From positions 3,162,001-3,226,000 of the forward strand of contig NZ_AP018441.1 of the NCBI RefSeq assembly GCF_009937975.1: a DNA stretch of 64,000 nucleotides. Reading direction: 5' to 3'. The stretch's first letter is position 1; every line of letters starts with the position of its first letter. This DNA comes from Undibacterium sp. YM2. GTDB lineage: Bacteria; Pseudomonadota; Gammaproteobacteria; Burkholderiales; Burkholderiaceae_D. Below the pieces are notes generated by a model. The model had not been told where the DNA came from. It worked only from the letters and a program-made list of their open reading frames with translations, and ran no database searches. Shown piece after piece: positions 1 through 64,000 of this stretch. A program made the translations under genes and the position numbers.

Positions 1-33
1 CTGATCAGCATTGCCTACAATTTCATTTTTTAG
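1..33 (+). CDS. 3' end of an upstream gene, possibly an outer-membrane beta-barrel
   Basis: Frame 1 is open from the window edge to a TAG at 31-33 and encodes LISIAYNFIF. Alternating hydrophobic residues ending in Phe are typical of the last strand of outer-membrane barrels such as TonB-dependent receptors. The next gene begins only 5 bases later, which fits an operon. Only ten residues are visible, so this is a weak inference. Confidence 0.4.
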   Translation: MISIAYNFIF

Positions 34-38
34 AGAAA

Positions 39-470
39 ATGATGAAAGCCCTTTGCCATCTTATCTTGTGTCTTGGTTTCTGGGGCTGTTGTCATGCAGC
101 ACAGGCTGATTTGGTGGTGATTGCCAATCCACAAAGTGGCATAGAAAAATTGAGCAAGGATGAAGTCATCAACCTGTATATGGGCAGAAACCGCAAACTG
201 GCATCTGGCATGAATGCCATGCCGCTGGACATGACGGCAGCCAATACCGAAAAGGCAAAGTTTTACGCATTACTGGTCAATAAAAACCTGCCTGAAATCA
301 ATTCTTATTGGGCGAGATTGATGTTTTCTGGCCAGGGCTCGCCGCCCATGCAGGTAGAATCGGCAGATGAGGTAATGGATATCGTCAGCAGCAACAAGGC
401 TGCCATAGGCTATATAGAACGGAAGAAGCTGGATAAACGGGTCCGAATGATCTATGATCCCACACAATAA
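39..470 (+). CDS. PstS-like periplasmic phosphate-binding-type protein (short form)
   Basis: This 143-residue protein has an N-terminal signal peptide (hydrophobic stretch at about 3-20, likely cut after AQA near residue 23). A compact fold follows that resembles the first domain of PstS-type phosphate-binding proteins: a 'VIANPQSG' strand, a 'VINLYMGRNRKL' segment, and an 'AIGYIERKKLD' end. It is far shorter than true PstS (about 320-350 residues). No pst permease or ATPase genes are near, so it is probably a sensory ligand-binding protein and not a transporter part. It lies 11 bases before a diguanylate cyclase gene, and such pairs are common in proteobacteria; the protein may present a ligand to the cyclase ectodomain (inference). 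ATG codons at 39 and 42 are both possible starts, with a weak GAGA upstream. Confidence 0.75.
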   Translation: MMKALCHLILCLGFWGCCHAAQADLVVIANPQSGIEKLSKDEVINLYMGRNRKLASGMNAMPLDMTAANTEKAKFYALLVNKNLPEINSYWARLMFSGQGSPPMQVESADEVMDIVSSNKAAIGYIERKKLDKRVRMIYDPTQ

Positions 471-481
471 GTGATTCCTGC

Positions 482-2134
482 ATGTTAAGACTACTACGTA
501 CCAGCATCGTTTATCGCAGCGCATTCATTGTGCTTGGTATTGCCCTGCTTGTAGGTATATTTTTTGCACTGCTCAGCTATCACTTCTCTGCACAATCTGA
601 ACAGGAACAGGCCCGCCAGCGCATGCAGGCATCGTTAAGCACGGTTGAAAATACCGCCAGCATAGCTTGCTTTGTACTGGACCAGAATCTGGCAGGAGAA
701 CTCGCACGCGGCTTATTAAAGAATGGCGATATCAGCCGGGTGCAAATCATTTCAGAAGGTAAAGTCCTTGCCCAGGCTGACAAGAAACCGGTCAAAGGCA
801 GCGATCAATCCGCGCTTGCCATACTGCCCGGTATCAGCCCGTCCAATCAACTGGTGCATGAAGTTTATTCTCCATTCAATCCCAAGGAAAAAGTCTGTGA
901 AATTCACCTGGACCCCAACATTGATTTCATCAGGGAACAGAGTACAGCCAAGGCCCGCTTCATCGTCTATCTCTTGTTATTACAGGCGCTGGCCATGGCT
1001 TCTGCAGTGGTGTATGTCGTACTGACCATGATTACCAGGCCGATTAAAAATATATCAGACCGCCTGCATACCCTGGCACCAGAATCCGGTGACAAGCTGG
1101 GCCTGCCAGATGGCAATGAAAAAGACGAAATCGGTCAATTGGTACGCGACGTCAACACCCTGGTCGCCAGCCTTCTAAAGACACTCAATGAAGAAAGAAC
1201 CCTGCGCATACAACATGCGATAGGTGAGAAAAAATTCCAGACCATTTTTGAAAATGCAGAAACCGGCATTTTCCAGCTCAATTTTTCTGGTGAACTGCTT
1301 TCTTACAACCCTGCCTTCCTGCGCATGTTCAGTCTTGACGATCATGGTGGCAAAGACATTATTGCGAATGCCCTGACTTCATTGCTGGAAGGCCAGGAAT
1401 TACGCTTGCATCTAATGATCGATGCGGCCATTAATGAAGCCAGGATCATGTCTGACGACTTTTACATACAACTGGCAAGCTCAAGCAGCAAGAAGTGGAT
1501 CAATCTCGTCATCAGCCCGGCCGAAGACGGCATACTGCAAGGCCTGGTGAATGACATTACCGAACGCAAATCGCAGGAAGAAAGTGCCAATCAACTGGCG
1601 GTAACCGATCATTTAACCGGTATCAACAATCGCCTGGGCTTTGAAAAAGAAATCAGCCGCCTGTCCAGGGAATATGCCAATGGCAATGCGCAGGGCTTTT
1701 TCCTGCTCATGATAGATCTGGACAAATTCAAGCAAGTCAATGACAGCCACGGCCATACTGTTGGTGACCAGGTACTTGTACACTTTTCACGCCTGGTCAG
1801 CAATACGGTCAGAAGATCAGATTTCATTGCCCGCCTCGGCGGTGATGAATTCATCATCCTGTTAAAAGACCTGACATATCTGGAAAAAGCAGAAGAGATT
1901 GCTCAAAAAATCATTACCCTGGCCAGCCAGCCTATCGTCATCAATGAAACCCTGTGTGTGCAAATCGGTGCCAGCATAGGGATCAGTTATACCGGCCCAA
2001 ATGAATTTGATGCCAATGATTTACTCCGTCAAGCCGATGCCGCCATGTATGAAGTCAAGCGCAGCGGTAAAAATGCCTACCGCGTTGTCCATCTTAACAG
2101 CAGCAAGCATCAACAGGCAAATGACTCTATTTGA
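482..2134 (+). CDS. Membrane diguanylate cyclase with periplasmic sensor, HAMP, PAS and GGDEF domains
   Basis: The product makes c-di-GMP from two GTP. Membrane segments at about 13-34 and 160-184 flank a periplasmic sensor of about 125 residues (CHASE8-like). A HAMP linker (about 185-235) follows, then a PAS domain (about 250-365, 'IFENAETGIFQLNFSGELLSYN') and a GGDEF domain (about 375-535). The catalytic motif GGDEF is intact at 453-457. RRSD at 444-447, five residues before it, is a complete inhibitory I-site, so product feedback is expected. The gene is 11 bases after the PstS-like gene and very likely co-transcribed. Its last 25 bases overlap the convergent questin-oxidase-like gene. The start has no strong ribosome site; it was chosen because the first membrane helix follows directly. 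Confidence 0.93.
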   Translation: MLRLLRTSIVYRSAFIVLGIALLVGIFFALLSYHFSAQSEQEQARQRMQASLSTVENTASIACFVLDQNLAGELARGLLKNGDISRVQIISEGKVLAQADKKPVKGSDQSALAILPGISPSNQLVHEVYSPFNPKEKVCEIHLDPNIDFIREQSTAKARFIVYLLLLQALAMASAVVYVVLTMITRPIKNISDRLHTLAPESGDKLGLPDGNEKDEIGQLVRDVNTLVASLLKTLNEERTLRIQHAIGEKKFQTIFENAETGIFQLNFSGELLSYNPAFLRMFSLDDHGGKDIIANALTSLLEGQELRLHLMIDAAINEARIMSDDFYIQLASSSSKKWINLVISPAEDGILQGLVNDITERKSQEESANQLAVTDHLTGINNRLGFEKEISRLSREYANGNAQGFFLLMIDLDKFKQVNDSHGHTVGDQVLVHFSRLVSNTVRRSDFIARLGGDEFIILLKDLTYLEKAEEIAQKIITLASQPIVINETLCVQIGASIGISYTGPNEFDANDLLRQADAAMYEVKRSGKNAYRVVHLNSSKHQQANDSI

Positions 2135-3171
2135 TCTTCCAGCATTTCCATGACCACCATCTGGTAAAGCAGATTGGGCTGCAAGCTGATTTCCAGGGCG
2201 CAGGTATAAGTCAGCTTGATCACATGGTCGTCATTGCTTTCTATTGCCCTCTCAAACAAATCCGACCAGGAGCAGAGTTGCCTGTGTTTTACGCGCATGC
2301 GGCTTTCATACGCGGATTCCGGCACGAGCTTTGGTGCACCAACAGAGACGTAAGCTGCGCATAGCGCTACCCATAAATCTTGCAGCCTGCTGAACAGTGT
2401 TTTTTGATCGAGATAAAGCAGGACCTGTCTTGCCGCATTGACACCTGTGACTATGTGCAAGATCGTAAAGTCCCTGGTTTGTCCATAAGCTGAAATCGCC
2501 CAGAGCGCCAACTCATCCAAGAGATTTTCGGTGACAGGCATACCCGGTAAATTTTGCAAAAATTGCTCATCATTGACGACTGCACGCATTTTCTCTGCAA
2601 TCATCCTGCCTGGATAGGTTTTGCCTCTCATGCCTTGCGATAACTGATAAAAACCAGAGGCAACCAAGCTGGCTGCTGGTCGCGCTTTGATATCGATGCT
2701 GATAGCAAAGTTCGCGGCAACCAGTGCAGCGAGACTGGCAGCTATTTCCCCGTCATGCTCAGCTTGCAAACCATAGGCCAGCCGTATCAGTGCATGAAAG
2801 GCTGTTGTTGCGGGAGCGAATGGGACTATGGCCAATACTTCCCTGATGACTTCGCCTTTTCCTCGCTGCGCAATACGAATGGCAAAGCAGGATTGCAGGT
2901 CAGCAAAATGGTCTCTCTTGCCAAGGTAAGCCTGAAAGTCTTCGTACCTGATGGTTACAGCGGGAGGCAAGGCTGGCAAGGCATAAGTATCGCGCCAATG
3001 CGCAAAGAATTCCTGCAAACGTCTGTCACTCGCCCCCATGCCGGCAAGTGCGCACAAGGCCATGGGACAGTGGTTGGTGGTTCCTTTGCCATTCAGGGCG
3101 AACTCGCTGTTCTTGTCCAGCAAGTCCTTAAGAATCACATTACTGCACATCGCTGTTGTTGAAGCCGTCAT
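2110..3171 (-). CDS. Questin-oxidase-like protein (DUF4243 family)
   Basis: The protein has about 353 residues. Visible hallmarks of the questin oxidase-like family are 'NHCPMALCALAGMGA' near the N-terminus, 'YLGKRDHF', and 'ESNDDHVIKLTYTCALE' near the C-terminus. The fungal prototype does Baeyer-Villiger cleavage of an anthraquinone; bacterial members have no defined substrate. The open frame begins with GTG at 3177, but ATG at 3171 is preferred because a GGAGAG ribosome site ends six bases before it, and that site would abut the GTG. The gene is transcribed away from soxR and has a SoxR-type promoter, which suggests a redox-active aromatic substrate such as a quinone (inference). Confidence 0.8.
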   Translation of the reverse strand: MTASTTAMCSNVILKDLLDKNSEFALNGKGTTNHCPMALCALAGMGASDRRLQEFFAHWRDTYALPALPPAVTIRYEDFQAYLGKRDHFADLQSCFAIRIAQRGKGEVIREVLAIVPFAPATTAFHALIRLAYGLQAEHDGEIAASLAALVAANFAISIDIKARPAASLVASGFYQLSQGMRGKTYPGRMIAEKMRAVVNDEQFLQNLPGMPVTENLLDELALWAISAYGQTRDFTILHIVTGVNAARQVLLYLDQKTLFSRLQDLWVALCAAYVSVGAPKLVPESAYESRMRVKHRQLCSWSDLFERAIESNDDHVIKLTYTCALEISLQPNLLYQMVVMEMLEDQIESFAC

Positions 3172-3202
3172 TTGCACTCTCCATCGATAGTTGATGTGTT
3201 GT

Positions 3203-3233
3203 AGTATGCAAGTTCAAGTTAACTTGAAGTCAA
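3203..3233 (-). promoter_or_regulatory. SoxR-type promoter of the questin-oxidase-like gene
   Basis: On the minus strand a -35 hexamer TTGACT (3233-3228) and a -10 hexamer CATACT (3208-3203) are separated by 19 bases. SoxR-activated promoters have this overlong spacer, which SoxR shortens by twisting the DNA. The palindrome at 3213-3228 lies inside the spacer. Transcription should start near 3196, giving a leader of about 25 bases before the ATG at 3171. Confidence 0.85.
3213..3228. promoter_or_regulatory. SoxR operator palindrome
   Basis: TTCAAGTTAACTTGAA is a perfect 16-base palindrome. It carries the core CAAGTTAACTTG of the known E. coli SoxR site. It is in the 81-88 bp gap between soxR and the questin-oxidase-like gene. 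Confidence 0.88.
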
Positions 3234-3258
3234 ACACTTTTTTACACATTGGAGTGAA

Positions 3259-3732
3259 ATGATGGCTGATGCAAACAATACAAACCTGATCAGCATAGGT
3301 GAACTTGCCAAACGATCAGGCATCGCCGCCAGTGCTTTGCGCTTTTATGAAAGCCGTGGTTTGATTACCAGCGTGCGCAGTCCGGCGCAACGCCGCCAAT
3401 TCCCGCGTGAAGTATTGCGCCGCGTTGCATTTATCAAGGCGGCGCAAACAGCAGGGCTGACACTGGAAGAAATAGAAAATAGTCTGGCTACCCTGCCCGG
3501 CCAGCGGACGCCGACAAAGCAGGATTGGGAAAAGCTGTCAAGATCATGGCATGCCCTGATAGAAGAGCGCATCAGGTCATTGACAGCCTTGCGTGACCAG
3601 CTAAGTTCCTGTATAGGCTGCGGCTGCCTGTCGCTCAAATCCTGCGCGTTATATAACCCACAAGACATTGCCCATACCAGAGGTACTGGGCCGCGTTATT
3701 TAATGGGGGATAAATCTTCAAACCTGGTTTAA
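3259..3732 (+). CDS. soxR: Redox-sensing MerR-family activator SoxR
   Basis: SoxR is a [2Fe-2S] transcription activator switched on by oxidation through redox-cycling compounds. The N-terminal winged helix is clear ('ISIGELAKRSGIAASALRFYE', about residues 11-31). The iron-sulfur signature C-x2-C-x-C-x5-C is complete: Cys118, Cys121, Cys123 and Cys129. Length (157) matches the family. ATG occurs at 3259 and 3262; GGAG at 3251-3254 suits the second slightly better. No soxS is present, as is usual outside enterobacteria, where SoxR acts directly on oxygenase or efflux genes. The divergent neighbour with a SoxR promoter is the obvious target. The stop is 17 bases before the convergent rmuC stop. 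Confidence 0.95.
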   Translation: MMADANNTNLISIGELAKRSGIAASALRFYESRGLITSVRSPAQRRQFPREVLRRVAFIKAAQTAGLTLEEIENSLATLPGQRTPTKQDWEKLSRSWHALIEERIRSLTALRDQLSSCIGCGCLSLKSCALYNPQDIAHTRGTGPRYLMGDKSSNLV

Positions 3733-3748
3733 TTAGGTCAAAGCATCT

Positions 3749-5227
3749 TTATTCAGTATCTGCATCACCAGCATCAATACTGGTGCCCAGCAAGCTTTGC
3801 GCAGTATCAGCAGGCAGGGCTTCGACGCTTTTGAGTTTCCGCGTCATTTGCCGTGTTCTGACTTCTGCCTGATCGATATTTTTTGCCGCTTTTTCCAGCG
3901 CGACTTTGGTGGCGGTCAGTACATCGGCAAATTTGCCAAACTCTGTCTTGACCGCTCCGAGTACTTGCCAAACTTCTGATGAGCGCTGTTCCAGTACCAG
4001 GCTGCGGAAACCCATTTGCAGGCTGTTCAGCAATGCCGATAAAGTCGATGGGCCAGAGATGGAAACACGGCAAGTGCGTTGCAATTCATCAGCCAGGCCA
4101 GGCCTGCGCATGACTTCTGCGTACAGGCCCTCTGTCGGCAGGAATAGGATGGCGAAATCCGTCGTCAACGGTGGTGAAAGGTATTTCTCGGATATGGTTT
4201 TAGCCTCAAGGCGTATCGCCCTCTCCAGCTCTTTGCCAGCCTGCGCTACCCCTTCTGCATCGGCACGTTCTGCGGCATCGATCAGGCGCTCATATTGCTC
4301 TTTGGGGAATTTCGCGTCGATGGGCATCCATACAGGGGCCCTGTTTTCTTCCTTGCCTGGCAGCTTGATGGCGAATTCCACCCGCTCGCCTGAACCGGGT
4401 ACGGTTTCTACATTTTTGGCATACTGGTCTGGCGTCAGCATTTGTTCCAGCACCATTTCCAGCTGCACTTCGCCCCAGGTGCCACGGGTTTTCACATTCG
4501 TCAACACGCGTTTGAGGTCACCGACACCTATCGCGAGTTGCTGCATTTCACCCAGGCCCTGATGCACTTTTTCGAGACGGTCAGAGACCAGCTTGAATGA
4601 CTCTCCAAGTCGCTGTTCCAGCGTCGCATGCAGTTTTTCATCGACAGTCTTGCGCATTTCTTCGAGCTTGCCTGCATTGTCTGCCTGCAATTGCTGAATC
4701 TTTTGCTCCAGCGTTGCGCGTATTTCATTCATGCGCTGGGCATTTGATTCTGTCAATGCAAGCAAAGTTTGATTCAGGCTGTCACCAAAGCGCTTCAGGC
4801 TTTGACCTTGCTCGTCACGGGCGACCTGTCCTTGCAGGATGAAAGCCTGCCTGAATTGCTCCAGTTGCTGGGCATTGGTTTCATTGAGTTTCACCAGTTG
4901 CTGGGAGAATGCATCGATCTGGTTATTTTGCAGCGTTGCCACGCTGGTCAACTGGGCGGCCAGGTTTTGCTGTAACTGACCAAAGCTGCCAGCCAGTTCC
5001 TGGCGGCCAGTCTGGGCTGTCAATTGCACCTGTTCTCTCAATGCGCGTTCACTGCGTTCCTGCGTCATTTGCGACTGCAATGATTGTTGTTGAGTCTGGC
5101 GCAGTTGCTCCTGTATGGCGAGGATGCCACCCACGTCTTGACCATCTTTCTTGCGCAGCAGTAGCACAATATTCAAGACAACGGCCAGCGCAGCCAGCAA
5201 AAGTATCAGTACCTCAAACAGGCTCAT
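3749..5227 (-). CDS. rmuC: DNA recombination protein RmuC
   Basis: The 492-residue protein has an N-terminal membrane helix (about 3-23). A long Gln/Glu-rich coiled coil follows (about 30-230). The conserved RmuC domain (about 230-455) includes 'VKTRGTWGEVQLEMVLEQML', 'VWMPIDAKFPKEQYERL' and 'ILFLPTEGLYAEV'. RmuC is a predicted membrane-anchored nuclease-fold protein that limits recombination and inversion at short inverted repeats; this role is known from E. coli genetics. The start ATG at 5227 gives the expected membrane helix. The gene is 49 bases downstream of a truncated haemoglobin gene on the same strand, and may share its transcript. Confidence 0.94.
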   Translation of the reverse strand: MSLFEVLILLLAALAVVLNIVLLLRKKDGQDVGGILAIQEQLRQTQQQSLQSQMTQERSERALREQVQLTAQTGRQELAGSFGQLQQNLAAQLTSVATLQNNQIDAFSQQLVKLNETNAQQLEQFRQAFILQGQVARDEQGQSLKRFGDSLNQTLLALTESNAQRMNEIRATLEQKIQQLQADNAGKLEEMRKTVDEKLHATLEQRLGESFKLVSDRLEKVHQGLGEMQQLAIGVGDLKRVLTNVKTRGTWGEVQLEMVLEQMLTPDQYAKNVETVPGSGERVEFAIKLPGKEENRAPVWMPIDAKFPKEQYERLIDAAERADAEGVAQAGKELERAIRLEAKTISEKYLSPPLTTDFAILFLPTEGLYAEVMRRPGLADELQRTCRVSISGPSTLSALLNSLQMGFRSLVLEQRSSEVWQVLGAVKTEFGKFADVLTATKVALEKAAKNIDQAEVRTRQMTRKLKSVEALPADTAQSLLGTSIDAGDADTE

Positions 5228-5276
5228 AGAAAAATATTCAGGTGAAAAGGGATTTCAAATTGCGAAGCCTGGAAAC

Positions 5277-5690
5277 TCAGCCAGGGCGGTTACGCATCCA
5301 GTCAGCGGTCTGGTAAAACGATTGCATCAAATGCTGCTGCAAATCTTCGCTTACGCCGACATCCTGCATAGCCCAGGCCATGCAGCGCAACCATTGATCG
5401 CGCTCGCTGCTGGCGATGGCATACGGCAGATGGCGTGCGCGCAGGCGTGGATGACCGAACTGTTCTATATACAAATCAGGGCCGCCCATCCAGCCAGACA
5501 AGAACCAGTACAGCTTGTCGCGTGACCCATCCATGGGATTGGGATGCAGTGCGCGTATGCCGGCAAATTCTGGTTCCAGCTCCATCAAATCATAAAAGCG
5601 GTCAACCATTTCACGCAGTTTTTCTGCGCCGCCCAGCAATTGATATAAATTGACCTGGGCTTCTTCATTATCTTCAACTTCAGTATTCAT
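5277..5690 (-). CDS. Group II truncated haemoglobin
   Basis: This 137-residue protein is a 2-on-2 globin. It opens with 'NLYQLLGGAEKLREMVDRFYDLM' (helices A-C), which includes the Tyr of the distal pocket. 'GHPRLRARHLPYAI' carries the proximal haem-ligand His in helix F, and 'RDQWLRCM' carries the Trp typical of group II members. Such globins handle O2, NO or peroxide in many proteobacteria. The start ATG at 5690 lies 12 bases from the stop of the upstream GST gene, so the two are probably co-transcribed. A function in oxidative or nitrosative stress fits the neighbourhood but is inference. Confidence 0.92.
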   Translation of the reverse strand: MNTEVEDNEEAQVNLYQLLGGAEKLREMVDRFYDLMELEPEFAGIRALHPNPMDGSRDKLYWFLSGWMGGPDLYIEQFGHPRLRARHLPYAIASSERDQWLRCMAWAMQDVGVSEDLQQHLMQSFYQTADWMRNRPG

Positions 5691-5702
5691 ATCATTTATT
5701 AC

Positions 5703-6335
5703 TTAAAGTGCTGGCCTGGCCTGATTCACCCATAATTGCACTGCAGGTCTTTGCCATTGCTGAGCTGCGAACCTAGCTAATTTTTCAGGTACATGGTCGC
5801 CATGCAGGGCCAGACGATTAATCATCAAGGCGAGATCAAGATCAGCGACAGACCAGTCACCAAAGAGGTTTTCAGCACTATCTGATATCAATGATTCACC
5901 CACCAGGAATAATTGCGCCGCTGCTGCTTTGGCAGCGTCAGACAGAGGCTCCAGCTTCTTGCCATAGAAGATGACCTGGGTATTGCGCTCTACCCGTATA
6001 GGCATCAGGGCGCTGCGTATCCAGGCTTGCACCTGCCTTGCCCTGGCACGGGCGTGCGTGTCTTTGGGATAAACAGCCTGCTGTGGAAATACTTCTTCCA
6101 GGTACTCGGTAATCGCTGAAGATTCAGACAGAGCAAAACCATTATGCGCCAGGGTAGGCACGCGTTGTGTCAGCGACGTAGCGGCATAGTCGGGCGCATG
6201 CTGGGCATCAGCTTCCAGGTCTACCGTCAGCAAATCAAAGTCCAGGCCTTTTTCATGCAGGGCGACGAATACCGACATCGCATAAGGGCTGGTAAATTGT
6301 GAATCTACATACAGTTTGATGTCTTGTTTTTGCAA
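5703..6335 (-). CDS. yfcF: Glutathione S-transferase, YfcF type
   Basis: The sequence follows E. coli YfcF closely from memory: 'SPYAMSVFVALHEKGL', 'SLTQRVPTLAHNGFALSESSAITEYLEEVF' (thioredoxin-fold N-domain with the glutathione-binding cis-Pro and Glu-Ser), then 'RARARQVQAWIRSALMPIR' and 'DLDLALMINRLALHGD' in the helical C-domain. No in-frame ATG precedes the conserved N-terminus. The open frame can start with TTG at 6350, but TTG at 6335 is better placed: AAGGGA ends six bases upstream, and the start then matches YfcF (about 210 residues). YfcF has glutathione transferase and peroxidase activity. The gene is upstream of the truncated haemoglobin gene in the same orientation. Confidence 0.87.
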   Translation of the reverse strand: MQKQDIKLYVDSQFTSPYAMSVFVALHEKGLDFDLLTVDLEADAQHAPDYAATSLTQRVPTLAHNGFALSESSAITEYLEEVFPQQAVYPKDTHARARARQVQAWIRSALMPIRVERNTQVIFYGKKLEPLSDAAKAAAAQLFLVGESLISDSAENLFGDWSVADLDLALMINRLALHGDHVPEKLARFAAQQWQRPAVQLWVNQARPAL

Positions 6336-6373
6336 GATATATCCCTTCAAATTAATTCAGTAATACGCTGATA

Positions 6374-8872
6374 TCAAGCTTCGCGCAGGCTTTGCAGAGG
6401 CGGCTGATTCAATACATTACGCAAACCCAGCCAGCCGCCGACTACGGCGCAAGTAGCACCAACAACCAGGCCCGCCAGCCACACCAGTGGCGAGAAAGTC
6501 CATTCAAAATTGAAACTGAAACGTGCCAGTGCCCAGCCTATGGCTGATGCACCAGAAGCTGCCAATACACCAGACAAGCCACCTATCAGCAAGAATTCTA
6601 TCCACTGCGCCTGTGAGAGTTGTTTGCGGGTTGCGCCTAATGCACGCAAGAGCGCTGCCTCTCGCATGCGTACATCTTGAGAGCCAGCCAGCGCCGCATA
6701 TAACACCAGCACACCAGAGGCCAGCGTGAACAGGAACAGAAATTCTACTGCCGTAATCACCTGGTTCAGCACATCCTGCATTTGCTTGATCATGGCACCC
6801 ACATCCACCACGGTCAGATTAGGGAAATCACGCATGAAGCGATTGACGAAATTCTTATCTGTTTCAGGCAAACGGAAAGCCGTGATCCAGGTTTGCGGCA
6901 TATCGACCATGGCTTTAGGATTGATGATGACAAAGAAGTTCACCCGCATCGAACCCCAGTCCAGCTTGCGCAGGCTGGTGATGGTTGATGTCACTTGCTG
7001 ACCTGCGACATCAAAAGTCATCTTGTCACCCAGCTTCAGCTTCAGGGTTTTGGCTATGCCCTCCTCCACCGACGCCTCGGCTTCTGTTGCCTTGCTATCG
7101 TCATACCAGCGACCAGCAGTGATCTTGTTCAGGGCAGGCATGTCAGGCATGGTCGATAAATTGAATTCGCGATCGACCATGCGCTTGGCCTGGTCTTCTA
7201 CATAGGTGTCGCCAGTGATCTGCTTGTCATTCAAGGCAATCAAACGCCCGCGTATCATCGGATAAAGCTGGGGCTTGCCAAAGGCATCCAGTTGCTTGGC
7301 AATATCTGTTTTTTGATCTGGCTGTATGTTGATGACAAACTGATTTGGCGCATCTGCCGGGGTAGCTTTTTTCCATGCAGTGATGAGGTCACCGCGCACT
7401 ACAGTCAACAGCAGCAAGGCCATCAAACCCAGAGCAAGGGAGACGACTTGTACGATAGTCGCGCCAGGCCGCCTTTGCAAGGCAGTAATGGCAAAACGCC
7501 AGGCAGAATGTGCGAATAATGTACGCATGCGTTTGAGTGAAAACATGCCCAGCCAGGCAACCAGCGCGAATACCAGCAAACCGACCAAAAAGCCTGCCGC
7601 AGTCATTAAGCCCAACTTGATATCAGCCGTTTGCCATAACAACAAAGCCACGAACATGCCAAGGCCACAGGCATAAGTCACTAGTGTCATTGCCTTGGGT
7701 GCATCTTGCTCACGTCGTATGACGCGGTTATGTGGCACATTACGCAGTTGCAAAATCGGTGGCAAGGCAAAGCCTACCAGCAGCAATAAACCTGTGGCGA
7801 TACCCTGCACGGCTGGTAAGAAATTCGCATCTGGCAAATCCTTGGCGACCAGCTTGCCCAACCATTCGAGCAAGACATAATGGCCTGCATAACCCAGCAG
7901 CACACCAGCGAAACTGCCCAGCAAACCCAAAATCAGGAATTCAATCAGATACATGGACATGACCTGGTTTTGCGTCAGTCCCAGGCATCGCAACATGGCG
8001 CAGGCATCCAGATGGCGCAACATGAAGCGGCGCGCTGCCATGGCAATCGCCACTGCGGCCAGCATGGCTGACAACAGACTCACCAGCGACAGGAACTGAT
8101 CTGCCCTGTCTAGCGTGGCGCGCATTTCCGGGCGGCCTGATTCAAGTGACTCCAGGCGTATGCCTTTGAGTTTTTCACTTTCTATTTTGCCCTGCAGCTC
8201 TTTTTGATAGGCAGCGATCAATTTGGCATCGCCCGCCATGAGCAAACGGTAAGTTACACGCGACCCATTTTGTATCAGCTTGCTGGCAGGTATATCTGTC
8301 AGCGATATCATGGCGCGCGGTGCAAAATTCATGAAACCGGCACCACGGTCGGGTTCTGTACCTATGGTCTGGGTCACTGTCAATTGCAGCTCACCCAGCT
8401 TGATTTTTTGACCCACATTCAAATTCAGAGCAGACAGCAAGGCAGGATCTACCCACACTGTGCCTGATTGAGGGACGACATCGGTAGCAACTTCGGTTTC
8501 GCCCTTGTTTAGCTTCAGCTTGCCACGTAAAGGGTAATCTGCACTCACGGCTTTTAAAGATACCAGGCGGGATATGGCTTCATCGCCCTCGCCCGCCAGC
8601 GCCATACTCGGAAAGACTAATGTTTCTGCCGTCCTGAAGCCGCGTTTTTCTGCTTCTTGTCGCCACTCTGGCTTGATAGGCTGATCAGCCGCGACCAGCA
8701 AGTCAGCACCTAGCAACTGGTGTGCATCGCGGTTAAGGCCGCTGCGCATCCTGTCGGTAAAGAAACCGACCGAGGCCAGGGAGGCCACGGCGATCATCAA
8801 GGCAATCAATAAAAAGCGCAGCTCACCAGCACGCCAGTCACGCATCGTCATACTGAGAGAGAGTTTAAACAT
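6374..8872 (-). CDS. FtsX/YbbP-family ABC transporter permease
   Basis: The 832-residue protein has the layout of the YbbP class. One N-terminal membrane helix (about 19-40) is followed by a large periplasmic domain. A cluster of helices with an FtsX domain starts at about 265 ('LLSAMLAAVAIAMAARRFMLRHLDACAMLRCLG'). A second periplasmic domain and a final FtsX domain (about 715-825, 'REAALLRALGATRKQLSQAQWIEFLLIGGL') complete it. These permeases pair with a small LolD/YbbA-like ATPase, and in E. coli ybbA is adjacent. No ATPase is adjacent here: the upstream neighbour is a PLP enzyme 114 bases away. The partner must be encoded elsewhere. Substrate is unknown; lipoprotein or peptide export is the family norm. 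Confidence 0.9.
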   Translation of the reverse strand: MFKLSLSMTMRDWRAGELRFLLIALMIAVASLASVGFFTDRMRSGLNRDAHQLLGADLLVAADQPIKPEWRQEAEKRGFRTAETLVFPSMALAGEGDEAISRLVSLKAVSADYPLRGKLKLNKGETEVATDVVPQSGTVWVDPALLSALNLNVGQKIKLGELQLTVTQTIGTEPDRGAGFMNFAPRAMISLTDIPASKLIQNGSRVTYRLLMAGDAKLIAAYQKELQGKIESEKLKGIRLESLESGRPEMRATLDRADQFLSLVSLLSAMLAAVAIAMAARRFMLRHLDACAMLRCLGLTQNQVMSMYLIEFLILGLLGSFAGVLLGYAGHYVLLEWLGKLVAKDLPDANFLPAVQGIATGLLLLVGFALPPILQLRNVPHNRVIRREQDAPKAMTLVTYACGLGMFVALLLWQTADIKLGLMTAAGFLVGLLVFALVAWLGMFSLKRMRTLFAHSAWRFAITALQRRPGATIVQVVSLALGLMALLLLTVVRGDLITAWKKATPADAPNQFVINIQPDQKTDIAKQLDAFGKPQLYPMIRGRLIALNDKQITGDTYVEDQAKRMVDREFNLSTMPDMPALNKITAGRWYDDSKATEAEASVEEGIAKTLKLKLGDKMTFDVAGQQVTSTITSLRKLDWGSMRVNFFVIINPKAMVDMPQTWITAFRLPETDKNFVNRFMRDFPNLTVVDVGAMIKQMQDVLNQVITAVEFLFLFTLASGVLVLYAALAGSQDVRMREAALLRALGATRKQLSQAQWIEFLLIGGLSGVLAASGASAIGWALARFSFNFEWTFSPLVWLAGLVVGATCAVVGGWLGLRNVLNQPPLQSLREA

Positions 8873-8986
8873 GGTTACCTTGCCAATACAGAAATTAAAA
8901 TCGAATACACGCCAAATGCAGCACCATCAGACACCCAGACAGTAGTGCTGCAAAAATGGCTTTAGTTCAAAGTTCGCCTTGCTTTT

Positions 8987-10240
8987 TTACTCTTCTACCA
9001 ACGCATTCGCAAAATCAGCCAACAAATCTTGGGTATCTTCTATGCCGACAGAAACGCGCATCAAAGAGTCAGCTATTCCCATCTCGGCACGACGCTCTGC
9101 CCCCATCTCAAAGAAAATGGTGTGTGCAACCGGAATAACAAGGGTGCGGGTATCCCCAAGATGCGTTGCGTTGATCGCCAGCTTCAGGCGATTCAGGTAA
9201 TCAAAGCAATCAATCTCTGGTTTTAACTCAAAACTGAACAAGGCACCATAGGCCGCAAACAACTCAGTTGCCAGGGCATGCTGTGGATGATCTGACAAGC
9301 CAGGATAATGCACCGCTGCGACACGCGGGTCGGCAGCCAGCATTTTTGCCAGAGCCATCGCATTGGTACATTCCCTGTCCATACGCAGGGCAATGGTTTC
9401 TGCGCCTACTGCCACCTGATGTGCAGCTTCTGGCGACAGCGAGGCACCAAAATCACGCAAAGCCTTGGCCCTGATTTGTGCCAGACCCTGCATCTTTGCA
9501 GGCTGTTTGCGGAAGTTGGCGGCAATATTTGGAAATGCGCTCCAGTCGAACAAGCCAGTATCCGTCAAGGCACCACCCAGTACATTGCCATGTCCAGCGA
9601 TGGATTTAGTGAGTGAATTGATCACCAGACCTGCATGCACAGTCTTGGGCTGGAACAGATAAGGCGAAGTCATAGTGTTATCGACCACAAACAGGATGCC
9701 TTTTTCACGGCAGAGTTCACCTATCTTTTTCAAGTCAGCGATTTGCGTGCGTGGATTGGCGATGGTCTCGACAAACACCATGCGGGTTGCTGGCGTCAAT
9801 GCTGCCGCAACATGGTTTACATCAGTGGCATCCACCAAAGAAACATCAACGCCCTGACCAGCAACGGTTTGCCACAGGCTGTTGGTATTACCAAACAAGA
9901 ATGAGGATGACACGACATGATCACCCTGGCGCAACAATGCCTGGAACACCGCGCCTATGGCAGCCATGCCGGTCGCAAACGCAATAGTCGACAGCCCGCC
10001 TTCCATCTTGCTGATTTTTTCTTCCAGTGCAGAGACCGTAGGATTGCCTTGACGACCATAGCGGTAGCCAGATTGTTTATTCTGGAACACAGCTGCCAGA
10101 TCACGCGCATCGCTGTAACCATACATGACTGAGGTATGGATGGGCTTATGAACAGAGCCGTGCTCTATGTCTTTTTGTCTGTCGCTATGCAGGATAGTGG
10201 TGGTGAAGCCGTATTTGGGAGATTGAGGTGTCGTGCTCAT
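8987..10240 (-). CDS. Cys/Met metabolism PLP-dependent enzyme (cystathionine gamma-synthase family)
   Basis: The 417-residue protein has the fold of cystathionine gamma-synthase and O-acylhomoserine sulfhydrylase. It shows 'SGYRYGRQGNPTVSALEEKI' (phosphate and substrate site from the neighbouring subunit), 'FATGMAAI', the PLP-ring aspartate at 187 ('VVDNT') and the Schiff-base lysine at 212 ('SLTKSIAGHGN'). The reaction joins an activated homoserine with cysteine or sulfide on the way to methionine. I cannot separate gamma-synthase from sulfhydrylase activity by eye, so no symbol is given. The gene is bounded upstream by a strong terminator, so it is probably transcribed on its own. Confidence 0.88.
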   Translation of the reverse strand: MSTTPQSPKYGFTTTILHSDRQKDIEHGSVHKPIHTSVMYGYSDARDLAAVFQNKQSGYRYGRQGNPTVSALEEKISKMEGGLSTIAFATGMAAIGAVFQALLRQGDHVVSSSFLFGNTNSLWQTVAGQGVDVSLVDATDVNHVAAALTPATRMVFVETIANPRTQIADLKKIGELCREKGILFVVDNTMTSPYLFQPKTVHAGLVINSLTKSIAGHGNVLGGALTDTGLFDWSAFPNIAANFRKQPAKMQGLAQIRAKALRDFGASLSPEAAHQVAVGAETIALRMDRECTNAMALAKMLAADPRVAAVHYPGLSDHPQHALATELFAAYGALFSFELKPEIDCFDYLNRLKLAINATHLGDTRTLVIPVAHTIFFEMGAERRAEMGIADSLMRVSVGIEDTQDLLADFANALVEE

Positions 10241-10265
10241 GGTGCCGGAAATAAGAATAGAAAAT

Positions 10266-10306
10266 AAAAAGCGAGTTCTGGGAGTTTAACCCAGAACTCG
10301 CTTTTT
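10266..10306 (-). terminator. Strong intrinsic terminator (bidirectional shape)
   Basis: A 12-bp GC-rich stem (10271-10282 with 10290-10301, loop of 7) is flanked by A5 and T5, so it works on either strand. It lies just after the alpha/beta hydrolase gene and before the PLP enzyme gene, both read on the minus strand. Confidence 0.92.
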
Positions 10307-10339
10307 CATTCTTGTGCCGAGGCAGCAAGGCTAGTTAAA

Positions 10340-11233
10340 TCACTCCTTCAGCAAGAAAGCCTCTATCAATTCTGCCAATTTTTCTGGCTGGTCATGGTGC
10401 AGCATGTGCCCGGCATCGAAAATCATCTCTTTTTGTAGCTGCGGTATATGTTCCAGGCGCCTGTCTATTTCCAGGCGAGCTTCTTCTTTAGGTCCCATCC
10501 AGTGCCAGACATTGGTGTCATCTGCCTCCATCCACAATACAGGCGCTGTGATTTTTTGCCAGCAGGCCATGACCTCTTCCACCCTATACAAAAGTGGGCT
10601 GGTTTGCTTGTGGGCAGGGTCCCCCAAAATCTCCCAGCAACCGGGTCTGGTTTCCCTCGCCCAATGGGCAGAAAGAAATGCCGCTCTTTCATTCGACAGA
10701 CGAGGATTGGTTTTTTGCAAACGGGCGGCGACTTCTGCCTGCGAAGCATAAGTACGCAAGCCAGCCTGGTTTTCCAACTCATCCAGCCACTTCCTGTAGC
10801 GTCCTGGTGCCTGTTTGGGATGGGTCACCGGCATGCCAAAGCCTTCAAGATTAATAAACTTGCGCACGCGCTCTGGCCGCACGCCTGCATACAGACCAGC
10901 GACATTCGCGCCCATGCTATGCCCCAGCAGGTTCACAGGTTCATCCGGCGAGATATGCCTTAGCAGCGCATCAAGGTCACCCAGATAATCGGGGAACCAG
11001 TAAGTATCGACATTGGGCGATTCAGTCAATCCAAAGCCACGCCAGTCGGGCGCAAGCACTTGCCAGTCATGCTTCAGGCAATCGACAACGAATTGGAAAG
11101 ACGCAGACACATCCATCCAGCCATGCAGCATGATGATCTTGGGCGCATCTTCCCGCCCCCAACTGCGCACATGGTATTGCAGACCACGGATATCAAGAAA
11201 GGACGTGCGTGAAGGCTTGAATAGAGTATTCAT
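10340..11233 (-). CDS. Alpha/beta-fold hydrolase
   Basis: The 297-residue protein shows the canonical elements: oxyanion-hole 'LHGWMD' (about 36-41), nucleophile elbow GHSMG with Ser106, a lid region with many Trp and Arg, and a C-terminal 'DAGHMLHHDQPEKL' holding the catalytic His. It has no signal peptide, so it is cytoplasmic. The substrate cannot be read from sequence; an ester or a short acyl compound is likely. It is divergent from an acyl-CoA synthetase gene 145 bases away. Start ATG at 11233 directly precedes 'NTLFKPSRTSFLDIRGLQYH', which fits the family's first strands. Confidence 0.85.
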   Translation of the reverse strand: MNTLFKPSRTSFLDIRGLQYHVRSWGREDAPKIIMLHGWMDVSASFQFVVDCLKHDWQVLAPDWRGFGLTESPNVDTYWFPDYLGDLDALLRHISPDEPVNLLGHSMGANVAGLYAGVRPERVRKFINLEGFGMPVTHPKQAPGRYRKWLDELENQAGLRTYASQAEVAARLQKTNPRLSNERAAFLSAHWARETRPGCWEILGDPAHKQTSPLLYRVEEVMACWQKITAPVLWMEADDTNVWHWMGPKEEARLEIDRRLEHIPQLQKEMIFDAGHMLHHDQPEKLAELIEAFLLKE

Positions 11234-11378
11234 AAGAATTTAATATTTTTCATCTGGAAATACGGGCAAACGCCAGCCTGTACAGCGCATTATCAAGTAG
11301 CATGATACTAATGCTTCAGGGCACTTGCAGCATAAGCATACAATAGCACGACCGTTCGATTATTATAACGGAGACAGG

Positions 11379-13103
11379 ATGAAGCAGTTGAACAAACTCA
11401 AAGACAAGACAGAAAACGATACAAAAGCTGATCAAGTTACCCATGTTGATCATTATGATCAGCTTTATCACGAATTCAGGTGGGATGTACCCAGCAATTT
11501 CAATATCGCAGAAGCCTGTTGTCACCGGTGGGCGGTAAAGCATAAACACGCAAAGAAGACTGCCATTCTTTATGAAGACAGCGAAGGCAATAGCCGCCGC
11601 CTGACTTATCAGCAACTACATGAACAAGCCAACCAGCTTGCCAATCTGCTCTTGCAGGAAGGCATACAGCGTGGTGATGTGATCGCCTGCATCTTGCCAC
11701 AAAGACCAGAAACCGCGATTACCATCATGGCTTGCCTTCAAATTGGTGCCATCGTCATGCCCTTGTCCTTTTTGTTCGGGCCAGAGGCGCTGGAATACCG
11801 GCTGCAACACAGCCAGTCCATCGCCATTGTCCTGGATGGCAGTAGGATAAAGGCATTTGAAGAAATACGCAGCCGCTGTCCCGACCTGAAAACCGTCATT
11901 ACCGTAGATTGCGATACCAGTGACGACATGCCACCCTGCATAGACTGGGAAACCCATGTACCCAACATGCCTGTCACTGCACACATTGCCGATACCCGCT
12001 CCAGCGATCCTGCCATCCTGATTTACACCAGCGGCACTACTGGTGCGCCCAAAGGTGCGCTGCTACCGCATTCTGCCATTATCGGTAATCTGACTGGCTT
12101 TGTGGCTTCGCAAAACTGGTTCCCGAAAGATGAAGATGTATTCTGGTCACCAGCTGACTGGGCCTGGACTGGTGGTTTGATGGATGCCTTGTTGCCCACC
12201 CTGTATTTTGGCAAACCCATTGTTGGCTACCAGGGGCGCTTTACTGCAGAAACTGCCTACTATTTGCTGGAAAAATATCAGGTCACGAATACCTTCCTGT
12301 TCCCTACCGCCTTGAAAATGATGATGAAGGCAGAGCCCAAGCCCAGGAAGAAATACAAGCTCGTCCTGCGCGCCATCATGACTGCGGGTGAGGCTGTCGG
12401 TGATGCAGTCTTCAACTGGTGTGAAAAAGCGCTGAACATCACACCAAATGAAATGTTTGGCCAGACTGAAATGAACTACATCGTCGGCAATAGCCATCAG
12501 TTGTGGCCAGCCAAACCGGGCAGCATGGGGCGGCCCTATCCTGGACACAGGGTTGCCATCATTGATGACGATGGCAAAGAAGTGGCAGATGGCGAGACAG
12601 GTGAAGTTGCCATGAGCCGCTATGATGCCTACGGCCATCTTGACCCGGTGTTCTTCCTGGGTTACTGGAAAAATGATACGGCAACCCGCAATAAATTTAC
12701 TGGCGACTGGTGCCGGACGGGTGATCTGGCTACCCGCGACGCCGATGGCTACCTGTGGTATCAGGGCCGGGCAGACGATATGTTCAAGGCGGCAGGTTAC
12801 CGCATAGGCCCTTCAGAAATCGAGAATTGCCTGGTCAAGCACGCGGCAGTGGCAAACGTTGCTGTGGTGCCGAAGCCAGACAAAGAACGTGGCAACCTGG
12901 TCAAGGCGTATGTGGTGTTGAGCCAGGGGTTTCAGGGTGATGATGCCCTGATCAAGGAATTGCAAGCCCATGTGCGCGGCAAACTCGCACCCTATGAATA
13001 TCCGAAGGAGATAGAATTTATCGACGCCTTGCCTATGACCACCACAGGCAAGATACAGCGGCGCATATTACGGCTGCGTGAAGAGGAGCGCGCAGCAAAA
13101 TAA
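11379..13103 (+). CDS. AMP-forming acyl-CoA synthetase
   Basis: The enzyme activates a carboxylic acid to acyl-AMP and then to acyl-CoA. Motifs are the P-loop 'IYTSGTTGAPKGAL', 'FGQTEMNYIVGN' (A5), 'WCRTGDLATRDADGYLWYQGRADDMFKAAGYRIGPSEIE' in parts (A7-A8 hinge), and 'TTTGKIQRRILR' with the catalytic lysine. The sequence resembles medium-chain or acetoacetyl/acetyl-type synthetases, but lacks the long N-terminal part of Acs. The open frame extends back to a TTG at 11325, but ATG at 11379 has GGAGACAGG directly upstream and gives 574 residues. The chain length preference is not visible. The gene ends 23 bases before a convergent gene. Confidence 0.9.
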   Translation: MKQLNKLKDKTENDTKADQVTHVDHYDQLYHEFRWDVPSNFNIAEACCHRWAVKHKHAKKTAILYEDSEGNSRRLTYQQLHEQANQLANLLLQEGIQRGDVIACILPQRPETAITIMACLQIGAIVMPLSFLFGPEALEYRLQHSQSIAIVLDGSRIKAFEEIRSRCPDLKTVITVDCDTSDDMPPCIDWETHVPNMPVTAHIADTRSSDPAILIYTSGTTGAPKGALLPHSAIIGNLTGFVASQNWFPKDEDVFWSPADWAWTGGLMDALLPTLYFGKPIVGYQGRFTAETAYYLLEKYQVTNTFLFPTALKMMMKAEPKPRKKYKLVLRAIMTAGEAVGDAVFNWCEKALNITPNEMFGQTEMNYIVGNSHQLWPAKPGSMGRPYPGHRVAIIDDDGKEVADGETGEVAMSRYDAYGHLDPVFFLGYWKNDTATRNKFTGDWCRTGDLATRDADGYLWYQGRADDMFKAAGYRIGPSEIENCLVKHAAVANVAVVPKPDKERGNLVKAYVVLSQGFQGDDALIKELQAHVRGKLAPYEYPKEIEFIDALPMTTTGKIQRRILRLREEERAAK

Positions 13104-13126
13104 TTCAAACTACAATTCAAACCCGC

Positions 13127-13774
13127 TCAGTGCTGCGCCATCACCGTGGCACTGACCAGACTCGCAACCTGGTCCAGCATGTCGCTGATAGTCTTGCCAT
13201 ACAGGGTGCTATTGAAGGCTGCGCCATCGAAGACATGCTCACGTCCTATACTCACATTACCTGCAACGGCATTTGAGAATTCCTGCTGCGCCAGCAGTTG
13301 ACCAGTACTTGCGTCATAGATGCGTACCTCCAGTTCTATGGCACGGGTTCTTTTTTGCGTCAGGCCAAACAGGTTGGTATCTATCTTGGTACCCGCGTTG
13401 CGTATCTCACCTGAGACGATGTAGCGGCTGGCATAAGTGCGCCCCAGTTGCTGCAAGAGATTCGCTGGTGGCACATCCTGCTGCCAGTCAAACGATAACA
13501 AATCAGGCGAGGTGCGCACCTGAACTTGTCGTTCACGCATGAGTCTGCGGGCAATCGCCTTGGGGAAACCCTGTGAAGCGTCATCAATATCCAGTACCTG
13601 GACTGGTTTATTGACGGCAAAGCCTGTCAATACCAGAGCCTTATTGGACGGCAAATTAGGCGGCAAACCGGGATCGGTCATTTGTGCGATGGAGTGCGCA
13701 GAAAAGAATACGCCGAGTAAAATTAACGCAATCCGGTTTACCATTGATCTGATTGATCTTATGAGTGCTGTCAT
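13127..13774 (-). CDS. Periplasmic protein resembling the FlgT middle domain
   Basis: The precursor has about 215 residues with a signal peptide ('MVNRIALILLGVFFSAHSIAQ', cut near the Ala-Gln). The mature part, 'LVLTGFAVNKPVQVLDIDDASQGFPKAIARRLM' in pieces, then 'YIVSGEIRN' and 'ELEVRIYDASTGQLLAQ', resembles the FlgT middle domain and related CsgG-like surface-protein folds. In Vibrio FlgT is a flagellar ring protein, but no flagellar gene is near, so a flagellar function is not supported by context. Start: the frame opens at TTG 13786; ATG 13774 has GAAGA upstream and is preferred; ATG 13744 would still give a full signal peptide. The gene is convergent with the acyl-CoA synthetase gene. Confidence 0.62.
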   Translation of the reverse strand: MTALIRSIRSMVNRIALILLGVFFSAHSIAQMTDPGLPPNLPSNKALVLTGFAVNKPVQVLDIDDASQGFPKAIARRLMRERQVQVRTSPDLLSFDWQQDVPPANLLQQLGRTYASRYIVSGEIRNAGTKIDTNLFGLTQKRTRAIELEVRIYDASTGQLLAQQEFSNAVAGNVSIGREHVFDGAAFNSTLYGKTISDMLDQVASLVSATVMAQH

Positions 13775-13880
13775 GACATTCTTCAATGCAAGTGGTTTAT
13801 CTTGATTACGACAGTAACAGCAACAACTTTAAGCATCCATTACAATCCTTCATTCATCAACCAGCTTTGACATCATCTCC

Positions 13881-14414
13881 ATGAGTTCATCTCTGATCAT
13901 TACGCTCGTCAAATCCGACGATGCCGCTGCCGTACTCGCATTTGAACAGGAAAACCGCGACCATTTTGAAGAATGGATAGCCAGCCGGGGCAATGACTTT
14001 TATTGCCTGCCAGAAGTACGTTCCAGCCTTGAACAGGCACAATACCTGGCCAGCGCCAATCGTGAATATCACTACCTGGCATGGATAGAGAATGAAGTCG
14101 TTGGCCGCATCACCCTGCGTGGCGTTGAACAAGATCAATACCATAAGGCTTTCCTGGGATACCGCTTCAGCAAACGGCATGGAGGCCATGGCTATGCGAC
14201 AGCCGCAGTCAATGCCGTCGTCAAGCAGGCATTTGAAGAACTCAAATTGAACCGGATTGAGGCCACCGTCATCATTGACAACCTGCCATCCCAGGCCATC
14301 ATGCGCAAATGCGGCTTCATAGAGTATGGCCACTCGCATGCTTCAGTCTTTCGCAATGGCGTATGGCTGGATATGCTGCACTATGAAAAGCTGAATACGG
14401 TGCGCCCGGCCTGA
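13881..14414 (+). CDS. GNAT-family N-acetyltransferase (RimJ/RimL-like)
   Basis: This 177-residue protein has the GNAT fold: 'LAWIENEVVGRITLRGVEQDQYHKAFLGYRF' in segments (strands 2-4), then 'KRHGGHGYATAAVNAVVKQAF' with a degenerate acetyl-CoA pyrophosphate loop, 'NRIEATVIIDNLPSQAIMRKCGFIE', and a final strand. This arrangement is seen in ribosomal-protein alanine acetyltransferases and antibiotic-type relatives such as SpeG. Substrate is unknown. ATG at 13881 is the only start that keeps the first strand. It is probably a single-gene transcript. Confidence 0.85.
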   Translation: MSSSLIITLVKSDDAAAVLAFEQENRDHFEEWIASRGNDFYCLPEVRSSLEQAQYLASANREYHYLAWIENEVVGRITLRGVEQDQYHKAFLGYRFSKRHGGHGYATAAVNAVVKQAFEELKLNRIEATVIIDNLPSQAIMRKCGFIEYGHSHASVFRNGVWLDMLHYEKLNTVRPA

Positions 14415-14521
14415 ATGACGGCTCATCCCCAGAATTTTGCAGTTCATCGCAAAGCGTGCGCAGGCAAGGACAAAATTGGCAATACTGGCACCAATGCAAC
14501 ACACTTACATTGGAGAAAACC

Positions 14522-15142
14522 ATGCGCCACATCTTGTTGATAGCTGCCCTGCTGCTCAGTTCTACTGCTTTTGCCGATGAGCAAACCCGTAACCTGCCCG
14601 CCTTCAAGTCCATCAAGACCCGCAGTGCCTTCAGCCTGGTGGTGGAAGTTGGCAAATCCCAGTCTGTACAAGTCAAGGGCAATGAAAGGTTTGTCAATAA
14701 TGTCATTACTGAAGTCATTGGTGACGAACTGGTCATTTCTTATAAAGAAAAAAATTCCATCAAGGTCAGCGACAACTCCCAGGTCATCATCAGCATCCCA
14801 GAACTGAGCCGTTTCAAGATGGAAGGTGCGGGTAAAACCGTTTTGAACAATCTTTCTGGCCCCCACTTTGCCTTGTATTACGAAGGGGCAGGCATGCTGG
14901 TCGCGAATGGCAAGGTCAAATCATTTATCCTGCGGGCCGAAGGCGTGGGCCTGGTAGAAACCAAGGACCTGATTGCCGAACAGGTGGATGCGCACATAGA
15001 AGGCATAGGCTCGGTATCTGTCAATGCACGCGACAGCCTGAATGCATCCGTACAAGGCATAGGCAGCCTGACTTATTATGGCCGCCCACGCAATGTCAGC
15101 AAGTCTGTCGAAGGTATAGGCTCGGTACGTGCTGGCGATTAA
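14522..15142 (+). CDS. Secreted GIN-domain (DUF2807) protein
   Basis: The 206-residue precursor begins with a signal peptide ('HILLIAALLLSSTAFA', cleavage before Asp-Glu). The rest is a right-handed beta-helix-like GIN domain with the usual pattern: 'FKSIKTRSAFSLVVEVGKSQSVQVKG', 'ELVISYK', and repeated 'GIGSV' or 'GIGSL' turns near the end. These are extracytoplasmic proteins of unknown function, often in envelope or adhesion contexts. The open frame can be extended to a GTG at 14456, but ATG at 14522 follows GGAGAAAACC and gives a proper signal peptide. It ends 15 bases before a convergent gene. Confidence 0.85.
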   Translation: MRHILLIAALLLSSTAFADEQTRNLPAFKSIKTRSAFSLVVEVGKSQSVQVKGNERFVNNVITEVIGDELVISYKEKNSIKVSDNSQVIISIPELSRFKMEGAGKTVLNNLSGPHFALYYEGAGMLVANGKVKSFILRAEGVGLVETKDLIAEQVDAHIEGIGSVSVNARDSLNASVQGIGSLTYYGRPRNVSKSVEGIGSVRAGD

Positions 15143-15157
15143 ACAAGTCCTGGCAGC

Positions 15158-15961
15158 TCAGTTTGCGGCTGCTTGCAAGGCACGTAATTCATCTTCATCA
15201 AACCCGGCGGCCCGCCTGCCTGCAAGGTTAAAAGGCCCCCGCACTGGTGGGGCCTTGTATTTACGGGCCATCTCGGCATAAGTCGAAATAATATCCAGCC
15301 CTTGTTCAGCGCAGAGTTTCTTGTACCAGAAATTGCCTATGGCAACATGACCAATTTCATCGTGCAGGATAATGGCCAGTATATCGGCAGCAGCCTGGTC
15401 ACCTGCCTGCGCAAGCTTGGCCATGACGGCTGGCGTTGCATCCAGACCGCGTGCCTCCAGCGTACGTGGCACCAGGGCGAGACGGGCCAGCAGGTCACTC
15501 CTGGTTTTCTCTGCCATTTCCCAGAGGCTGTTATGGGCAGTGAAATCGCCGTAGGCAAACCCCTGGGTATGTAAATGTCCATCCAGTAACTGGAAGTGAT
15601 AAGCCTCCTCCTTCAGCACTTTCAACCAGTCCAGATAAAACTGCGTTGGCATACCGGCAAAACGCCAAATGATATCCGCAGCCAGGTTGACTGCATTCAG
15701 TTCTATGTGCGCCAGCGCATGGATGAGTACTGCCCTGCCCTCTACTGTATTCATGGCACGACGACCTACTTTACCTGGTGGCACCAGTTCGGGCTTGCTC
15801 AAGCGCCCGGGTATGCCCGCCGGTTCCACAAAAACCTTGGCAACATCCAGCAAAGGCTCCTTGAGAATTGCGTGGATAGCCTCACATTTACGTTGAGGGT
15901 CAGGCTCAAGCAAAGCCATCAGGGCATCACCCCTTAATTCATTAATAAGTTTATCGTTCAT
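15158..15961 (-). CDS. DUF455 ferritin-like protein
   Basis: The 267-residue protein belongs to the DUF455 group of ferritin-like four-helix proteins, related by fold to MiaE. Probable di-metal ligands are in 'ALAHIELNAVNLAAD' and 'LKEEAYHF', with a later 'LHDEIGHVAIG'. The pairing of E-x2-H-type motifs suggests a di-iron site. 'MNTVEGRAVLIHALAHIE' is a hallmark of the family. The cellular role is not known. The frame opens at TTG 15985, but ATG at 15961 is preferred on sequence grounds. The next gene (gamma-carbonic-anhydrase-like) starts 97 bases away on the opposite strand, so they may share a bidirectional promoter. Confidence 0.82.
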   Translation of the reverse strand: MNDKLINELRGDALMALLEPDPQRKCEAIHAILKEPLLDVAKVFVEPAGIPGRLSKPELVPPGKVGRRAMNTVEGRAVLIHALAHIELNAVNLAADIIWRFAGMPTQFYLDWLKVLKEEAYHFQLLDGHLHTQGFAYGDFTAHNSLWEMAEKTRSDLLARLALVPRTLEARGLDATPAVMAKLAQAGDQAAADILAIILHDEIGHVAIGNFWYKKLCAEQGLDIISTYAEMARKYKAPPVRGPFNLAGRRAAGFDEDELRALQAAAN

Positions 15962-16058
15962 ATCGATGCGAAGTCGGGCAAGCAAGCCCGCTGAGGTTTA
16001 CAATACGGGCTTTAGCCAATATTGCGCCAACAATAAAGCGCCATTTTACGGAAAAATC

Positions 16059-16583
16059 ATGCCCATTTACCAATTCGGTGACCTCAGCCCTGAAATTGAC
16101 GCATCCGCCTATATTGCCGACAGCGCCAACATCATAGGCAAAGTCGAAATAGGAGCCAATGCCAGCATCTGGTTTGACGTCACCATACGCGGCGACAATG
16201 AATTGATTACCATCAGTGAAAACAGCAATGTACAGGAAGGCAGCATTTTACATACTGATCCTGGCTACCCCATGGTGATAGGTAAAAATGTGACTGTCGG
16301 CCATCAGGCCATGCTGCATGGCTGCACTGTTGGTGATGGCTCATTGATAGGCATACAGGCGGTAGTGCTGAATGGCGCAAGGATAGGAAAAAACTGTCTG
16401 GTTGGTGCAGGTGCACTGGTCACGGAAGGTAAGGAATTTCCTGACAACTCCCTCATCATAGGCTCGCCCGCCAAAGTTGTCAGAACACTGGGTGAAGCCG
16501 ATATTGCCGGTCTGCAGCGCAATGCCGACACTTACGTAAAACGTGGGCAAGCCTTTAAAACACAACTGAAACGCATAGACTGA
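16059..16583 (+). CDS. Gamma-carbonic-anhydrase-like left-handed beta-helix protein (YrdA type)
   Basis: The 174-residue protein is built from hexapeptide repeats ('IIGKVEIGANASIWFDVTI', 'VTVGHQAMLHGCTVGDGSLIG'), giving a trimeric left-handed beta-helix. Candidate zinc ligands are the His in 'ILHTDPG' and the two in 'VGHQAMLHG'. Members are annotated as gamma-carbonic anhydrases but many, such as YrdA, show little activity, so the enzyme function is uncertain. The open frame reaches back to 15966; ATG at 16059 follows ACGGAAAAATC and matches family length. It ends 13 bases before hslO, so the two form an operon. Confidence 0.9.
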   Translation: MPIYQFGDLSPEIDASAYIADSANIIGKVEIGANASIWFDVTIRGDNELITISENSNVQEGSILHTDPGYPMVIGKNVTVGHQAMLHGCTVGDGSLIGIQAVVLNGARIGKNCLVGAGALVTEGKEFPDNSLIIGSPAKVVRTLGEADIAGLQRNADTYVKRGQAFKTQLKRID

Positions 16584-16596
16584 TTTAGCGATAACA

Positions 16597-17523
16597 ATGA
16601 CTGATACCTTACAAAAATTCATGTTCGAACATGCCGGTGTACGCGGCGAAATGGTCGAACTGACCCACACCTGGCAACAAACCCTGGCGCGCAAGACTTA
16701 TCCGGCTGCGGTACAAACCATACTTGGTGAATTGATGGCGGCATCTGCCCTGCTGTCCGCCAACCTGAAGTTTGATGGCACCATGATCATGCAAATCCAT
16801 GGCGATGGCCCGGTGAAATTGCTTGTGGTTGAATGCGATGGCGAACTGAAAATGCGTGCCACTGCCAAACTCGGTGAGCATGCCAATATCGCAGACGACG
16901 CCAGCCTGACTGACCTGATCCATTCCCATGGCAAAGGTCGTTTTGTGATTACGCTCGACCCGAACAATAAATTGCCAGGCCAGCAGGCTTACCAGGGCAT
17001 CGTGCCGCTCGATGGTGACAGCATTGCAACTGTCATAGAAAACTATATGCAGCGCTCAGAACAGCTCGATACCAAGCTGTGGCTGGCGGCGGACGACCAG
17101 GTCGCACGTGGCATGCTGTTACAAAAACTGCCTAAAACCGGTGGTGTAGAAGCCCAAGTGGAAGATGAAACCGAAGCCTGGAACCATGCCGTCATGCTGG
17201 GTGATACCCTGAAGCGCCCGGAATTGCTCAGCACAGGCATAGACATACTCATGCACCGCCTGTTCTGGGAAGAAACCATACGCGTATTCGATCCTCTGCA
17301 TCCGCAGTTCCAGTGCAACTGCACCCGGGAAAAAGTCGGTGACATGCTCAGAATGCTGGGTGAGGAAGAAATAAAGTCAGCCATTGCTGACCTGGGCACG
17401 CTGGATATCAATTGCGATTTCTGTGGTAAGCACTATGGCTTCGACAAAGTGGATTGCGCGCAGTTGTTCGTTGCCAGCACGCTGACTGAGGGTACGCTGA
17501 CCGCGCCTGAAATCAAGCATTAA
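16597..17523 (+). CDS. hslO: Redox-regulated chaperone Hsp33
   Basis: Hsp33 is a holdase that becomes active when peroxide or hypochlorite oxidises its zinc centre. The zinc cysteines are present as CNC (Cys240, Cys242) and CDFC (Cys273, Cys276), the usual C-x-C and C-x2-C pair. The N-terminal substrate-binding domain includes 'MQIHGDGPVKLLVVECDG' and 'YQGIVPLDGDSIATVIENYMQRSEQ'. Length (308) is normal. The gene follows the YrdA-type gene by 13 bases, and a hairpin terminator follows its stop. Confidence 0.97.
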   Translation: MTDTLQKFMFEHAGVRGEMVELTHTWQQTLARKTYPAAVQTILGELMAASALLSANLKFDGTMIMQIHGDGPVKLLVVECDGELKMRATAKLGEHANIADDASLTDLIHSHGKGRFVITLDPNNKLPGQQAYQGIVPLDGDSIATVIENYMQRSEQLDTKLWLAADDQVARGMLLQKLPKTGGVEAQVEDETEAWNHAVMLGDTLKRPELLSTGIDILMHRLFWEETIRVFDPLHPQFQCNCTREKVGDMLRMLGEEEIKSAIADLGTLDINCDFCGKHYGFDKVDCAQLFVASTLTEGTLTAPEIKH

Positions 17524-17548
17524 TGTGTATTGGTCTATTGATCCATTG

Positions 17549-17573
17549 GTCTGGTGACTGCGCGTCGCCAGAC
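17549..17573 (+). terminator. Probable terminator after hslO
   Basis: A 10-bp stem (17549-17558 with 17564-17573, one G-U pair, loop of 5) begins 26 bases after the hslO stop and is followed by TATTT. The T tract is short, so efficiency may be moderate. Confidence 0.65.
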
Positions 17574-17691
17574 TATTTCCATCTCAAATCCACCTTGAAT
17601 TCATCACTCTGCATGAGTGTTTGATCACATAAACGAATTTCCAATTTGATTTTCTGCCATTGTCGAAAGCTCATTATTCCGGAGACTTTCC

Positions 17692-18135
17692 ATGATTCAA
17701 CAATGGTATAAATTAAATCAAGCAAATCCAGCCAACCAGCACCGCGGCATGGATATCGTACGCATCGGTGTCGCGCTGATTATTTTGATGCACCCTCTGC
17801 ATGGCTACACCCACATAGCAAATATCCCAAAATTCGGCGAGTTCCTGACTGAACTTGGCTACCCTTTTGGCACTGCCCTGGCATGGATGGTCTTGCTGGT
17901 GCAAACAGCCAGCAGCCTGGCATTACTGGCCAATCGCTTTGTCGTCCCTGCCTGCCTGGGTCATATCATTGTTGTCTGCTTTGGATTGCTCCATGTTCAC
18001 TCCCACTATGGCTGGTATGTTGTAGGCCCAGGTCAGGGTGGCATGGAATGGGGCTTTATACTGTTGACCAGTTTGCTGGGTGTCATGTGGGCCTATTGGC
18101 CAGAAAATAGCAAAAAAGATAAAAAAGATAAATAA
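17692..18135 (+). CDS. DoxX-like small membrane protein
   Basis: This 147-residue protein has four predicted membrane helices (about 25-43, 62-83, 88-106, 117-135) and a lysine-rich tail (KKDKKDK). The pattern 'GMDIVRIGVALIILMHPLHG...' with a conserved His in the first helix, and 'GYPFGTALAWMVLLVQTASSLALLANRFVVPAC' in segments, matches the DoxX/DoxD family. Members take part in thiosulfate or redox chemistry in some bacteria, but most are uncharacterised. A ribosome site CCGGAG is placed about 8 bases before ATG 17692. The next gene, a MerR regulator, has its own promoter. Confidence 0.75.
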   Translation: MIQQWYKLNQANPANQHRGMDIVRIGVALIILMHPLHGYTHIANIPKFGEFLTELGYPFGTALAWMVLLVQTASSLALLANRFVVPACLGHIIVVCFGLLHVHSHYGWYVVGPGQGGMEWGFILLTSLLGVMWAYWPENSKKDKKDK

Positions 18136-18166
18136 ATCAGGCAATAAAAATATTTTCAAAAAACCT

Positions 18167-18197
18167 TTGACCCTGACATTAGGTGAGGCTTTATAGT
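18167..18197 (+). promoter_or_regulatory. MerR-type promoter with 19-bp spacer before the merR-MFS operon
   Basis: TTGACC (18167-18172) and TATAGT (18192-18197) are separated by exactly 19 bases. An imperfect dyad, CCTGACATTAGGTGAGG, lies in the spacer (18172-18188). Overlong spacers with a central dyad are the signature of promoters controlled by MerR-family proteins, so the downstream regulator probably controls its own operon. Confidence 0.82.
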
Positions 18198-18221
18198 CTC
18201 CCTCATTGAAGGAGATCAGGT

Positions 18222-19268
18222 ATGTTATTGAAAATCGGTGAACTGGCCAGCCGCACTGGCCTGACCATACGCACACTGCATCACTACGACAAAATTGGCT
18301 TGCTCAAGCCATCTGCGCGCTCAGAGGCAGGATATCGCCTCTACGACAGGTCGGACATCAAACGCCTGCACCACATACAAGCCCTGCGCCGCCTGAATTT
18401 ATCGCTGGCAGAAGTGGGCGATGTCATCAACGGCGCTGGCAATGATTTGCACTTTGTCATAGACGAACAGATTTCTGGCCTGGATCAGCAGATAGCCCAG
18501 AGCATGGAGTTACGCGACAGGCTGCAACAATTGTCGGGCGTGTTGAAAGCCAAAAGCGAACCCAATCTGGAATATTGGCTTTCGACGCTGGAAATGATGA
18601 GTTTGATAGGCAAGTACTTCAGTCGCGATGAGATTTTGCACATGCGTGAACTGGAGCTACAGGCAAAAAGCAAGCTTGAAACTCACATGTCGCCCCTTAT
18701 CCAGGCAGCCAGGAGCTTGCTGGATCAAAAAACCTCACCGCTTGATCCTGTGGCCAAGCAATTGGCCAGGGAATGGGTGCTAGCCATGAGCCAGATCATG
18801 CCTGACCCCAGATTACTCAGCAAATTCACTTTGATGCACAGAAAAGAACCTTCACTGCAGTCATTAAGCGGTGTCGATGATGAGATGATGGACTTTATCA
18901 CCCAGGCATCAGTAGAGGTCAGGTACGACATTTACAGGAAACACCTGAGTGAAGAAGAACTGAAGTATTTCCGTCACTCCTTTTTTAAAAATGCCGAATC
19001 CTGGACCCGGGTCTTTTCTGAAGTGAGACAGAAAATGGCCCTGAACCTGCCACCCGAACACCCGGACGTGCAAGCCATTTTAATCAAGTGGCGCACCCTG
19101 TTCATGGACGCCTGGGGTAACCATCTGCCCACCATGCTCAAGGTCAGGAGCATCCATGAAAAAGAGCCCGAGCTAAGTATAGGAGGCGGATTAACGCCAT
19201 CCATCATTGCCTACGCTCGCCAGGGATTGGCAATTCTCGAAAAGAATTACCCCATGAAGCAGAATTGA
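18222..19268 (+). CDS. MerR-family regulator with TipAS-like effector region
   Basis: The N-terminal winged helix is clear: 'LLKIGELASRTGLTIRTLHHYDKIGLLKPSARSE' (split here for length) with the second wing 'AGYRLYDRSDIKRLHHIQALRRLNLSLAEV'. A dimerisation helix follows (about 75-115). The C-terminal 230 residues are mostly helical and resemble the ligand-binding domain of TipA-like regulators, which bind varied drugs. Length (348) is longer than classic MerR (about 130-270). It has a MerR-type promoter of its own. It ends 11 bases before an MFS gene, so the pair is likely a drug-sensing efflux operon (inference). Confidence 0.88.
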   Translation: MLLKIGELASRTGLTIRTLHHYDKIGLLKPSARSEAGYRLYDRSDIKRLHHIQALRRLNLSLAEVGDVINGAGNDLHFVIDEQISGLDQQIAQSMELRDRLQQLSGVLKAKSEPNLEYWLSTLEMMSLIGKYFSRDEILHMRELELQAKSKLETHMSPLIQAARSLLDQKTSPLDPVAKQLAREWVLAMSQIMPDPRLLSKFTLMHRKEPSLQSLSGVDDEMMDFITQASVEVRYDIYRKHLSEEELKYFRHSFFKNAESWTRVFSEVRQKMALNLPPEHPDVQAILIKWRTLFMDAWGNHLPTMLKVRSIHEKEPELSIGGGLTPSIIAYARQGLAILEKNYPMKQN

Positions 19269-19279
19269 AGGAAAACAGT

Positions 19280-20593
19280 ATGAACGAAATAAACAAGAAT
19301 ACAGCCGACAGCAAGCCCAAGGGCATATTCAAGGACAGCAATTTCCTCTGGATGATAGGCGGCGGCGCGATCTCCATGCTGGGTGACCAATTTACTTTAA
19401 TCGCCCTGCCCTGGCTTGTCCTGAAGATGACTGGTGATACCCTGATACTCGGCATCGTGCTGGCATTGATCAGCGTGCCGCGCGCATTATTGATATTGCT
19501 GGGTGGAGCAGTGGTCGATCGCTACTCGCCCAAGACTGTGATGATGCAAACCAAATACATCAATACACTGCTACTGGGTATATTGAGTGCCCTGATTTTT
19601 TACGGCAAACTGGAATTATGGATGGTCTATGCGCTGGCCCTGGGTTTGGGTATATCGACAGCCTTCAGCATACCTTCAGGTACATCGATGTTGCCGCGTG
19701 TCGTACAGCCATCACAATTGCAGCCAGCAAATGGCATCATGCTGGGCATGCGTCAGTTGACCATGTTCATCGGCCCCGTACTGGCGGGTCTGTTGATCGC
19801 CCTGTTTGGTACGCAAGAAAGTGGCATGGTCCATGATGCGCAAGGCCTGGCAGCAGCATTTTTCTTTGACTGTTTTACCTATGCTTTTTCAGCCTGGACA
19901 CTGAGCAAGGTCAGGATGAATGAAGGCATGCCAGCATCACCTGGCGCAACACCTGCAGCACAAAAACCGGCACTGCTGAAGTCTCTCTCAGAAGGTTTGC
20001 GTTATTGCTGGAATGAGAAACAACTGCGTAGCTGCTTTATCTATTGGGCGGCAATCGCTTTCTTCATCATGGGGCCAATACAGATTGCCCTGCCGGTGAT
20101 GGCAAACCAGCTCAGCAATAGTGCCAGCGCACTGGGCTTACTGGCAGGCTCACACGGTGCAGGCACCTTATTGGGCATGGCACTGGCAGCCATGAAGCCC
20201 AATCTGCGCTTTGGCAACCTTGGCCGCACTATCCTGCTGGTCGATTTTCTGGTCGGCATACTTTTCGCACCCATGGGCCTGATCAGCGCAAGCTGGCAAG
20301 GGGCACTGATTTTGCTAAGCGTGGGCATACTCGGTGGTTTCTTGCATGTGGCCGTATTTACCTGGGTACAAAAACAGGTACCGCCACATATGATAGGTCG
20401 CGCCATGAGCATGTTCATGTTTATCTTCATGGGCATAGGGCCGGTCTCTGCTGCTTTCACAGGCTGGCTACTGCGAAGCATCACGATACCGCAATTGTTC
20501 ATGGGTAGTGGCAGCTTGCTGATCCTGATCGTCATCACTGCAACACAGTTCAGCCCTATCGCCACCGTGACAGACAAAAGGGCTGCTGCATAG
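19280..20593 (+). CDS. MFS transporter (efflux type)
   Basis: The product has about 437 residues with 11-12 predicted membrane helices. It resembles the MFS_3/EntS-like exporters: 'ISMLGDQFTLIALPWLVL' in helix 1, 'SVPRALLILLGGAVVDRYSPK' in helices 2-3 with the conserved loop, and a central cytoplasmic loop at about 205-225. The frame extends to a TTG at 19265 inside the end of the MerR gene; ATG at 19280 is favoured by AAGGAAAACAGT directly upstream. It is translated from the same message as the MerR regulator. Substrate is unknown. Confidence 0.9.
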   Translation: MNEINKNTADSKPKGIFKDSNFLWMIGGGAISMLGDQFTLIALPWLVLKMTGDTLILGIVLALISVPRALLILLGGAVVDRYSPKTVMMQTKYINTLLLGILSALIFYGKLELWMVYALALGLGISTAFSIPSGTSMLPRVVQPSQLQPANGIMLGMRQLTMFIGPVLAGLLIALFGTQESGMVHDAQGLAAAFFFDCFTYAFSAWTLSKVRMNEGMPASPGATPAAQKPALLKSLSEGLRYCWNEKQLRSCFIYWAAIAFFIMGPIQIALPVMANQLSNSASALGLLAGSHGAGTLLGMALAAMKPNLRFGNLGRTILLVDFLVGILFAPMGLISASWQGALILLSVGILGGFLHVAVFTWVQKQVPPHMIGRAMSMFMFIFMGIGPVSAAFTGWLLRSITIPQLFMGSGSLLILIVITATQFSPIATVTDKRAAA

Positions 20594-20874
20594 TACATCA
20601 CCAACACCAGGCAATCCGGCACTGGCGCGCATATCATCATGCGCGCCCGGCCGCCTCGCCGCTGGCAAAATAGCAATCAAATCCCGCTCATGCATGCCCC
20701 CCCTTATCCTGGCCTGCATGCACTTTCTGAAAAACAACGATTTCATTGTTAAATCGAGCTAATTTAAGCAACAATTAACTTTTATTTGACCTATCCTTGC
20801 CCGCTTTAACCCTATGATACAAAATCGGATATCAGTTATATCTCTTCAGATGCTGCCAGAACAGGGAGACCAGC
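20594..20874 (+). other. Intergenic region with a hairpin and no gene
   Basis: The 281 bases hold one strong hairpin at 20624-20647 (9-bp stem, loop of 6) close after the MFS gene, but without a T tract, so termination there is only possible. Toward the Cache gene the DNA is AT-rich (about 20755-20800). I see no open frame with family features. Confidence 0.6.
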
Positions 20875-21357
20875 ATGAAAAGAACTTGCTACGCTTTGGT
20901 TCTGAGTTTATTTGTCAGCGTCCCACTTCAGGCGATAGCTGTAGAGAGAAGCACGGAAGCTGAAGCCCTGGCTCTGATACAAAAAGCCCAGGAATATATC
21001 AAGACTTACGGCGTAGAGAAGGCCGTTATCGAATTCAACCGGCTGGACAGCCCCTTCAATTCTGTCAGTGAAATCAATAAAAAAGGTGACCTTTACCTTT
21101 TCACCCTGGACCAGAAGGGATATCAGTCTGTGCATGGCAAAAACCCCAAGATTGTTGGCAAAGTCATGCTCGACATGCGTGACCAGGATGGTGTTTTCCT
21201 GATCAGGGAAATGGTAGAGAAATGTTTCTCGAAAGGAAAAGGATGGGTGAACTATCGCTGGCCCAATCCTGTCACCAGGGACCTGGAAAAGAAAAAAGGC
21301 TATGTTGAAAGGGTTCCTGGACAGGATTTTTGCCTGGGGACAGGGGTATACTACTGA
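20875..21357 (+). CDS. Periplasmic single-Cache-domain protein
   Basis: This 160-residue protein has a signal peptide ('CYALVLSLFVSVPLQAIA', cleaved before Val-Glu) and one Cache domain: 'EYIKTYGVEKAVIEFNRLDSPFNS', 'GDLYLFTLDQKGYQSVHGKNPKIVGKVML' (in parts), 'GWVNYRWPNPVTRDLEKKKGYVERVPG'. Cache domains bind small ligands outside the cell. There is no output domain, so it may act as a ligand carrier for the histidine kinase encoded 82 bases downstream (inference). GGGAG before ATG 20875 is a good ribosome site. Confidence 0.88.
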   Translation: MKRTCYALVLSLFVSVPLQAIAVERSTEAEALALIQKAQEYIKTYGVEKAVIEFNRLDSPFNSVSEINKKGDLYLFTLDQKGYQSVHGKNPKIVGKVMLDMRDQDGVFLIREMVEKCFSKGKGWVNYRWPNPVTRDLEKKKGYVERVPGQDFCLGTGVYY

Positions 21358-21439
21358 GGCACACGACACCAATAGCCTGTCTGATGTTGCATTAACCACG
21401 AAACAAACAAAGAATATTTATACAGAGACAAGGACAGAT

Positions 21440-23713
21440 ATGGCAGCACCGGCTGAACGACCCAGGTTTGCTGGTGTCATTTTCCTGTTGCTTGCAGGTT
21501 TGGCAATTGTTGCCATTATTTTGCAAACCTGGTGGGCCATCTCGCAAGACCGCAATGTCACATTCAAATCTGAATATGAAAATGGTCTGGTGACTGTCCG
21601 TTTGCTGGAAGAACATGCTACCCAGACCTTGCGGGAAGCTGACGGCAACCTGAGCACGGTCATCAGTGCCATACAATCCATGAGCCGCGAACAAGAGCTT
21701 AATGATGACATCATCCGCGAACTGATTACCAAGGCACAGCCCTTCAACAAGGTATTGAAAGCACTGCAGTACGTTAATCCTTCGGGCAAAGCTTTTGTCA
21801 GCACCATAGACTACCCAGCCTTTCAGGTTGACGCTGACGAGAGAACTTACATTCCCGTGTTGCTGAAACATCCTGAAATACGGCATGCCGTGATCGGCCA
21901 TCCTTTTCAGCGTTTTTACGATACCGAACTCGTCGTCCCCATTGCCCGCAACCTGTTTGCAGACAATGGCAAGCATCTTGGCATTATCAGCACTGACATC
22001 AGTGTTTCCTATTTCAGCTCTGTGTATGCCAGGGTTGCCAAAGACAGCAAGGCGATGGTCTCTTTGTTTACTGAAGATGGCACTGTCATTGTCCGATTCC
22101 CCTTTGATAAAGAATATGTGGGTAAAGAAGTCCGGCAATCGCCGCTGATCAAGGACATGCTCAGGCAGGCTGTTGAAGGTAATTTTATGGACAGCCAGTT
22201 TCTTGACGAAAAAAACCAGATAGAGCGCCTTTATACTTATCGCAAAATCGCCGGTTTCCCTATCGTTTCTGTGTTTGCACGTGACAGTGATTCCATCCTG
22301 GCTGCCTGGCGCGACCGCACCCGTGACCGCATCGTGTTTTCGGGGGCAACCATACTATTACTGGGTGCGCTGACATTTTTATTATGGCTGCACATACGCC
22401 GTCTGCACCGCTCCGAAGATTCATTGAAAAAATCGGAGATGTCGCTGCGCATGAGCGAAAACAAATTCGTCAATTTATTCAAGTATTCCCCGGTTCCGCT
22501 CGCCCTGATCAGTCTCAGCAATGACAGGTTTGTAGAAATCAACGATAGCCTGGCCAGGCAGGCTGGCTATAGCCCCAGTGAAATCCTTGGCAAAACACCG
22601 CAAGAATTGCAACTGTGGGAAGATATTTCCTTACGATCCGCCTACCTGAAATTACTCAATGAACAGGGCTTTGTCGATCAATTTGAAATGCGCTTTCGCT
22701 ACAAGGACGGCAGTATAGCGACTTGCCTGTTGTCTTCACGCTTGCTGGAATCTGATGGCGACAGGATGGTCATTTTTACGCCCATCGACATCAGCCGCAT
22801 GCGCGCCATGGAAAATGACATGCGCCAGTTGAATGCCGAACTTGAAGAACGCGTCAGGCAACGCACCTACAGCCTGGAAAAAACCAATGAAGAACTGGGA
22901 AATGCGCTCGACAGCCTGACTACCATGCAGGATGAGTTGATACGGTCTGAAAAAATGGCTGCCCTGGGCTCACTGGTGGCTGGCATCGCTCACGAGCTGA
23001 ATACACCTATAGGCAATAGCGTTACCGTCGCCTCCACCATGCAAGACCATGCGGCCAGCATGGAGAACGAATTATCCACCAGCCAGCCACGCCGCTCCAT
23101 CCTCACACAATTGACGCAGGAAACTATCAAGGGCGCCAACATCCTGGTACGCAGTCTCGACCGTGCTGCACAGCTGATACTCAGCTTCAAGCAGGTTGCA
23201 GTAGATCAGTCCGGTAATCAAAGACGGCGTTTTGACCTGAGTATCACTCTGAGCGAAATCCTGACCACCCTGGAACCCATGTATAGCCGGAGCAAGCACC
23301 AATTACATGTAGACCTGGCACCGGAAGTCACGATGGAAAGTTACCCAGGCGCACTGGCGCAAATACTGACCAATTCTGTTACCAACTCGCTGACACACGC
23401 CTTTGAACACTGTGAGCATGGCAATATGTACCTGAAGACCCGCCTGACCGGAGCTAATCAGGTAGAAATCATCTTCAGTGATGACGGTGCGGGTATTTCA
23501 GTAGAACATCTTGCGCGGGTATTTGATCCCTTCTTTACGACAAAACTCGGGAAAGGAGGCTCAGGTCTGGGCATGCACATCGTCTATAACCTGGTGACTG
23601 ATGTGCTGGGAGGGAAAATCGAACTTCAAAGCGAACCTGGCCAGGGAACAAGCTTGAACTTGTTACTTCCATTAATTGCGCCTGTCAAGCAAGCAGACCG
23701 ATTTGCGGCATGA
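21440..23713 (+). CDS. Sensor histidine kinase with dCache ectodomain and PAS domain
   Basis: The 757-residue kinase has a membrane helix at about 12-34, a periplasmic double-Cache domain (about 40-290), a second membrane helix (about 300-318), a PAS domain (about 345-460), a coiled coil and a kinase core. The phospho-acceptor is His518 in 'GIAHELNTPIGN', an ELNTP type variant. ATP-site motifs are 'DDGAGI' (N/G1) and 'GGSGLGMHIV' (G2). Start: the frame extends to 21302, overlapping the Cache gene; ATG 21440 has AAGGAC upstream and gives a normal N-terminus. No response regulator is adjacent, so its partner is elsewhere. Confidence 0.93.
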   Translation: MAAPAERPRFAGVIFLLLAGLAIVAIILQTWWAISQDRNVTFKSEYENGLVTVRLLEEHATQTLREADGNLSTVISAIQSMSREQELNDDIIRELITKAQPFNKVLKALQYVNPSGKAFVSTIDYPAFQVDADERTYIPVLLKHPEIRHAVIGHPFQRFYDTELVVPIARNLFADNGKHLGIISTDISVSYFSSVYARVAKDSKAMVSLFTEDGTVIVRFPFDKEYVGKEVRQSPLIKDMLRQAVEGNFMDSQFLDEKNQIERLYTYRKIAGFPIVSVFARDSDSILAAWRDRTRDRIVFSGATILLLGALTFLLWLHIRRLHRSEDSLKKSEMSLRMSENKFVNLFKYSPVPLALISLSNDRFVEINDSLARQAGYSPSEILGKTPQELQLWEDISLRSAYLKLLNEQGFVDQFEMRFRYKDGSIATCLLSSRLLESDGDRMVIFTPIDISRMRAMENDMRQLNAELEERVRQRTYSLEKTNEELGNALDSLTTMQDELIRSEKMAALGSLVAGIAHELNTPIGNSVTVASTMQDHAASMENELSTSQPRRSILTQLTQETIKGANILVRSLDRAAQLILSFKQVAVDQSGNQRRRFDLSITLSEILTTLEPMYSRSKHQLHVDLAPEVTMESYPGALAQILTNSVTNSLTHAFEHCEHGNMYLKTRLTGANQVEIIFSDDGAGISVEHLARVFDPFFTTKLGKGGSGLGMHIVYNLVTDVLGGKIELQSEPGQGTSLNLLLPLIAPVKQADRFAA

Positions 23714-23718
23714 ACAGC

Positions 23719-23745
23719 AAAAATCCATGAATGCAAAACTCATGG
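23719..23745 (-). terminator. Probable ffs terminator
   Basis: On the minus strand, CCATGA and TCATGG form a 6-bp stem (23745-23740 with 23730-23725), followed by ATTTTTG. It lies about 36 bases beyond the 3' end of the SRP RNA. The stem is weak. Confidence 0.55.
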
Positions 23746-23780
23746 TGACGAAAATAAGATGGGGGGATGTAAAACTGGAA

Positions 23781-23882
23781 GTTGGCGAGCCTGATCTGCG
23801 GCACTTGCGGTAAGTGACTGTGGCTGCTTCGTTCCCGACCTGACCAGATTGGCCACGCCGCAATGCGCAGGGGCCCGCCAAC
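23781..23882 (-). ncRNA. ffs: Small SRP RNA (4.5S RNA)
   Basis: The minus strand carries the conserved SRP domain IV core, GGTCAGGTCGGGAACGAAGC followed by AGCC, nearly the same as the E. coli 4.5S core (GGAAGGAAGCAGCC). The ends pair: GTTGGCGGGCC at the 5' side with GGCTCGCCAAC at the 3' side (11 bp, one G-U). This makes a 102-nt hairpin, close to the usual 114 nt. The RNA joins Ffh in the signal recognition particle that targets nascent membrane proteins to FtsY and SecYEG. It lies in the gap after the histidine kinase gene and on the opposite strand to its neighbours. Confidence 0.93.
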
Positions 23883-23886
23883 CCAT

Positions 23887-23892
23887 ATTATA
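23887..23892 (-). promoter_or_regulatory. -10 box of ffs
   Basis: A perfect TATAAT is read on the minus strand at 23892-23887. It places the start of transcription near 23881, at the predicted 5' end of the RNA. The -35 region 17 bases upstream (CTGCAA) is a weak match. Confidence 0.7.
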
Positions 23893-23973
23893 TCGCATCA
23901 GGCGCAAACTTGCAGCACTTGGGTTCATTTTGACTTAAGCGGCCAAGCCAGTCGGCAAACTCCCCTGCCCTGC

Positions 23974-24002
23974 TTCAATGATTCAATGATTCAATGATTC
24001 AA
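23974..24002 (+). repeat. 8-bp tandem repeat
   Basis: TTCAATGA occurs three times head to tail, followed by a partial fourth copy (TTCAA). It lies 136 bases before the ABC ATPase start codon. Such short repeats can change length by slippage. Confidence 0.85.
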
Positions 24003-24137
24003 GCCGCAATTCTTCATTTCCATCCCCGGCTGGCCCAGTTTCATCGCACCCTTCCATTTGCCCATTCCATTTACATAAGATATGTCTGCCCGCGCCCGTT
24101 GCGCATGGATTAGCTCAATTACAAACAGGAAAAAAGC

Positions 24138-25046
24138 ATGGAACTTCGCATACAGCAGCTATCAAAACAATACAGCAATGGTGTACAAGCACTTAATGAT
24201 ATCAATCTGACCATACCTGCTGGCATGTTTGGCTTACTGGGACCAAATGGCGCAGGCAAATCAACCCTGATGCGCACATTGGCAACCTTGCAGGATGCCG
24301 ATGCGGGCACTGCTCTGCTGGACGATATCAATATCCACGAGCACAAAGACCATATCCGCCGCTTGCTGGGTTACCTGCCACAGGACTTTGGACTTTACCC
24401 CAAGGTCAGCGCCTATGACTTGCTGGATCATTTTGCCGTTCTCAAGGGGCTAGATCAGCGCAAGCAGCGTAAAGAGGTAGTCGAGGCCTTATTGCACCAA
24501 ACCAATCTCTACAATGTCAGGAGCAAGCACCTCGGCGGATTTTCTGGTGGCATGCGCCAGCGTTTTGGCATAGCCCAGGCCCTGCTTGGCGATCCCAAAC
24601 TGATCATCGTCGATGAACCCACTGCAGGCCTGGACCCAGAAGAACGGGTGCGCTTCCATAATTTGCTGGCTGACATAGGTACAGAAAAAATCGTCATCCT
24701 CTCTACCCACATCGTCGAAGACGTTGCAGACCTGTGCAATAACATGGCAGTCATCAACAAGGGACGAGTCATACTGACCGGGCAGCCACTTACCCTGATA
24801 GCACAGATACAGGGAAAAATCTGGAAACGCTTTATAGAAAAAAGCGAACTTGCCGACTGCCAGCAAAAATACCAACTCATCTCCAGCCGCCTGACCTCAG
24901 GCCGCACACTCATCCATGTATATGCAGATGAAAAGCCGGACCATGCATTTGAAGCGGCCGCTGGCAACCTGGAAGATGTTTATTTCTCTGCGATGGCCGG
25001 TTTGCTGACGAGCCCAGCGACATCGCCAGTTCAACGCACAGCCTGA
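24138..25046 (+). CDS. ABC transporter ATP-binding protein
   Basis: The 302-residue protein is an ABC ATPase with all motifs: Walker A 'GPNGAGKST' (about 36-44), Q-loop 'YLPQDFG', signature 'FSGGMRQR', Walker B 'LIIVDEPTAGLDP', and H-loop 'LSTHIV'. The class is the CcmA/NatA-like importer-exporter type. A roughly 90-residue extra C-terminal region follows. It ends 9 bases before the permease/M1 fusion gene, so the two encode one transporter. ATG at 24138 follows AGGAAAAAAGC. The coupled system is known in several proteobacteria and Bacteroidetes, with function unproven, probably peptide handling (inference). Confidence 0.94.
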   Translation: MELRIQQLSKQYSNGVQALNDINLTIPAGMFGLLGPNGAGKSTLMRTLATLQDADAGTALLDDINIHEHKDHIRRLLGYLPQDFGLYPKVSAYDLLDHFAVLKGLDQRKQRKEVVEALLHQTNLYNVRSKHLGGFSGGMRQRFGIAQALLGDPKLIIVDEPTAGLDPEERVRFHNLLADIGTEKIVILSTHIVEDVADLCNNMAVINKGRVILTGQPLTLIAQIQGKIWKRFIEKSELADCQQKYQLISSRLTSGRTLIHVYADEKPDHAFEAAAGNLEDVYFSAMAGLLTSPATSPVQRTA

Positions 25047-25055
25047 GGAGTCGTC

Positions 25056-28000
25056 ATGTTAGCGATACTCATGTTCGAGCTGCGTCAGAAGTCGCGCAGT
25101 CTTTCTACTTATGTCTATTTTCTGGTTTTTTTCAGTCTGGCCCTGCTCTGGATGGCGGCTGCCGGCGGTGTATTTCCCGGTGTTTCCATAGGCTTTGGCG
25201 GCAAGGTCAATGTCAACGCACCGGTAGCAGTTTTTCAGAGCATCACCTTTCTTGGTTATCTGGGCATCAGCACAGTCGCGGCCTTGATGGGGCAGGCAAC
25301 ACATCAGGACATAGAACATCATACCTGGCATTTTTTCTATAGCGCCCCCATCAGTAAATTCCAATATCTTGCGGGCCGCTTTTCTGGTGCGCTGCTGACT
25401 TCCATCATTATCTTTTCTGGTCTTGGCCTGGGCGCATGGCTGGGTTGTTATCTGCCGGGTCTGGAGGCCGTCAGGCTGGGGCCAGTGCAAGCCCTGTCTT
25501 ATCTGATGCCTTATCTGTATGCGATATTGCCAAATTTTATTATTTTTGGTGGCATTTTCTTTACCCTGGGGGCACTGAGCCGCCGCATGATGCCGGTGTA
25601 TGTATCCAGCGTGCTGTTGATTATTGGCTACCTGGTCGCCCGTTCATTGCGGGCTGATCTGGATAACAAGACCATGGCCGCCCTGCTTGATCCTTTTGGT
25701 TCCTCTGCCGTCAGCATGGTGACTGAATACTGGAGCATCGCCGACAAGAATACCCGCGAGATTACGCTGGATGGTGTATTCCTGATTAACCGTCTGATCT
25801 GGCTGGTTCTTGGCTTCGCCAGTCTGGCGCTATGCTACTGGCGCTTTCAATTCGCTACCGTCAATACGGCTGGCAAACAAAAGAAGGATCAGGCCACAGC
25901 TACCCTTGTCCTTATCCAGCCGCAAAAAGTCACGCCGAATTTCGCCAATAGCCGCAACTGGAAATTGCTGTATGCCGAGAGCATGCTGAATCTGCGTGAG
26001 TCAGTCAAAAACGTGTATTTCATTGTCATGCTATTGGCAGGCGTCTTGTTCATGTTCGCAGTTTCCAGTTCCATCACCAAGATGTTTGGCACACCCACTT
26101 ATCCCGTGACTTATGCTGTGCTGGAAATCCTCAGCGGCAGCTTCGGGATCTTCATGCTTGCGATTACCACTTTTTATGCTGGCGAACTGGTATGGCGCGA
26201 ACGGGATGCACGTATTGCGCAATTGCTTGATGCACTGCCGATACCGAATTACCTGCCTTTCACTGCGAAACTGATTGCACTGATCGTTTTGCAAGGCATC
26301 ATGCTGTTTGTACTGATGTTGTGCGGCATCCTGATACAGACGGTAAAGGGCTACACCAATTATGAGCTGACCCAGTATCTGCAGCAATTGTTCCTGATGC
26401 AGTGGCCGGACTATGCCTTGCTGGCAGTACTTGCGATTTCCTTGCAAGCCATCGTCAATCACAAATACCTGGCTTACTTTTTGATCGTACTGTATTACGC
26501 AGCTACGATAGCCCTGCCTGCACTGGGTATCGAACATCCGATGTTCCGCTATGGAATCACTCCAGCATTCACCTATTCAGACATGAATGGCTATGGTCAC
26601 ATGCTGGCTCTTTCGCGCTGGTATCTGGCTTATTGGACAGGTGCCGCCCTGATACTGGTCAGCCTGTCACTGATGATGTGGGTACGCGGCACGACTACTG
26701 ATTTTCGCCTGCGCTTGCGTTCTGCGAAACAGGCTTTCAAAGGCGGCAATGTCATTTTGCTCGCGTCTGGCAGTTGCCTCTTTGTGTTGACTGGCGCTGC
26801 GATCTTTTATTTCACTAACGTCCTCAATACTTACCAAAACCAGTTTGCGCAACAGACTGACAATGCCCAGTATGAAAAACGCTATAAACAATATGCCAGC
26901 CAGGCACAGCCACGTATCAGTGACGTCAAACTGAACGTCGATCTTTATCCTGAAACCCGTAGCGCCCATATCAAAGGCAACTATCAATTAATCAACCGCA
27001 GCAAGCAGGCGATACAGGAAATATTTATCACGCAAAAAGAAGATATCGATATTATCAAGATGGAATTTGATCTTGCCAGTGAAAAGAATATTGCCGATGG
27101 CAAGCTGGGATTCCATAGCTACAAGCTGAAAAAACCGCTGGCAGAGGGCGAGAAACTGACGCTCAATTTTGAGCTCAATATCAAGCCCAAAAACTTCCTG
27201 GGCATGAGCCAGGGCAGCTACCTTTATTACAATGGCAGCTTCTTCAACAGCACGCTCTTACCCCACATAGGTTATCAAGCCGCACTGGAACTGCGGGAAG
27301 ACAAAACCAGGCGCGAACAGGGCTTGCCTGAAAAAGAAAGAATGGCTGAAACCGATGATCCCAAGGCATTGGAAAACAGCTATATCGCCAATGACGCTGA
27401 CTGGATCAATTTTGATGCGGTGGTTTCAACTTCTGCAGATCAGATGGCCGTTGCGCCTGGCACCTTAAAACGCCAGTGGCAAGAACATGGCCGTCATTAT
27501 TATCAATACGTGCCTGAACAGCCCATCTTGAATTTTATGCTTTCCTGTCAGGTCGTTATGAAGTAAAAAAGGCGCAATGGCATGACATTCCTATAGAAAT
27601 CGATTACCACAAAGGGCATGAATATAATCTGGACCGCATGGTAAAGGGCGTACAAAAATCGCTGGATTACTACACGCAGAATTTTGGCCCTTACCAGCAC
27701 AAACTGGTCCGTATCATTGAGTTTCCGCGTTACGCGAGATTTGCCCAGGCTTTCCCTAACACCATACCGTTTTCAGAAAGCATAGGTTTCATTGCCCGCG
27801 TTGATGACAATAATCCCAAGGAAGTGGATTATCCCTTCTATGTGACAGCACATGAGGTCGCCCATCAATGGTGGGCACATCAGGTCATCTCGGGTAACAG
27901 CAAGGGTGGCACAGTCCTCGTAGAAACCCTGGCGCAATATTCTGCATTGATGGTCATGAAGCATACCTATGGTGATGCAACCATGCGCCGCTTTCTGCAG

Positions 28001-28624
28001 TTTGAGCTGGACAGGTATCTGCAGGGCCGCAGTCAGGAGAGGAAAAAAGAATTACCACTGGCACGCAATGAAAATCAAGACTATATCCACTATGCCAAGG
28101 GCAGCCTGGCCATGTATTTGCTGCAAGACCAAATCGGTGAAGACAAAGTCAATCAGGCCCTGCGCCTGATCATTGCACGCCATGCCAACAAAGGTGCGCC
28201 CTACCCTAGCAGCACGGCACTGACCAGGGCATTGCGCGAAGTCACTCCGGCGGAGCAGCAATATGTGATTGATGACCTGTTTGACTCTATCACCCTGTAT
28301 GAAAACCGCGCCATTTCAGCTGTTGCCCATACCTTGCCTGATGGTCAGTATGAAGTGATGCTCAAAGTCACCAGCAACAAACTCAAGGCGGATGAGCTGG
28401 GTGTGGAAAAAGAAGTTTCCTTGAAAGACTGGATGGATATAGGCATAGATGACAAAGACGGCAAACCTTTGCTGCGTCAGCGTCAGCTCATCAATCAAAA
28501 AGAAATGGAGTTCAAGCTCCTTGTCAAAGACTTGCCCGCCAAGGCAGGCATAGATCCAGATATTAAATATGTAGATCGCAAACCGGATGACAATCTGATC
28601 AAAGTAGAGTTAGTTAGCAAATAA
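25056..28624 (+). pseudogene. ABC permease / M1-family aminopeptidase fusion gene, frameshifted
   Basis: Two frames make one family-typical protein of about 1,190 residues. The first (25056-27566) encodes an ABC-2-type permease with about 12 membrane helices and the start of a periplasmic M1 domain ('VKLNVDLYPETRSAHIKGNYQL'). It then runs into MLSCQVVMK and a stop. The second frame resumes with 'YAFLSGRYEVKKAQWHDIP' at 27536 and continues through 'HEVAHQWWAHQ' (zinc motif) and 'VETLAQYSAL' to 28624. The join requires one extra T in the TTTT at 27533-27536. Either a real mutation or a homopolymer sequencing error is possible. The gene follows the ABC ATPase by 9 bases. If the frame is restored the protein is a membrane permease with an aminopeptidase domain, presumably in the periplasm. 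Confidence 0.85.
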
Positions 28625-28638
28625 TTACCACACATCTG

Positions 28639-28672
28639 CACGGGAAGGCGAGCCAGAGTTCGCCTTCCCGTG
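28639..28672. terminator. Hairpin after the ABC-M1 operon
   Basis: A 13-bp perfect stem (28639-28651 with 28660-28672, loop of 8) sits 15 bases after the stop of the fusion gene. It lacks a T tract, so termination is uncertain, but the stem is strong. Confidence 0.6.
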
Positions 28673-28926
28673 CGCGTGCGTGTGTATCACATGATTTCTT
28701 GCCGTCCGGAATAAAAGTATTAATTTAATAATTAAATATTGGACTTATGGTAAATATATTTCCAATTTTGCTTTTCAATTGTGAACTTTCAGACCAGAAT
28801 ATGGCCTCAAGTGCAGGGCTAATATGACAATACTGAAAAGCACTCATATCAAATAAATAACAAGCCACTACCCTGCATTTGTTGCACATCCATTAATCCA
28901 AAAAAATCCACACTGGACCATTAACC
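28673..28926 (+). other. AT-rich intergenic region before the PepF-like gene
   Basis: This 254-base stretch is AT-rich and has no open frame with family features. It is expected to hold the promoter of the oligopeptidase gene, but I found no clear -35/-10 pair. Confidence 0.5.
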
Positions 28927-30789
28927 ATGCATAAACATCTTGTTCGCAACTTGTTCGCTGTTGCATTGACCTTACCCAGCTTCGCCTTTGCTGCTCATCC
29001 CAGCGAGACCGAAGCAGACCGCTGGAATTTAAATGATATGTATCAGAGCAAGGCTGACTGGGACAAGGATGCCGTCATGCTGGAAGTGCAGTTAAAACAG
29101 TTTCAAACCTGTAGTGGTCATCTGGCTGACAATATCGCCCGCTTCAAGACTTGCCTGGATCTGAACGCTGATTTATCCAAACGCTATGCCAAACTGGCCA
29201 GCTATGCTTTCCAGTTCCGCGATCAGGATACGGGTGATAATGCCGGCATGGACCTGGGCCAACGCTCAGATATTCTGGGCAGCAAGGTCGAAGAAGCCAC
29301 TTCTTTCCTGCGCCCGGAAATTCTGAGCATAGGGGCAAAAAAAATCCAGGCATTCCAGGCCAAAGAGAAAGGCCTGAAGATTTATGCCCACCAGCTCGAT
29401 GACATTTTGCGCTCAGGCGCCCACACCCTGGACAAAAAGGGCGAAGAACTCATCGCCACTTTTGGCATGGCCACTAACACTGCCAGCGCTGTCTATTCGA
29501 CTTTATCCAACGCAGAAATGCCCTGGCCCAAAGTCAAATTATCGACAGGTGAAGAAGTACGCATAGACCAGGCTGCCTATACCAAATACCGTGCCGCCCC
29601 CAACCGTGCTGACCGCCAACTGGTGTTCGATGCATTCTGGGGAAAATGGAAAGAGTTTGAGCGTAGCTATGGCGTGACCTTCTACGAACAGCTGAAACGT
29701 GACTCGGCCTACGCCAAGATACGCAGTTATCCGGATTCGCTGACACAGGCGCTGGATAACAATAAATTGCCACGAGAAGTGTATGACACACTGGTAACAC
29801 AGACTCGTGCCAACCTCCCTACCCTGCACCGCTATTTCAAACTGCGTGCGAAATTGCTCGGCGTAAAAGACCTGCGTTATTTCGACATTTATCCGCCGCT
29901 GGTGTCTGGCGATTTCAAATACCCTATCAAGGATGGTGTCAGGCTGATGCTCGAGTCAGTCAAACCGCTGGGTGATGACTACGCCAAGGCCATGGCAAAA
30001 GCCACGACTGAACGCTGGATGGATGTTTACCCTCGTCCACGCAAACGCTCGGGCGCTTATATGAATGGCGCTGCCTATGATGTCCATCCTTACCTGCTGT
30101 TGAACTACAACGATGATTATGAGTCTGTCTCGACCCTGGGTCATGAATGGGGCCATGCGATGCATTCTTACCTGGCGAATAAACATCAACCATTTATCAG
30201 CGCGGATTACCCTACCTTCACCGCAGAAATTGCTTCGACCACCAATGAAGTCTTCCTGCTTGACCACATGCTGAAAATCGCCAAGAGCGATGACGAGCGC
30301 CTGCTCTACCTGGGCTCGGCGCTGGAAAACCTGCGCGGCACTTTCTTCCGTCAGGCCATGTTTGCTGACTTTGAGCGCGAAGTACATGCCAAGGTCGATA
30401 AAGGCGAATCCCTGACTGGTGAAGCATTGTCAAAAATCTATGGCGACATCCTGAAAAGCTATCATGGCGATAAGGAAGGCATCATGAAGATAGACGACAC
30501 CTATGCTGTGGAATGGGCATATATCCCGCACTTCTATAACCGCTTCTATGTATTTCAGTACGCTACATCCATCGCTGCAGGTTCGATGTTTGCCGACGAA
30601 ATCCTCAAGGGCCAAACTGGCGCCAGGGACAAGTACCTGAACATATTGAAAGCGGGCGGCTCTGCCTATCCTTATGAACTGGTCAAGAGTGCGGGTGTGG
30701 ATCTGGCCTCACCTGCCCCATATCAGGCGGTGTTTGCACGCATGAATAAAATCATGGATCAGATTGAAGCAATACAGGCAAAACGCTAA
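28927..30789 (+). CDS. Secreted M3-family oligoendopeptidase (PepF-like)
   Basis: The 620-residue zinc metallopeptidase has an N-terminal signal peptide ('NLFAVALTLPSFAFA', cleaved before Ala-His). The active site is 'TLGHEWGHAMHS': His406, Glu407 and His410 form HExxH, and a downstream Glu completes zinc binding in the M3 family. 'ADRWNLNDMY' near the N-terminus is typical of PepF, which cleaves peptides of about 7-17 residues. Unlike the usual cytoplasmic PepF this one is exported. It lies between the ABC-M1 transporter and an S46 peptidase, consistent with periplasmic peptide breakdown (inference). A hairpin terminator follows. Confidence 0.93.
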   Translation: MHKHLVRNLFAVALTLPSFAFAAHPSETEADRWNLNDMYQSKADWDKDAVMLEVQLKQFQTCSGHLADNIARFKTCLDLNADLSKRYAKLASYAFQFRDQDTGDNAGMDLGQRSDILGSKVEEATSFLRPEILSIGAKKIQAFQAKEKGLKIYAHQLDDILRSGAHTLDKKGEELIATFGMATNTASAVYSTLSNAEMPWPKVKLSTGEEVRIDQAAYTKYRAAPNRADRQLVFDAFWGKWKEFERSYGVTFYEQLKRDSAYAKIRSYPDSLTQALDNNKLPREVYDTLVTQTRANLPTLHRYFKLRAKLLGVKDLRYFDIYPPLVSGDFKYPIKDGVRLMLESVKPLGDDYAKAMAKATTERWMDVYPRPRKRSGAYMNGAAYDVHPYLLLNYNDDYESVSTLGHEWGHAMHSYLANKHQPFISADYPTFTAEIASTTNEVFLLDHMLKIAKSDDERLLYLGSALENLRGTFFRQAMFADFEREVHAKVDKGESLTGEALSKIYGDILKSYHGDKEGIMKIDDTYAVEWAYIPHFYNRFYVFQYATSIAAGSMFADEILKGQTGARDKYLNILKAGGSAYPYELVKSAGVDLASPAPYQAVFARMNKIMDQIEAIQAKR

Positions 30790-30854
30790 TACAATAAGCA
30801 AATCTATCAGAAGCTGATTCAACAATGAATGAGTTTCTGAACATGAAAAAACCC

Positions 30855-30893
30855 TGCCTCCCGCCCCCCCCTGGCGAGAGGCAATTTATTTTC
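30855..30893 (+). terminator. Terminator after the PepF-like gene
   Basis: A stem with one mismatch (30855-30865 with 30873-30883; loop at 30866-30872) is followed by ATTTATTTT. The stem contains a run of eight or nine C bases. Confidence 0.65.
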
Positions 30894-30910
30894 AAAGCAA
30901 TGGAAAAAAG

Positions 30911-32965
30911 ATGCAAAAGAAATTCTTGTTGCTGAGTCTGGCACTGCCTGCATTGTCGATGGCAGCAGAAGGCATGTGGACACTGGACAATTTACCCGAC
31001 ACCAGGCTGCAAGCGGAATATGGCTTCAAACCTACGGCAGAGTGGGTCAGGAATACCATGCTGAGCTCAGTCAAACTGCCCGGCTGCTCTGGTTCTTTCG
31101 TCTCCAAAGATGGTCTGGTGATGACCAATCATCATTGTGCCTCAGGCTGCATAGAGCAATTATCGACTGCCAAACAAAATTATGTAGAAAACGGCTTCCT
31201 GGCAAAAAAACGGGAAGAAGAACAAATATGCCCAGCGCTGGAATTAAATCGACTGGAAGATATCAGTGATGTGACAGACGAGGTCAAAAAAGCCACCGCA
31301 GGTCTGGAAGGCACAGAATTCAAACAGGCACAAAATGCGATTCACGCCAAATTGACCTCAGCCTGCGTGGGTGAAGATAAAGAAAAAACCCGCTGCGACA
31401 TCGTCGATCTTTATCATGGTGGCCGCTACCATCTGTATAAATACCACCGCTATGCCGATACGCGCCTGGTATGGGCACCAGAAAAATCCATCGCTTTTTT
31501 TGGTGGCGACCCTGACAATTTCAATTTCCCGCGCTATGACCTCGATATCACCATGTTGCGGGTGTATGAAAATGGCAAACCTGTTGAAATCAAAAATTTT
31601 TTCCCCTTCAGTAAAACCGGGCCACAAGAAGGTGAAATGACATTTATCACGGGTCATCCTGGTTCTACGCAGCGCCAACTGACAATGGCGCAACTGAACA
31701 GCCTGCGCGATATTGGTTTGATCGACAGACTGCAGCATCTGGCAGAATTGCGCGGTGTGCTCACGCAATACCGTAAAACCAGCCCGGAAGCAGCGCGCAC
31801 TGCCGACCATCTGTTATTCGGTACAGAAAACAGCTACAAGGCTGGCGTGGGCAGGTTAAAAACGTTGCTGGACCCGGAATTTATCGCCCGCAAACAAGCT
31901 GAAGAAACCGCATTGCGTCAGTTTGTCGATGCCAGGCCAGAGCTCAAGGCAAAAGTTGGTGGTGCCTGGGATGCCATCGCCAAGGCGCAGGAGAACTATC
32001 GCCAACTACACAGAATCTCCAGCATGACCGAAGGTGCCGAAGCGTTTTCCAGTGATTATTTCCGCATAGCCCGCAATCTTGTCCGTGCGGCAGACGAGAA
32101 AATCAAAAGCAATGCCGAGCGCCTGCCGGAATTTACCGAAAACCGTTTGCCTGGTATCCAGCAAATGGTATTTTCAAAAGCACCAATTTATCCCGAGTTT
32201 GAAAAAGTCAAACTTGCACATTCGCTGACCAAGATGCGGGAAGACCTGGGGAGCAATCATGCCTTCGTCAGACAGGTACTAGGCAAACTCTCACCAGAGC
32301 AATTGACAGAAAAACTGGTCAGCAAAACCCGCCTGGCAGATATCGAATACCGCAAGACCTTATGGAATGGTGGCAAGGAAGCCATCATCCAGTCGGATGA
32401 CCCGTTCATCAAACTGGCGCTGGCCGTCGATGCCGATTCTCGTAGCGCACGCAAGCGCATGGAACAGGAAGTGCAATCCGTCGTGCAAAAAAATGCTGAA
32501 CTGATTGCACAAGCACGCTTTTTGCAGACCGGCACCAGCGTTTATCCGGATGCCACAGGCACCTTGCGCCTGTCTTATGGCGAAGTCAAAGGCTGGCAAG
32601 CTGGTGAGCAGGCCATTAAACCCTACACTAATTTTGCTGGTGCTTTCGAACACGAAACCGGGGCCTACCCTTTTGCCCTGCCCACTTCCTGGCATGCTGC
32701 AAAAAACAAGCTTAACCTTCAACAGCCTTACAATTTCGTGACCAATAATGACATCATAGGTGGCAATTCAGGCAGCCCTGTCATTAACAAAAATGGCGAA
32801 ATTGTCGGCCTGGTCTTTGATGGCAATATCCATTCCCTGGGCGGAGCATTCTGGTTTGATGAGCGCAGCAACCGCAGTGTCGCCGTGCATAGCGGTGGCA
32901 TACTGGAAGCCATGGATAAAATTTACCACGCTCAGGACTTGCTGAAGGAATTGAGCAGCAAATAA
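30911..32965 (+). CDS. S46-family dipeptidyl peptidase (DPP7/DPP11-like)
   Basis: The 684-residue serine peptidase has a signal peptide ('LLLSLALPALSMA'). Family marks are 'GMWTLDNLPDTRLQAEYGF', the catalytic His in 'TNHHC' (residues 73-76), and the nucleophile Ser620 in 'GGNSGSPV'. 'FFGGDPDNFNFPRYDLD' is also diagnostic. S46 enzymes remove dipeptides from the N-terminus of peptides; the substrate class (hydrophobic versus acidic) depends on one residue near the C-terminus that I could not place with certainty. Export to the periplasm is predicted. It is the third peptidase in a row and its terminator follows. Confidence 0.93.
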   Translation: MQKKFLLLSLALPALSMAAEGMWTLDNLPDTRLQAEYGFKPTAEWVRNTMLSSVKLPGCSGSFVSKDGLVMTNHHCASGCIEQLSTAKQNYVENGFLAKKREEEQICPALELNRLEDISDVTDEVKKATAGLEGTEFKQAQNAIHAKLTSACVGEDKEKTRCDIVDLYHGGRYHLYKYHRYADTRLVWAPEKSIAFFGGDPDNFNFPRYDLDITMLRVYENGKPVEIKNFFPFSKTGPQEGEMTFITGHPGSTQRQLTMAQLNSLRDIGLIDRLQHLAELRGVLTQYRKTSPEAARTADHLLFGTENSYKAGVGRLKTLLDPEFIARKQAEETALRQFVDARPELKAKVGGAWDAIAKAQENYRQLHRISSMTEGAEAFSSDYFRIARNLVRAADEKIKSNAERLPEFTENRLPGIQQMVFSKAPIYPEFEKVKLAHSLTKMREDLGSNHAFVRQVLGKLSPEQLTEKLVSKTRLADIEYRKTLWNGGKEAIIQSDDPFIKLALAVDADSRSARKRMEQEVQSVVQKNAELIAQARFLQTGTSVYPDATGTLRLSYGEVKGWQAGEQAIKPYTNFAGAFEHETGAYPFALPTSWHAAKNKLNLQQPYNFVTNNDIIGGNSGSPVINKNGEIVGLVFDGNIHSLGGAFWFDERSNRSVAVHSGGILEAMDKIYHAQDLLKELSSK

Positions 32966-32986
32966 GATAATCCTGGAAATCCCTGT

Positions 32987-33020
32987 AGCCACGCCAGCAT
33001 CAGCTCGCGTGGCTTTTTTA
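32987..33020 (+). terminator. Terminator after the S46 peptidase gene
   Basis: An 8-bp stem AGCCACGC/GCGTGGCT (32987-32994 with 33007-33014) is followed by six T residues. This is a standard intrinsic terminator. Confidence 0.88.
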
Positions 33021-33048
33021 TTAATCCGGCCATCACTGCCCCTGACTT

Positions 33049-33062
33049 TTGATCCTGATCAA
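33049..33062. promoter_or_regulatory. FNR/ANR-type operator
   Basis: TTGATCCTGATCAA matches the FNR consensus TTGAT-N4-ATCAA at all ten defined positions. Its centre is about 41 bases before the transcription start implied by the -10-like TAAAGT at 33085-33090, the spacing of a class II activated promoter. Confidence 0.8.
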
Positions 33063-33084
33063 CAGCTCACTGCTCTTGTCAAAG

Positions 33085-33090
33085 TAAAGT
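33085..33090 (+). promoter_or_regulatory. Candidate -10 box of the haemerythrin gene
   Basis: TAAAGT (4 of 6 to TATAAT) begins 22 bases after the FNR site and is placed correctly for FNR-dependent initiation near 33097. No good -35 is present, as expected when an activator replaces it. Confidence 0.55.
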
Positions 33091-33118
33091 AACAAAAAGA
33101 ACAGCAAGGAGGCCCACC

Positions 33119-33718
33119 ATGTCAGTCAGAAATATTTACCCTGCTTCGCTGCGCATCATTCAGGATGAACACGAACACTTGTCTTCGGTCATACAAGGCA
33201 TGCGCTATTTCGTCCGGCAAGTAGAAAATGGTGGCAATGCGCCTGATCTGAAAGTTTTCCGTGCCATGCTTTACTACATCATGGAGTATCCGGAGAAAGT
33301 CCATCACCCCAAGGAAGATCAATACCTGTTTGCCAAGATCAAGGAGAGAACACACCAGCTTGACAATGAACTGGATGCCTTAAGCGAACAACACGGCAAG
33401 GGTGAGCTGATGGTGCACAGGCTGTTTCAAGCCTTGCTCGACTATGAGTTTGGAGGTAAAACTGCCTTCCCTGCTTTCCGCGATCTGGTGGAACAATATG
33501 CGCATTTTTATTTTTCCCACATGCGTACTGAAGAAGAACGCATCATGCCGATTGCCAGGCAAGTGCTGAATGACCAGGACTGGAAGCAAGTCGATGCAGC
33601 GTTTCTGGAAAATCGCAAAATGCTTGATGACGCTGGTGAACGCTACAAATACGAGCAGCTATTCTCACTGATCGTCAATATTGCACCAGCCCCGATAGGT
33701 GTTGCCGATCCGGTTTGA
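33119..33718 (+). CDS. Haemerythrin-domain protein
   Basis: The 199-residue cytoplasmic protein has the haemerythrin four-helix fold. The di-iron ligands are visible: 'DEHEHL' in helix 1, 'HHPKEDQYLF' in helix 2 and 'HFYFSHMRTEEERIMP' in helices 3-4. These proteins bind O2 or NO, or repair iron centres (as YtfE/RIC does). It has an excellent ribosome site (AAGGAGG, 33106-33112) and an FNR/ANR site upstream, which points to low-oxygen or NO induction. It is convergent with an EamA transporter gene 23 bases away. Confidence 0.9.
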   Translation: MSVRNIYPASLRIIQDEHEHLSSVIQGMRYFVRQVENGGNAPDLKVFRAMLYYIMEYPEKVHHPKEDQYLFAKIKERTHQLDNELDALSEQHGKGELMVHRLFQALLDYEFGGKTAFPAFRDLVEQYAHFYFSHMRTEEERIMPIARQVLNDQDWKQVDAAFLENRKMLDDAGERYKYEQLFSLIVNIAPAPIGVADPV

Positions 33719-33741
33719 GGAAAAGAGTTTAAGAGAAAGAA

Positions 33742-34638
33742 CTAGCGTCTTGATGACAGGACAATGCCGCCAACGATACACATGAAAGCCATCGCATGAA
33801 ACAGGTGCGGCAATTCCCCCAGGAATGCGGATGACATCAAAGCAGCAAACAAGGGTGTCAGATTGCTGAAAAAAGCAGCAATACTCGGCCCCACTCTTTG
33901 CACACCCAGCCCCCAGCAACGGAAGGCGATCACCGCCGGACCAACCGCAACAAAGGCCAGGGCGGCACACAATGCAGGGCTCCAGTGTATCGTCGGTGTG
34001 GTGATGGCCCATTCAGCCGCAGAAAACAAGCCCGACCACAATACACCGAAGCTGACTTGCGCCAGCAGAAAATCAGCCCAGTGATTGCGCAACTCACCAT
34101 CATTCCCTCTTGTCAGCAGCCAGCTATAAATAGACCAGGTTATGGTGGCAATAATCATGAAGACATCCCCTGGGACCAGTCGCAAAGCCAGTAGTTGTGC
34201 AAATTCGCCACGACTCAGGACTATCAGCACGCCGGCAATAGACAGTAGTGCACCTGCCAGCTGCCAAGGCGTAACTTTGGCTTGAAAAAACAAGCGCCCC
34301 ACGATGAGCATCCACACCGGCATGCTGGCTGCAACCAGGGTGACATTAATAGGAGTAGAACTTTGCAAGGCCAGGTATTGCAAAGCATTGTATAAGCCCA
34401 CGCCCAGCAAACCCAATAAAGCAAAGCGCCGCCAGTTGCGCCATAACATACTGTCGCTGCGATAAATGTGGGCAGCCATGGGCAAGAGTATTAAGAAAGC
34501 CAGCACCCAGCGTATGAAGTTCAGAGTAATCGGTGGCACCAGCTCATGTATCATGCGCCCCACGACAGCATTGCCAGCCCATAGCAAAGGCGGGATAACA
34601 AGCAAAAATATGGTTGCAGGGTTCAGTTTGTGATTCAT
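33742..34638 (-). CDS. EamA/DMT-family transporter
   Basis: The 298-residue membrane protein has ten predicted helices in two EamA repeats (about 6-138 and 150-290). Signs include 'PPLLWAGNAVVGRMI' in helix 1, 'LQYLALQSSTPINVTLVAASMPVWMLIVG' in helices 3-4 in parts, and 'VAVGPAVIAFRCWGLGVQRVGPSIAAFFSNLTPLFAALMS' in repeat two. Such proteins export amino acids or other metabolites; no substrate can be assigned. The ATG at 34638 has no strong ribosome site. Confidence 0.9.
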   Translation of the reverse strand: MNHKLNPATIFLLVIPPLLWAGNAVVGRMIHELVPPITLNFIRWVLAFLILLPMAAHIYRSDSMLWRNWRRFALLGLLGVGLYNALQYLALQSSTPINVTLVAASMPVWMLIVGRLFFQAKVTPWQLAGALLSIAGVLIVLSRGEFAQLLALRLVPGDVFMIIATITWSIYSWLLTRGNDGELRNHWADFLLAQVSFGVLWSGLFSAAEWAITTPTIHWSPALCAALAFVAVGPAVIAFRCWGLGVQRVGPSIAAFFSNLTPLFAALMSSAFLGELPHLFHAMAFMCIVGGIVLSSRR

Positions 34639-34656
34639 GGATTTCTGGCTGTCGAT

Positions 34657-34692
34657 AAAAAACAGGCTTCAGCTTGATTAGCCTGAAGCCTG
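34657..34692 (-). terminator. Terminator between the fold-back element and the EamA gene
   Basis: CAGGCTTCAG and CTGAAGCCTG (34663-34672 with 34683-34692) form a 10-bp stem with a loop of 10. The minus-strand transcript then reads six T residues. It probably ends the hrpA transcript. Confidence 0.82.
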
Positions 34693-34758
34693 CCCTCAGC
34701 ATACAACAAGCAAACAAGCTTTGCCTGCGGTCACGCTAATACATCCCCGATAACATCC

Positions 34759-34931
34759 AGTGAACTGTAACAGTGAAAATCGGAGTGCCTGCCACGTGCG
34801 CGACGATCATGGCTGCGTTGCAAATACTCGCGATAGCCCCGCTATCGCTGTGCTCATTTGTTCCCCCCTTGTCTTGCCCTGATGCGCCGGGCACATGTCC
34901 TTCACTCTCGATTTCACTGTTACAGTCCACT
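34759..34931. repeat. 173-bp fold-back (inverted-repeat) element at the 3' end of hrpA
   Basis: The two ends are inverted copies of about 29 bases (34759-34787 and 34903-34931), identical over ACTGTAACAGTGAAA. Similarity continues inward (CACGTGCGCGACGATCATGG against CATGTGCCCGGCGCATCAGG) and a perfect GCGATAGC/GCTATCGC hairpin (34830-34848) sits at the centre, so the whole segment can fold into one long hairpin. The right end includes two bases of the hrpA TAG stop. It has no transposase and no protein-coding sense that I trust. It looks like a MITE-like or REP-like intergenic repeat; no second copy was seen in this window. Confidence 0.78.
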
Positions 34932-37900
34932 AGCGCTGCAAACTCTCCCACACTTTTTGCAGGCGCTTGACGGACACAGGCATGGGTGTACGCAATTCCT
35001 GGGCAAACAAGGACACTCTGAGTTCTTCCAGCAACCAGCGGAACTCCTGTAATTTTGGATCAGCGTCCGACCCTGTCTTGCGTGGATGACGCTGCCAGGC
35101 CTGAGCCACGCTATTCCACTCTGCCAGCAACTTCTGGTCACGTGCAGGATCAGCACGCAGCTTGTCCATGCGCACCGTGATCGCTTTCAGGTAACGCGGG
35201 AAATGCGACAACTGGGTGAAATCATTTTCCGAAATAAAGTGCCTGGTCACCAGCATCTGCAATTGCGTCTGCATATCGGCAGCAGCCTGTGCATGCGCCT
35301 TGATGCCTTGCAGCTTCTTGGGCAAGCCATGGTATTCAGCTAATATTTGCGCGGCTGTGCGGGCAATTTCATTCGCCAGTAAATTCAATCTGGCTTTGCC
35401 TTCATCTCGTCGCTTATTGAATTCACCTGAATTGGCAGGCAAGGGATTTTGCAGGAAAGCACTCTCTATCGCGACCTGGATAATCTGATCCCGCAATTCT
35501 TCCTGCGAACCCAGGGCCATGAACTGCATGCCCATTTGCTGCAAGCCTGGGATATTTTTTTCCAGGAACTTGATCTGCTCTTTTAATTGCAAGGCAAACA
35601 GACGGCGCAAGCCTATGCGATGTACGCGCGCGGCCTCATCCGGATCATCAAACACTTCGATATGGCAATGCGTGAGTTTATCGACCAGTGCTGGATAGCC
35701 AATCAGAGTTTGCTTGCCTTGCTGGACTTCCAGCAATTCCGGCAGGCTGTCAAAAGTCCAGGCAGTCAGGTTTTCCTGTTTGAATGCGGGTACCGGAGCA
35801 CTGGTCTGGACACTCACAGTTGCTGGTTTTCCAGCACTACGGACTGACTTGTCTTCTGCAGCAGTCTGTTTGGGAGCAACTGAATTTGTATCCAGCAAGG
35901 CCAGTTTCTCGGCACTGGCAATACGCTGAAAACTCTCGCGTGCCTGTCCACCAAACTCAGCGCGCAAGCTGGCCAGGTTACGTCCCATTTCCAGTTGACG
36001 GCCATGTTCATCAACGACTTTGAAATTCATCGTCAAATGCACGGGCACGGTCTCGAATTTGAAATCCGTGGTCTTGCACAGCAAGCCTTTTTGTTCGCGT
36101 ATATCAGCAATCACGGCATCAAGGAAATTGCCCTTACCGAAATCATTGCGCTCGCAAAAGCCTGCTGCATATTCCGGGATAGGCACACAATGACGGCGTA
36201 TCTTTTGCGGCAAGGACTTGATCAGCAAATGCACTTTTTCTTTGAGCATACCGGGCACCAGCCATTCGCAGCGGTCTGCAGACACCTGGTTCAGAGAAAA
36301 TAAAGGCACGGTCAGGGTCACACCGTCGCGTGGGCTGCCCGGCTCAAAGTGATAACTGAGCTGCAAAGCCACGCCCGAGACCTGCATGGTCTTGGGGAAC
36401 AAATCCGTGGTCACGCCTGCCGCTTCATGGCGCATCAGCTCATCTTTGTTCAGGTACAAGAGTTTGGGATTGGCCTTGGTCGCTTCTTTATGCCATTGCT
36501 CAAACAGCACGGCATTCCAGACATCGGCTGGCAAGTGTTGATCATAAAAAGCTACGATCAGCTCTTCATCGACCAGCACATCCAGGCGGCGTGATTTATG
36601 TTCAAGGTTTTCTATCTCGCGTACCAGTTTCTGGTTATAGGCGAAGAAAGGTGCGCGGGTATCAAACTCGCCTTCGACCAGGGCATCACGGATGAACATC
36701 TCGCGCGCCTCAACAGGGTGCGTCAAACCATACTGTGTACGACGCTGGCTATACACCACCAGACCATACAGGGTAGCGCGTTCAAAGGCAGATACCTGTC
36801 CGGCGCGTTTTTCCCAGCGCGGCTCGCCATAGGATTTTTTAAGCAGATGTTCGCCTATCTTCTCCAGCCATTCCGGATTGATCTGTGCAATGCAACGACC
36901 ATACAGGCGCGTGGTATCGACCAGCTCAGCCGCCATGATCCAGCGCCCGGCTTTTTTAGCGAGAGTGGAACCCGGCCAGATATAAAATTTGATACCACGC
37001 GCACCCAGGTAATGTGCTTCTTCATCTGACTTGTAGCCTATATTACCCAGCAAACCCGTCAGCAGGGAGAGATGTAATTGCTCATAGGTGGCAGGTGCCT
37101 CATTCAAGCGCCAGCCCTGCTCTTTTACTATCGTCAGCAATTGCGAATGCACTTCACGCCATTCGCGCAAGCGCATCTGGCTCAGGAAATTGGAGCGGCA
37201 ATTATCTTGCAACTGTCGATTGGTTTTTTTATGTTCGATGGCATCTTCAAACCAGTTCCAAATTTTCAGGTAAGACTGGAATTCAGATTTTTCATCGGCA
37301 AATTTCTTGTGCGCCATGTCGGCAGCGGCCTGCGCATCCATGGGGCGATCACGCGGATCTTGCACCGACAAAGCCGCCGCAATGATCAACACTTCCTGCA
37401 AGGCCTGGTTGTCACGCGCAGCCAGAATCATGCGGCCCACACGCGGGTCCAGCGGTAGTTTGGCGAGCTGTCGGCCTACTGGTGTCAATTGATTGACTTC
37501 GTCCATGGCTCCCAGTTCCTGCAGGAGCTGATAACCGTCAGCAATCGCCCTGCCAGGCGGCGGCTCTATGAATGGGAAAGTTTCTACATCGGTCAGGCGC
37601 AGAGATTTCATACGCAAGATGACAGCAGCCAGTGACGAGCGCAAAATCTCAGGCTCGGTAAATTTTGGCCTTTGCAGGTAATCCTGCTCATCGTACAAAC
37701 GTATGCAAACACCAGCCGCAACACGCCCGCAACGACCGGCACGCTGATTGGCAGCCGACTGGGCAACCGCCTCTATCTGCAATTGCTCGACTTTATTCCG
37801 GTAGCTGTAACGCTTGACACGCGCCAGGCCAGCATCGACGACATAACGTATGCCAGGTACGGTCAGCGAAGTTTCTGCCACGTTCGTGGCCAGCACGATG

Positions 37901-39105
37901 CGACGCGCATTTGAAGTCTTGAATACCCGCTCCTGTTCTTGTGCTGACAGGCGGGCAAACAGCGGCAAAATCTCTACATGCGGCGGATGATGCTTGCGCA
38001 GGGCTTCAGCAGCATCACGAATTTCACGCTCGCCTGGCAAGAATACGAGTACATCGCCAGAACCTACGCGGCATAATTCATCAACAGCGTCGGTAATCGC
38101 CGTCATCAGATCACGTTCTTTATCTTTTTCTGTATCTTGTATAGGGCGATACCGCACTTCTACAGGGTACAAGCGGCCTGACACTTCTATCACAGGAGCA
38201 GGTTTGGGTTCTCCCCCACGAGCATCAGCAAAATGATTGGCAAAGCGCTGCGCATCTATCGTGGCTGAAGTAATGATGATCTTCAGGTCACGGCGCTTGG
38301 GCAGCAATTGTTTCAGGTAACCGAGCAGGAAGTCAATATTGAGGCTGCGCTCATGCGCCTCATCGATGATGATGGTGTCATATTGTTTGAGCAGTGGGTC
38401 AGTCTGGGTTTCTGCCAGCAAGATGCCATCGGTCATCAGCTTGACCGATGCGCCCTTGCTCAAAGTATCAGTGAAACGGACTTTAAAGCCGACATGCTCA
38501 CCTAAAGGTGAATTCAATTCCTGTGCAATACGCTTGGCCGTTGATGACGCAGCAATACGGCGTGGCTGGGTATGGCCTATCAATCCCTTTTGCCCACGTC
38601 CCAGTTCCAGGCAAATCTTTGGTAATTGCGTGGTCTTGCCTGAGCCGGTTTCACCACAGACAATAATAACCTGATGTTTTTGCAAAGCCTCGGCAATTTC
38701 TGCCCGCTTGCCGGACACCGGTAATTCTTCGGGGAAGCTAATGGGTGGCAAGACATTGCGAAAAGGCAGAGCTGGCTCTTCCCTTACTGGCACTGCCGTC
38801 TTTTGTTTGTTATTGTTTTTGCCGTTTTCCCGGCCAGCTTCTGTGCCAGTCACACGCCCTGGCTGAGGTCTTGACTGCTGACGAGATCCTGGTGCCCTTG
38901 CTTGCTGCGTTCTTGCAGGGCGCACTTGTTCTACGCCACCTTCATTGAGATTGCGTGGTTTGTTTTCAGGCACTTCAGACTTCGCGGTGGTCTCACGCAA
39001 TTGTTGTCGAAGCTCTCGCAATCCCGATAAACCATCTATCGCACCGGGCGTTGCTTTCTTGGGGGAGTTTTTAGGTGTTTGATTTGAAGACATAGCGCTG
39101 CGCAT
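34930..39105 (-). CDS. hrpA: ATP-dependent RNA helicase HrpA
   Basis: The 1,391-residue DExH helicase has Walker A GETGSGKTT at 151-159 and DEAH at 248-251. 'SATIDAQRF' (motif III), 'TNVAETSLTVPGIRYVVDAG' and 'QRAGRCGR' (motif VI) are intact. Winged-helix, ratchet, OB-fold and the large HrpA C-terminal domain (DUF3418) follow. HrpA resolves collided ribosomes in E. coli. The first 100 residues are a basic, Gln/Pro/Arg-rich, low-complexity extension, so the protein is somewhat longer than the E. coli one (about 1,300). Start ATG at 39105 or 39093 cannot be settled. The stop codon overlaps the fold-back element. Confidence 0.96.
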   Translation of the reverse strand: MRSAMSSNQTPKNSPKKATPGAIDGLSGLRELRQQLRETTAKSEVPENKPRNLNEGGVEQVRPARTQQARAPGSRQQSRPQPGRVTGTEAGRENGKNNNKQKTAVPVREEPALPFRNVLPPISFPEELPVSGKRAEIAEALQKHQVIIVCGETGSGKTTQLPKICLELGRGQKGLIGHTQPRRIAASSTAKRIAQELNSPLGEHVGFKVRFTDTLSKGASVKLMTDGILLAETQTDPLLKQYDTIIIDEAHERSLNIDFLLGYLKQLLPKRRDLKIIITSATIDAQRFANHFADARGGEPKPAPVIEVSGRLYPVEVRYRPIQDTEKDKERDLMTAITDAVDELCRVGSGDVLVFLPGEREIRDAAEALRKHHPPHVEILPLFARLSAQEQERVFKTSNARRIVLATNVAETSLTVPGIRYVVDAGLARVKRYSYRNKVEQLQIEAVAQSAANQRAGRCGRVAAGVCIRLYDEQDYLQRPKFTEPEILRSSLAAVILRMKSLRLTDVETFPFIEPPPGRAIADGYQLLQELGAMDEVNQLTPVGRQLAKLPLDPRVGRMILAARDNQALQEVLIIAAALSVQDPRDRPMDAQAAADMAHKKFADEKSEFQSYLKIWNWFEDAIEHKKTNRQLQDNCRSNFLSQMRLREWREVHSQLLTIVKEQGWRLNEAPATYEQLHLSLLTGLLGNIGYKSDEEAHYLGARGIKFYIWPGSTLAKKAGRWIMAAELVDTTRLYGRCIAQINPEWLEKIGEHLLKKSYGEPRWEKRAGQVSAFERATLYGLVVYSQRRTQYGLTHPVEAREMFIRDALVEGEFDTRAPFFAYNQKLVREIENLEHKSRRLDVLVDEELIVAFYDQHLPADVWNAVLFEQWHKEATKANPKLLYLNKDELMRHEAAGVTTDLFPKTMQVSGVALQLSYHFEPGSPRDGVTLTVPLFSLNQVSADRCEWLVPGMLKEKVHLLIKSLPQKIRRHCVPIPEYAAGFCERNDFGKGNFLDAVIADIREQKGLLCKTTDFKFETVPVHLTMNFKVVDEHGRQLEMGRNLASLRAEFGGQARESFQRIASAEKLALLDTNSVAPKQTAAEDKSVRSAGKPATVSVQTSAPVPAFKQENLTAWTFDSLPELLEVQQGKQTLIGYPALVDKLTHCHIEVFDDPDEAARVHRIGLRRLFALQLKEQIKFLEKNIPGLQQMGMQFMALGSQEELRDQIIQVAIESAFLQNPLPANSGEFNKRRDEGKARLNLLANEIARTAAQILAEYHGLPKKLQGIKAHAQAAADMQTQLQMLVTRHFISENDFTQLSHFPRYLKAITVRMDKLRADPARDQKLLAEWNSVAQAWQRHPRKTGSDADPKLQEFRWLLEELRVSLFAQELRTPMPVSVKRLQKVWESLQR

Positions 39106-39295
39106 TATCCCAGATTTTCGTGCAGAGCAGGAAATGTTGCATTGCTTACCATGGCATACCTGCCAGACAACAGGCGAAATTCATATAAATCAAACCCATC
39201 TTTATTTATCCTATAATGAACCAGAGACCTGGCAAGCAGTCTAACGACAATGAAGCATGCGAGGTTCAAAACCTGGTTACACGGGGAGACAAAAA

Positions 39296-40450
39296 ATGAA
39301 AACCTGGATCACATTGCTGTTCAGTATTTTGCTCACGGCCTGCGCCACCCAACCGAGCCAAAAAATCAGCCATCTGCAATTTCATGATGCAGGTTTTACG
39401 CCTCCTGCCAAAATCATCAGCGCTGAAGATGTCGTGGCGCTCAGCGATGAAATGCGTTCTTACATCAAGAATGATATCAACTCACAATTAAGACTCAAAT
39501 CCCCGCAGAAGGCCCTGTTTGATGCACTCTCCAGCAAAGGCCAGATCAGGCTGGAATATGATGCAGAAATTACACGGAATGCAGCACAGGCATTCAAGGC
39601 ACGTTCTGGCAATTGTCTGTCACTGGTCCTGATGACCGCAGCACTGGCAAAAGAACTGGGGATGGATGTGCAATATCAAAATGTCCTCGTCGATGAATCA
39701 TGGAGCCGCAATAACGACATCTATTTTGCTGCCGGACATGTCAATATCGTATTGGGCCACAAATCTGCATTCAAGGGCTTTACCCAGGAGTATTCGCAAT
39801 CCATGGTGATAGATTTCCTGCCTCCAAAAGATCTTCGTGGTCAACGTACGGAAATGATCAAGGAAGAAACTGTGATCGCCATGTATTTCAATAACCGTGC
39901 TGCCGAATCCCTGGCGCTGCAACAAGTCAATGATGCTTACTGGTTTGCCCGCTCGGCCCTGATGAGTGATCCCGACTTTACTGCGGCTTACAATACACTT
40001 GGCGTGGTTTACAGGCAGCATGGTGACCTGGCGCTGGCTGAAAATGTGTTCAGGCAAATACTGGACAAAGAGGCAGAAAACATCATGGCACTCAGCAACC
40101 TGGTGGAAGTCTTGCGCAAGAGCGAGCGCCGGGCCGAAGCGCAAATTTACATGAGCCGTCTGGAAAACTTGCAACCTTACCCACCTTTCCATTTCTTTAA
40201 CCGCGGACTGGCTGCCATGGAACGTGGCGACTATGCCGAAGCAAAAAACCTGTTCAAACGCGAACTCAGGCGCGATCCAAATTATGATGAATTCCATTTG
40301 TGGCTGGCACTGGCACATTTAAAACTGGGCGAAACCCGGGATGCAGTCGATGAACTGACGCTGGCCAAGGCCAATAGCACAACGCGCAAGGCGCAAAACC
40401 TCTACGCCAGCAAACTGGAGAAAATCAAGGCAACTTACTCGCATAATTAA
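39296..40450 (+). CDS. Lipoprotein with transglutaminase-like domain and TPR repeats
   Basis: The 384-residue protein has a lipoprotein signal peptide ending in LLTAC. The next 180 residues contain 'ARSGNCLSLVLMTAALAKELG', 'GHVNIVLG' and 'MVIDFLPP', the Cys, His and Asp order of transglutaminase-like cysteine-protease folds. The C-terminal half has several TPR repeats (about 225-365; 'AAYNTLGVVYRQHGDLALAENVFRQIL'). Substrate is unknown; a protein or peptide in the periplasm or outer membrane is likely. ATG at 39296 follows GGGGAGAC and gives the signal peptide, while the frame's first ATG at 39257 does not. Confidence 0.82.
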   Translation: MKTWITLLFSILLTACATQPSQKISHLQFHDAGFTPPAKIISAEDVVALSDEMRSYIKNDINSQLRLKSPQKALFDALSSKGQIRLEYDAEITRNAAQAFKARSGNCLSLVLMTAALAKELGMDVQYQNVLVDESWSRNNDIYFAAGHVNIVLGHKSAFKGFTQEYSQSMVIDFLPPKDLRGQRTEMIKEETVIAMYFNNRAAESLALQQVNDAYWFARSALMSDPDFTAAYNTLGVVYRQHGDLALAENVFRQILDKEAENIMALSNLVEVLRKSERRAEAQIYMSRLENLQPYPPFHFFNRGLAAMERGDYAEAKNLFKRELRRDPNYDEFHLWLALAHLKLGETRDAVDELTLAKANSTTRKAQNLYASKLEKIKATYSHN

Positions 40451-40611
40451 GCTGTCGCACATTATTTGAGATCACTTGAGGCGATTTGAGGTGATTCAGG
40501 ATATGTGACCAGAGCTAATCGCCCCTGTCTCCTGAGTGGAATGACAGTAATGTGGAAATTCGACCACGTTGTTGCTCCATGCATTTTTGCGTCTCAGATT
40601 ATAATTGGCGA

Positions 40612-41922
40612 ATGGAAAATCCCTTTCAATTCGTTCAATGGCTGCGCTCAGTCGCACCCTATATTCATGCCTTCCGTGGAAAGACCTTCGTGGTCGCCTT
40701 TCCCGGTGAACTGGTCATGGCAGGTGCCCTGCCAGTTCTGGCGCAAGATTTATCACTTTTGCATGCACTTGGCATTAAAGTTGTCATTGTCCATGGCTCG
40801 CGACCCCAGGTAGCCGAGCAACTGGCCTTGCGTAATGTCGAAGGCAAATTTCATAATGGCATACGCATTACAGATACCGCTGCTCTGGAATGCTCGAAGG
40901 AAGCTGCCGGTGAATTACGCCTCGACATAGAAGCGGCATTCAGCCAGGGCTTGCCGAATACGCCGATGGCACATTCTGCGATACGCATCATCTCCGGCAA
41001 CTTCGTGACGGCCAAACCTATCGGCATAGTCGGCGGGGTAGATTTTCAACTGACTGGCATCGCCCGCAAAGTCGCTTATGACACCATCCACCGCATCCTT
41101 GATGCTGGTAACCTGGTTTTGCTGGGCCCGCTGGGTTTCTCCCCTACTGGCGAAGCATTCAACCTGACTATGGAAGATGTGGCTGTCTCTGCCGCCACGG
41201 CCTTGCGTGCTGACAAACTGATTTTTATCTCTGAGACACCGATGATGGTGGATCAGGACAATGATGAAATACGTGAATTATCTTTCATGCAGGCGGAACA
41301 GGAATTAAAGGCCGCTTATCTGCCACCAGATTCTGCGTTTTACCTGGAGCACGCTGTCAAGGCTTCACGTGGAGGTGTGCCACGTATCCATATAGTCCCT
41401 TACAAGATGGATGGTTCTGCCTTGCTGGAATTGTTCACCCATGATGGTGTGGGTACCATGGTGTCTTCAGAAAACCTGGAAAGCCTGCGTGAAGCCACGA
41501 TTGAAGACGTAGGCGGCATCATCAAGCTGATAGAACCACTGGAAGCTGATGGCACCCTGGTCAAGCGTGGTCGCGAGCTGATAGAAAGGGAAATCAATTA
41601 CTTCTCAGTCATTGAACATGATGGTGTCATCTTCGGTTGCGCGGCCCTGTACCCCTTCCCGTTCGAAAAAATGGCCGAGATGGCTTGCCTGACAGTCAAC
41701 CCGGATGTACAAAGCCAGGGTGATGGCGAACGCATACTCAAGCATATGGAAAAACGTGCGCGCCGAGCTGGTTTCCACAGCCTGTTTGTATTAACGACAC
41801 GCACGGCACACTGGTTCCTGAAGCGTGGTTTTGTCAGTGCATCAGTCGATGATTTACCAAAAGACAGGCAAAAAATGTATAACTGGCAACGCAAGTCTCT
41901 GGTTTTGATCAAGCAGCTCTAG
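40612..41922 (+). CDS. argA: N-acetylglutamate synthase
   Basis: ArgA acetylates glutamate with acetyl-CoA, the first step of arginine synthesis. The N-terminal amino-acid-kinase-like domain (about 1-275; 'VVIVHGSRPQVAEQL', 'GVDFQLTGIARKV', 'LVLLGPLGFSPTGEAFNL') carries the arginine feedback site, and the C-terminal GNAT domain ('FGCAALYPF', 'MACLTVNPDVQSQGDGERILKHM', 'LTTRTAHWFLKRGF') carries catalysis. Length is 436, matching the bacterial family. The frame begins at ATG 40552, but ATG 40612 starts the conserved 'MENPFQFVQWLRSVAPYI'. The ribosome site is weak. Confidence 0.95.
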   Translation: MENPFQFVQWLRSVAPYIHAFRGKTFVVAFPGELVMAGALPVLAQDLSLLHALGIKVVIVHGSRPQVAEQLALRNVEGKFHNGIRITDTAALECSKEAAGELRLDIEAAFSQGLPNTPMAHSAIRIISGNFVTAKPIGIVGGVDFQLTGIARKVAYDTIHRILDAGNLVLLGPLGFSPTGEAFNLTMEDVAVSAATALRADKLIFISETPMMVDQDNDEIRELSFMQAEQELKAAYLPPDSAFYLEHAVKASRGGVPRIHIVPYKMDGSALLELFTHDGVGTMVSSENLESLREATIEDVGGIIKLIEPLEADGTLVKRGRELIEREINYFSVIEHDGVIFGCAALYPFPFEKMAEMACLTVNPDVQSQGDGERILKHMEKRARRAGFHSLFVLTTRTAHWFLKRGFVSASVDDLPKDRQKMYNWQRKSLVLIKQL

Positions 41923-41933
41923 CGCATTGACCG

Positions 41934-41939
41934 TATAAT
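41934..41939 (+). promoter_or_regulatory. Candidate -10 box before yggX
   Basis: A perfect TATAAT lies 12 bases after the argA stop and about 49 bases before the yggX ATG. No matching -35 is seen at 16-18 bases. Confidence 0.45.
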
Positions 41940-41987
41940 TCACGCTGTTTTCAAGATTGACCAAGATTCATATTAAGGAGCACCAAC

Positions 41988-42260
41988 ATGGCCCGTACGG
42001 TCCACTGCATTAAACTAGACAAAGAAGCCGAAGGCCTGGACTTCCCACCTTATCCAGGTGAATTAGGCAAGCGTATTTATGAAAGCGTGTCCAAAGAAGC
42101 CTGGGCCGCCTGGCTCAAGCACCAGACCATGCTGGTCAATGAGAACCGCCTGAACCTGGCCGATACCCGTGCCCGCAAATACCTGGCGACCCAGATGGAA
42201 AAGCATTTCTTTGGTGATGGTGCAGATGCCGCCAGCGGCTACGTCCCGCCGACAGAATAA
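41988..42260 (+). CDS. yggX: Iron-trafficking/oxidative damage protection protein YggX
   Basis: The 90-residue protein has the conserved YggX sequence: '[28 protein letters not shown]' (split here) with the single conserved Cys, and '[20 protein letters not shown]'. YggX protects [Fe-S] clusters from oxidative damage and supplies iron. AAGGAG eight bases before the ATG is a strong ribosome site. A bidirectional terminator follows. Confidence 0.97.
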
Positions 42261-42300
42261 AGCCTGTTACCGTAGCAAAAAACTGTGGTCGCAAACAAGA

Positions 42301-42327
42301 AAGCCCGCATCAGCGGGCTTTTTTTCG
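42301..42327. terminator. Terminator between yggX and the beta-carbonic anhydrase gene
   Basis: AAGCCCGC and GCGGGCTT form an 8-bp stem with a 4-base loop, followed by seven T. It serves yggX and lies opposite the end of the convergent gene. Confidence 0.9.
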
Positions 42328-42339
42328 ACGTAGACTACC

Positions 42340-43092
42340 TCAATAAAACTCTATCTTGCCAGTTTCCACATCCAGCATGGCACCAATGATCTTGATCTGC
42401 CCCTTGTCAGCCATTTCTTTCAGTACCACACTCTTTTCTGTAACTGCCTTGACCGTCATTTTGACATTCATCTCTGCCACGGCATCAACAAAATGATGAT
42501 TTGCTGAAGTACGGTCGCTACCGTGAGTGTCTGGCGTAGCTTTGACGGCTGGCATGATCTTGGCCACCAGTTGCGTCAGATTCCCCAGATTGGCATTATC
42601 ACAGGCCCCCTTGACTGCACCGCAATGCGAATGGCCAAGAATAACGATGGTTTTGGAACCTGCCACTTTGGCGGCATATTCCAGGCTACCAAGTATGTCT
42701 TCATTGACGACATTTCCAGCCACACGGGCGGTAAACAAGTCACCTATACCTTGATCAAACACCAGCGCTGGCTCAGAGCGTGAATCTATGCAACTGACGA
42801 TACTGGCGAAGGGAAATTGTCCATCCCTGCCACTGGTTTTCACCTGGCCTGGTAAATCGCGTTTAAGCATATTGCCCGACACAAAGCGCTGGTTACCTTC
42901 TTTTAACATTGCGATGGCAGCGTCAGGGCTGATCTTGCTTTGCATGGACTGTGTCATCGCAACGCTGATGGGAGGCTGGCTCGCTGTTGGAGACTGCGAG
43001 GCGCAGGCTGTCACCAGCAAAGCCGTCGTCAACGCAGCGAGAAAGCTCAGGGATGTGGATGCTTTTTTATAGGTATTCATGCTTGTATTCAT
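42340..43092 (-). CDS. Exported beta-carbonic anhydrase (lipoprotein)
   Basis: The 250-residue enzyme interconverts CO2 and bicarbonate. Zinc ligands are Cys101, His154 and Cys157, with Asp103 and Arg105 in 'SCIDSRSEP' and 'LGHSHCGAVKGA'. The first 30 residues form a lipoprotein signal ending in LVTAC (Cys30), so it is probably anchored in the envelope, unlike the usual cytoplasmic beta class. The frame reaches GTG/ATG codons up to 43170; ATG at 43092 has GAGGAG placed nine bases upstream and is preferred over ATG 43101, which abuts that site. The stop is 12 bases beyond the terminator of yggX. Confidence 0.85.
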   Translation of the reverse strand: MNTSMNTYKKASTSLSFLAALTTALLVTACASQSPTASQPPISVAMTQSMQSKISPDAAIAMLKEGNQRFVSGNMLKRDLPGQVKTSGRDGQFPFASIVSCIDSRSEPALVFDQGIGDLFTARVAGNVVNEDILGSLEYAAKVAGSKTIVILGHSHCGAVKGACDNANLGNLTQLVAKIMPAVKATPDTHGSDRTSANHHFVDAVAEMNVKMTVKAVTEKSVVLKEMADKGQIKIIGAMLDVETGKIEFY

Positions 43093-43136
43093 TTGTCTCA
43101 TCTCCTCATAAAATTGAACAACAGATGACTTCTCAT

Positions 43137-43859
43137 TCATCTGCATTTGCACAGATTCACAGCAGACCAAAATACTTCCTTAATACGGTCAGAATTGCAA
43201 TGTCTTGACGCCTTCGGTAGTCCCCAACAGACAAACATCTGCCCCTGACGCGCGAACAAACCTACCGTCACCACACCCACGATATTGTTGATCTCTGCTT
43301 CCATGGCCACGGGGTCCTGGATTTGCAAACCATATACATCCAAAATCATGTTGCCGTTATCCGTCAACAATGGCTGCCCATCCTTGATACGCAAACGCGC
43401 CTCACCACCCAGTGCATTGAGCTTGCGCGCAACCACTGCATGCGACATGGGAATAACCTCTACCGGCAAAGGAAACTTGCCCAGCACATCTACCAGCTTG
43501 GAACCATCGGCGATACAGATAAACTTTTCAGCAACTGAAGCAACAATCTTTTCACGTGTCAATGCCGCACCACCACCTTTGATCATGGCCCCTTGCGGCG
43601 TGATTTCATCCGCGCCATCGATATACACTGGCATGGATGTCACCTCATTCAAATCCAGCACGGTAATGCCATGCGAACGCAGACGCGCTGCGGTTACCTC
43701 TGAAGATGCAACTGCGGCCTTGATTTTGTGCTTGATCTTACCCAACTCATCGATAAAAAAATTGGCCGTAGAACCTGTGCCTACGCCAACAATTTCACCC
43801 TCTACTACATAAGCAATTGCCGCCTGGGCGACGGCAAGTTTCAATTCATCTTGAGTCAT
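43137..43859 (-). CDS. rpiA: Ribose-5-phosphate isomerase A, C-terminus frameshifted
   Basis: RpiA interconverts ribose-5-phosphate and ribulose-5-phosphate. '[16 protein letters not shown]', 'YIDGADEI' and '[13 protein letters not shown]' are the phosphate and catalytic loops. The protein is normal up to '[16 protein letters not shown]', then reads [14 protein letters not shown] and runs on. One more G in the G4 run (CCCC at 43242-43245 on the plus strand) would restore the expected [17 protein letters not shown] with a stop at 43191-43189. The changed tail is 30 residues long and reaches into the start region of the carbonic anhydrase gene. A sequencing error is likely; if real, the end of the last strand is altered. 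Confidence 0.93.
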
Positions 43860-43950
43860 GGTGCATTTCCATCATAGTTTAAAAATTGGCGGGATTTTAC
43901 AGCAAGGGCGGACTTATTAGCTATTTGATCAAAACATGACAAAAAGAGTA

Positions 43951-44958
43951 TCAAATTTGCCACAATGGTGCCTCATCCATCAGAGCAACCTGCTCCCGTA
44001 GCTCAAGTATGCGGTCTTGCCAGTAACGCTGGCTATTAAACCAGGGAAAGGCCGCAGGAAAAGCCGGGTCAGTCCAGCGCTGGGCAAGCCAGGCGGAATA
44101 ATGGATCAACCTCAAAGTCCGCAAGGCTTCTATCAAATACAGCTGACGTGGCTCGAACTCAAAGAAATCTTCGTACCCCACCAGAATATCGGTCAACTGA
44201 CTTTGCATTTCGCTACGGTCGCCTGATAACAGCATCCATAAGTCCTGTATGCCTGGCCCCATGCGGCTATCATCAAAATCAACAAAGTGAGGCCCTGCCT
44301 CTGGACCTGACTCCAACCATAAGACATTTCCCATGTGGCAATCGCCATGCAGGCGCAGTTGCTGCACCTCACCTGCCCTGTCATAGCAAGCCCGGATGCC
44401 GTCCAAGGCCTGCTGGCTGACGCTGGTATATGCTGCGAGCAAATCAGGCGGAATGAAATCATGTTCAAGCAACCAGGTACGCGGCAAGACGCCAAAGCTT
44501 TGCAGGTCCAGCGCTGGCCTGATTGCGTACTTGGTAGTAGCGCCGACAGCATGTATTCGCCCTATGAAACGACCCAGCCATTCCAGTGTGGCAGGATCGC
44601 CGGTTTCAGGTGCGCGTCCACTCTGACGCTTGAACAGGGAAAAACGGAAGCCCTGATAATGTCGCAGGCTATTACCATCCTCAGTTTGCAAAGCGGCCAA
44701 CACAGGAATCTCCTGCGCCTGTAATTCGCGCACGAAATCATGTTCTTCCTGTATAGCCTCATCTGACCAGCGCAAGGGCCGGTAAAACTTGGCAATCACC
44801 GGAGGTGCATCTTCTATGCCTATCTGGTAAACACGGTTTTCATAGCTGTTCAAGGCCAACATGCGGCCATCGCTGCGCAAGCCACTGCTTTCCACAGCAT
44901 CGAGGACGAATTCGGGTGTCAGCCCGGCGAAGGAATCTGGGGGAGTAAAATCTGTCAT
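43951..44958 (-). CDS. srkA: Stress response serine/threonine kinase SrkA
   Basis: The 335-residue kinase resembles E. coli SrkA (YihE): 'LNSYENRVYQIG', 'VIAKFYRPLRWSDEAIQEEHDFV' (ATP-binding Lys and Glu), 'LHGDCHMGNVL' (catalytic loop with Asp) and 'HFVDFDDSRMGPGIQDLW' (metal-binding Asp). SrkA counters MazF-linked programmed death in E. coli. Start ATG at 44958 precedes 'MTDFTPPDSFAGLTPEFVLDAVES', the family N-terminus. It is transcribed alone, with a 113-base gap to the divergent YecA-type gene. Confidence 0.94.
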   Translation of the reverse strand: MTDFTPPDSFAGLTPEFVLDAVESSGLRSDGRMLALNSYENRVYQIGIEDAPPVIAKFYRPLRWSDEAIQEEHDFVRELQAQEIPVLAALQTEDGNSLRHYQGFRFSLFKRQSGRAPETGDPATLEWLGRFIGRIHAVGATTKYAIRPALDLQSFGVLPRTWLLEHDFIPPDLLAAYTSVSQQALDGIRACYDRAGEVQQLRLHGDCHMGNVLWLESGPEAGPHFVDFDDSRMGPGIQDLWMLLSGDRSEMQSQLTDILVGYEDFFEFEPRQLYLIEALRTLRLIHYSAWLAQRWTDPAFPAAFPWFNSQRYWQDRILELREQVALMDEAPLWQI

Positions 44959-45071
44959 CCCGCTATTGTACGTGGCTGTCAGCAGGTTCGACTATAAAAC
45001 TCCTGCACAGCCAGCACACAAAGCGCTAAACTTCCGGTATTTTCATACTTATCTTTTTCAAGAGTCACACC

Positions 45072-45773
45072 ATGCATCTCGACGAACCACTAAGCGACAA
45101 AGAATTCAATGAACTCGACAAATTCCTGATGTCGGACAAAGTCGGCGACGATGGCATGACCATGGATGCCCTGCACGGCTACCTGACCGCCATTGCCCTG
45201 GGACCAGAAATCATCCCTATGGCTGAATGGTTGCCACTGGTATGGGGCTTGCCTGACCAGGGCGAACCCAAGTTCAAGAACGAAAAGGAAATGCAGCGTG
45301 TGACCGGTCTGGTGGCCCGCTTCATGAATGAAATACAAATCACCTTTGAGGTCGCCCCACAAGAGTACGAACCCCTGTTTTGCGTCATGGAGCAAAATGG
45401 CAAGGAACTGATCGATGGCGAAACATGGGCATGGGGCTTTTGGGAAGGCATGCAATTGCGTGAAGAAGCCTGGGAAGCCGCCTGGGAATCGGAAGAAATC
45501 GGGCCCTTGCTGCAACCGATTTACCTGCTGGGCGCAGAAGAAATAGAAGAAGATGAACTGAAATTCGTCGATACACCAGAAAAATGCCATGAGCTGGCGC
45601 TAACGCTGGAAGCCTCCATCCCTGCCATACGCCGCTTCTGGGCACCTTTGCGCAAATCTGGCGTCACCACAGTCAAGCGTGAAACGCCCAAGGTAGGCAG
45701 AAATGATCCCTGCCCTTGTGGCAGCGGCAAAAAATACAAAGTCTGCTGCGGCGCAGAGCCTACCCTGCACTAA
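45072..45773 (+). CDS. UPF0149 (YecA-type) protein with SEC-C zinc motif
   Basis: The 233-residue protein has a UPF0149 domain (about 8-190; '[15 protein letters not shown]', 'WAWGFWEGM') and a C-terminal SEC-C zinc-binding motif, '[19 protein letters not shown]', with cysteines for one Zn. SEC-C domains bind SecB or ribosome-linked proteins; E. coli YecA binds SecB. So a role in nascent-chain handling is plausible. ATG 45072 is preceded by CACACC, with no strong ribosome site visible. Confidence 0.92.
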
Positions 45774-45896
45774 TCATCTACATAATTAATCACCTGCAAA
45801 CCTGCTACGCTGGAGGGAAACCTCTAGCGTAAAACTGCCCTGCCTGCATGTCTTCGTGCTATTTTTGCGCTTCTCAACAACATGCTGGAGACTCCC

Positions 45897-46151
<255 letters not shown>

Positions 46152-46174
46152 GTCGCTATCATCAAGTCGCCATC

Positions 46175-47146
46175 TTAAGCTGGAGGGTTGAGCCAATCCC
46201 TGGGCTTGCCCTCAATCAGACCGGCAATCAGATTATCTGCCGCGCGGTTTGCCATCGCCCGCCGGGTTGCCTCTGAGGCACTGGCAATATGCGGCGTCAG
46301 TACGACATTGCTCAAGCTCAAAAAATCTGGATGGAATTTGGGCTCATTCTCGAATACATCCAGGCCTGCCGCCGCAATCCGCTTTTCACGCAAGGCGACA
46401 ATCAGCGCCTGGTCATCAACGATACCGCCACGGGCGAGATTAACCAGGGTTGCTCCTGGCTTCATCAACTGCAATTCTGCCGCGCCTATGGTGTGATGCG
46501 AAGCTGCTGAGTAAGGCAGCACCAGCACGACATGATCAGCTTGCTGCAATAATTCTTCCTTGCTGACATATTGTGCATTATTCGCATAGGCTTCCTGTTC
46601 AGCTCTGAGGCGTGAACGGTTGTGATAAACGACCTTCATATCAAAACCCATGGAACGCCGGGCAATAGCCTGACCTATCCTGCCCATGCCTATGATGCCC
46701 AGGGTAGCACCATGCACATCCGCCCCAAGAAAAGAATCGAAGCGCCACTTGGTCCAGTGACCTGCACGCAGCCAGTGCTCAGCTTCGGTTACCCGCCTGG
46801 CGGTGGCCATCAGCAAGGCCCAGCCAAAATCAGCTGTGGTTTCATTCAGAACTTCTGGCGTATTGCTGGCCATGACACCATGTGCAGTACAAGCAGGCAC
46901 ATCAATATTGTCATAACCAACAGCCATGCTTGCAATCATTTTCAAATCTGGCAACTGTTGCAACAACTCTGTATTGATTTTGGCGCTGGCAGTGGCAAGA
47001 GTACCCGCCTTGCCCTTGAGTCTGCCGGCGAGCTCAGCCGGAGAAAAAATAATATCTTCCTGATTTGACTCAACTTCAAAATACTGTTCTAGTTTCGTCA
47101 ACACTTCAGGAAAAATGGCACGTGTTACCAGGATTGCAGGCTTCAT
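46175..47146 (-). CDS. 2-hydroxyacid dehydrogenase (glyoxylate/hydroxypyruvate reductase type)
   Basis: The 323-residue D-isomer-specific dehydrogenase has the NAD(P) motif 'LGIIGMGRIGQAIARRSMGF' (Rossmann GxGxxG), 'NLARGGIVDDQAL' with the catalytic Arg, 'DVFENEP' with the catalytic Glu, and 'LTPHIASAS' with the catalytic His. It fits the glyoxylate reductase GhrB/GyaR group, which reduces glyoxylate and hydroxypyruvate. Substrate not provable by eye. No other glyoxylate genes are adjacent. Confidence 0.92.
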   Translation of the reverse strand: MKPAILVTRAIFPEVLTKLEQYFEVESNQEDIIFSPAELAGRLKGKAGTLATASAKINTELLQQLPDLKMIASMAVGYDNIDVPACTAHGVMASNTPEVLNETTADFGWALLMATARRVTEAEHWLRAGHWTKWRFDSFLGADVHGATLGIIGMGRIGQAIARRSMGFDMKVVYHNRSRLRAEQEAYANNAQYVSKEELLQQADHVVLVLPYSAASHHTIGAAELQLMKPGATLVNLARGGIVDDQALIVALREKRIAAAGLDVFENEPKFHPDFLSLSNVVLTPHIASASEATRRAMANRAADNLIAGLIEGKPRDWLNPPA

Positions 47147-47437
47147 GTATGGCCTTGAATATAAAAAATATTAAACAATGACGAGAATACTACCCGTCCT
47201 ATGGCGGGCAGACCAGACGCTGCATCATACCGTTTACATGGCATTATTTCTTGCCAGACTATGGCAGTTCAACAACTTTCATCCTCACACAGATTCATGC
47301 AAGAAAATTCATGAAGGTGAGCTAAATCAAGACCGGCACCCGGTTCCTGATCTAAAATTGATCATTTCAGACCCGCCTCAGAAGCAAAGCCCTTGATACG
47401 CCTGCATTTGCTTATGCGCAAACTATATAAGCCTGAT
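47147..47437 (+). other. Intergenic region upstream of fdxA
   Basis: About 290 bases between the dehydrogenase gene and the fdxA promoter contain no gene I can support. A 72-codon frame (47178-47396) has no family features. Confidence 0.5.
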
Positions 47438-47466
47438 TTGTGAGAACTGCTAAATTGCCTTAAAAT
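47438..47466 (+). promoter_or_regulatory. Candidate promoter of fdxA
   Basis: TTGTGA (47438-47443) and TAAAAT (47461-47466) are separated by 17 bases (4/6 and 5/6 matches). Transcription would start near 47473, giving a leader of about 74 bases. Confidence 0.65.
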
Positions 47467-47546
47467 ACAAGGCTTTGCAGCCCTGAGCCTGTTTTTGCGC
47501 CCTGGCTGCGCCTAAATCCCGAATTTTTAGTTTAGATTGGACTGTT

Positions 47547-47870
47547 ATGACCCACGTTGTGACCGAATCCTGCATCCGCTGCCGTTATACTGATTGCGTG
47601 GATGTCTGCCCGGTGGACTGCTTCCGTGCTGGCCCAAATTTCCTGATCATTGATCCAGACGAATGCATAGACTGCGCCGTGTGCGTTGCAGAGTGTCCGG
47701 CTAACGCTATTTTTGCCGAAGAAGATGTACCTGCAGATCAGCAGCAATTCATCAAGATCAATGCCGACCTGACCCGCAAATGGCCGTCGATTACCAAGAC
47801 AGTTGCTCCTTTGCCAGATGCTGACGACTGGAAAGACGTCAAAGACAAATTGCAATATCTGGAAAAATAA
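47547..47870 (+). CDS. fdxA: Seven-iron ferredoxin FdxA
   Basis: This 107-residue ferredoxin has the N-terminal cluster motifs 'CIRCRYTDCVDVCPVDCF' and 'CIDCAVCVAECPANAI'. The spacing C-x7-C in the first motif (a missing Cys) marks the [3Fe-4S][4Fe-4S] type. The C-terminal extension is typical of FdxA. It supplies low-potential electrons and lies 74 bases before a ferredoxin-NADP reductase gene. The two are probably co-transcribed. Confidence 0.96.
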   Translation: MTHVVTESCIRCRYTDCVDVCPVDCFRAGPNFLIIDPDECIDCAVCVAECPANAIFAEEDVPADQQQFIKINADLTRKWPSITKTVAPLPDADDWKDVKDKLQYLEK

Positions 47871-47944
47871 GTATCTGGGGCAGCAATATGGGCTTTGCTT
47901 AATCGGCTCAAACAAATCCGCAATATCAGGAATCATCACGTCGT

Positions 47945-49015
47945 ATGGAAAACAAACAAACTACCGCGGTTCAGGCCGCCATTGAAGCAGATGCCGTCAT
48001 CATCGGTGCAGGCCCGGTTGGCCTGTTCCAGGTGTTCGAACTGGGCTTGCTCGAAATCAAGGCACACGTTATTGACTCCCTGCCAGTTGTCGGCGGCCAG
48101 TGTGTAGAGCTGTATCCGGACAAACCGATTTATGACATCCCTGCCGTGCCAGTCTGCACAGGCCAGGAATTGACAGACAATCTGTTGAAACAGATCGAAC
48201 CTTTCGAACCAACCTTCCACCTCGGCCAGGAAGTAACCCTGGTTGAACGCCGTGAAGATGGCCGCTTCGATCTGGAAACCTCGACTGGCACCCGCTTCAT
48301 CACCAAGACCATTTTCATCGCTGCCGGTGTTGGTTCCTTCCAGCCACGCACCTTGAAAGTCGAAGGCATAGAAGCATTCGAAGGCTCTCAAGTATTCTAC
48401 CGCGTCAAAGACCCTAGCCAGTTCCATGGCAAAAACCTGGTGATCTGTGGTGGTGGTGACTCTGCGCTGGACTGGGCTTTGAACCTTGTAGGCAAGGCTG
48501 AATCTGTCGTACTGTTGCACCGTCGCGAAGATTTCCGCGCTGCGCCCGCCTCAGTCGCCAAGATGAAAGAGCTTTGCGACAACTATGAGATGCAACTCAC
48601 TATCGGCCAGGTAACAGGTATAGAGACCAAAGATGATGTATTGTCTGAAATCAAGGTCACTGGTGCTGATGGTGTTACCCGCCGCATGCCGCTGGATACC
48701 CTGCTGGTCTTCTTTGGCCTGTCACCAAAACTCGGCCCTATCGCCGAATGGGGTCTGGACATAGAACGCAAGCAATTGAAAGTCGTTAATACTGAGAAGT
48801 TTGAGACGAATGTTCCCGGTATTTTTGCCGTAGGTGATATCAACACCTACCCTGGCAAGAAAAAACTCATCCTGTCCGGCTTCCATGAAGCTGCACTGGC
48901 TGCGTTTGGTGCGGCACCATATATTTTCCCTGAAAAGAAAATCCACATGCAGTACACCACGACGTCGCCAAAACTGCACAAAATCCTGGGCGTGGAAACG
49001 CCAGTTTTCGACTAA
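47945..49015 (+). CDS. Ferredoxin--NADP reductase (thioredoxin-reductase type)
   Basis: The 356-residue FAD enzyme has '[13 protein letters not shown]' (FAD) and '[14 protein letters not shown]' (NADP) dinucleotide folds, and '[16 protein letters not shown]' in the family's short substrate loop. It lacks the CxxC active site of true thioredoxin reductase, which identifies the TrxR-like FNR class. It moves electrons between NADPH and ferredoxin. The gene follows fdxA, its likely partner. A strong bidirectional terminator follows. Confidence 0.95.
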
Positions 49016-49031
49016 TCGCGAAAGCCAGGAC

Positions 49032-49067
49032 AAAAAAAGCGCAAAGATTTCTTTGCGCTTTTTTTTG
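49032..49067. terminator. Bidirectional terminator between the FNR and HD-GYP genes
   Basis: An 8-bp stem GCGCAAAG/CTTTGCGC with a 4-base loop is flanked by seven A and eight T. It serves both convergent genes. Confidence 0.93.
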
Positions 49068-49082
49068 CCTGACATCAGGCTG

Positions 49083-50207
49083 TCAATTTGCTGGTACGTG
49101 AGAGTCCGATTCTTTGAATTGATTGGCGATCTGCCTGAATTCATCGGTAATTTGCAGGAAAGCATCCAGTATATCCGGATCAAAATGCGTCTCACGCCCC
49201 TTACGCATGATGCTGATCGCTTCTTCATGCGAAAAGGCCGGTTTATAGACACGACGCGAGATCAGGGCATCATACACGTCAGCCACGGCCATCAGACGCG
49301 CAGACAGGGGAATGGCATCACCCACCAGATTTTCCGGATAACCTGAGCCATCCCACTTCTCTTGATGCGAATAGGTAATCTCACGGGCGAAGCGCAAAAA
49401 CTCATTACTCTCACCCAGATATTTTTCTACTGACAGTATGGTTTCACGCCCGTAAACGGTATGCAGCTTCATGACTTCAAATTCTTCAGAAGTCAGCTTG
49501 TCAGGTTTGAGCAAAATATTATCGGGAATACCGACTTTGCCGATATCGTGCAAAGGAGCGGACTTATAGAGCAAATCGATGTTTTCGTCTGTCAGCTCAT
49601 TACTGAAACGCGCATGGCTTTTGAGTTTACGTGCCAGTGCAGCGACATAATTCTGGGTACGACGAATGTGGTTACCTGTTTCATTATCACGGGTCTCGGC
49701 CAGCGAAGCCATGGCCATGATGATGGCATCCTGCATCTTGCCCAGCTTGCGGGTTCTGTCCTGCACCAGGCTTTCCAGGTGTTTGTTCTGGTCTTGCAAT
49801 AAATGGCGCGCCCTGACGAGATTTAATTGCGTAGCCACTCTTGCCAGCACGATAGGTGGGCTGATAGGTTTGCTGATGTAATCCACTGCTCCCAGACGCA
49901 AGCCCATTTCTTCATCCTGCACCTGGCTTTTTGCGGTCAGAAAAATAATGGGAATATCCGCAGTGGCGGGATCGGCCTTGAGGCGGCGGCAGGTTTCATA
50001 GCCGTCCATCTCGGGCATCATGACATCGAGCAGTATCAGGTCCGGGCCAGGCAGGCTGGAGGCTATTTGCAAGGCTTTCAGGCCATTGGTGGCGATCTTG
50101 ATCTTGTACTGGTCTTTGAGCAAACCCGACAAGAGCGAGATATTGTCAGGAGTGTCATCAACGATCAGGACTACCTGCTTGGCATGTTGATCGAATACTT
50201 CATTCAT
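49083..50207 (-). CDS. Response regulator with HD-GYP phosphodiesterase domain
   Basis: The 374-residue protein has a receiver domain (about 10-130; 'LILLDVMMPEMDGYETCRRL' with phospho-acceptor Asp) and an HD-GYP domain (about 160-350). HD residues are in 'SAPLHDIGKVGIPDNIL' and GYP in 'EKWDGSGYPENLVGDAIPLSARLMAVADVYDAL' (split for length). Such proteins hydrolyse c-di-GMP. A coiled coil of about 25 residues joins the two domains. The gene lies 71 bases downstream of a large hybrid kinase on the same strand, and is its probable output. Confidence 0.94.
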   Translation of the reverse strand: MNEVFDQHAKQVVLIVDDTPDNISLLSGLLKDQYKIKIATNGLKALQIASSLPGPDLILLDVMMPEMDGYETCRRLKADPATADIPIIFLTAKSQVQDEEMGLRLGAVDYISKPISPPIVLARVATQLNLVRARHLLQDQNKHLESLVQDRTRKLGKMQDAIIMAMASLAETRDNETGNHIRRTQNYVAALARKLKSHARFSNELTDENIDLLYKSAPLHDIGKVGIPDNILLKPDKLTSEEFEVMKLHTVYGRETILSVEKYLGESNEFLRFAREITYSHQEKWDGSGYPENLVGDAIPLSARLMAVADVYDALISRRVYKPAFSHEEAISIMRKGRETHFDPDILDAFLQITDEFRQIANQFKESDSHVPAN

Positions 50208-50278
50208 ACATCACCCCGATAAGAAGTAATTGCCCCGCATTCCCGTGAACGCCACACATCAAACTGGATACCATCGCA

Positions 50279-53200
50279 TCAAAGTATTTCATAACCGAGG
50301 TTTTTCGCACTATTGCTTAATAAATTCAGGGCCACATCATAGTCAAATTGCCTGACCGCACGCATGATCTGTTTTTGCACATCAACGCCAAATGCATTGG
50401 CGATCATTTCCCCTGACTCTAACAGCAAGTCAACCGCTTCGCCATCGTAATCGCGCAACAAGTTACAGCATTTTACAAGTAAATTTTGCATGAGCTCGTG
50501 ATCGACAGGCACCAGTTCGGCTACCTTCGCATCCGCTTTACCTGAGGATTTTTCCAGCGCCAATACCTGATCTATCGCGTTGATGGTGGCCAACATTGTT
50601 TGTGCGCATTCATCGAGTACCGGTGCCAACTCTGCCAGACTGGCATTGTCATGCAGTTTCAATTCCAGCTCTGAAGCATAAGGCTGTATGGTTTTAGCAC
50701 CTATGAGACCAGCCACTCCCTTGAGGGTATGGGCCAGCCGTTCTGCCAGCAGATTATCGCCTGCCTCCAGTGCCTTGCGGATATGCTCGACAACATGACG
50801 CTGATCGTCGCAGAACCGCGATAACAGCTCCATATAAAATGAGCGGTTACCAAGAGTACGGCTCAGACCCTCCTCGACATCAATGCCATCAATCAACAGA
50901 CTGTTGCTGATATCCTGTATCGGCATTTGCACATTATCAAAATTACTGCCAGTTACGTGCTCCGGGCACCAGTGCGAAATAGCGTGATACAACTCCTTGG
51001 GATTGATAGGCTTGGCGAGGTGAGCATTCATGCCGGAGGCAAAGCAGAGCTCACGCTCTTCTACCATCGCATGCGCTGTCATGGCGACGATGGGCAGGTC
51101 GTCAAAGCGGGCATCTGCGCGGATCAGACGGGTTGCCTCGTGCCCATCCATTTCTGGCATCTGCACATCCATGAACACCACGCCGTAAAACCCTGGATCT
51201 GCCCTGCGCACCATATCAATCGCGATTTTTCCATTACCGGCAATATCAACGGCAACACCAGCAGCCTCCATCAGTTCACGGGCGATTTGCTGATTGATCT
51301 CATTGTCCTCGACCAGCAATACGCGCAAATCGGCATATTTGGGCACCAGCACACCATGGCTGACAGGAATAGCGTAATTGGTACTTGAAAACAGCTCAAC
51401 CAGGCAATCGACCAGGGTAGAGGCATTGACTGGCTTGGTCAGGAAGCCGTCAGGCAAGGCAATATCTTCACGGTAGCTGACTTCTTCACGGCCATGTGCA
51501 CTGACCAACACCATCAGAGGCGTGGGTTGCAGTGAACCATCGCGCTTCAGGTAGGTGATGAGCTCCAGTCCATCCATTTCCGGCATGCGCAGGTCTGTGA
51601 ATATCACACCGTAGGGATAACTCAGACTACTTTCCCTGACTGCTTGCAAAGCGGCGGCACCGCTGTTTACAACATCAATATCGACCGGTAATTCAGAAAG
51701 TATCTCCTGCAAAATCTCGGCAGCGGCAGGATTATCATCGACGATGAGCAAACGCATGCCATTGATGGCACCAGGTATCACTTGACGCTGCACTACAGGC
51801 TGGGCTATGCCAAACCAGCCAGTGAAATACACGCAAGTACCGCGCCCCTCTTCGCTGCTCAGGGCAATTTCACCGCCCATCAACTCCACCATGCCCTTGG
51901 AAATTGACAGGCCCAAGCCTGTGCCACCAAACTTGCGTGTCGTTGATTCATCGGCCTGGCTGAAGGGGCGGAATAATTTATCTGACTGCTCTTCCGACAT
52001 ACCTATGCCGGTATCGCGCACTTCAAACTTGAGTTTGACCTTGCCACCTGCCACTTCCAGCGTCTGGCAAGTCACATAGATTTCACCCTTCTCGGTAAAT
52101 TTAATGGCATTGTTGATGAGATTGATCAGGACCTGCCCCAATCTCAAGGGATCACCATTGAGGTAACGCGGTATGTCGGGGGGCGCACGGAACAGAAATT
52201 CCAGCCCCTTTTCATCTGCCTTGTCGGTCGTCACTGCAGAAATATTATTGAGCACATCATCAAGATTGAAATCGACTTGCTCGATATTGAGCTTGCCTGC
52301 TTCTATCTTGGAAAAATCCAGGATATCGTTGATGATGCCCAATAAGGAAATACCCGCCTTATGGATTTTCTCTACATAATCTTTTTGTTTGGAATTGAGC
52401 TCAGTCCTCAGCGCCAGGTGAGCCATGCCTATGATGGCATTCATCGGCGTGCGGATTTCATGACTCATATTCGCCAGGAACATGGATTTGGCTTCCGTCG
52501 TCTCTTCTGCATGACGGCGCGCCATTTCGGCTTCCTTCAATTCATTTTGCATTTGCAGGGTTTGCAGACGTATCTGCTCAGCCATGCTTTCCTTGAGCTG
52601 GGATTCGAGCAGCTTTCTCTGAGTGATATCCGAGACAAAAGACAGGGTGGCCGGGCGGCCTTCCCAATCTATCATGACAGCAGATAATTCCACCCAGATG
52701 ATGGAACGGCTTTGATTATTTTCTATGCGAAAATGATAGTACTGCTCAACGTCTTCACCACGCAGGCGGCGCGTATGGTGATCAATCACCATGGGCCTGT
52801 CGTCGGGATAGATGGCGGTGATAAAGGACATCTGCGCCAGTTCGTCAGCCTTGTACCCGGTCAGACTCTGCACGCGTGGATTGGCAAAAACGATGCGCCC
52901 GTCCTGCACAACCAGTATGCCCTCAGTCACATTATTGATAAGTTGCCGGTAATGCTGCTCGGACTTGCTCAAATCTTCTTCGAGCTGGCGACGGGCGGAG
53001 ATATCCATCACCACCCAGACTGTGCCATGGGTCAAGTTGGTTTTATCCACCGCGCGACCTGAAAAATGCACCCAGAACAGCGTGCCATCACTACGCCGCA
53101 TTTTCAATTCAGTCTCGTAAGCTTCGCCCTTGAGCACCGATGCATTAACCTGCGCACCTGACTCCAGATAGGCTTCACGCGAAGCGTAAAAAGGCTCGAG

Positions 53201-54571
53201 CGAAGCACCAAGGACATTGTCGCGGTCAACACCGAAAATCTGGCACAGGGGTGTATTGACCCATTGCACCCGTCCCTGGTTATTCAGGAAGACCATGCCA
53301 ACGATGGAGTTTTCCAGGATGGTTTCGCGCTCGGCCAGCATGCGCTTGAGCTCATCTTCCAACTGGCGGCGCTCGACCATGGCACGTTCAGCCATGCGGC
53401 GCGCCAGCTCGGCTTCCTTGAGCTCATTCCTGATATGGAGAGTCTGCACATGGACTCGGGTTGCCAGTCCTTGCGCCTTGGCAAACAGGTCGAGGTAACG
53501 CTTTTGCTCGTTGTAAGCCTCTTTCCACTCCCCCATTTCGGTAAAAATTTCGGACAATTCCTTGATTGCCCGCAAAGGCATGTAGATGTAGCCGTTACCG
53601 CCAACCTCATCCACCGCACGGCGCAAATCACGTATGGCTTCCGGGTAGCGTTTATGGCTGCGGTGCAGGTGACCACTGACCCACCAGCTATAGGGTTTCA
53701 AATGCTTGTCTTCAAAACTGTCCAGCAGGTTCATCGCTGTTTCACTGAGCTTGTCTGCCTCTTCTACCTGGCCACGCATGGCCAGCGTATAAGCAGCTAC
53801 CGAGAGACAGAATGCCCGGCTGGAATTATCCGCATTTTCACCACTCTTGATGCCACCTATATAAGAAGCGATGGCCTGGTAGGCTTCTTCATATTTATCC
53901 AGCGATACTTTGCATAGTGCCAGCATGGTGGATACAAAAGGTGCCAGCCAGCGCTCACTGGAATTGACGGCAATATCTCTTGCCTCCTGCAGCAAAACTT
54001 CAGCATCTTCGGCATTGCCGCTGACGTAAAAAATTTCACCGAGGTTGGCCGTCACTTGTGCGACACGGTTAGGTATCTGCAAGGCCCGCGCATCATTCAA
54101 TGCAGTATAGAAATGGCGTATGGCTTCTTCGGTATAGCCCAGCTCCTGGGACAGGATGCCCAGGGTGTTATAGACCACCACAGAAATCCGGCTCACCTTC
54201 ATGCGCAAGGCTGGCACGATGCGTGAATGACATAAGGCATAAGCATCCTGCACTTGCCCCCGGCGACGCCATACCGCAACCGTACCAAATAATGCAAATG
54301 CCATGCCCTCATGTTCATCGACTGATTCAAACAGGGTGGCGGCACGCTCAAAGACTGGCGCAGCCTGCTCCATGTGATCATCAAAATAATCAGCAAAGGC
54401 GTCTATCAGGTCTGCCGCTATCATGGCGGCCGGATTGGATTTACCTGACTCTTGCTGGCGCATGGCAGTCGCCATCTTGCGTCCATCCGCCGGATTGTCG
54501 CGCATCAGGTCCAGTGCATCGAGGCAGAGCTCGCGCCAGTGGATTTCTGCTAGAGAACTATCTTTACTCAT
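50279..54571 (-). CDS. Hybrid sensor histidine kinase: TPR, two PAS, HisKA/HATPase, two REC, HPt
   Basis: This 1,430-residue soluble kinase has TPR-like repeats in residues 1-400 (no membrane helix), a coiled coil, PAS 1 (about 425-540) and PAS 2 (about 545-665), and the kinase core with His704 in 'MSHEIRTPMNAI'. ATP-site motifs include 'DTGIGM' and 'FGGTGLGLSIS'. Two receiver domains follow with phospho-acceptor Asp993 ('FTDLRMPEMDG') and Asp1135 ('FMDVQMPEMDG'), then an HPt domain with His1281 ('LAHTLKGVAG'). The chain has every step of a four-step phosphorelay in one protein. The HD-GYP regulator downstream is the likely last receiver. The TPR part suggests a peptide or protein signal from inside the cell (inference). 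Confidence 0.94.
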   Translation of the reverse strand: MSKDSSLAEIHWRELCLDALDLMRDNPADGRKMATAMRQQESGKSNPAAMIAADLIDAFADYFDDHMEQAAPVFERAATLFESVDEHEGMAFALFGTVAVWRRRGQVQDAYALCHSRIVPALRMKVSRISVVVYNTLGILSQELGYTEEAIRHFYTALNDARALQIPNRVAQVTANLGEIFYVSGNAEDAEVLLQEARDIAVNSSERWLAPFVSTMLALCKVSLDKYEEAYQAIASYIGGIKSGENADNSSRAFCLSVAAYTLAMRGQVEEADKLSETAMNLLDSFEDKHLKPYSWWVSGHLHRSHKRYPEAIRDLRRAVDEVGGNGYIYMPLRAIKELSEIFTEMGEWKEAYNEQKRYLDLFAKAQGLATRVHVQTLHIRNELKEAELARRMAERAMVERRQLEDELKRMLAERETILENSIVGMVFLNNQGRVQWVNTPLCQIFGVDRDNVLGASLEPFYASREAYLESGAQVNASVLKGEAYETELKMRRSDGTLFWVHFSGRAVDKTNLTHGTVWVVMDISARRQLEEDLSKSEQHYRQLINNVTEGILVVQDGRIVFANPRVQSLTGYKADELAQMSFITAIYPDDRPMVIDHHTRRLRGEDVEQYYHFRIENNQSRSIIWVELSAVMIDWEGRPATLSFVSDITQRKLLESQLKESMAEQIRLQTLQMQNELKEAEMARRHAEETTEAKSMFLANMSHEIRTPMNAIIGMAHLALRTELNSKQKDYVEKIHKAGISLLGIINDILDFSKIEAGKLNIEQVDFNLDDVLNNISAVTTDKADEKGLEFLFRAPPDIPRYLNGDPLRLGQVLINLINNAIKFTEKGEIYVTCQTLEVAGGKVKLKFEVRDTGIGMSEEQSDKLFRPFSQADESTTRKFGGTGLGLSISKGMVELMGGEIALSSEEGRGTCVYFTGWFGIAQPVVQRQVIPGAINGMRLLIVDDNPAAAEILQEILSELPVDIDVVNSGAAALQAVRESSLSYPYGVIFTDLRMPEMDGLELITYLKRDGSLQPTPLMVLVSAHGREEVSYREDIALPDGFLTKPVNASTLVDCLVELFSSTNYAIPVSHGVLVPKYADLRVLLVEDNEINQQIARELMEAAGVAVDIAGNGKIAIDMVRRADPGFYGVVFMDVQMPEMDGHEATRLIRADARFDDLPIVAMTAHAMVEERELCFASGMNAHLAKPINPKELYHAISHWCPEHVTGSNFDNVQMPIQDISNSLLIDGIDVEEGLSRTLGNRSFYMELLSRFCDDQRHVVEHIRKALEAGDNLLAERLAHTLKGVAGLIGAKTIQPYASELELKLHDNASLAELAPVLDECAQTMLATINAIDQVLALEKSSGKADAKVAELVPVDHELMQNLLVKCCNLLRDYDGEAVDLLLESGEMIANAFGVDVQKQIMRAVRQFDYDVALNLLSNSAKNLGYEIL

Positions 54572-55079
54572 TCTACTCAGCTCTTCAGAAAGAAATGATG
54601 CAATGAAAAATCAAATTGAATCTTGGCATTCCGCCCTTGGCTTGCCACACGGCCCAAGAAACAGATACATGTGTTTTTGCCAGCAGCTTTAACACTGCAA
54701 TATTAATGCGAGTGACCTGTCTATGGATGAACATCACCAGAAACTGTGTCATTTAACGGAATAAACAGGCAAATCAAACGATTTCAGGCTCCGGGAAAAC
54801 AAAGGAAACAGCGAATTCTTGAAAAATAACTTAAATTTCAACATTTCCACAAGAAATCATTGTATATAAATCAATAATTTAACATTAATTCACACCAACA
54901 AGTTGCGCAAGTCTTTTGCTCAGCCAAAAATTTTTAAAACTGGTTTATGATGCATTGCAACAGTCCGCAACAGTTTGATTAAGTGTTTTTTCTAAGCTTG
55001 TTTCGCCCTGTCTCATTTGGCCATGACTATCCCGTTTTTGACCAGGTGAATGCGTGGCCCCCTATTTGAAAGATTCACT
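54572..55079 (+). other. Intergenic region upstream of phaZ
   Basis: About 500 bases without a gene separate two divergent genes. It is AT-rich in the middle. A -10-like TATGAT (54946-54951) and an 8-base direct repeat GCAACAGT at 54957-54964 and 54967-54974 lie close to the expected phaZ start. Confidence 0.55.
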
Positions 55080-56315
55080 ATGCTTTATCAATTTCATGAG
55101 CTCAATCGCGCCTTTTTGAATCCCCTGACTCAATGGGCAGAAGCATCTTCAAAACTGTTCACCAATCCAGTTTCACCCCTGGCGCACACGCCATATTCGC
55201 AACGCATTGCTGCAGGCTATGAACTGCTGTTCCGCCTGGGCAAAGATTACGAAAAACCGGAATTCGGCATTACTGCGACCACCATAGACAAGCAAGAAGT
55301 AGAAATCGCACAAAGCACGGCTGTCATCAAGCCCTTCTGCAAATTGTTGCATTTCAAAAAAGTCTTGAGTGACAAGGAACTGGCAAAACTGAACCAGCCC
55401 AAGGTTTTGCTGGTTGCCCCCCTGTCTGGTCACCATGCAACCTTGCTGCGCGATACCGTGCGCGGTTTGTTGCCCAAGCATGATGTGTATATCACCGACT
55501 GGACAGATGCCCGCATGGTGCCCTTGTCTGCTGGTCCCTTCCATCTGCACGACTACATTTATTACATCCAGGATTTCATCCATTTCCTGGGGGCAGGCAC
55601 ACATGTGATTTCCGTGTGTCAGCCAACTGTGCCGGTACTGGCAGCGATTTCCCTGATGGCGACGGCCAAAGATCCTCTGCTGCCCAAGACCATGACACTC
55701 ATGGGTGGCCCTATAGATCCACGCAAATCGCCAACACAAGTCAACAACCTGGCGACGGAAAAGAAATTCTCCTGGTTTGAAAACACGGTGATCTACAGCG
55801 TACCTGCGAATTATCCAGGCTATGGCCGCAAGGTCTATCCAGGCTTCTTGCAGCACACCGGCTTTGTTGCCATGAACCCTGACCGCCATGCGCAAAGCCA
55901 CTGGGACTTTTACCAGCACCTGATACAGGGTGATGATGAGTCCGCAGAACAGCATCGCAAGTTCTATGATGAATACAATGCGGTACTGGACATGCCGGCT
56001 GAGTACTACCTCGAAACCATCAAGTCCGTGTTCCAGGAATTCCGCCTTCCAACCGGCACCTGGGAAGTTGAAGGCAAACTGGTCAGGCCGCAAGATATCA
56101 AAAATGTAGCCCTGTTCACGGTAGAAGGTGAACTCGATGACATCTCTGGCCCTGGCCAGACCCAGGCTGCACATGACCTGTGCAGCGGCATCCCTGCCAA
56201 TATGAAGCAGGATTATGTGGCACCGGGTGCGGGCCATTATGGCATTTTCTCTGGCCGTCGCTGGCGCGATATCATTTGCCCGAAAATCGGCGAGTTCATC
56301 AAGCAACACTCCTGA
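55080..56315 (+). CDS. phaZ: Intracellular poly(3-hydroxybutyrate) depolymerase
   Basis: The 411-residue enzyme degrades PHB granules. It follows the Cupriavidus PhaZ1 pattern from 'MLYQFHELNRAFLNPL' onward, with the nucleophile elbow 'SVCQPTVPVL' in which Cys replaces the usual Ser, 'GGPIDPRKSPT', 'VYPGFLQHTGFVAMNPDRH', and the C-terminal 'GAGHYGIFSGRRWRD' with the catalytic His. The frame begins at ATG 55050, but ATG 55080 is the conserved family start. Its presence implies the cell stores PHB. A terminator follows. Confidence 0.95.
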   Translation: MLYQFHELNRAFLNPLTQWAEASSKLFTNPVSPLAHTPYSQRIAAGYELLFRLGKDYEKPEFGITATTIDKQEVEIAQSTAVIKPFCKLLHFKKVLSDKELAKLNQPKVLLVAPLSGHHATLLRDTVRGLLPKHDVYITDWTDARMVPLSAGPFHLHDYIYYIQDFIHFLGAGTHVISVCQPTVPVLAAISLMATAKDPLLPKTMTLMGGPIDPRKSPTQVNNLATEKKFSWFENTVIYSVPANYPGYGRKVYPGFLQHTGFVAMNPDRHAQSHWDFYQHLIQGDDESAEQHRKFYDEYNAVLDMPAEYYLETIKSVFQEFRLPTGTWEVEGKLVRPQDIKNVALFTVEGELDDISGPGQTQAAHDLCSGIPANMKQDYVAPGAGHYGIFSGRRWRDIICPKIGEFIKQHS

Positions 56316-56341
56316 TCAATACAGATCAAATCAGTGCAAAC

Positions 56342-56376
56342 AAAAGCCACGACGCCCAAGGCCTCGTGGCTTTTTT
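56342..56376 (+). terminator. Terminator after phaZ
   Basis: AAAAGCCACGA and TCGTGGCTTTT form a stem with a loop of about 11 bases, followed by T6. Placed 27 bases after the stop. Confidence 0.9.
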
Positions 56377-56428
56377 GTTTGTGGCTGTTGATGTTTAGGG
56401 GGATAATCACGGCTCTCCATTGTCTTTT

Positions 56429-57133
56429 ATGATCACCGTGTCACAATCTCTAGCAGATCAGCTTGAAAACGCCTTGCCGCAAACCCAGTGCACCAAGTGC
56501 GGCTACCCCGCTTGCCGCCCCTATGCTGAAGCCATGGCCAATGGCGCAGCCAGCTACAATCAATGCCCACCAGGTGGTCAGGAAGGTGTAGTGCGGCTTG
56601 CCAGCATACTCGGCAAACCGGTTATTCCACTGGATATCAGTCACGGACTTGAACGCGAAAGACCGGTGGCCAAGATAGAAGAAGCCTATTGCATAGGCTG
56701 CACCCTGTGCATACAAGCCTGCCCGGTCGATGCCATTATCGGCGCCCCGAAGCAAATGCACAGCATCATCAGCGAACTGTGCACCGGCTGTGACCTCTGC
56801 GTTGCCCCCTGCCCTGTCGATTGCATTAGCATGTTGCCCGTCACAACAGGACACACTGGCTGGGACGCCTGGAGCCAGAGTCAAGCAGACAAATCACGCC
56901 AACTCTATGCTTTGCGCAATCAGCGTCTGATACGCGAAAAACAGGAGAACGATGAGCGCCTTGCAGCCAAGGCGGCGGCCAAACTCGTCGCACTCGAAGC
57001 AGAGCCAGCACTCAGCGCAGAAGAAATCGCCAGCAAAGAGCGCAAGAAAGCCATCATTGCGGCCGCCATAGAAAGAGCGCGCATCAAAAAACTGCAAACA
57101 CAAGAAGACTCAGCAAAAGGTGACAAGCAATGA
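56429..57133 (+). CDS. rsxB: Electron transport complex subunit RsxB (RnfB-type)
   Basis: The 234-residue iron-sulfur protein has the Fe-S domain 'CTKCGYPACRPYAEAM' and two [4Fe-4S] motifs 'CIGCTLCIQACPVDAI' and 'CTGCDLCVAPCPVDCI'. It lacks the N-terminal membrane helix of the enterobacterial form, as is common in betaproteobacteria. No other rnf genes follow; only nth overlaps. Start: the frame begins at TTG 56420; ATG 56429 is preferred. The 4-base overlap with nth shows co-transcription. Confidence 0.92.
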   Translation: MITVSQSLADQLENALPQTQCTKCGYPACRPYAEAMANGAASYNQCPPGGQEGVVRLASILGKPVIPLDISHGLERERPVAKIEEAYCIGCTLCIQACPVDAIIGAPKQMHSIISELCTGCDLCVAPCPVDCISMLPVTTGHTGWDAWSQSQADKSRQLYALRNQRLIREKQENDERLAAKAAAKLVALEAEPALSAEEIASKERKKAIIAAAIERARIKKLQTQEDSAKGDKQ

Positions 57134-57777
57134 ATGCAGCAAAACGTCAGGCCATTTTTGAACGCTTGCGACAACAAAATCCACATCCGACTACAGAACT
57201 CGAATACACCACGCCATTCGAATTACTGATAGCAGTGCTGCTATCGGCACAGGCCACGGATGTGTCTGTCAATAAAGCCACCCGCCTGCTTTATCCAATA
57301 GCAAACACACCCAAGAAAATCCATGCCCTGGGTGTTGATGGTCTGATCCCCTACATACAAACCATTGGTCTGTTCCGCACCAAGGCAAAAAATGTGATCG
57401 AAACTTGCCGCATCCTCATGGCTGAACATGGTGGTGAAGTACCACGCCAGCGCGAAGCACTGGAAGCATTACCCGGCGTAGGCAGAAAAACTGCCAATGT
57501 CGTCATGAATACGGCCTTTGGTGAACCCACTATCGCGGTGGATACGCATATCTTCCGGGTATCGAACCGCACCGGTATTGCACCTGGCAAGAATGTTGAT
57601 ATCGTAGAACAGAAGCTAATGAAATTCGTACCCGCAGAATTCAAGCAAGATGCGCATCACTGGCTGATATTGCATGGCCGTTACACCTGCATAGCCAGAA
57701 AACCCAAGTGCTGGAACTGCATGATTGCAGACTTGTGTGAATTCAAGCAAAAAACGCCCTTGCCGGATTCAGTTTAA
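57130..57777 (+). CDS. nth: Endonuclease III
   Basis: The 215-residue DNA glycosylase removes oxidised pyrimidines. The helix-hairpin-helix 'LEALPGVGRKTANVVMN' with catalytic Lys, the catalytic Asp in 'VDTHIFRVSNRTG', and the C-terminal [4Fe-4S] cysteines 'CIARKPKCWNCMIADLC' are all present. Its first codon overlaps rsxB by four bases (ATGA). The rsxB-nth order is conserved in many proteobacteria, including E. coli. Confidence 0.97.
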   Translation: MNAAKRQAIFERLRQQNPHPTTELEYTTPFELLIAVLLSAQATDVSVNKATRLLYPIANTPKKIHALGVDGLIPYIQTIGLFRTKAKNVIETCRILMAEHGGEVPRQREALEALPGVGRKTANVVMNTAFGEPTIAVDTHIFRVSNRTGIAPGKNVDIVEQKLMKFVPAEFKQDAHHWLILHGRYTCIARKPKCWNCMIADLCEFKQKTPLPDSV

Positions 57778-57795
57778 AAAACACACCCACAAAAA

Positions 57796-57828
57796 CAAAA
57801 GCCTGCAGTTGCAGGCTTTTGTTTTTTT
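57796..57828 (+). terminator. Terminator after nth
   Basis: CAAAAGCCTGC and GCAGGCTTTTG form the stem, followed by seven T. It also lies opposite the end of the nitroreductase gene. Confidence 0.9.
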
Positions 57829-57845
57829 ACAGAGCATCAAGAGAT

Positions 57846-58427
57846 TCAGACTATCTTGCACGCCTCGTCAAAACTCAGGCGCGGGGAACGTGGAAACAAC
57901 TGCTGCGCATCACCATAACCGAGATTGCAGATAAAATTGACTTTAACCGTAGTACCTGCAAAAAAGGCGGCATTGAGCTTGTCAGCATCAAAACCCGACA
58001 TAGGACCGCAATCCAGGCCCACAGCGCGTGCGGCGAGCATGAAGTAAGCCCCTTGCAGCGATGAGTTACGGAAAGCCGTTGCATCGATGTTAGCCTGGTT
58101 ACCAACGAACCATGAACGGGCATCTGCATGCGGGAATAATTGCGGCAGTTTTTCAAAAAACTCCATGTCCGTGCCTATGATGGCCGTCACTGGTGCCGCT
58201 TTGGTTTTTTCAAAATTACCCTGGGAAACACAGCCCAGTAATTTTTGTTTTTCAGCATCCGACCTGACAAATACGATACGAGCTGGCGAACAATTGGCAG
58301 AAGTGGAACCCCACTTCATCAGATCATATATTTCTTGCAATTGCGCATCGGTCACCGGCTTGTCCAGCCAGGCATTATGAGTACGTGCATTGGTAAACAG
58401 GGTGTCGAGAGCTTCTTTGGATAACAT
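57846..58427 (-). CDS. Nitroreductase-family protein (RutE/HadB-like)
   Basis: The 193-residue FMN-dependent protein belongs to the nitroreductase fold; '[16 protein letters not shown]' and '[16 protein letters not shown]' fit the RutE/HadB malonic-semialdehyde-reductase group. No rut operon is present, so the true substrate is uncertain. The frame extends to 58472, but ATG at 58427 with AAAGGACG upstream gives the family length. Convergent with nth. Confidence 0.9.
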
Positions 58428-58536
58428 GGGCGTCCTTTCAAATAATCGGAGGATAATAACCCAAGTCGCCAAAAGCTTCAGCGCAGTAAAATAAAATACC
58501 TTTTACAATAGGCGCACTTTTTCATTTGGACCAGCC

Positions 58537-58965
58537 ATGTTCACCCCTAGCCAGCACGACGTACGCCGTTTTTTTTGTGAAACCTTCAGAAAAACCCGCG
58601 AAAACCTGATACTGACACCAATAGAAATCATTGCCTCTGACTGGATCAGGCAGCATCCCGAGTACGACAATGAGCTTGCAGATATAGAACAAGCCCTTGA
58701 AGCCAATTACAGCGTGGATCAGGGCCAGACCAATCCATTTCTGCACTTGTCCATGCATTTATCGATAGCCGAGCAAATCTCGGTTGATCAGCCACCTGGC
58801 ATTAAACAGGCGTTTCAGATCCTGACCAGAAAACATCAGTCTGAACATGAAGCACACCATGAAATCATGGAGTGCCTGGGGGAAATGATATGGAATTCAC
58901 AAAGGACAGGCTTGCCACCAGATGGCCAGGCGTACATAGAATCACTGAAGATGCGTTGCAGTTAA
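58537..58965 (+). CDS. DUF1841 family protein
   Basis: The 142-residue cytoplasmic protein has 'MFTPSQHDVRRFFCETF', 'IIASDWIRQHPEYDNEL' and 'NPFLHLSMHLSIAEQISVDQP' (in segments), then 'HHEIMECLGEMIWNSQRTGL'. This is the DUF1841 family, found mainly in beta- and gammaproteobacteria. The function is unknown. A terminator follows 106 bases after the stop. Confidence 0.87.
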   Translation: MFTPSQHDVRRFFCETFRKTRENLILTPIEIIASDWIRQHPEYDNELADIEQALEANYSVDQGQTNPFLHLSMHLSIAEQISVDQPPGIKQAFQILTRKHQSEHEAHHEIMECLGEMIWNSQRTGLPPDGQAYIESLKMRCS

Positions 58966-59070
58966 GCTGTTTACCTACTGTACGCAAATACATTTACGGT
59001 TAATCGAGCGCACACCCTAAGCCGCCCACCGCGCCGCTCATAGGCATTTTAGATTCTGTCGGCACAAAGC

Positions 59071-59100
59071 AAAAAAGCGAGGCTCAGCCTCGCTTTTTTT
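59071..59100. terminator. Terminator between the DUF1841 gene and bamC
   Basis: GCGAGGC and GCCTCGC form the stem with a short loop, flanked by six A and seven T. It can serve both convergent transcripts. Confidence 0.92.
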
Positions 59101-59113
59101 ACGTAACCAACGA

Positions 59114-60277
59114 TTATTTCAGTTGATCGTTCAAGAGTTGCAGGATCTTGTCTGCCACTGGTGAAGATTCAACCTTGCCATCGCTGCCATGTACGGATAC
59201 CTGGCTGGTTTCACCAGTCGTCGTGTTCTTGACCAGGATGCGGTATTTCTGTGCATTCTTGGCAGCATCGCTGGATGAACCAAACGAGAACAGACGGGAG
59301 AAGAAGCCTTCGCTGGCACCTTTGGTCTTGGCATCGATGTCCTGATCAACATAACGGACAAAGTACAAGCCCTGGGAGCGGTCACGGTCTTCCACTGTGA
59401 AACCTATGCGGTCCAGCGCCAGACCTACCCTGCGCCATGAGCGGTCAAATGCCTCATCCACTTCAACAAAAGTTTTGCCATCGACTTTCAGCAATTGCGA
59501 ATGCGGCTTGCCTGTTGCAGCAGGTGATGCCACAGCAGTTTTGGCTTTTTCACCATCAGAACCCAGACGTACCATCAGGCGTGACAGGAACTCGGCTTCG
59601 AGGCCGGGATCAGCAGCACGAGGTGTCCATACCGTACCATCTTTTTGCGCGCCAACCAGCACCTCTTGTGCACCACGATGGCTGATATAAATCTCTACTT
59701 CACCATTGGCACTACGCTCAATGCGGGTACGGAATTTATCACGTTCACCCGTGGAGTACAGGGAATCAAGCACCTTGCCCAAGGTATTACGAATAATGTC
59801 CTGAGGGATTTTGGCACGGTTCTCTGCCCAATCGGTTTCCATGACGCCTGCTTCCTGGTTTTCGACATTGATCAGGAAGCCCAATTCTTGCCAAAAGTCT
59901 TTCAATTGTGGCCACAGGGCTTCAGGAGTGTCTTTAACAACCAGCCAGCGGGCATTCCCATTGCGTTCTATACGCATGTTCTGCACTTGCTTGACCGCAA
60001 CTACGCCAGAGTTAGTGGCGACTTTGTTTCCTTTTTCCAGGTTATAGCTGGATGCTGTAGCACTGCTTTTGTTTGCTTCAGGAATGGAAAAACGACTATC
60101 GCGTCGAATTTGCGTCAAATCTGGTGGCACCTCCAGGGATGCAGTCGTTGCCTTACTGGCACTTCTATAGTCGATCTTGTTAGGTTCGAGGATATTGCCG
60201 ATCGAACTACAGCCAGTCAAACCTGCCAGCGCCAGCGCGCCTATGATGCCGTTTTTAGCAACAAAGCTTTTTGCCAT
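59114..60277 (-). CDS. bamC: Outer-membrane protein assembly factor BamC
   Basis: The 387-residue lipoprotein (lipid-anchored Cys23 in 'LTGCSS') is a part of the BAM complex that inserts outer-membrane proteins. It has an unstructured stretch with 'DYRSASKATTASLEVPPDLTQ' (here split) that contacts BamD, and two helix-grip domains (about 105-240 and 270-385). It is next to dapA, as in E. coli, 84 bases downstream. A terminator follows its stop. Confidence 0.94.
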   Translation of the reverse strand: MAKSFVAKNGIIGALALAGLTGCSSIGNILEPNKIDYRSASKATTASLEVPPDLTQIRRDSRFSIPEANKSSATASSYNLEKGNKVATNSGVVAVKQVQNMRIERNGNARWLVVKDTPEALWPQLKDFWQELGFLINVENQEAGVMETDWAENRAKIPQDIIRNTLGKVLDSLYSTGERDKFRTRIERSANGEVEIYISHRGAQEVLVGAQKDGTVWTPRAADPGLEAEFLSRLMVRLGSDGEKAKTAVASPAATGKPHSQLLKVDGKTFVEVDEAFDRSWRRVGLALDRIGFTVEDRDRSQGLYFVRYVDQDIDAKTKGASEGFFSRLFSFGSSSDAAKNAQKYRILVKNTTTGETSQVSVHGSDGKVESSPVADKILQLLNDQLK

Positions 60278-60361
60278 GTGAAAGTCCCTACGTATTAGTA
60301 TCGAGTATCAATTAAAACTGCGTGAAGCAAACGTGCAAGTTTCCAAGCCGTTCAGGGGGAG

Positions 60362-61246
60362 TCATTGTAATACACCCGCCTCACGCATTGCTGCGCGAAC
60401 GGTTTCATGATATTGCTCAGCCATCGTTACCAAAGGCAAACGAATACCAGTTGGTATCAAACCCATTTCTACCATCGCCCATTTGACAGGCAAAGGATTG
60501 GGTTCAATAAACAATTTATTATGCAAAGGAATCATGCGGTTATTGATGGCAACGGCTTCCTTCACGTCGCCACGCATGGCTGCCGCGCACAATTCATGCA
60601 TGGCTTTGGGAGCAACGTTGGCAGTCACCGAGATATTACCCTTGCCACCGTACAACATCAGCGCTACTGCCGTAGCATCATCACCTGAATATACAGCGAA
60701 AGTAGCTGGTGCCAGACGTATCAGGTCTGTACCTCTGGCGATATTACCTGTTGCATCCTTGACACCGATAATGCCAGGTACTTGTGCCAGACGCAGTATA
60801 GTCTCATTCGACATGTCTGCGACAGTACGGCCAGGTACGTTGTACAAGATAATAGGAATATCAACAGATTCAGCAATCTTTTTGAAATGCTGGTACATGC
60901 CTTCCTGGGTAGGACGGTTGTAATAAGGCACAACTTGCAAAGAAGCATCAGCGCCAGCCTGTTTGGCGAATTTGGTGAGGTTGATTGCTTCTTCTGTTGA
61001 GTTACCGCCAGAACCGGCAATGATAGGGATGCGCTTGTTCGCATGCTCAACCGCCACACGTATCAATTCACAATGTTCCTCGACAGAAACAGTGGGAGAC
61101 TCGCCTGTCGTACCAACGATGACGATGCCGTCTGTGCCTTCGGCAATATGCCAGTCTATCAATTTGCGCAAACAAGGCAAATCAAGACTGCCATCTGCAT
61201 GCATGGGGGTTACGATCGCAACCAGACTACCCTGAATCTTTGTCAT
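60362..61246 (-). CDS. dapA: 4-hydroxy-tetrahydrodipicolinate synthase
   Basis: DapA condenses pyruvate with aspartate semialdehyde, the first step of lysine and diaminopimelate synthesis. The Schiff-base lysine is Lys163 ('GVKDATGN'), with Tyr135 ('LYNVPGR') and Thr46-Thr47 ('VGTTGES') in the catalytic site. Length (294) is normal. It is upstream of bamC in the classic pair. Confidence 0.97.
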
Positions 61247-61345
61247 GTTAATGCAAGAAAAAAGTAAAACCCTGATTGTAGCGGATACGCTGCTAAACGG
61301 GGCGCAAATAGCTGGAATAAGCCTCTAAACTTGTGAGCATTTGCT

Positions 61346-61903
61346 TCAAAGCTTATCCAAAACACTGATTTTTCCAGCTTTCCTGGCACAAATACGCTGC
61401 ACGATGGCTGGCTTAGGCTGCTCGACATAGCCTTCTTCGTAAGCGATGATAGACATAGTCACTGAGGGATTAGACTGCATTTGCGTCAGAAGTTCGCCTG
61501 GACGTAACAAAAATGCAGGATTAGAGGGTTTACCAAAATTCTCATTACCGGCAGCAAAGGTTTCATAAATCAGCAAACCACCGGGCTTGAGGCTGGCAAG
61601 CAAATGCGGGAACAAGGGGCGATGCAGATAATTGCAGACGACAATAGCGGCAAAACTCTGTTCGGCAAAAGGCCAGTCATAGCCACCCTCGCCGGCCTCA
61701 AGATCATGCGCTTTAGTCGCTACACCTGCGGCTTGCATGCCAGCAAGGCTTGCAACATCCCTGTCCAAAGCCAACAAAGGTAACCCAAGGCCGTGCAGAT
61801 AGAAACTGTTTCTCCCAGTACCACAGGCCAAATCAAGTATTTGCCCGGTATCTGCATTAAGCAAATGAAGGTAGCGTTGCAACCAGCTTGAAGGCAGGCT
61901 CAA
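61346..61903 (-). CDS. Class I SAM-dependent methyltransferase
   Basis: The 185-residue methyltransferase has motif I 'ILDLACGTGRNSFYL', acidic motif II 'LLALDRDV', and 'IVVCNYLHRPLFPHLLASLKPGGLLIYETF' in segments for motifs IV-V. The substrate is unknown. The frame begins at a TTG at 61924 and has no good ATG. TTG at 61903 is preferred because GGAG ends seven bases before it and the following 'SLPSSWLQRYLHLL' matches the family start. It lies 31 bases after the M50 gene and is likely co-transcribed. Confidence 0.82.
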   Translation of the reverse strand: MSLPSSWLQRYLHLLNADTGQILDLACGTGRNSFYLHGLGLPLLALDRDVASLAGMQAAGVATKAHDLEAGEGGYDWPFAEQSFAAIVVCNYLHRPLFPHLLASLKPGGLLIYETFAAGNENFGKPSNPAFLLRPGELLTQMQSNPSVTMSIIAYEEGYVEQPKPAIVQRICARKAGKISVLDKL

Positions 61904-61934
61904 AAGAAGAACTCCAGAGTGCAAAATGCCAGCA

Positions 61935-62630
61935 TCAACCCGCTCCCAATAAAAGGCTAAAGGGATACATGAATAGGGATAACAAGAAGTTACCTGCCAG
62001 CATAACTGGCGTCATCCAGAAATTAAGCACATTCATCATCGCAAGACCGATGACGATGAAGAAGCCATATGGTTCAATCTGCGCAAATTTATATGCCAGA
62101 TTATGCGGCAGCAAACTAAAAAGTATGCGACCACCATCCAACGGGGGGATGGGGAACAGATTGAAGGCAAACATCATCAGATTAACGATCAAACCTGCAT
62201 TGGCCATACTCATAAAAAATTTAGCCATACTCAGGAAAAACTCTTCCTGCACCTGTATCTTTTGTATCAATGCGGCAAGCAACACCCATGCAAATGCCAT
62301 GATTAGATTTGCCATAGGCCCGGCCAGAGCAACCCAGGCCATATCACGCTTAGGTTTTTTCAAATTGGAATAATTAACTGGCACCGGCTTGGCGTAACCA
62401 AATAACAATCCGGTCCCCGTAGAAATATAAATCACAGTCAGAACAACAGGAATCAGAATGGTGCCAACTGGGTCTATATGCACCATGGGATTCAAGCTTA
62501 CCCTGCCCTGGCTATAGGCTGTCAAATCACCAAGGTATTTGGCGACATAGGCATGAGCCGCTTCATGCAAGGTAATCGCAAAAATAACAGGTAGCGCATA
62601 AATGCAGATTGTTTGGATTATCAGGTCCAT
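61935..62630 (-). CDS. Site-2 protease-family membrane metalloprotease (M50)
   Basis: The 231-residue membrane protein has about five helices. The zinc site is 'TLHEAAHAYVAK' (HExxH) in helix 1 and 'PPLDGGRILFSLLP' (the third ligand Asp) in a later helix. It belongs to the short M50 family that lacks PDZ domains, as in many Gram-negative bacteria. The substrate is unknown. It is adjacent to a YciO-type gene, an arrangement seen in several betaproteobacteria. Confidence 0.93.
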   Translation of the reverse strand: MDLIIQTICIYALPVIFAITLHEAAHAYVAKYLGDLTAYSQGRVSLNPMVHIDPVGTILIPVVLTVIYISTGTGLLFGYAKPVPVNYSNLKKPKRDMAWVALAGPMANLIMAFAWVLLAALIQKIQVQEEFFLSMAKFFMSMANAGLIVNLMMFAFNLFPIPPLDGGRILFSLLPHNLAYKFAQIEPYGFFIVIGLAMMNVLNFWMTPVMLAGNFLLSLFMYPFSLLLGAG

Positions 62631-62680
62631 TGAGTATTTCTATTTAAGTCTGTCGTTGAAAAGGAAATTGCCCCCTGCCA

Positions 62681-63304
62681 TCACAATCCGAACAAAGCAG
62701 CATCACCACGCCCCTGTCGCACCAGCTCCGGCATATCACCAGTCATGTCTATCACGGTAGTCGGCACCAGGCTACATGCTCCTCCATCGATAACCAGATC
62801 GACCAGTTTCTCCAGCCTGTCTCTGACCTGCTCAGGATCAGTCAAAGGCTCTTCTTCATCAGGCAAGATCAGTGTGGTCCCCAGCAAGGGTTGCTTCAAC
62901 TCTTCCAGCAAGGCATGGGTAATAGTATTTTCTGGCACGCGCAAACCTATGGTTTTGCGTGAGGGGTGACTCAGGCGACGCGGCACTTCCTTGGTCGCTT
63001 CAAGAATGAAGGTATAAGGTCCTGGAGTGGCAGCCTTCAACATGCGGTACTGACGGTTATCCACCTTGGCATATTGCGCAATTTCAGACAAATCACGGCA
63101 CAGCAGGGTCAGATGATGTTTTTCATCGACCCCACGTATTTTGCGCAGGCGCATGACGGCATCTTTGTCATCCAGATGGCAAACCAGGGCATAGCAAGAA
63201 TCCGTAGGCAAGGCGACGATACCACCGCCATCGATAATTTGCACTGCCTGCTTGATCAATCTCAGTTGCGGATTGTCGGGATGAATTTGAAAAAATTGGC
63301 TCAT
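62681..63304 (-). CDS. Sua5/YciO/YrdC-family protein
   Basis: The 207-residue protein has 'GGIVALPTDSCYALVCHLDDKDAVMRLRKIRGVDEKHHLTLLCRDLSEIAQYA' (in pieces), the nucleotide and bicarbonate-binding pattern of threonylcarbamoyl-AMP synthases. It is closer to the YciO branch than to TsaC, so the tRNA t6A role is uncertain. It is in a run with the M50 protease gene. Confidence 0.9.
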   Translation of the reverse strand: MSQFFQIHPDNPQLRLIKQAVQIIDGGGIVALPTDSCYALVCHLDDKDAVMRLRKIRGVDEKHHLTLLCRDLSEIAQYAKVDNRQYRMLKAATPGPYTFILEATKEVPRRLSHPSRKTIGLRVPENTITHALLEELKQPLLGTTLILPDEEEPLTDPEQVRDRLEKLVDLVIDGGACSLVPTTVIDMTGDMPELVRQGRGDAALFGL

Positions 63305-63316
63305 AAAAAGAATAAA

Positions 63317-63337
63317 GGCGGTAGCTCAGCTACCGCC
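63317..63337 (-). terminator. Terminator after htpX
   Basis: A perfect 10-bp stem (63317-63326 with 63328-63337) is followed on the minus strand by TTTATTCTTTTT. The tight loop suggests that the innermost pairs stay open. Confidence 0.75.
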
Positions 63338-63356
63338 ACACATTATTTATTGAAAA

Positions 63357-64000
63357 TTAACGCATGTTCTGTAATGCGGCAATACGTTGCTCTAATGGCG
63401 GATGGGAGGAGAATAAAGCGCTCCAGCCAGGTGCATCACTAATGCCCGATGCAGCCATAGACTTTGGTAACTCGCCCGGCTGTAAACCACCAAGTCTTGC
63501 CAGCGCATGCATCATGGGCTGACGGTTACCCAGCAACTGCGCCGAACCGGCATCTGCACGGAATTCACGTTGACGCGAAAACCAGTTAACGATCATGGAT
63601 GCAACGATACCAAATAGTATCTCACATACAAATACCGTGATCATATAACCTATGCCGGGCCTGTCATCATCACTATTGCGAAATACCGCCTTATCCACTG
63701 CGTAGCCCACCACCCGTGCCAGGAATACCACGAAAGTATTCACCACACCCTGTATCAGCGCCATGGTCACCATATCACCATTGGCAATATGCGCCACTTC
63801 ATGACCGAGTACAGCTTCTACCTCTTCCCGTGTCATGCCTTCCAGCAAACCGGTGGAAACAGCAACCAGTGCAGAGTTCTTGAAAGCACCGGTGGCAAAG
63901 GCATTGGCTTCGCCATTATATATCGCCACCTCAGGCATACCGATGCCCGCCTTTTCAGACAGGGCCTTGACAGTATTGACCAGCCAGAGCTCGGTTGATG
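63357..64000 (-). CDS. htpX: Membrane zinc protease HtpX (N-terminus beyond the window)
   Basis: The frame is open to the right edge, so the start is outside. Visible are '[27 protein letters not shown]', '[17 protein letters not shown]', the zinc motif HEVAH with '[14 protein letters not shown]', two membrane helices, and '[17 protein letters not shown]' with the third ligand Glu. HtpX degrades misfolded inner-membrane proteins. About 214 residues are present of about 290. Confidence 0.95.

Follow-up and report, generated by a model that had tools for sequence, protein, structure and literature searches.

The soxR-oxidase locus

The window analysed here, a 64-kb stretch of the Undibacterium sp. 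YM2 genome, contains two divergent genes, soxR and a questin-oxidase-like gene of family PF14027 (its product is called the oxidase below), with a SoxR-type promoter between them (Table 1). Judged by its sequence, the soxR product is a true SoxR: it scores 204.7 bits with TIGR01950 against a curated cut-off of 116.9, matches E. coli SoxR (2zhg) at E 3e-40, and has the four [2Fe-2S] cysteines (CxGCxC...C), which align with those of the E. coli protein.

Table 1. Features of the soxR-oxidase locus (window coordinates)
Feature	Position	Strand	Details
PF14027 questin-oxidase-like gene	2110..3171	-	353 aa; predicted metal ligands H34, H126, H239, H316, K319
Likely ribosome-binding site GGAGAG of the oxidase gene, before ATG 3171	3177..3182	-	by eye only
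SoxR-type promoter of the oxidase gene	3203..3233	-	-35 TTGACT 3233-3228, 19-bp spacer, -10 CATACT 3208-3203
Perfect 16-bp palindrome TTCAAGTTAACTTGAA, predicted SoxR operator (R-clade form)	3213..3228		
soxR	3259..3732	+	157 aa; CIGCGCLSLKSC iron-sulphur motif; recognition helix SALRFYE

The minus strand reads TTGACT-TCAAGTTAACTTGAACTTG-CATACT from 3233 to 3203, which is the arrangement of a SoxR-activated promoter, with a palindrome in the 19-bp spacer between -35 and -10. The promoter and palindrome described in the first-pass annotation are therefore present, with two corrections of detail. The gap between the two genes, given there as 88 bp, is 87 bp from ATG to ATG; and the palindrome, said to lie inside the spacer, is indeed perfect, but only 15 of its 16 bases lie there, the outermost being the last base of the -35 element. 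The promoter also points to the oxidase gene and not to soxR, as had been proposed: read toward soxR, just 22 of the 31 positions match. No sigma-70 promoter with a 16-18 bp spacer was found in a scan of 3100-3300, and the palindrome occurs once in the window. The classical outer operator bases CC...GG are absent, the operator here being CTTCAAG...CTTGAAC, and identity of the palindrome with the classical CCTCAAG...CTTGAGG is ruled out, its form belonging to one SoxR clade (the R clade, described below). From the sequence comparison, it is a variant operator usual in that clade, and its form does not speak against function.

The operator compared with chance

The bare core TCAAGN4CTTGA has 3 sites in the 6.66-Mb genome and its reversed-pattern control 5, and the classical CCTCAA-type pattern, with up to three mismatches, was found 4 times in the window against 7.5 expected; both are at chance level. 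Combining the core with the promoter elements left one site without mismatch in the genome; with up to three mismatches allowed there were 10, and the reversed pattern gave 2. Apart from the oxidase promoter, a single site is convincing, with two mismatches, and it adjoins the genome's second soxR; the other two-mismatch match (L049) has no soxR in its listed flanks, and L053 was the one inspected among seven three-mismatch matches. A 31-base pattern built on the oxidase promoter gave 15 matches in 10 chosen genomes, and a looser 31-base pattern gave 24 in 19 of the 300 genomes of the order. The reversed controls gave 0 in both cases, on which ground we reject chance as the origin of the box. 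The looser form is not specific to SoxR, since only 13 of its 24 matches are SoxR-type and 11 are not, six of these 11 adjoining other MerR regulators. Boxes of the TTGACTTGAAGTTGACTTCAACTT form among the loose matches were set aside, the neighbouring MerR regulators, where seen, lacking the SoxR cysteine motif by eye; such boxes apparently belong to another MerR circuit. At seven loci (L126, L131, L136, L138, L139, L141, L144) near-TTGACTTGAAGTTGACTTCAACTT boxes precede a similar protein of 163-166 aa, and a MerR regulator without that motif is visible by eye at five of them.

Conservation and co-occurrence in relatives

A related-locus search returned 12 loci, and among named relatives those closest to the oxidase belong to Undibacterium. 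The promoter precedes the oxidase gene in all 12, with 26-31 of 31 bases identical, and the 19-base spacer, whose conservation across relatives had been put forward as support for the promoter, is conserved. At five of these loci (L004-L007, L015) soxR stands head to head with the oxidase gene; one of the five, L005 of U. pigrum DSM 19792, has all 31 box bases unchanged. In the seven Collimonas loci (L008-L014) soxR is missing from the fetched flanks, and still 27-30 of the 31 bases are kept. These loci bear directly on the notion that the box autoregulates soxR only and that the oxidase gene lies next to it by accident. A TTCAAG...CTTGAA-type palindrome is visible by eye before soxR in five of six Collimonas loci with an unlinked oxidase gene (L032 has none), which makes autoregulation likely as well; but the box is oriented toward the oxidase gene and persists in front of it where soxR is not adjacent. 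We therefore reject a box that serves soxR alone and regard that explanation as extremely improbable.

Over 17 aligned loci, conservation is 1.70 bits per position in the box compared with 0.38 upstream and 0.50 downstream; because these loci were chosen for having the box, with near-copies included and the box-less L019, L021-L024, L026 and L027 left out, the alignment shows where conservation ends and not how frequent the box is. PF14027 genes occur in 12 of 300 genomes of the order and 18 of 145 genomes of the family, 28 genomes altogether as two are shared. A box with at least 24 of 31 matches lies within 350 bases upstream of the PF14027 gene in 16 of the 28, and the other 12 score 18 or less; the cut-off was set after the scores had been seen, and no score fell between 18 and 24. 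An R-clade SoxR is encoded in all 16 genomes with the box and in none of the 12 without it (Fisher p 3e-8, a value that ignores relatedness and includes three genomes less than 85% complete, G312, G403 and G342). Its gene lies within about 430 bases in 12 of the 16 and elsewhere in four, which are of one genus, g2, probably Collimonas. Among the 12 box-less genomes, a search at E 1e-25 gave no SoxR in nine, and three (G297, G406, G433) carry the other clade only. A box-less close relative (L066, 44% identity) comes from a genome, 82% complete, in which no SoxR was found. The conservation of the promoter and the co-occurrence with R-clade SoxR strongly support, by comparison, the earlier proposal that SoxR controls the oxidase gene directly.

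Across the phylum PF14027 is rare, with genes in 4 of 398 genomes at E 1e-8, two of which were already in our set; the two new loci, L077 and L079, lie outside the order and lack a box, matching 16 and 14 of 31 positions. The oxidase protein has 84 matches in plasmid records, all from Rhizobium and below 60% identity, and a plasmid origin was discarded, the 151-bp promoter region having no plasmid match. Two Rhizobium plasmid loci read in detail (L058, L059) have neither soxR nor box (14 and 15 of 31), and K319 of the oxidase is aligned to Ser in both of their proteins. In each, the PF14027-like gene overlaps a downstream amidohydrolase-family gene by 4 bases. The box-less genes, in 12 of the 28 genomes, at L077 and L079 and at the two Rhizobium loci, indicate that a link of the family to redox stress does not hold everywhere.

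Two SoxR clades with different operators

From 22 of the 300 genomes of the order 25 SoxR loci were taken, with up to 12 candidates scored per genome. A tree of 42 of the SoxR proteins collected splits 26 from 16 with support of 100/99; a warning that long branches meet accompanied it (L072 with L110 and two more). The 26-protein R clade has a recognition helix with Arg (SALRFYE, for example) and boxes that are mostly TTGACTT-N-AAG...CTT-N-AACTT, whereas the 16-protein clade has His in 15 members and Arg in one (L097), with boxes mostly of the form TTGACCTCAAG...TTGAGG. The box tally covers 38 different protein-box pairs whose box scored 22 or more (of 44 rows, four scored lower and two were duplicates), and the scan covered these two box forms, so any third form would be missed. 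Arg proteins go with A as the right outer base in 25 of 26 cases and T as the left in 23 of 26, and His proteins with G on the right and C on the left in 12 of 12. The exception on the right side is L097, which has Arg and a half-classical box and groups with the His clade. As one split in the tree explains the match between helix residue and operator, we treat it as a clade marker and not as proof of cause; with a correlation at the level of clades, and L097 contrary, we do not claim that the Arg/His difference changed the operator. Residue-base correlations in MerR-family proteins are the subject of PMC5045206, where a figure presents heavy-metal subfamilies; SoxR clades were not found in the part of that paper available to us.

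All 11 R-clade genomes of the order set have at least one loose-box match. The Undibacterium genome (G000) encodes one SoxR of each clade, with different boxes. Its second soxR (L028, G000:C1:4358435-4358851) belongs to the His clade and is divergent from a SnoaL-like gene, with the box TTGACCTCAAGTTAAGTTGAGGTTTTACACT. Like the locus in Table 1, it faces a single divergent target with a 19-bp-spacer SoxR promoter; it differs in its clade (helix His), in its TTGACCTCAAG...GTTGAGG box and in the SnoaL-like target.

Other putative targets of the R clade

PF14027 genes are divergent from soxR in four of the 11 R-clade loci of the order set (L035-L038). At L108 and L109 the R-clade soxR faces a gene for a protein of 425-431 aa without a Pfam match, which is predicted to have a BTG13-like fold with conserved four His and Lys. 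Other partners are a glyoxalase-like gene (L106), an MFS transporter gene (L112) and a permease gene 318 bases on (L110). No clear partner was seen at L030 and L111, and in the genome of L030 the oxidase gene lies elsewhere under its own box (L017). A further R-type box precedes a GntR/UTRA-MFS pair in five of the 10 chosen genomes (G007, G300, G304, G412, G425), the pairs being Pfam-tested in L080 and L084 and assigned by eye in the others.

Three side observations concern these boxes. The proteins at L108:2019-3314 and L109:2011-3288, under R-clade boxes, form a large family without a Pfam domain or NCBIfam name. In five Collimonas-like genomes (L080, L081, L082, L084, L092) the R-type box lies between a urocanate-hydratase-like gene, identified by eye, and the GntR/UTRA-MFS pair. 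A second R-type box in G133 (L129) precedes a gene that by eye resembles an RND-pump membrane-fusion component.

A target set of oxygenases and pumps resembles the SoxR regulon of P. aeruginosa, which in the accessible part of PMC4146615 comprises the PA2274 monooxygenase and two transporters. In the regulons of P. aeruginosa and S. coelicolor SoxR acts directly on redox enzymes and pumps, as it would here; in our set R-clade boxes also precede the GntR-MFS pair (five genomes) and an MFS gene (L112), and the oxygenase has a BTG13-type fold, whereas SCO1909 resembles ActVA-ORF6 and PA2274 (same part of PMC4146615). It is conceivable, though we hold it only tentatively, that Burkholderiales have a separate SoxR clade whose operator code is distinct and which governs a detoxification circuit independent of the classical SoxR in the same cell. 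Its hallmark targets would be iron oxygenases of the questin-oxidase fold, from two families without detected sequence similarity, which would destroy redox-cycling (hydro)quinone-type poisons, with efflux pumps in support.

The oxidase and its likely substrate

The oxidase scores 86.5 bits with PF14027 (cut-off 27), matches the BTG13 fold and has the four His and one Lys of a predicted metal site, in agreement with its first-pass description as questin-oxidase-like. We take the role of these five residues from BTG13, an iron enzyme with a carboxylated lysine. Three proteins of the fold have been solved, in six entries, under the names questin oxidase, hydroquinone dioxygenase and non-heme iron dioxygenase. 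Compared with BTG13 (7y3w), the hydroquinone dioxygenase PaD (8z4q) and AflY (8yxs), the oxidase is about 90-110 residues shorter, is 16-17% identical and stands under a SoxR-type promoter. His occupies BTG13 position 58 in BTG13, PaD and AflY alike, and it is this residue that structure 7y3x alters. The oxidase has Met37 in its place and thus lacks a mark of true questin oxidases with BTG13/GedK activity, so that its exact chemistry may differ.

The substrate may be a quinone whose ring the oxidase opens. Alternatively, SoxR might control the gene and the enzyme have a substrate that is no quinone, such as a phenazine-like compound, another electron-rich aromatic or a damaged metabolite of the cell, the questin-oxidase name then describing the fold only. 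The low identity to the solved enzymes is in line with this, as is the Met at the His58 position in 120 of the 120 homologues listed; the two Rhizobium relatives, directly upstream of an amidohydrolase-family gene and without SoxR, suggest varied substrates. Against it stand the names of the three solved proteins, given above, and the inducers of SoxR, among them the quinones plumbagin and menadione (PMC4411124, part available to us). We consider a non-quinone substrate rather unlikely. It had also been suggested that the organism meets or makes a quinone. That it makes one, the oxidase being a tailoring step for a redox-active metabolite sensed by SoxR as with actinorhodin or phenazines, would have precedent in S. 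coelicolor and P. aeruginosa, where the SoxR regulons answer antibiotics made by the cell itself and contain tailoring-like enzymes (PMC4146615, in the portion accessible). Here, however, the oxidase gene stands by itself with GGDEF and RmuC genes as neighbours, the listed flanks of the relatives show no adjoining biosynthetic cluster by eye, and a search of the genome for type III polyketide synthases, the one type covered, found none. Production is therefore without support and a tailoring role seems very improbable; that the organism meets the quinone is the likelier half of the suggestion.

A model for the divergent pair

The explanation that we consider probable is that one operator serves both divergent genes and that SoxR, triggered by oxidation, activates a PF14027 oxygenase that destroys a (hydro)quinone-type redox cycler from outside. 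SoxR with its [2Fe-2S] cluster would bind in the oxidase promoter, within a 19-bp spacer that is over-long; a redox-cycling compound would oxidise the cluster, upon which SoxR would untwist the DNA and turn the oxidase gene on, and the same bound dimer would probably limit transcription of soxR. The oxidase, probably a non-haem iron enzyme with its four His and one Lys, would most likely use O2 to oxygenate, and so destroy, the aromatic compound. A close parallel is the experimentally tested soxR-mfsA pair of S. maltophilia, where, in the available part of PMC4411124, SoxR acts from a 19-bp spacer to switch on its target and also represses soxR. Both pairs have head-to-head genes and one operator in such a spacer, there between TTGACC and CATGCT, and from this common architecture we infer the same activation and self-repression here. 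The S. maltophilia target is an efflux pump under the operator CCTCAACTGCAGTTGAGG, in contrast to the PF14027 enzyme under CTTCAAG...CTTGAAC.

Among the papers searched, none contains both 'SoxR' and 'questin oxidase'; by titles and abstracts, those with the latter phrase discuss the enzyme family in fungi, and none of the DUF4243 papers among the matches listed is on SoxR. The locus would thus link a sensor with known inducers to that family, and would give bacterial PF14027 proteins a testable role in destroying redox-cycling aromatics. Bacteria may use a SoxR-switched oxidase against redox-active poisons, and two SoxR clades with distinct boxes would sharpen regulon prediction in Burkholderiales.

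Two further features of the window deserve mention. An open reading frame of 836 aa at 25056-27566 has no Pfam match at E 1e-10, and at 18222-20593 the gene for a long MerR-family regulator (348 aa) overlaps an MFS transporter gene, possibly a drug-sensing efflux pair.
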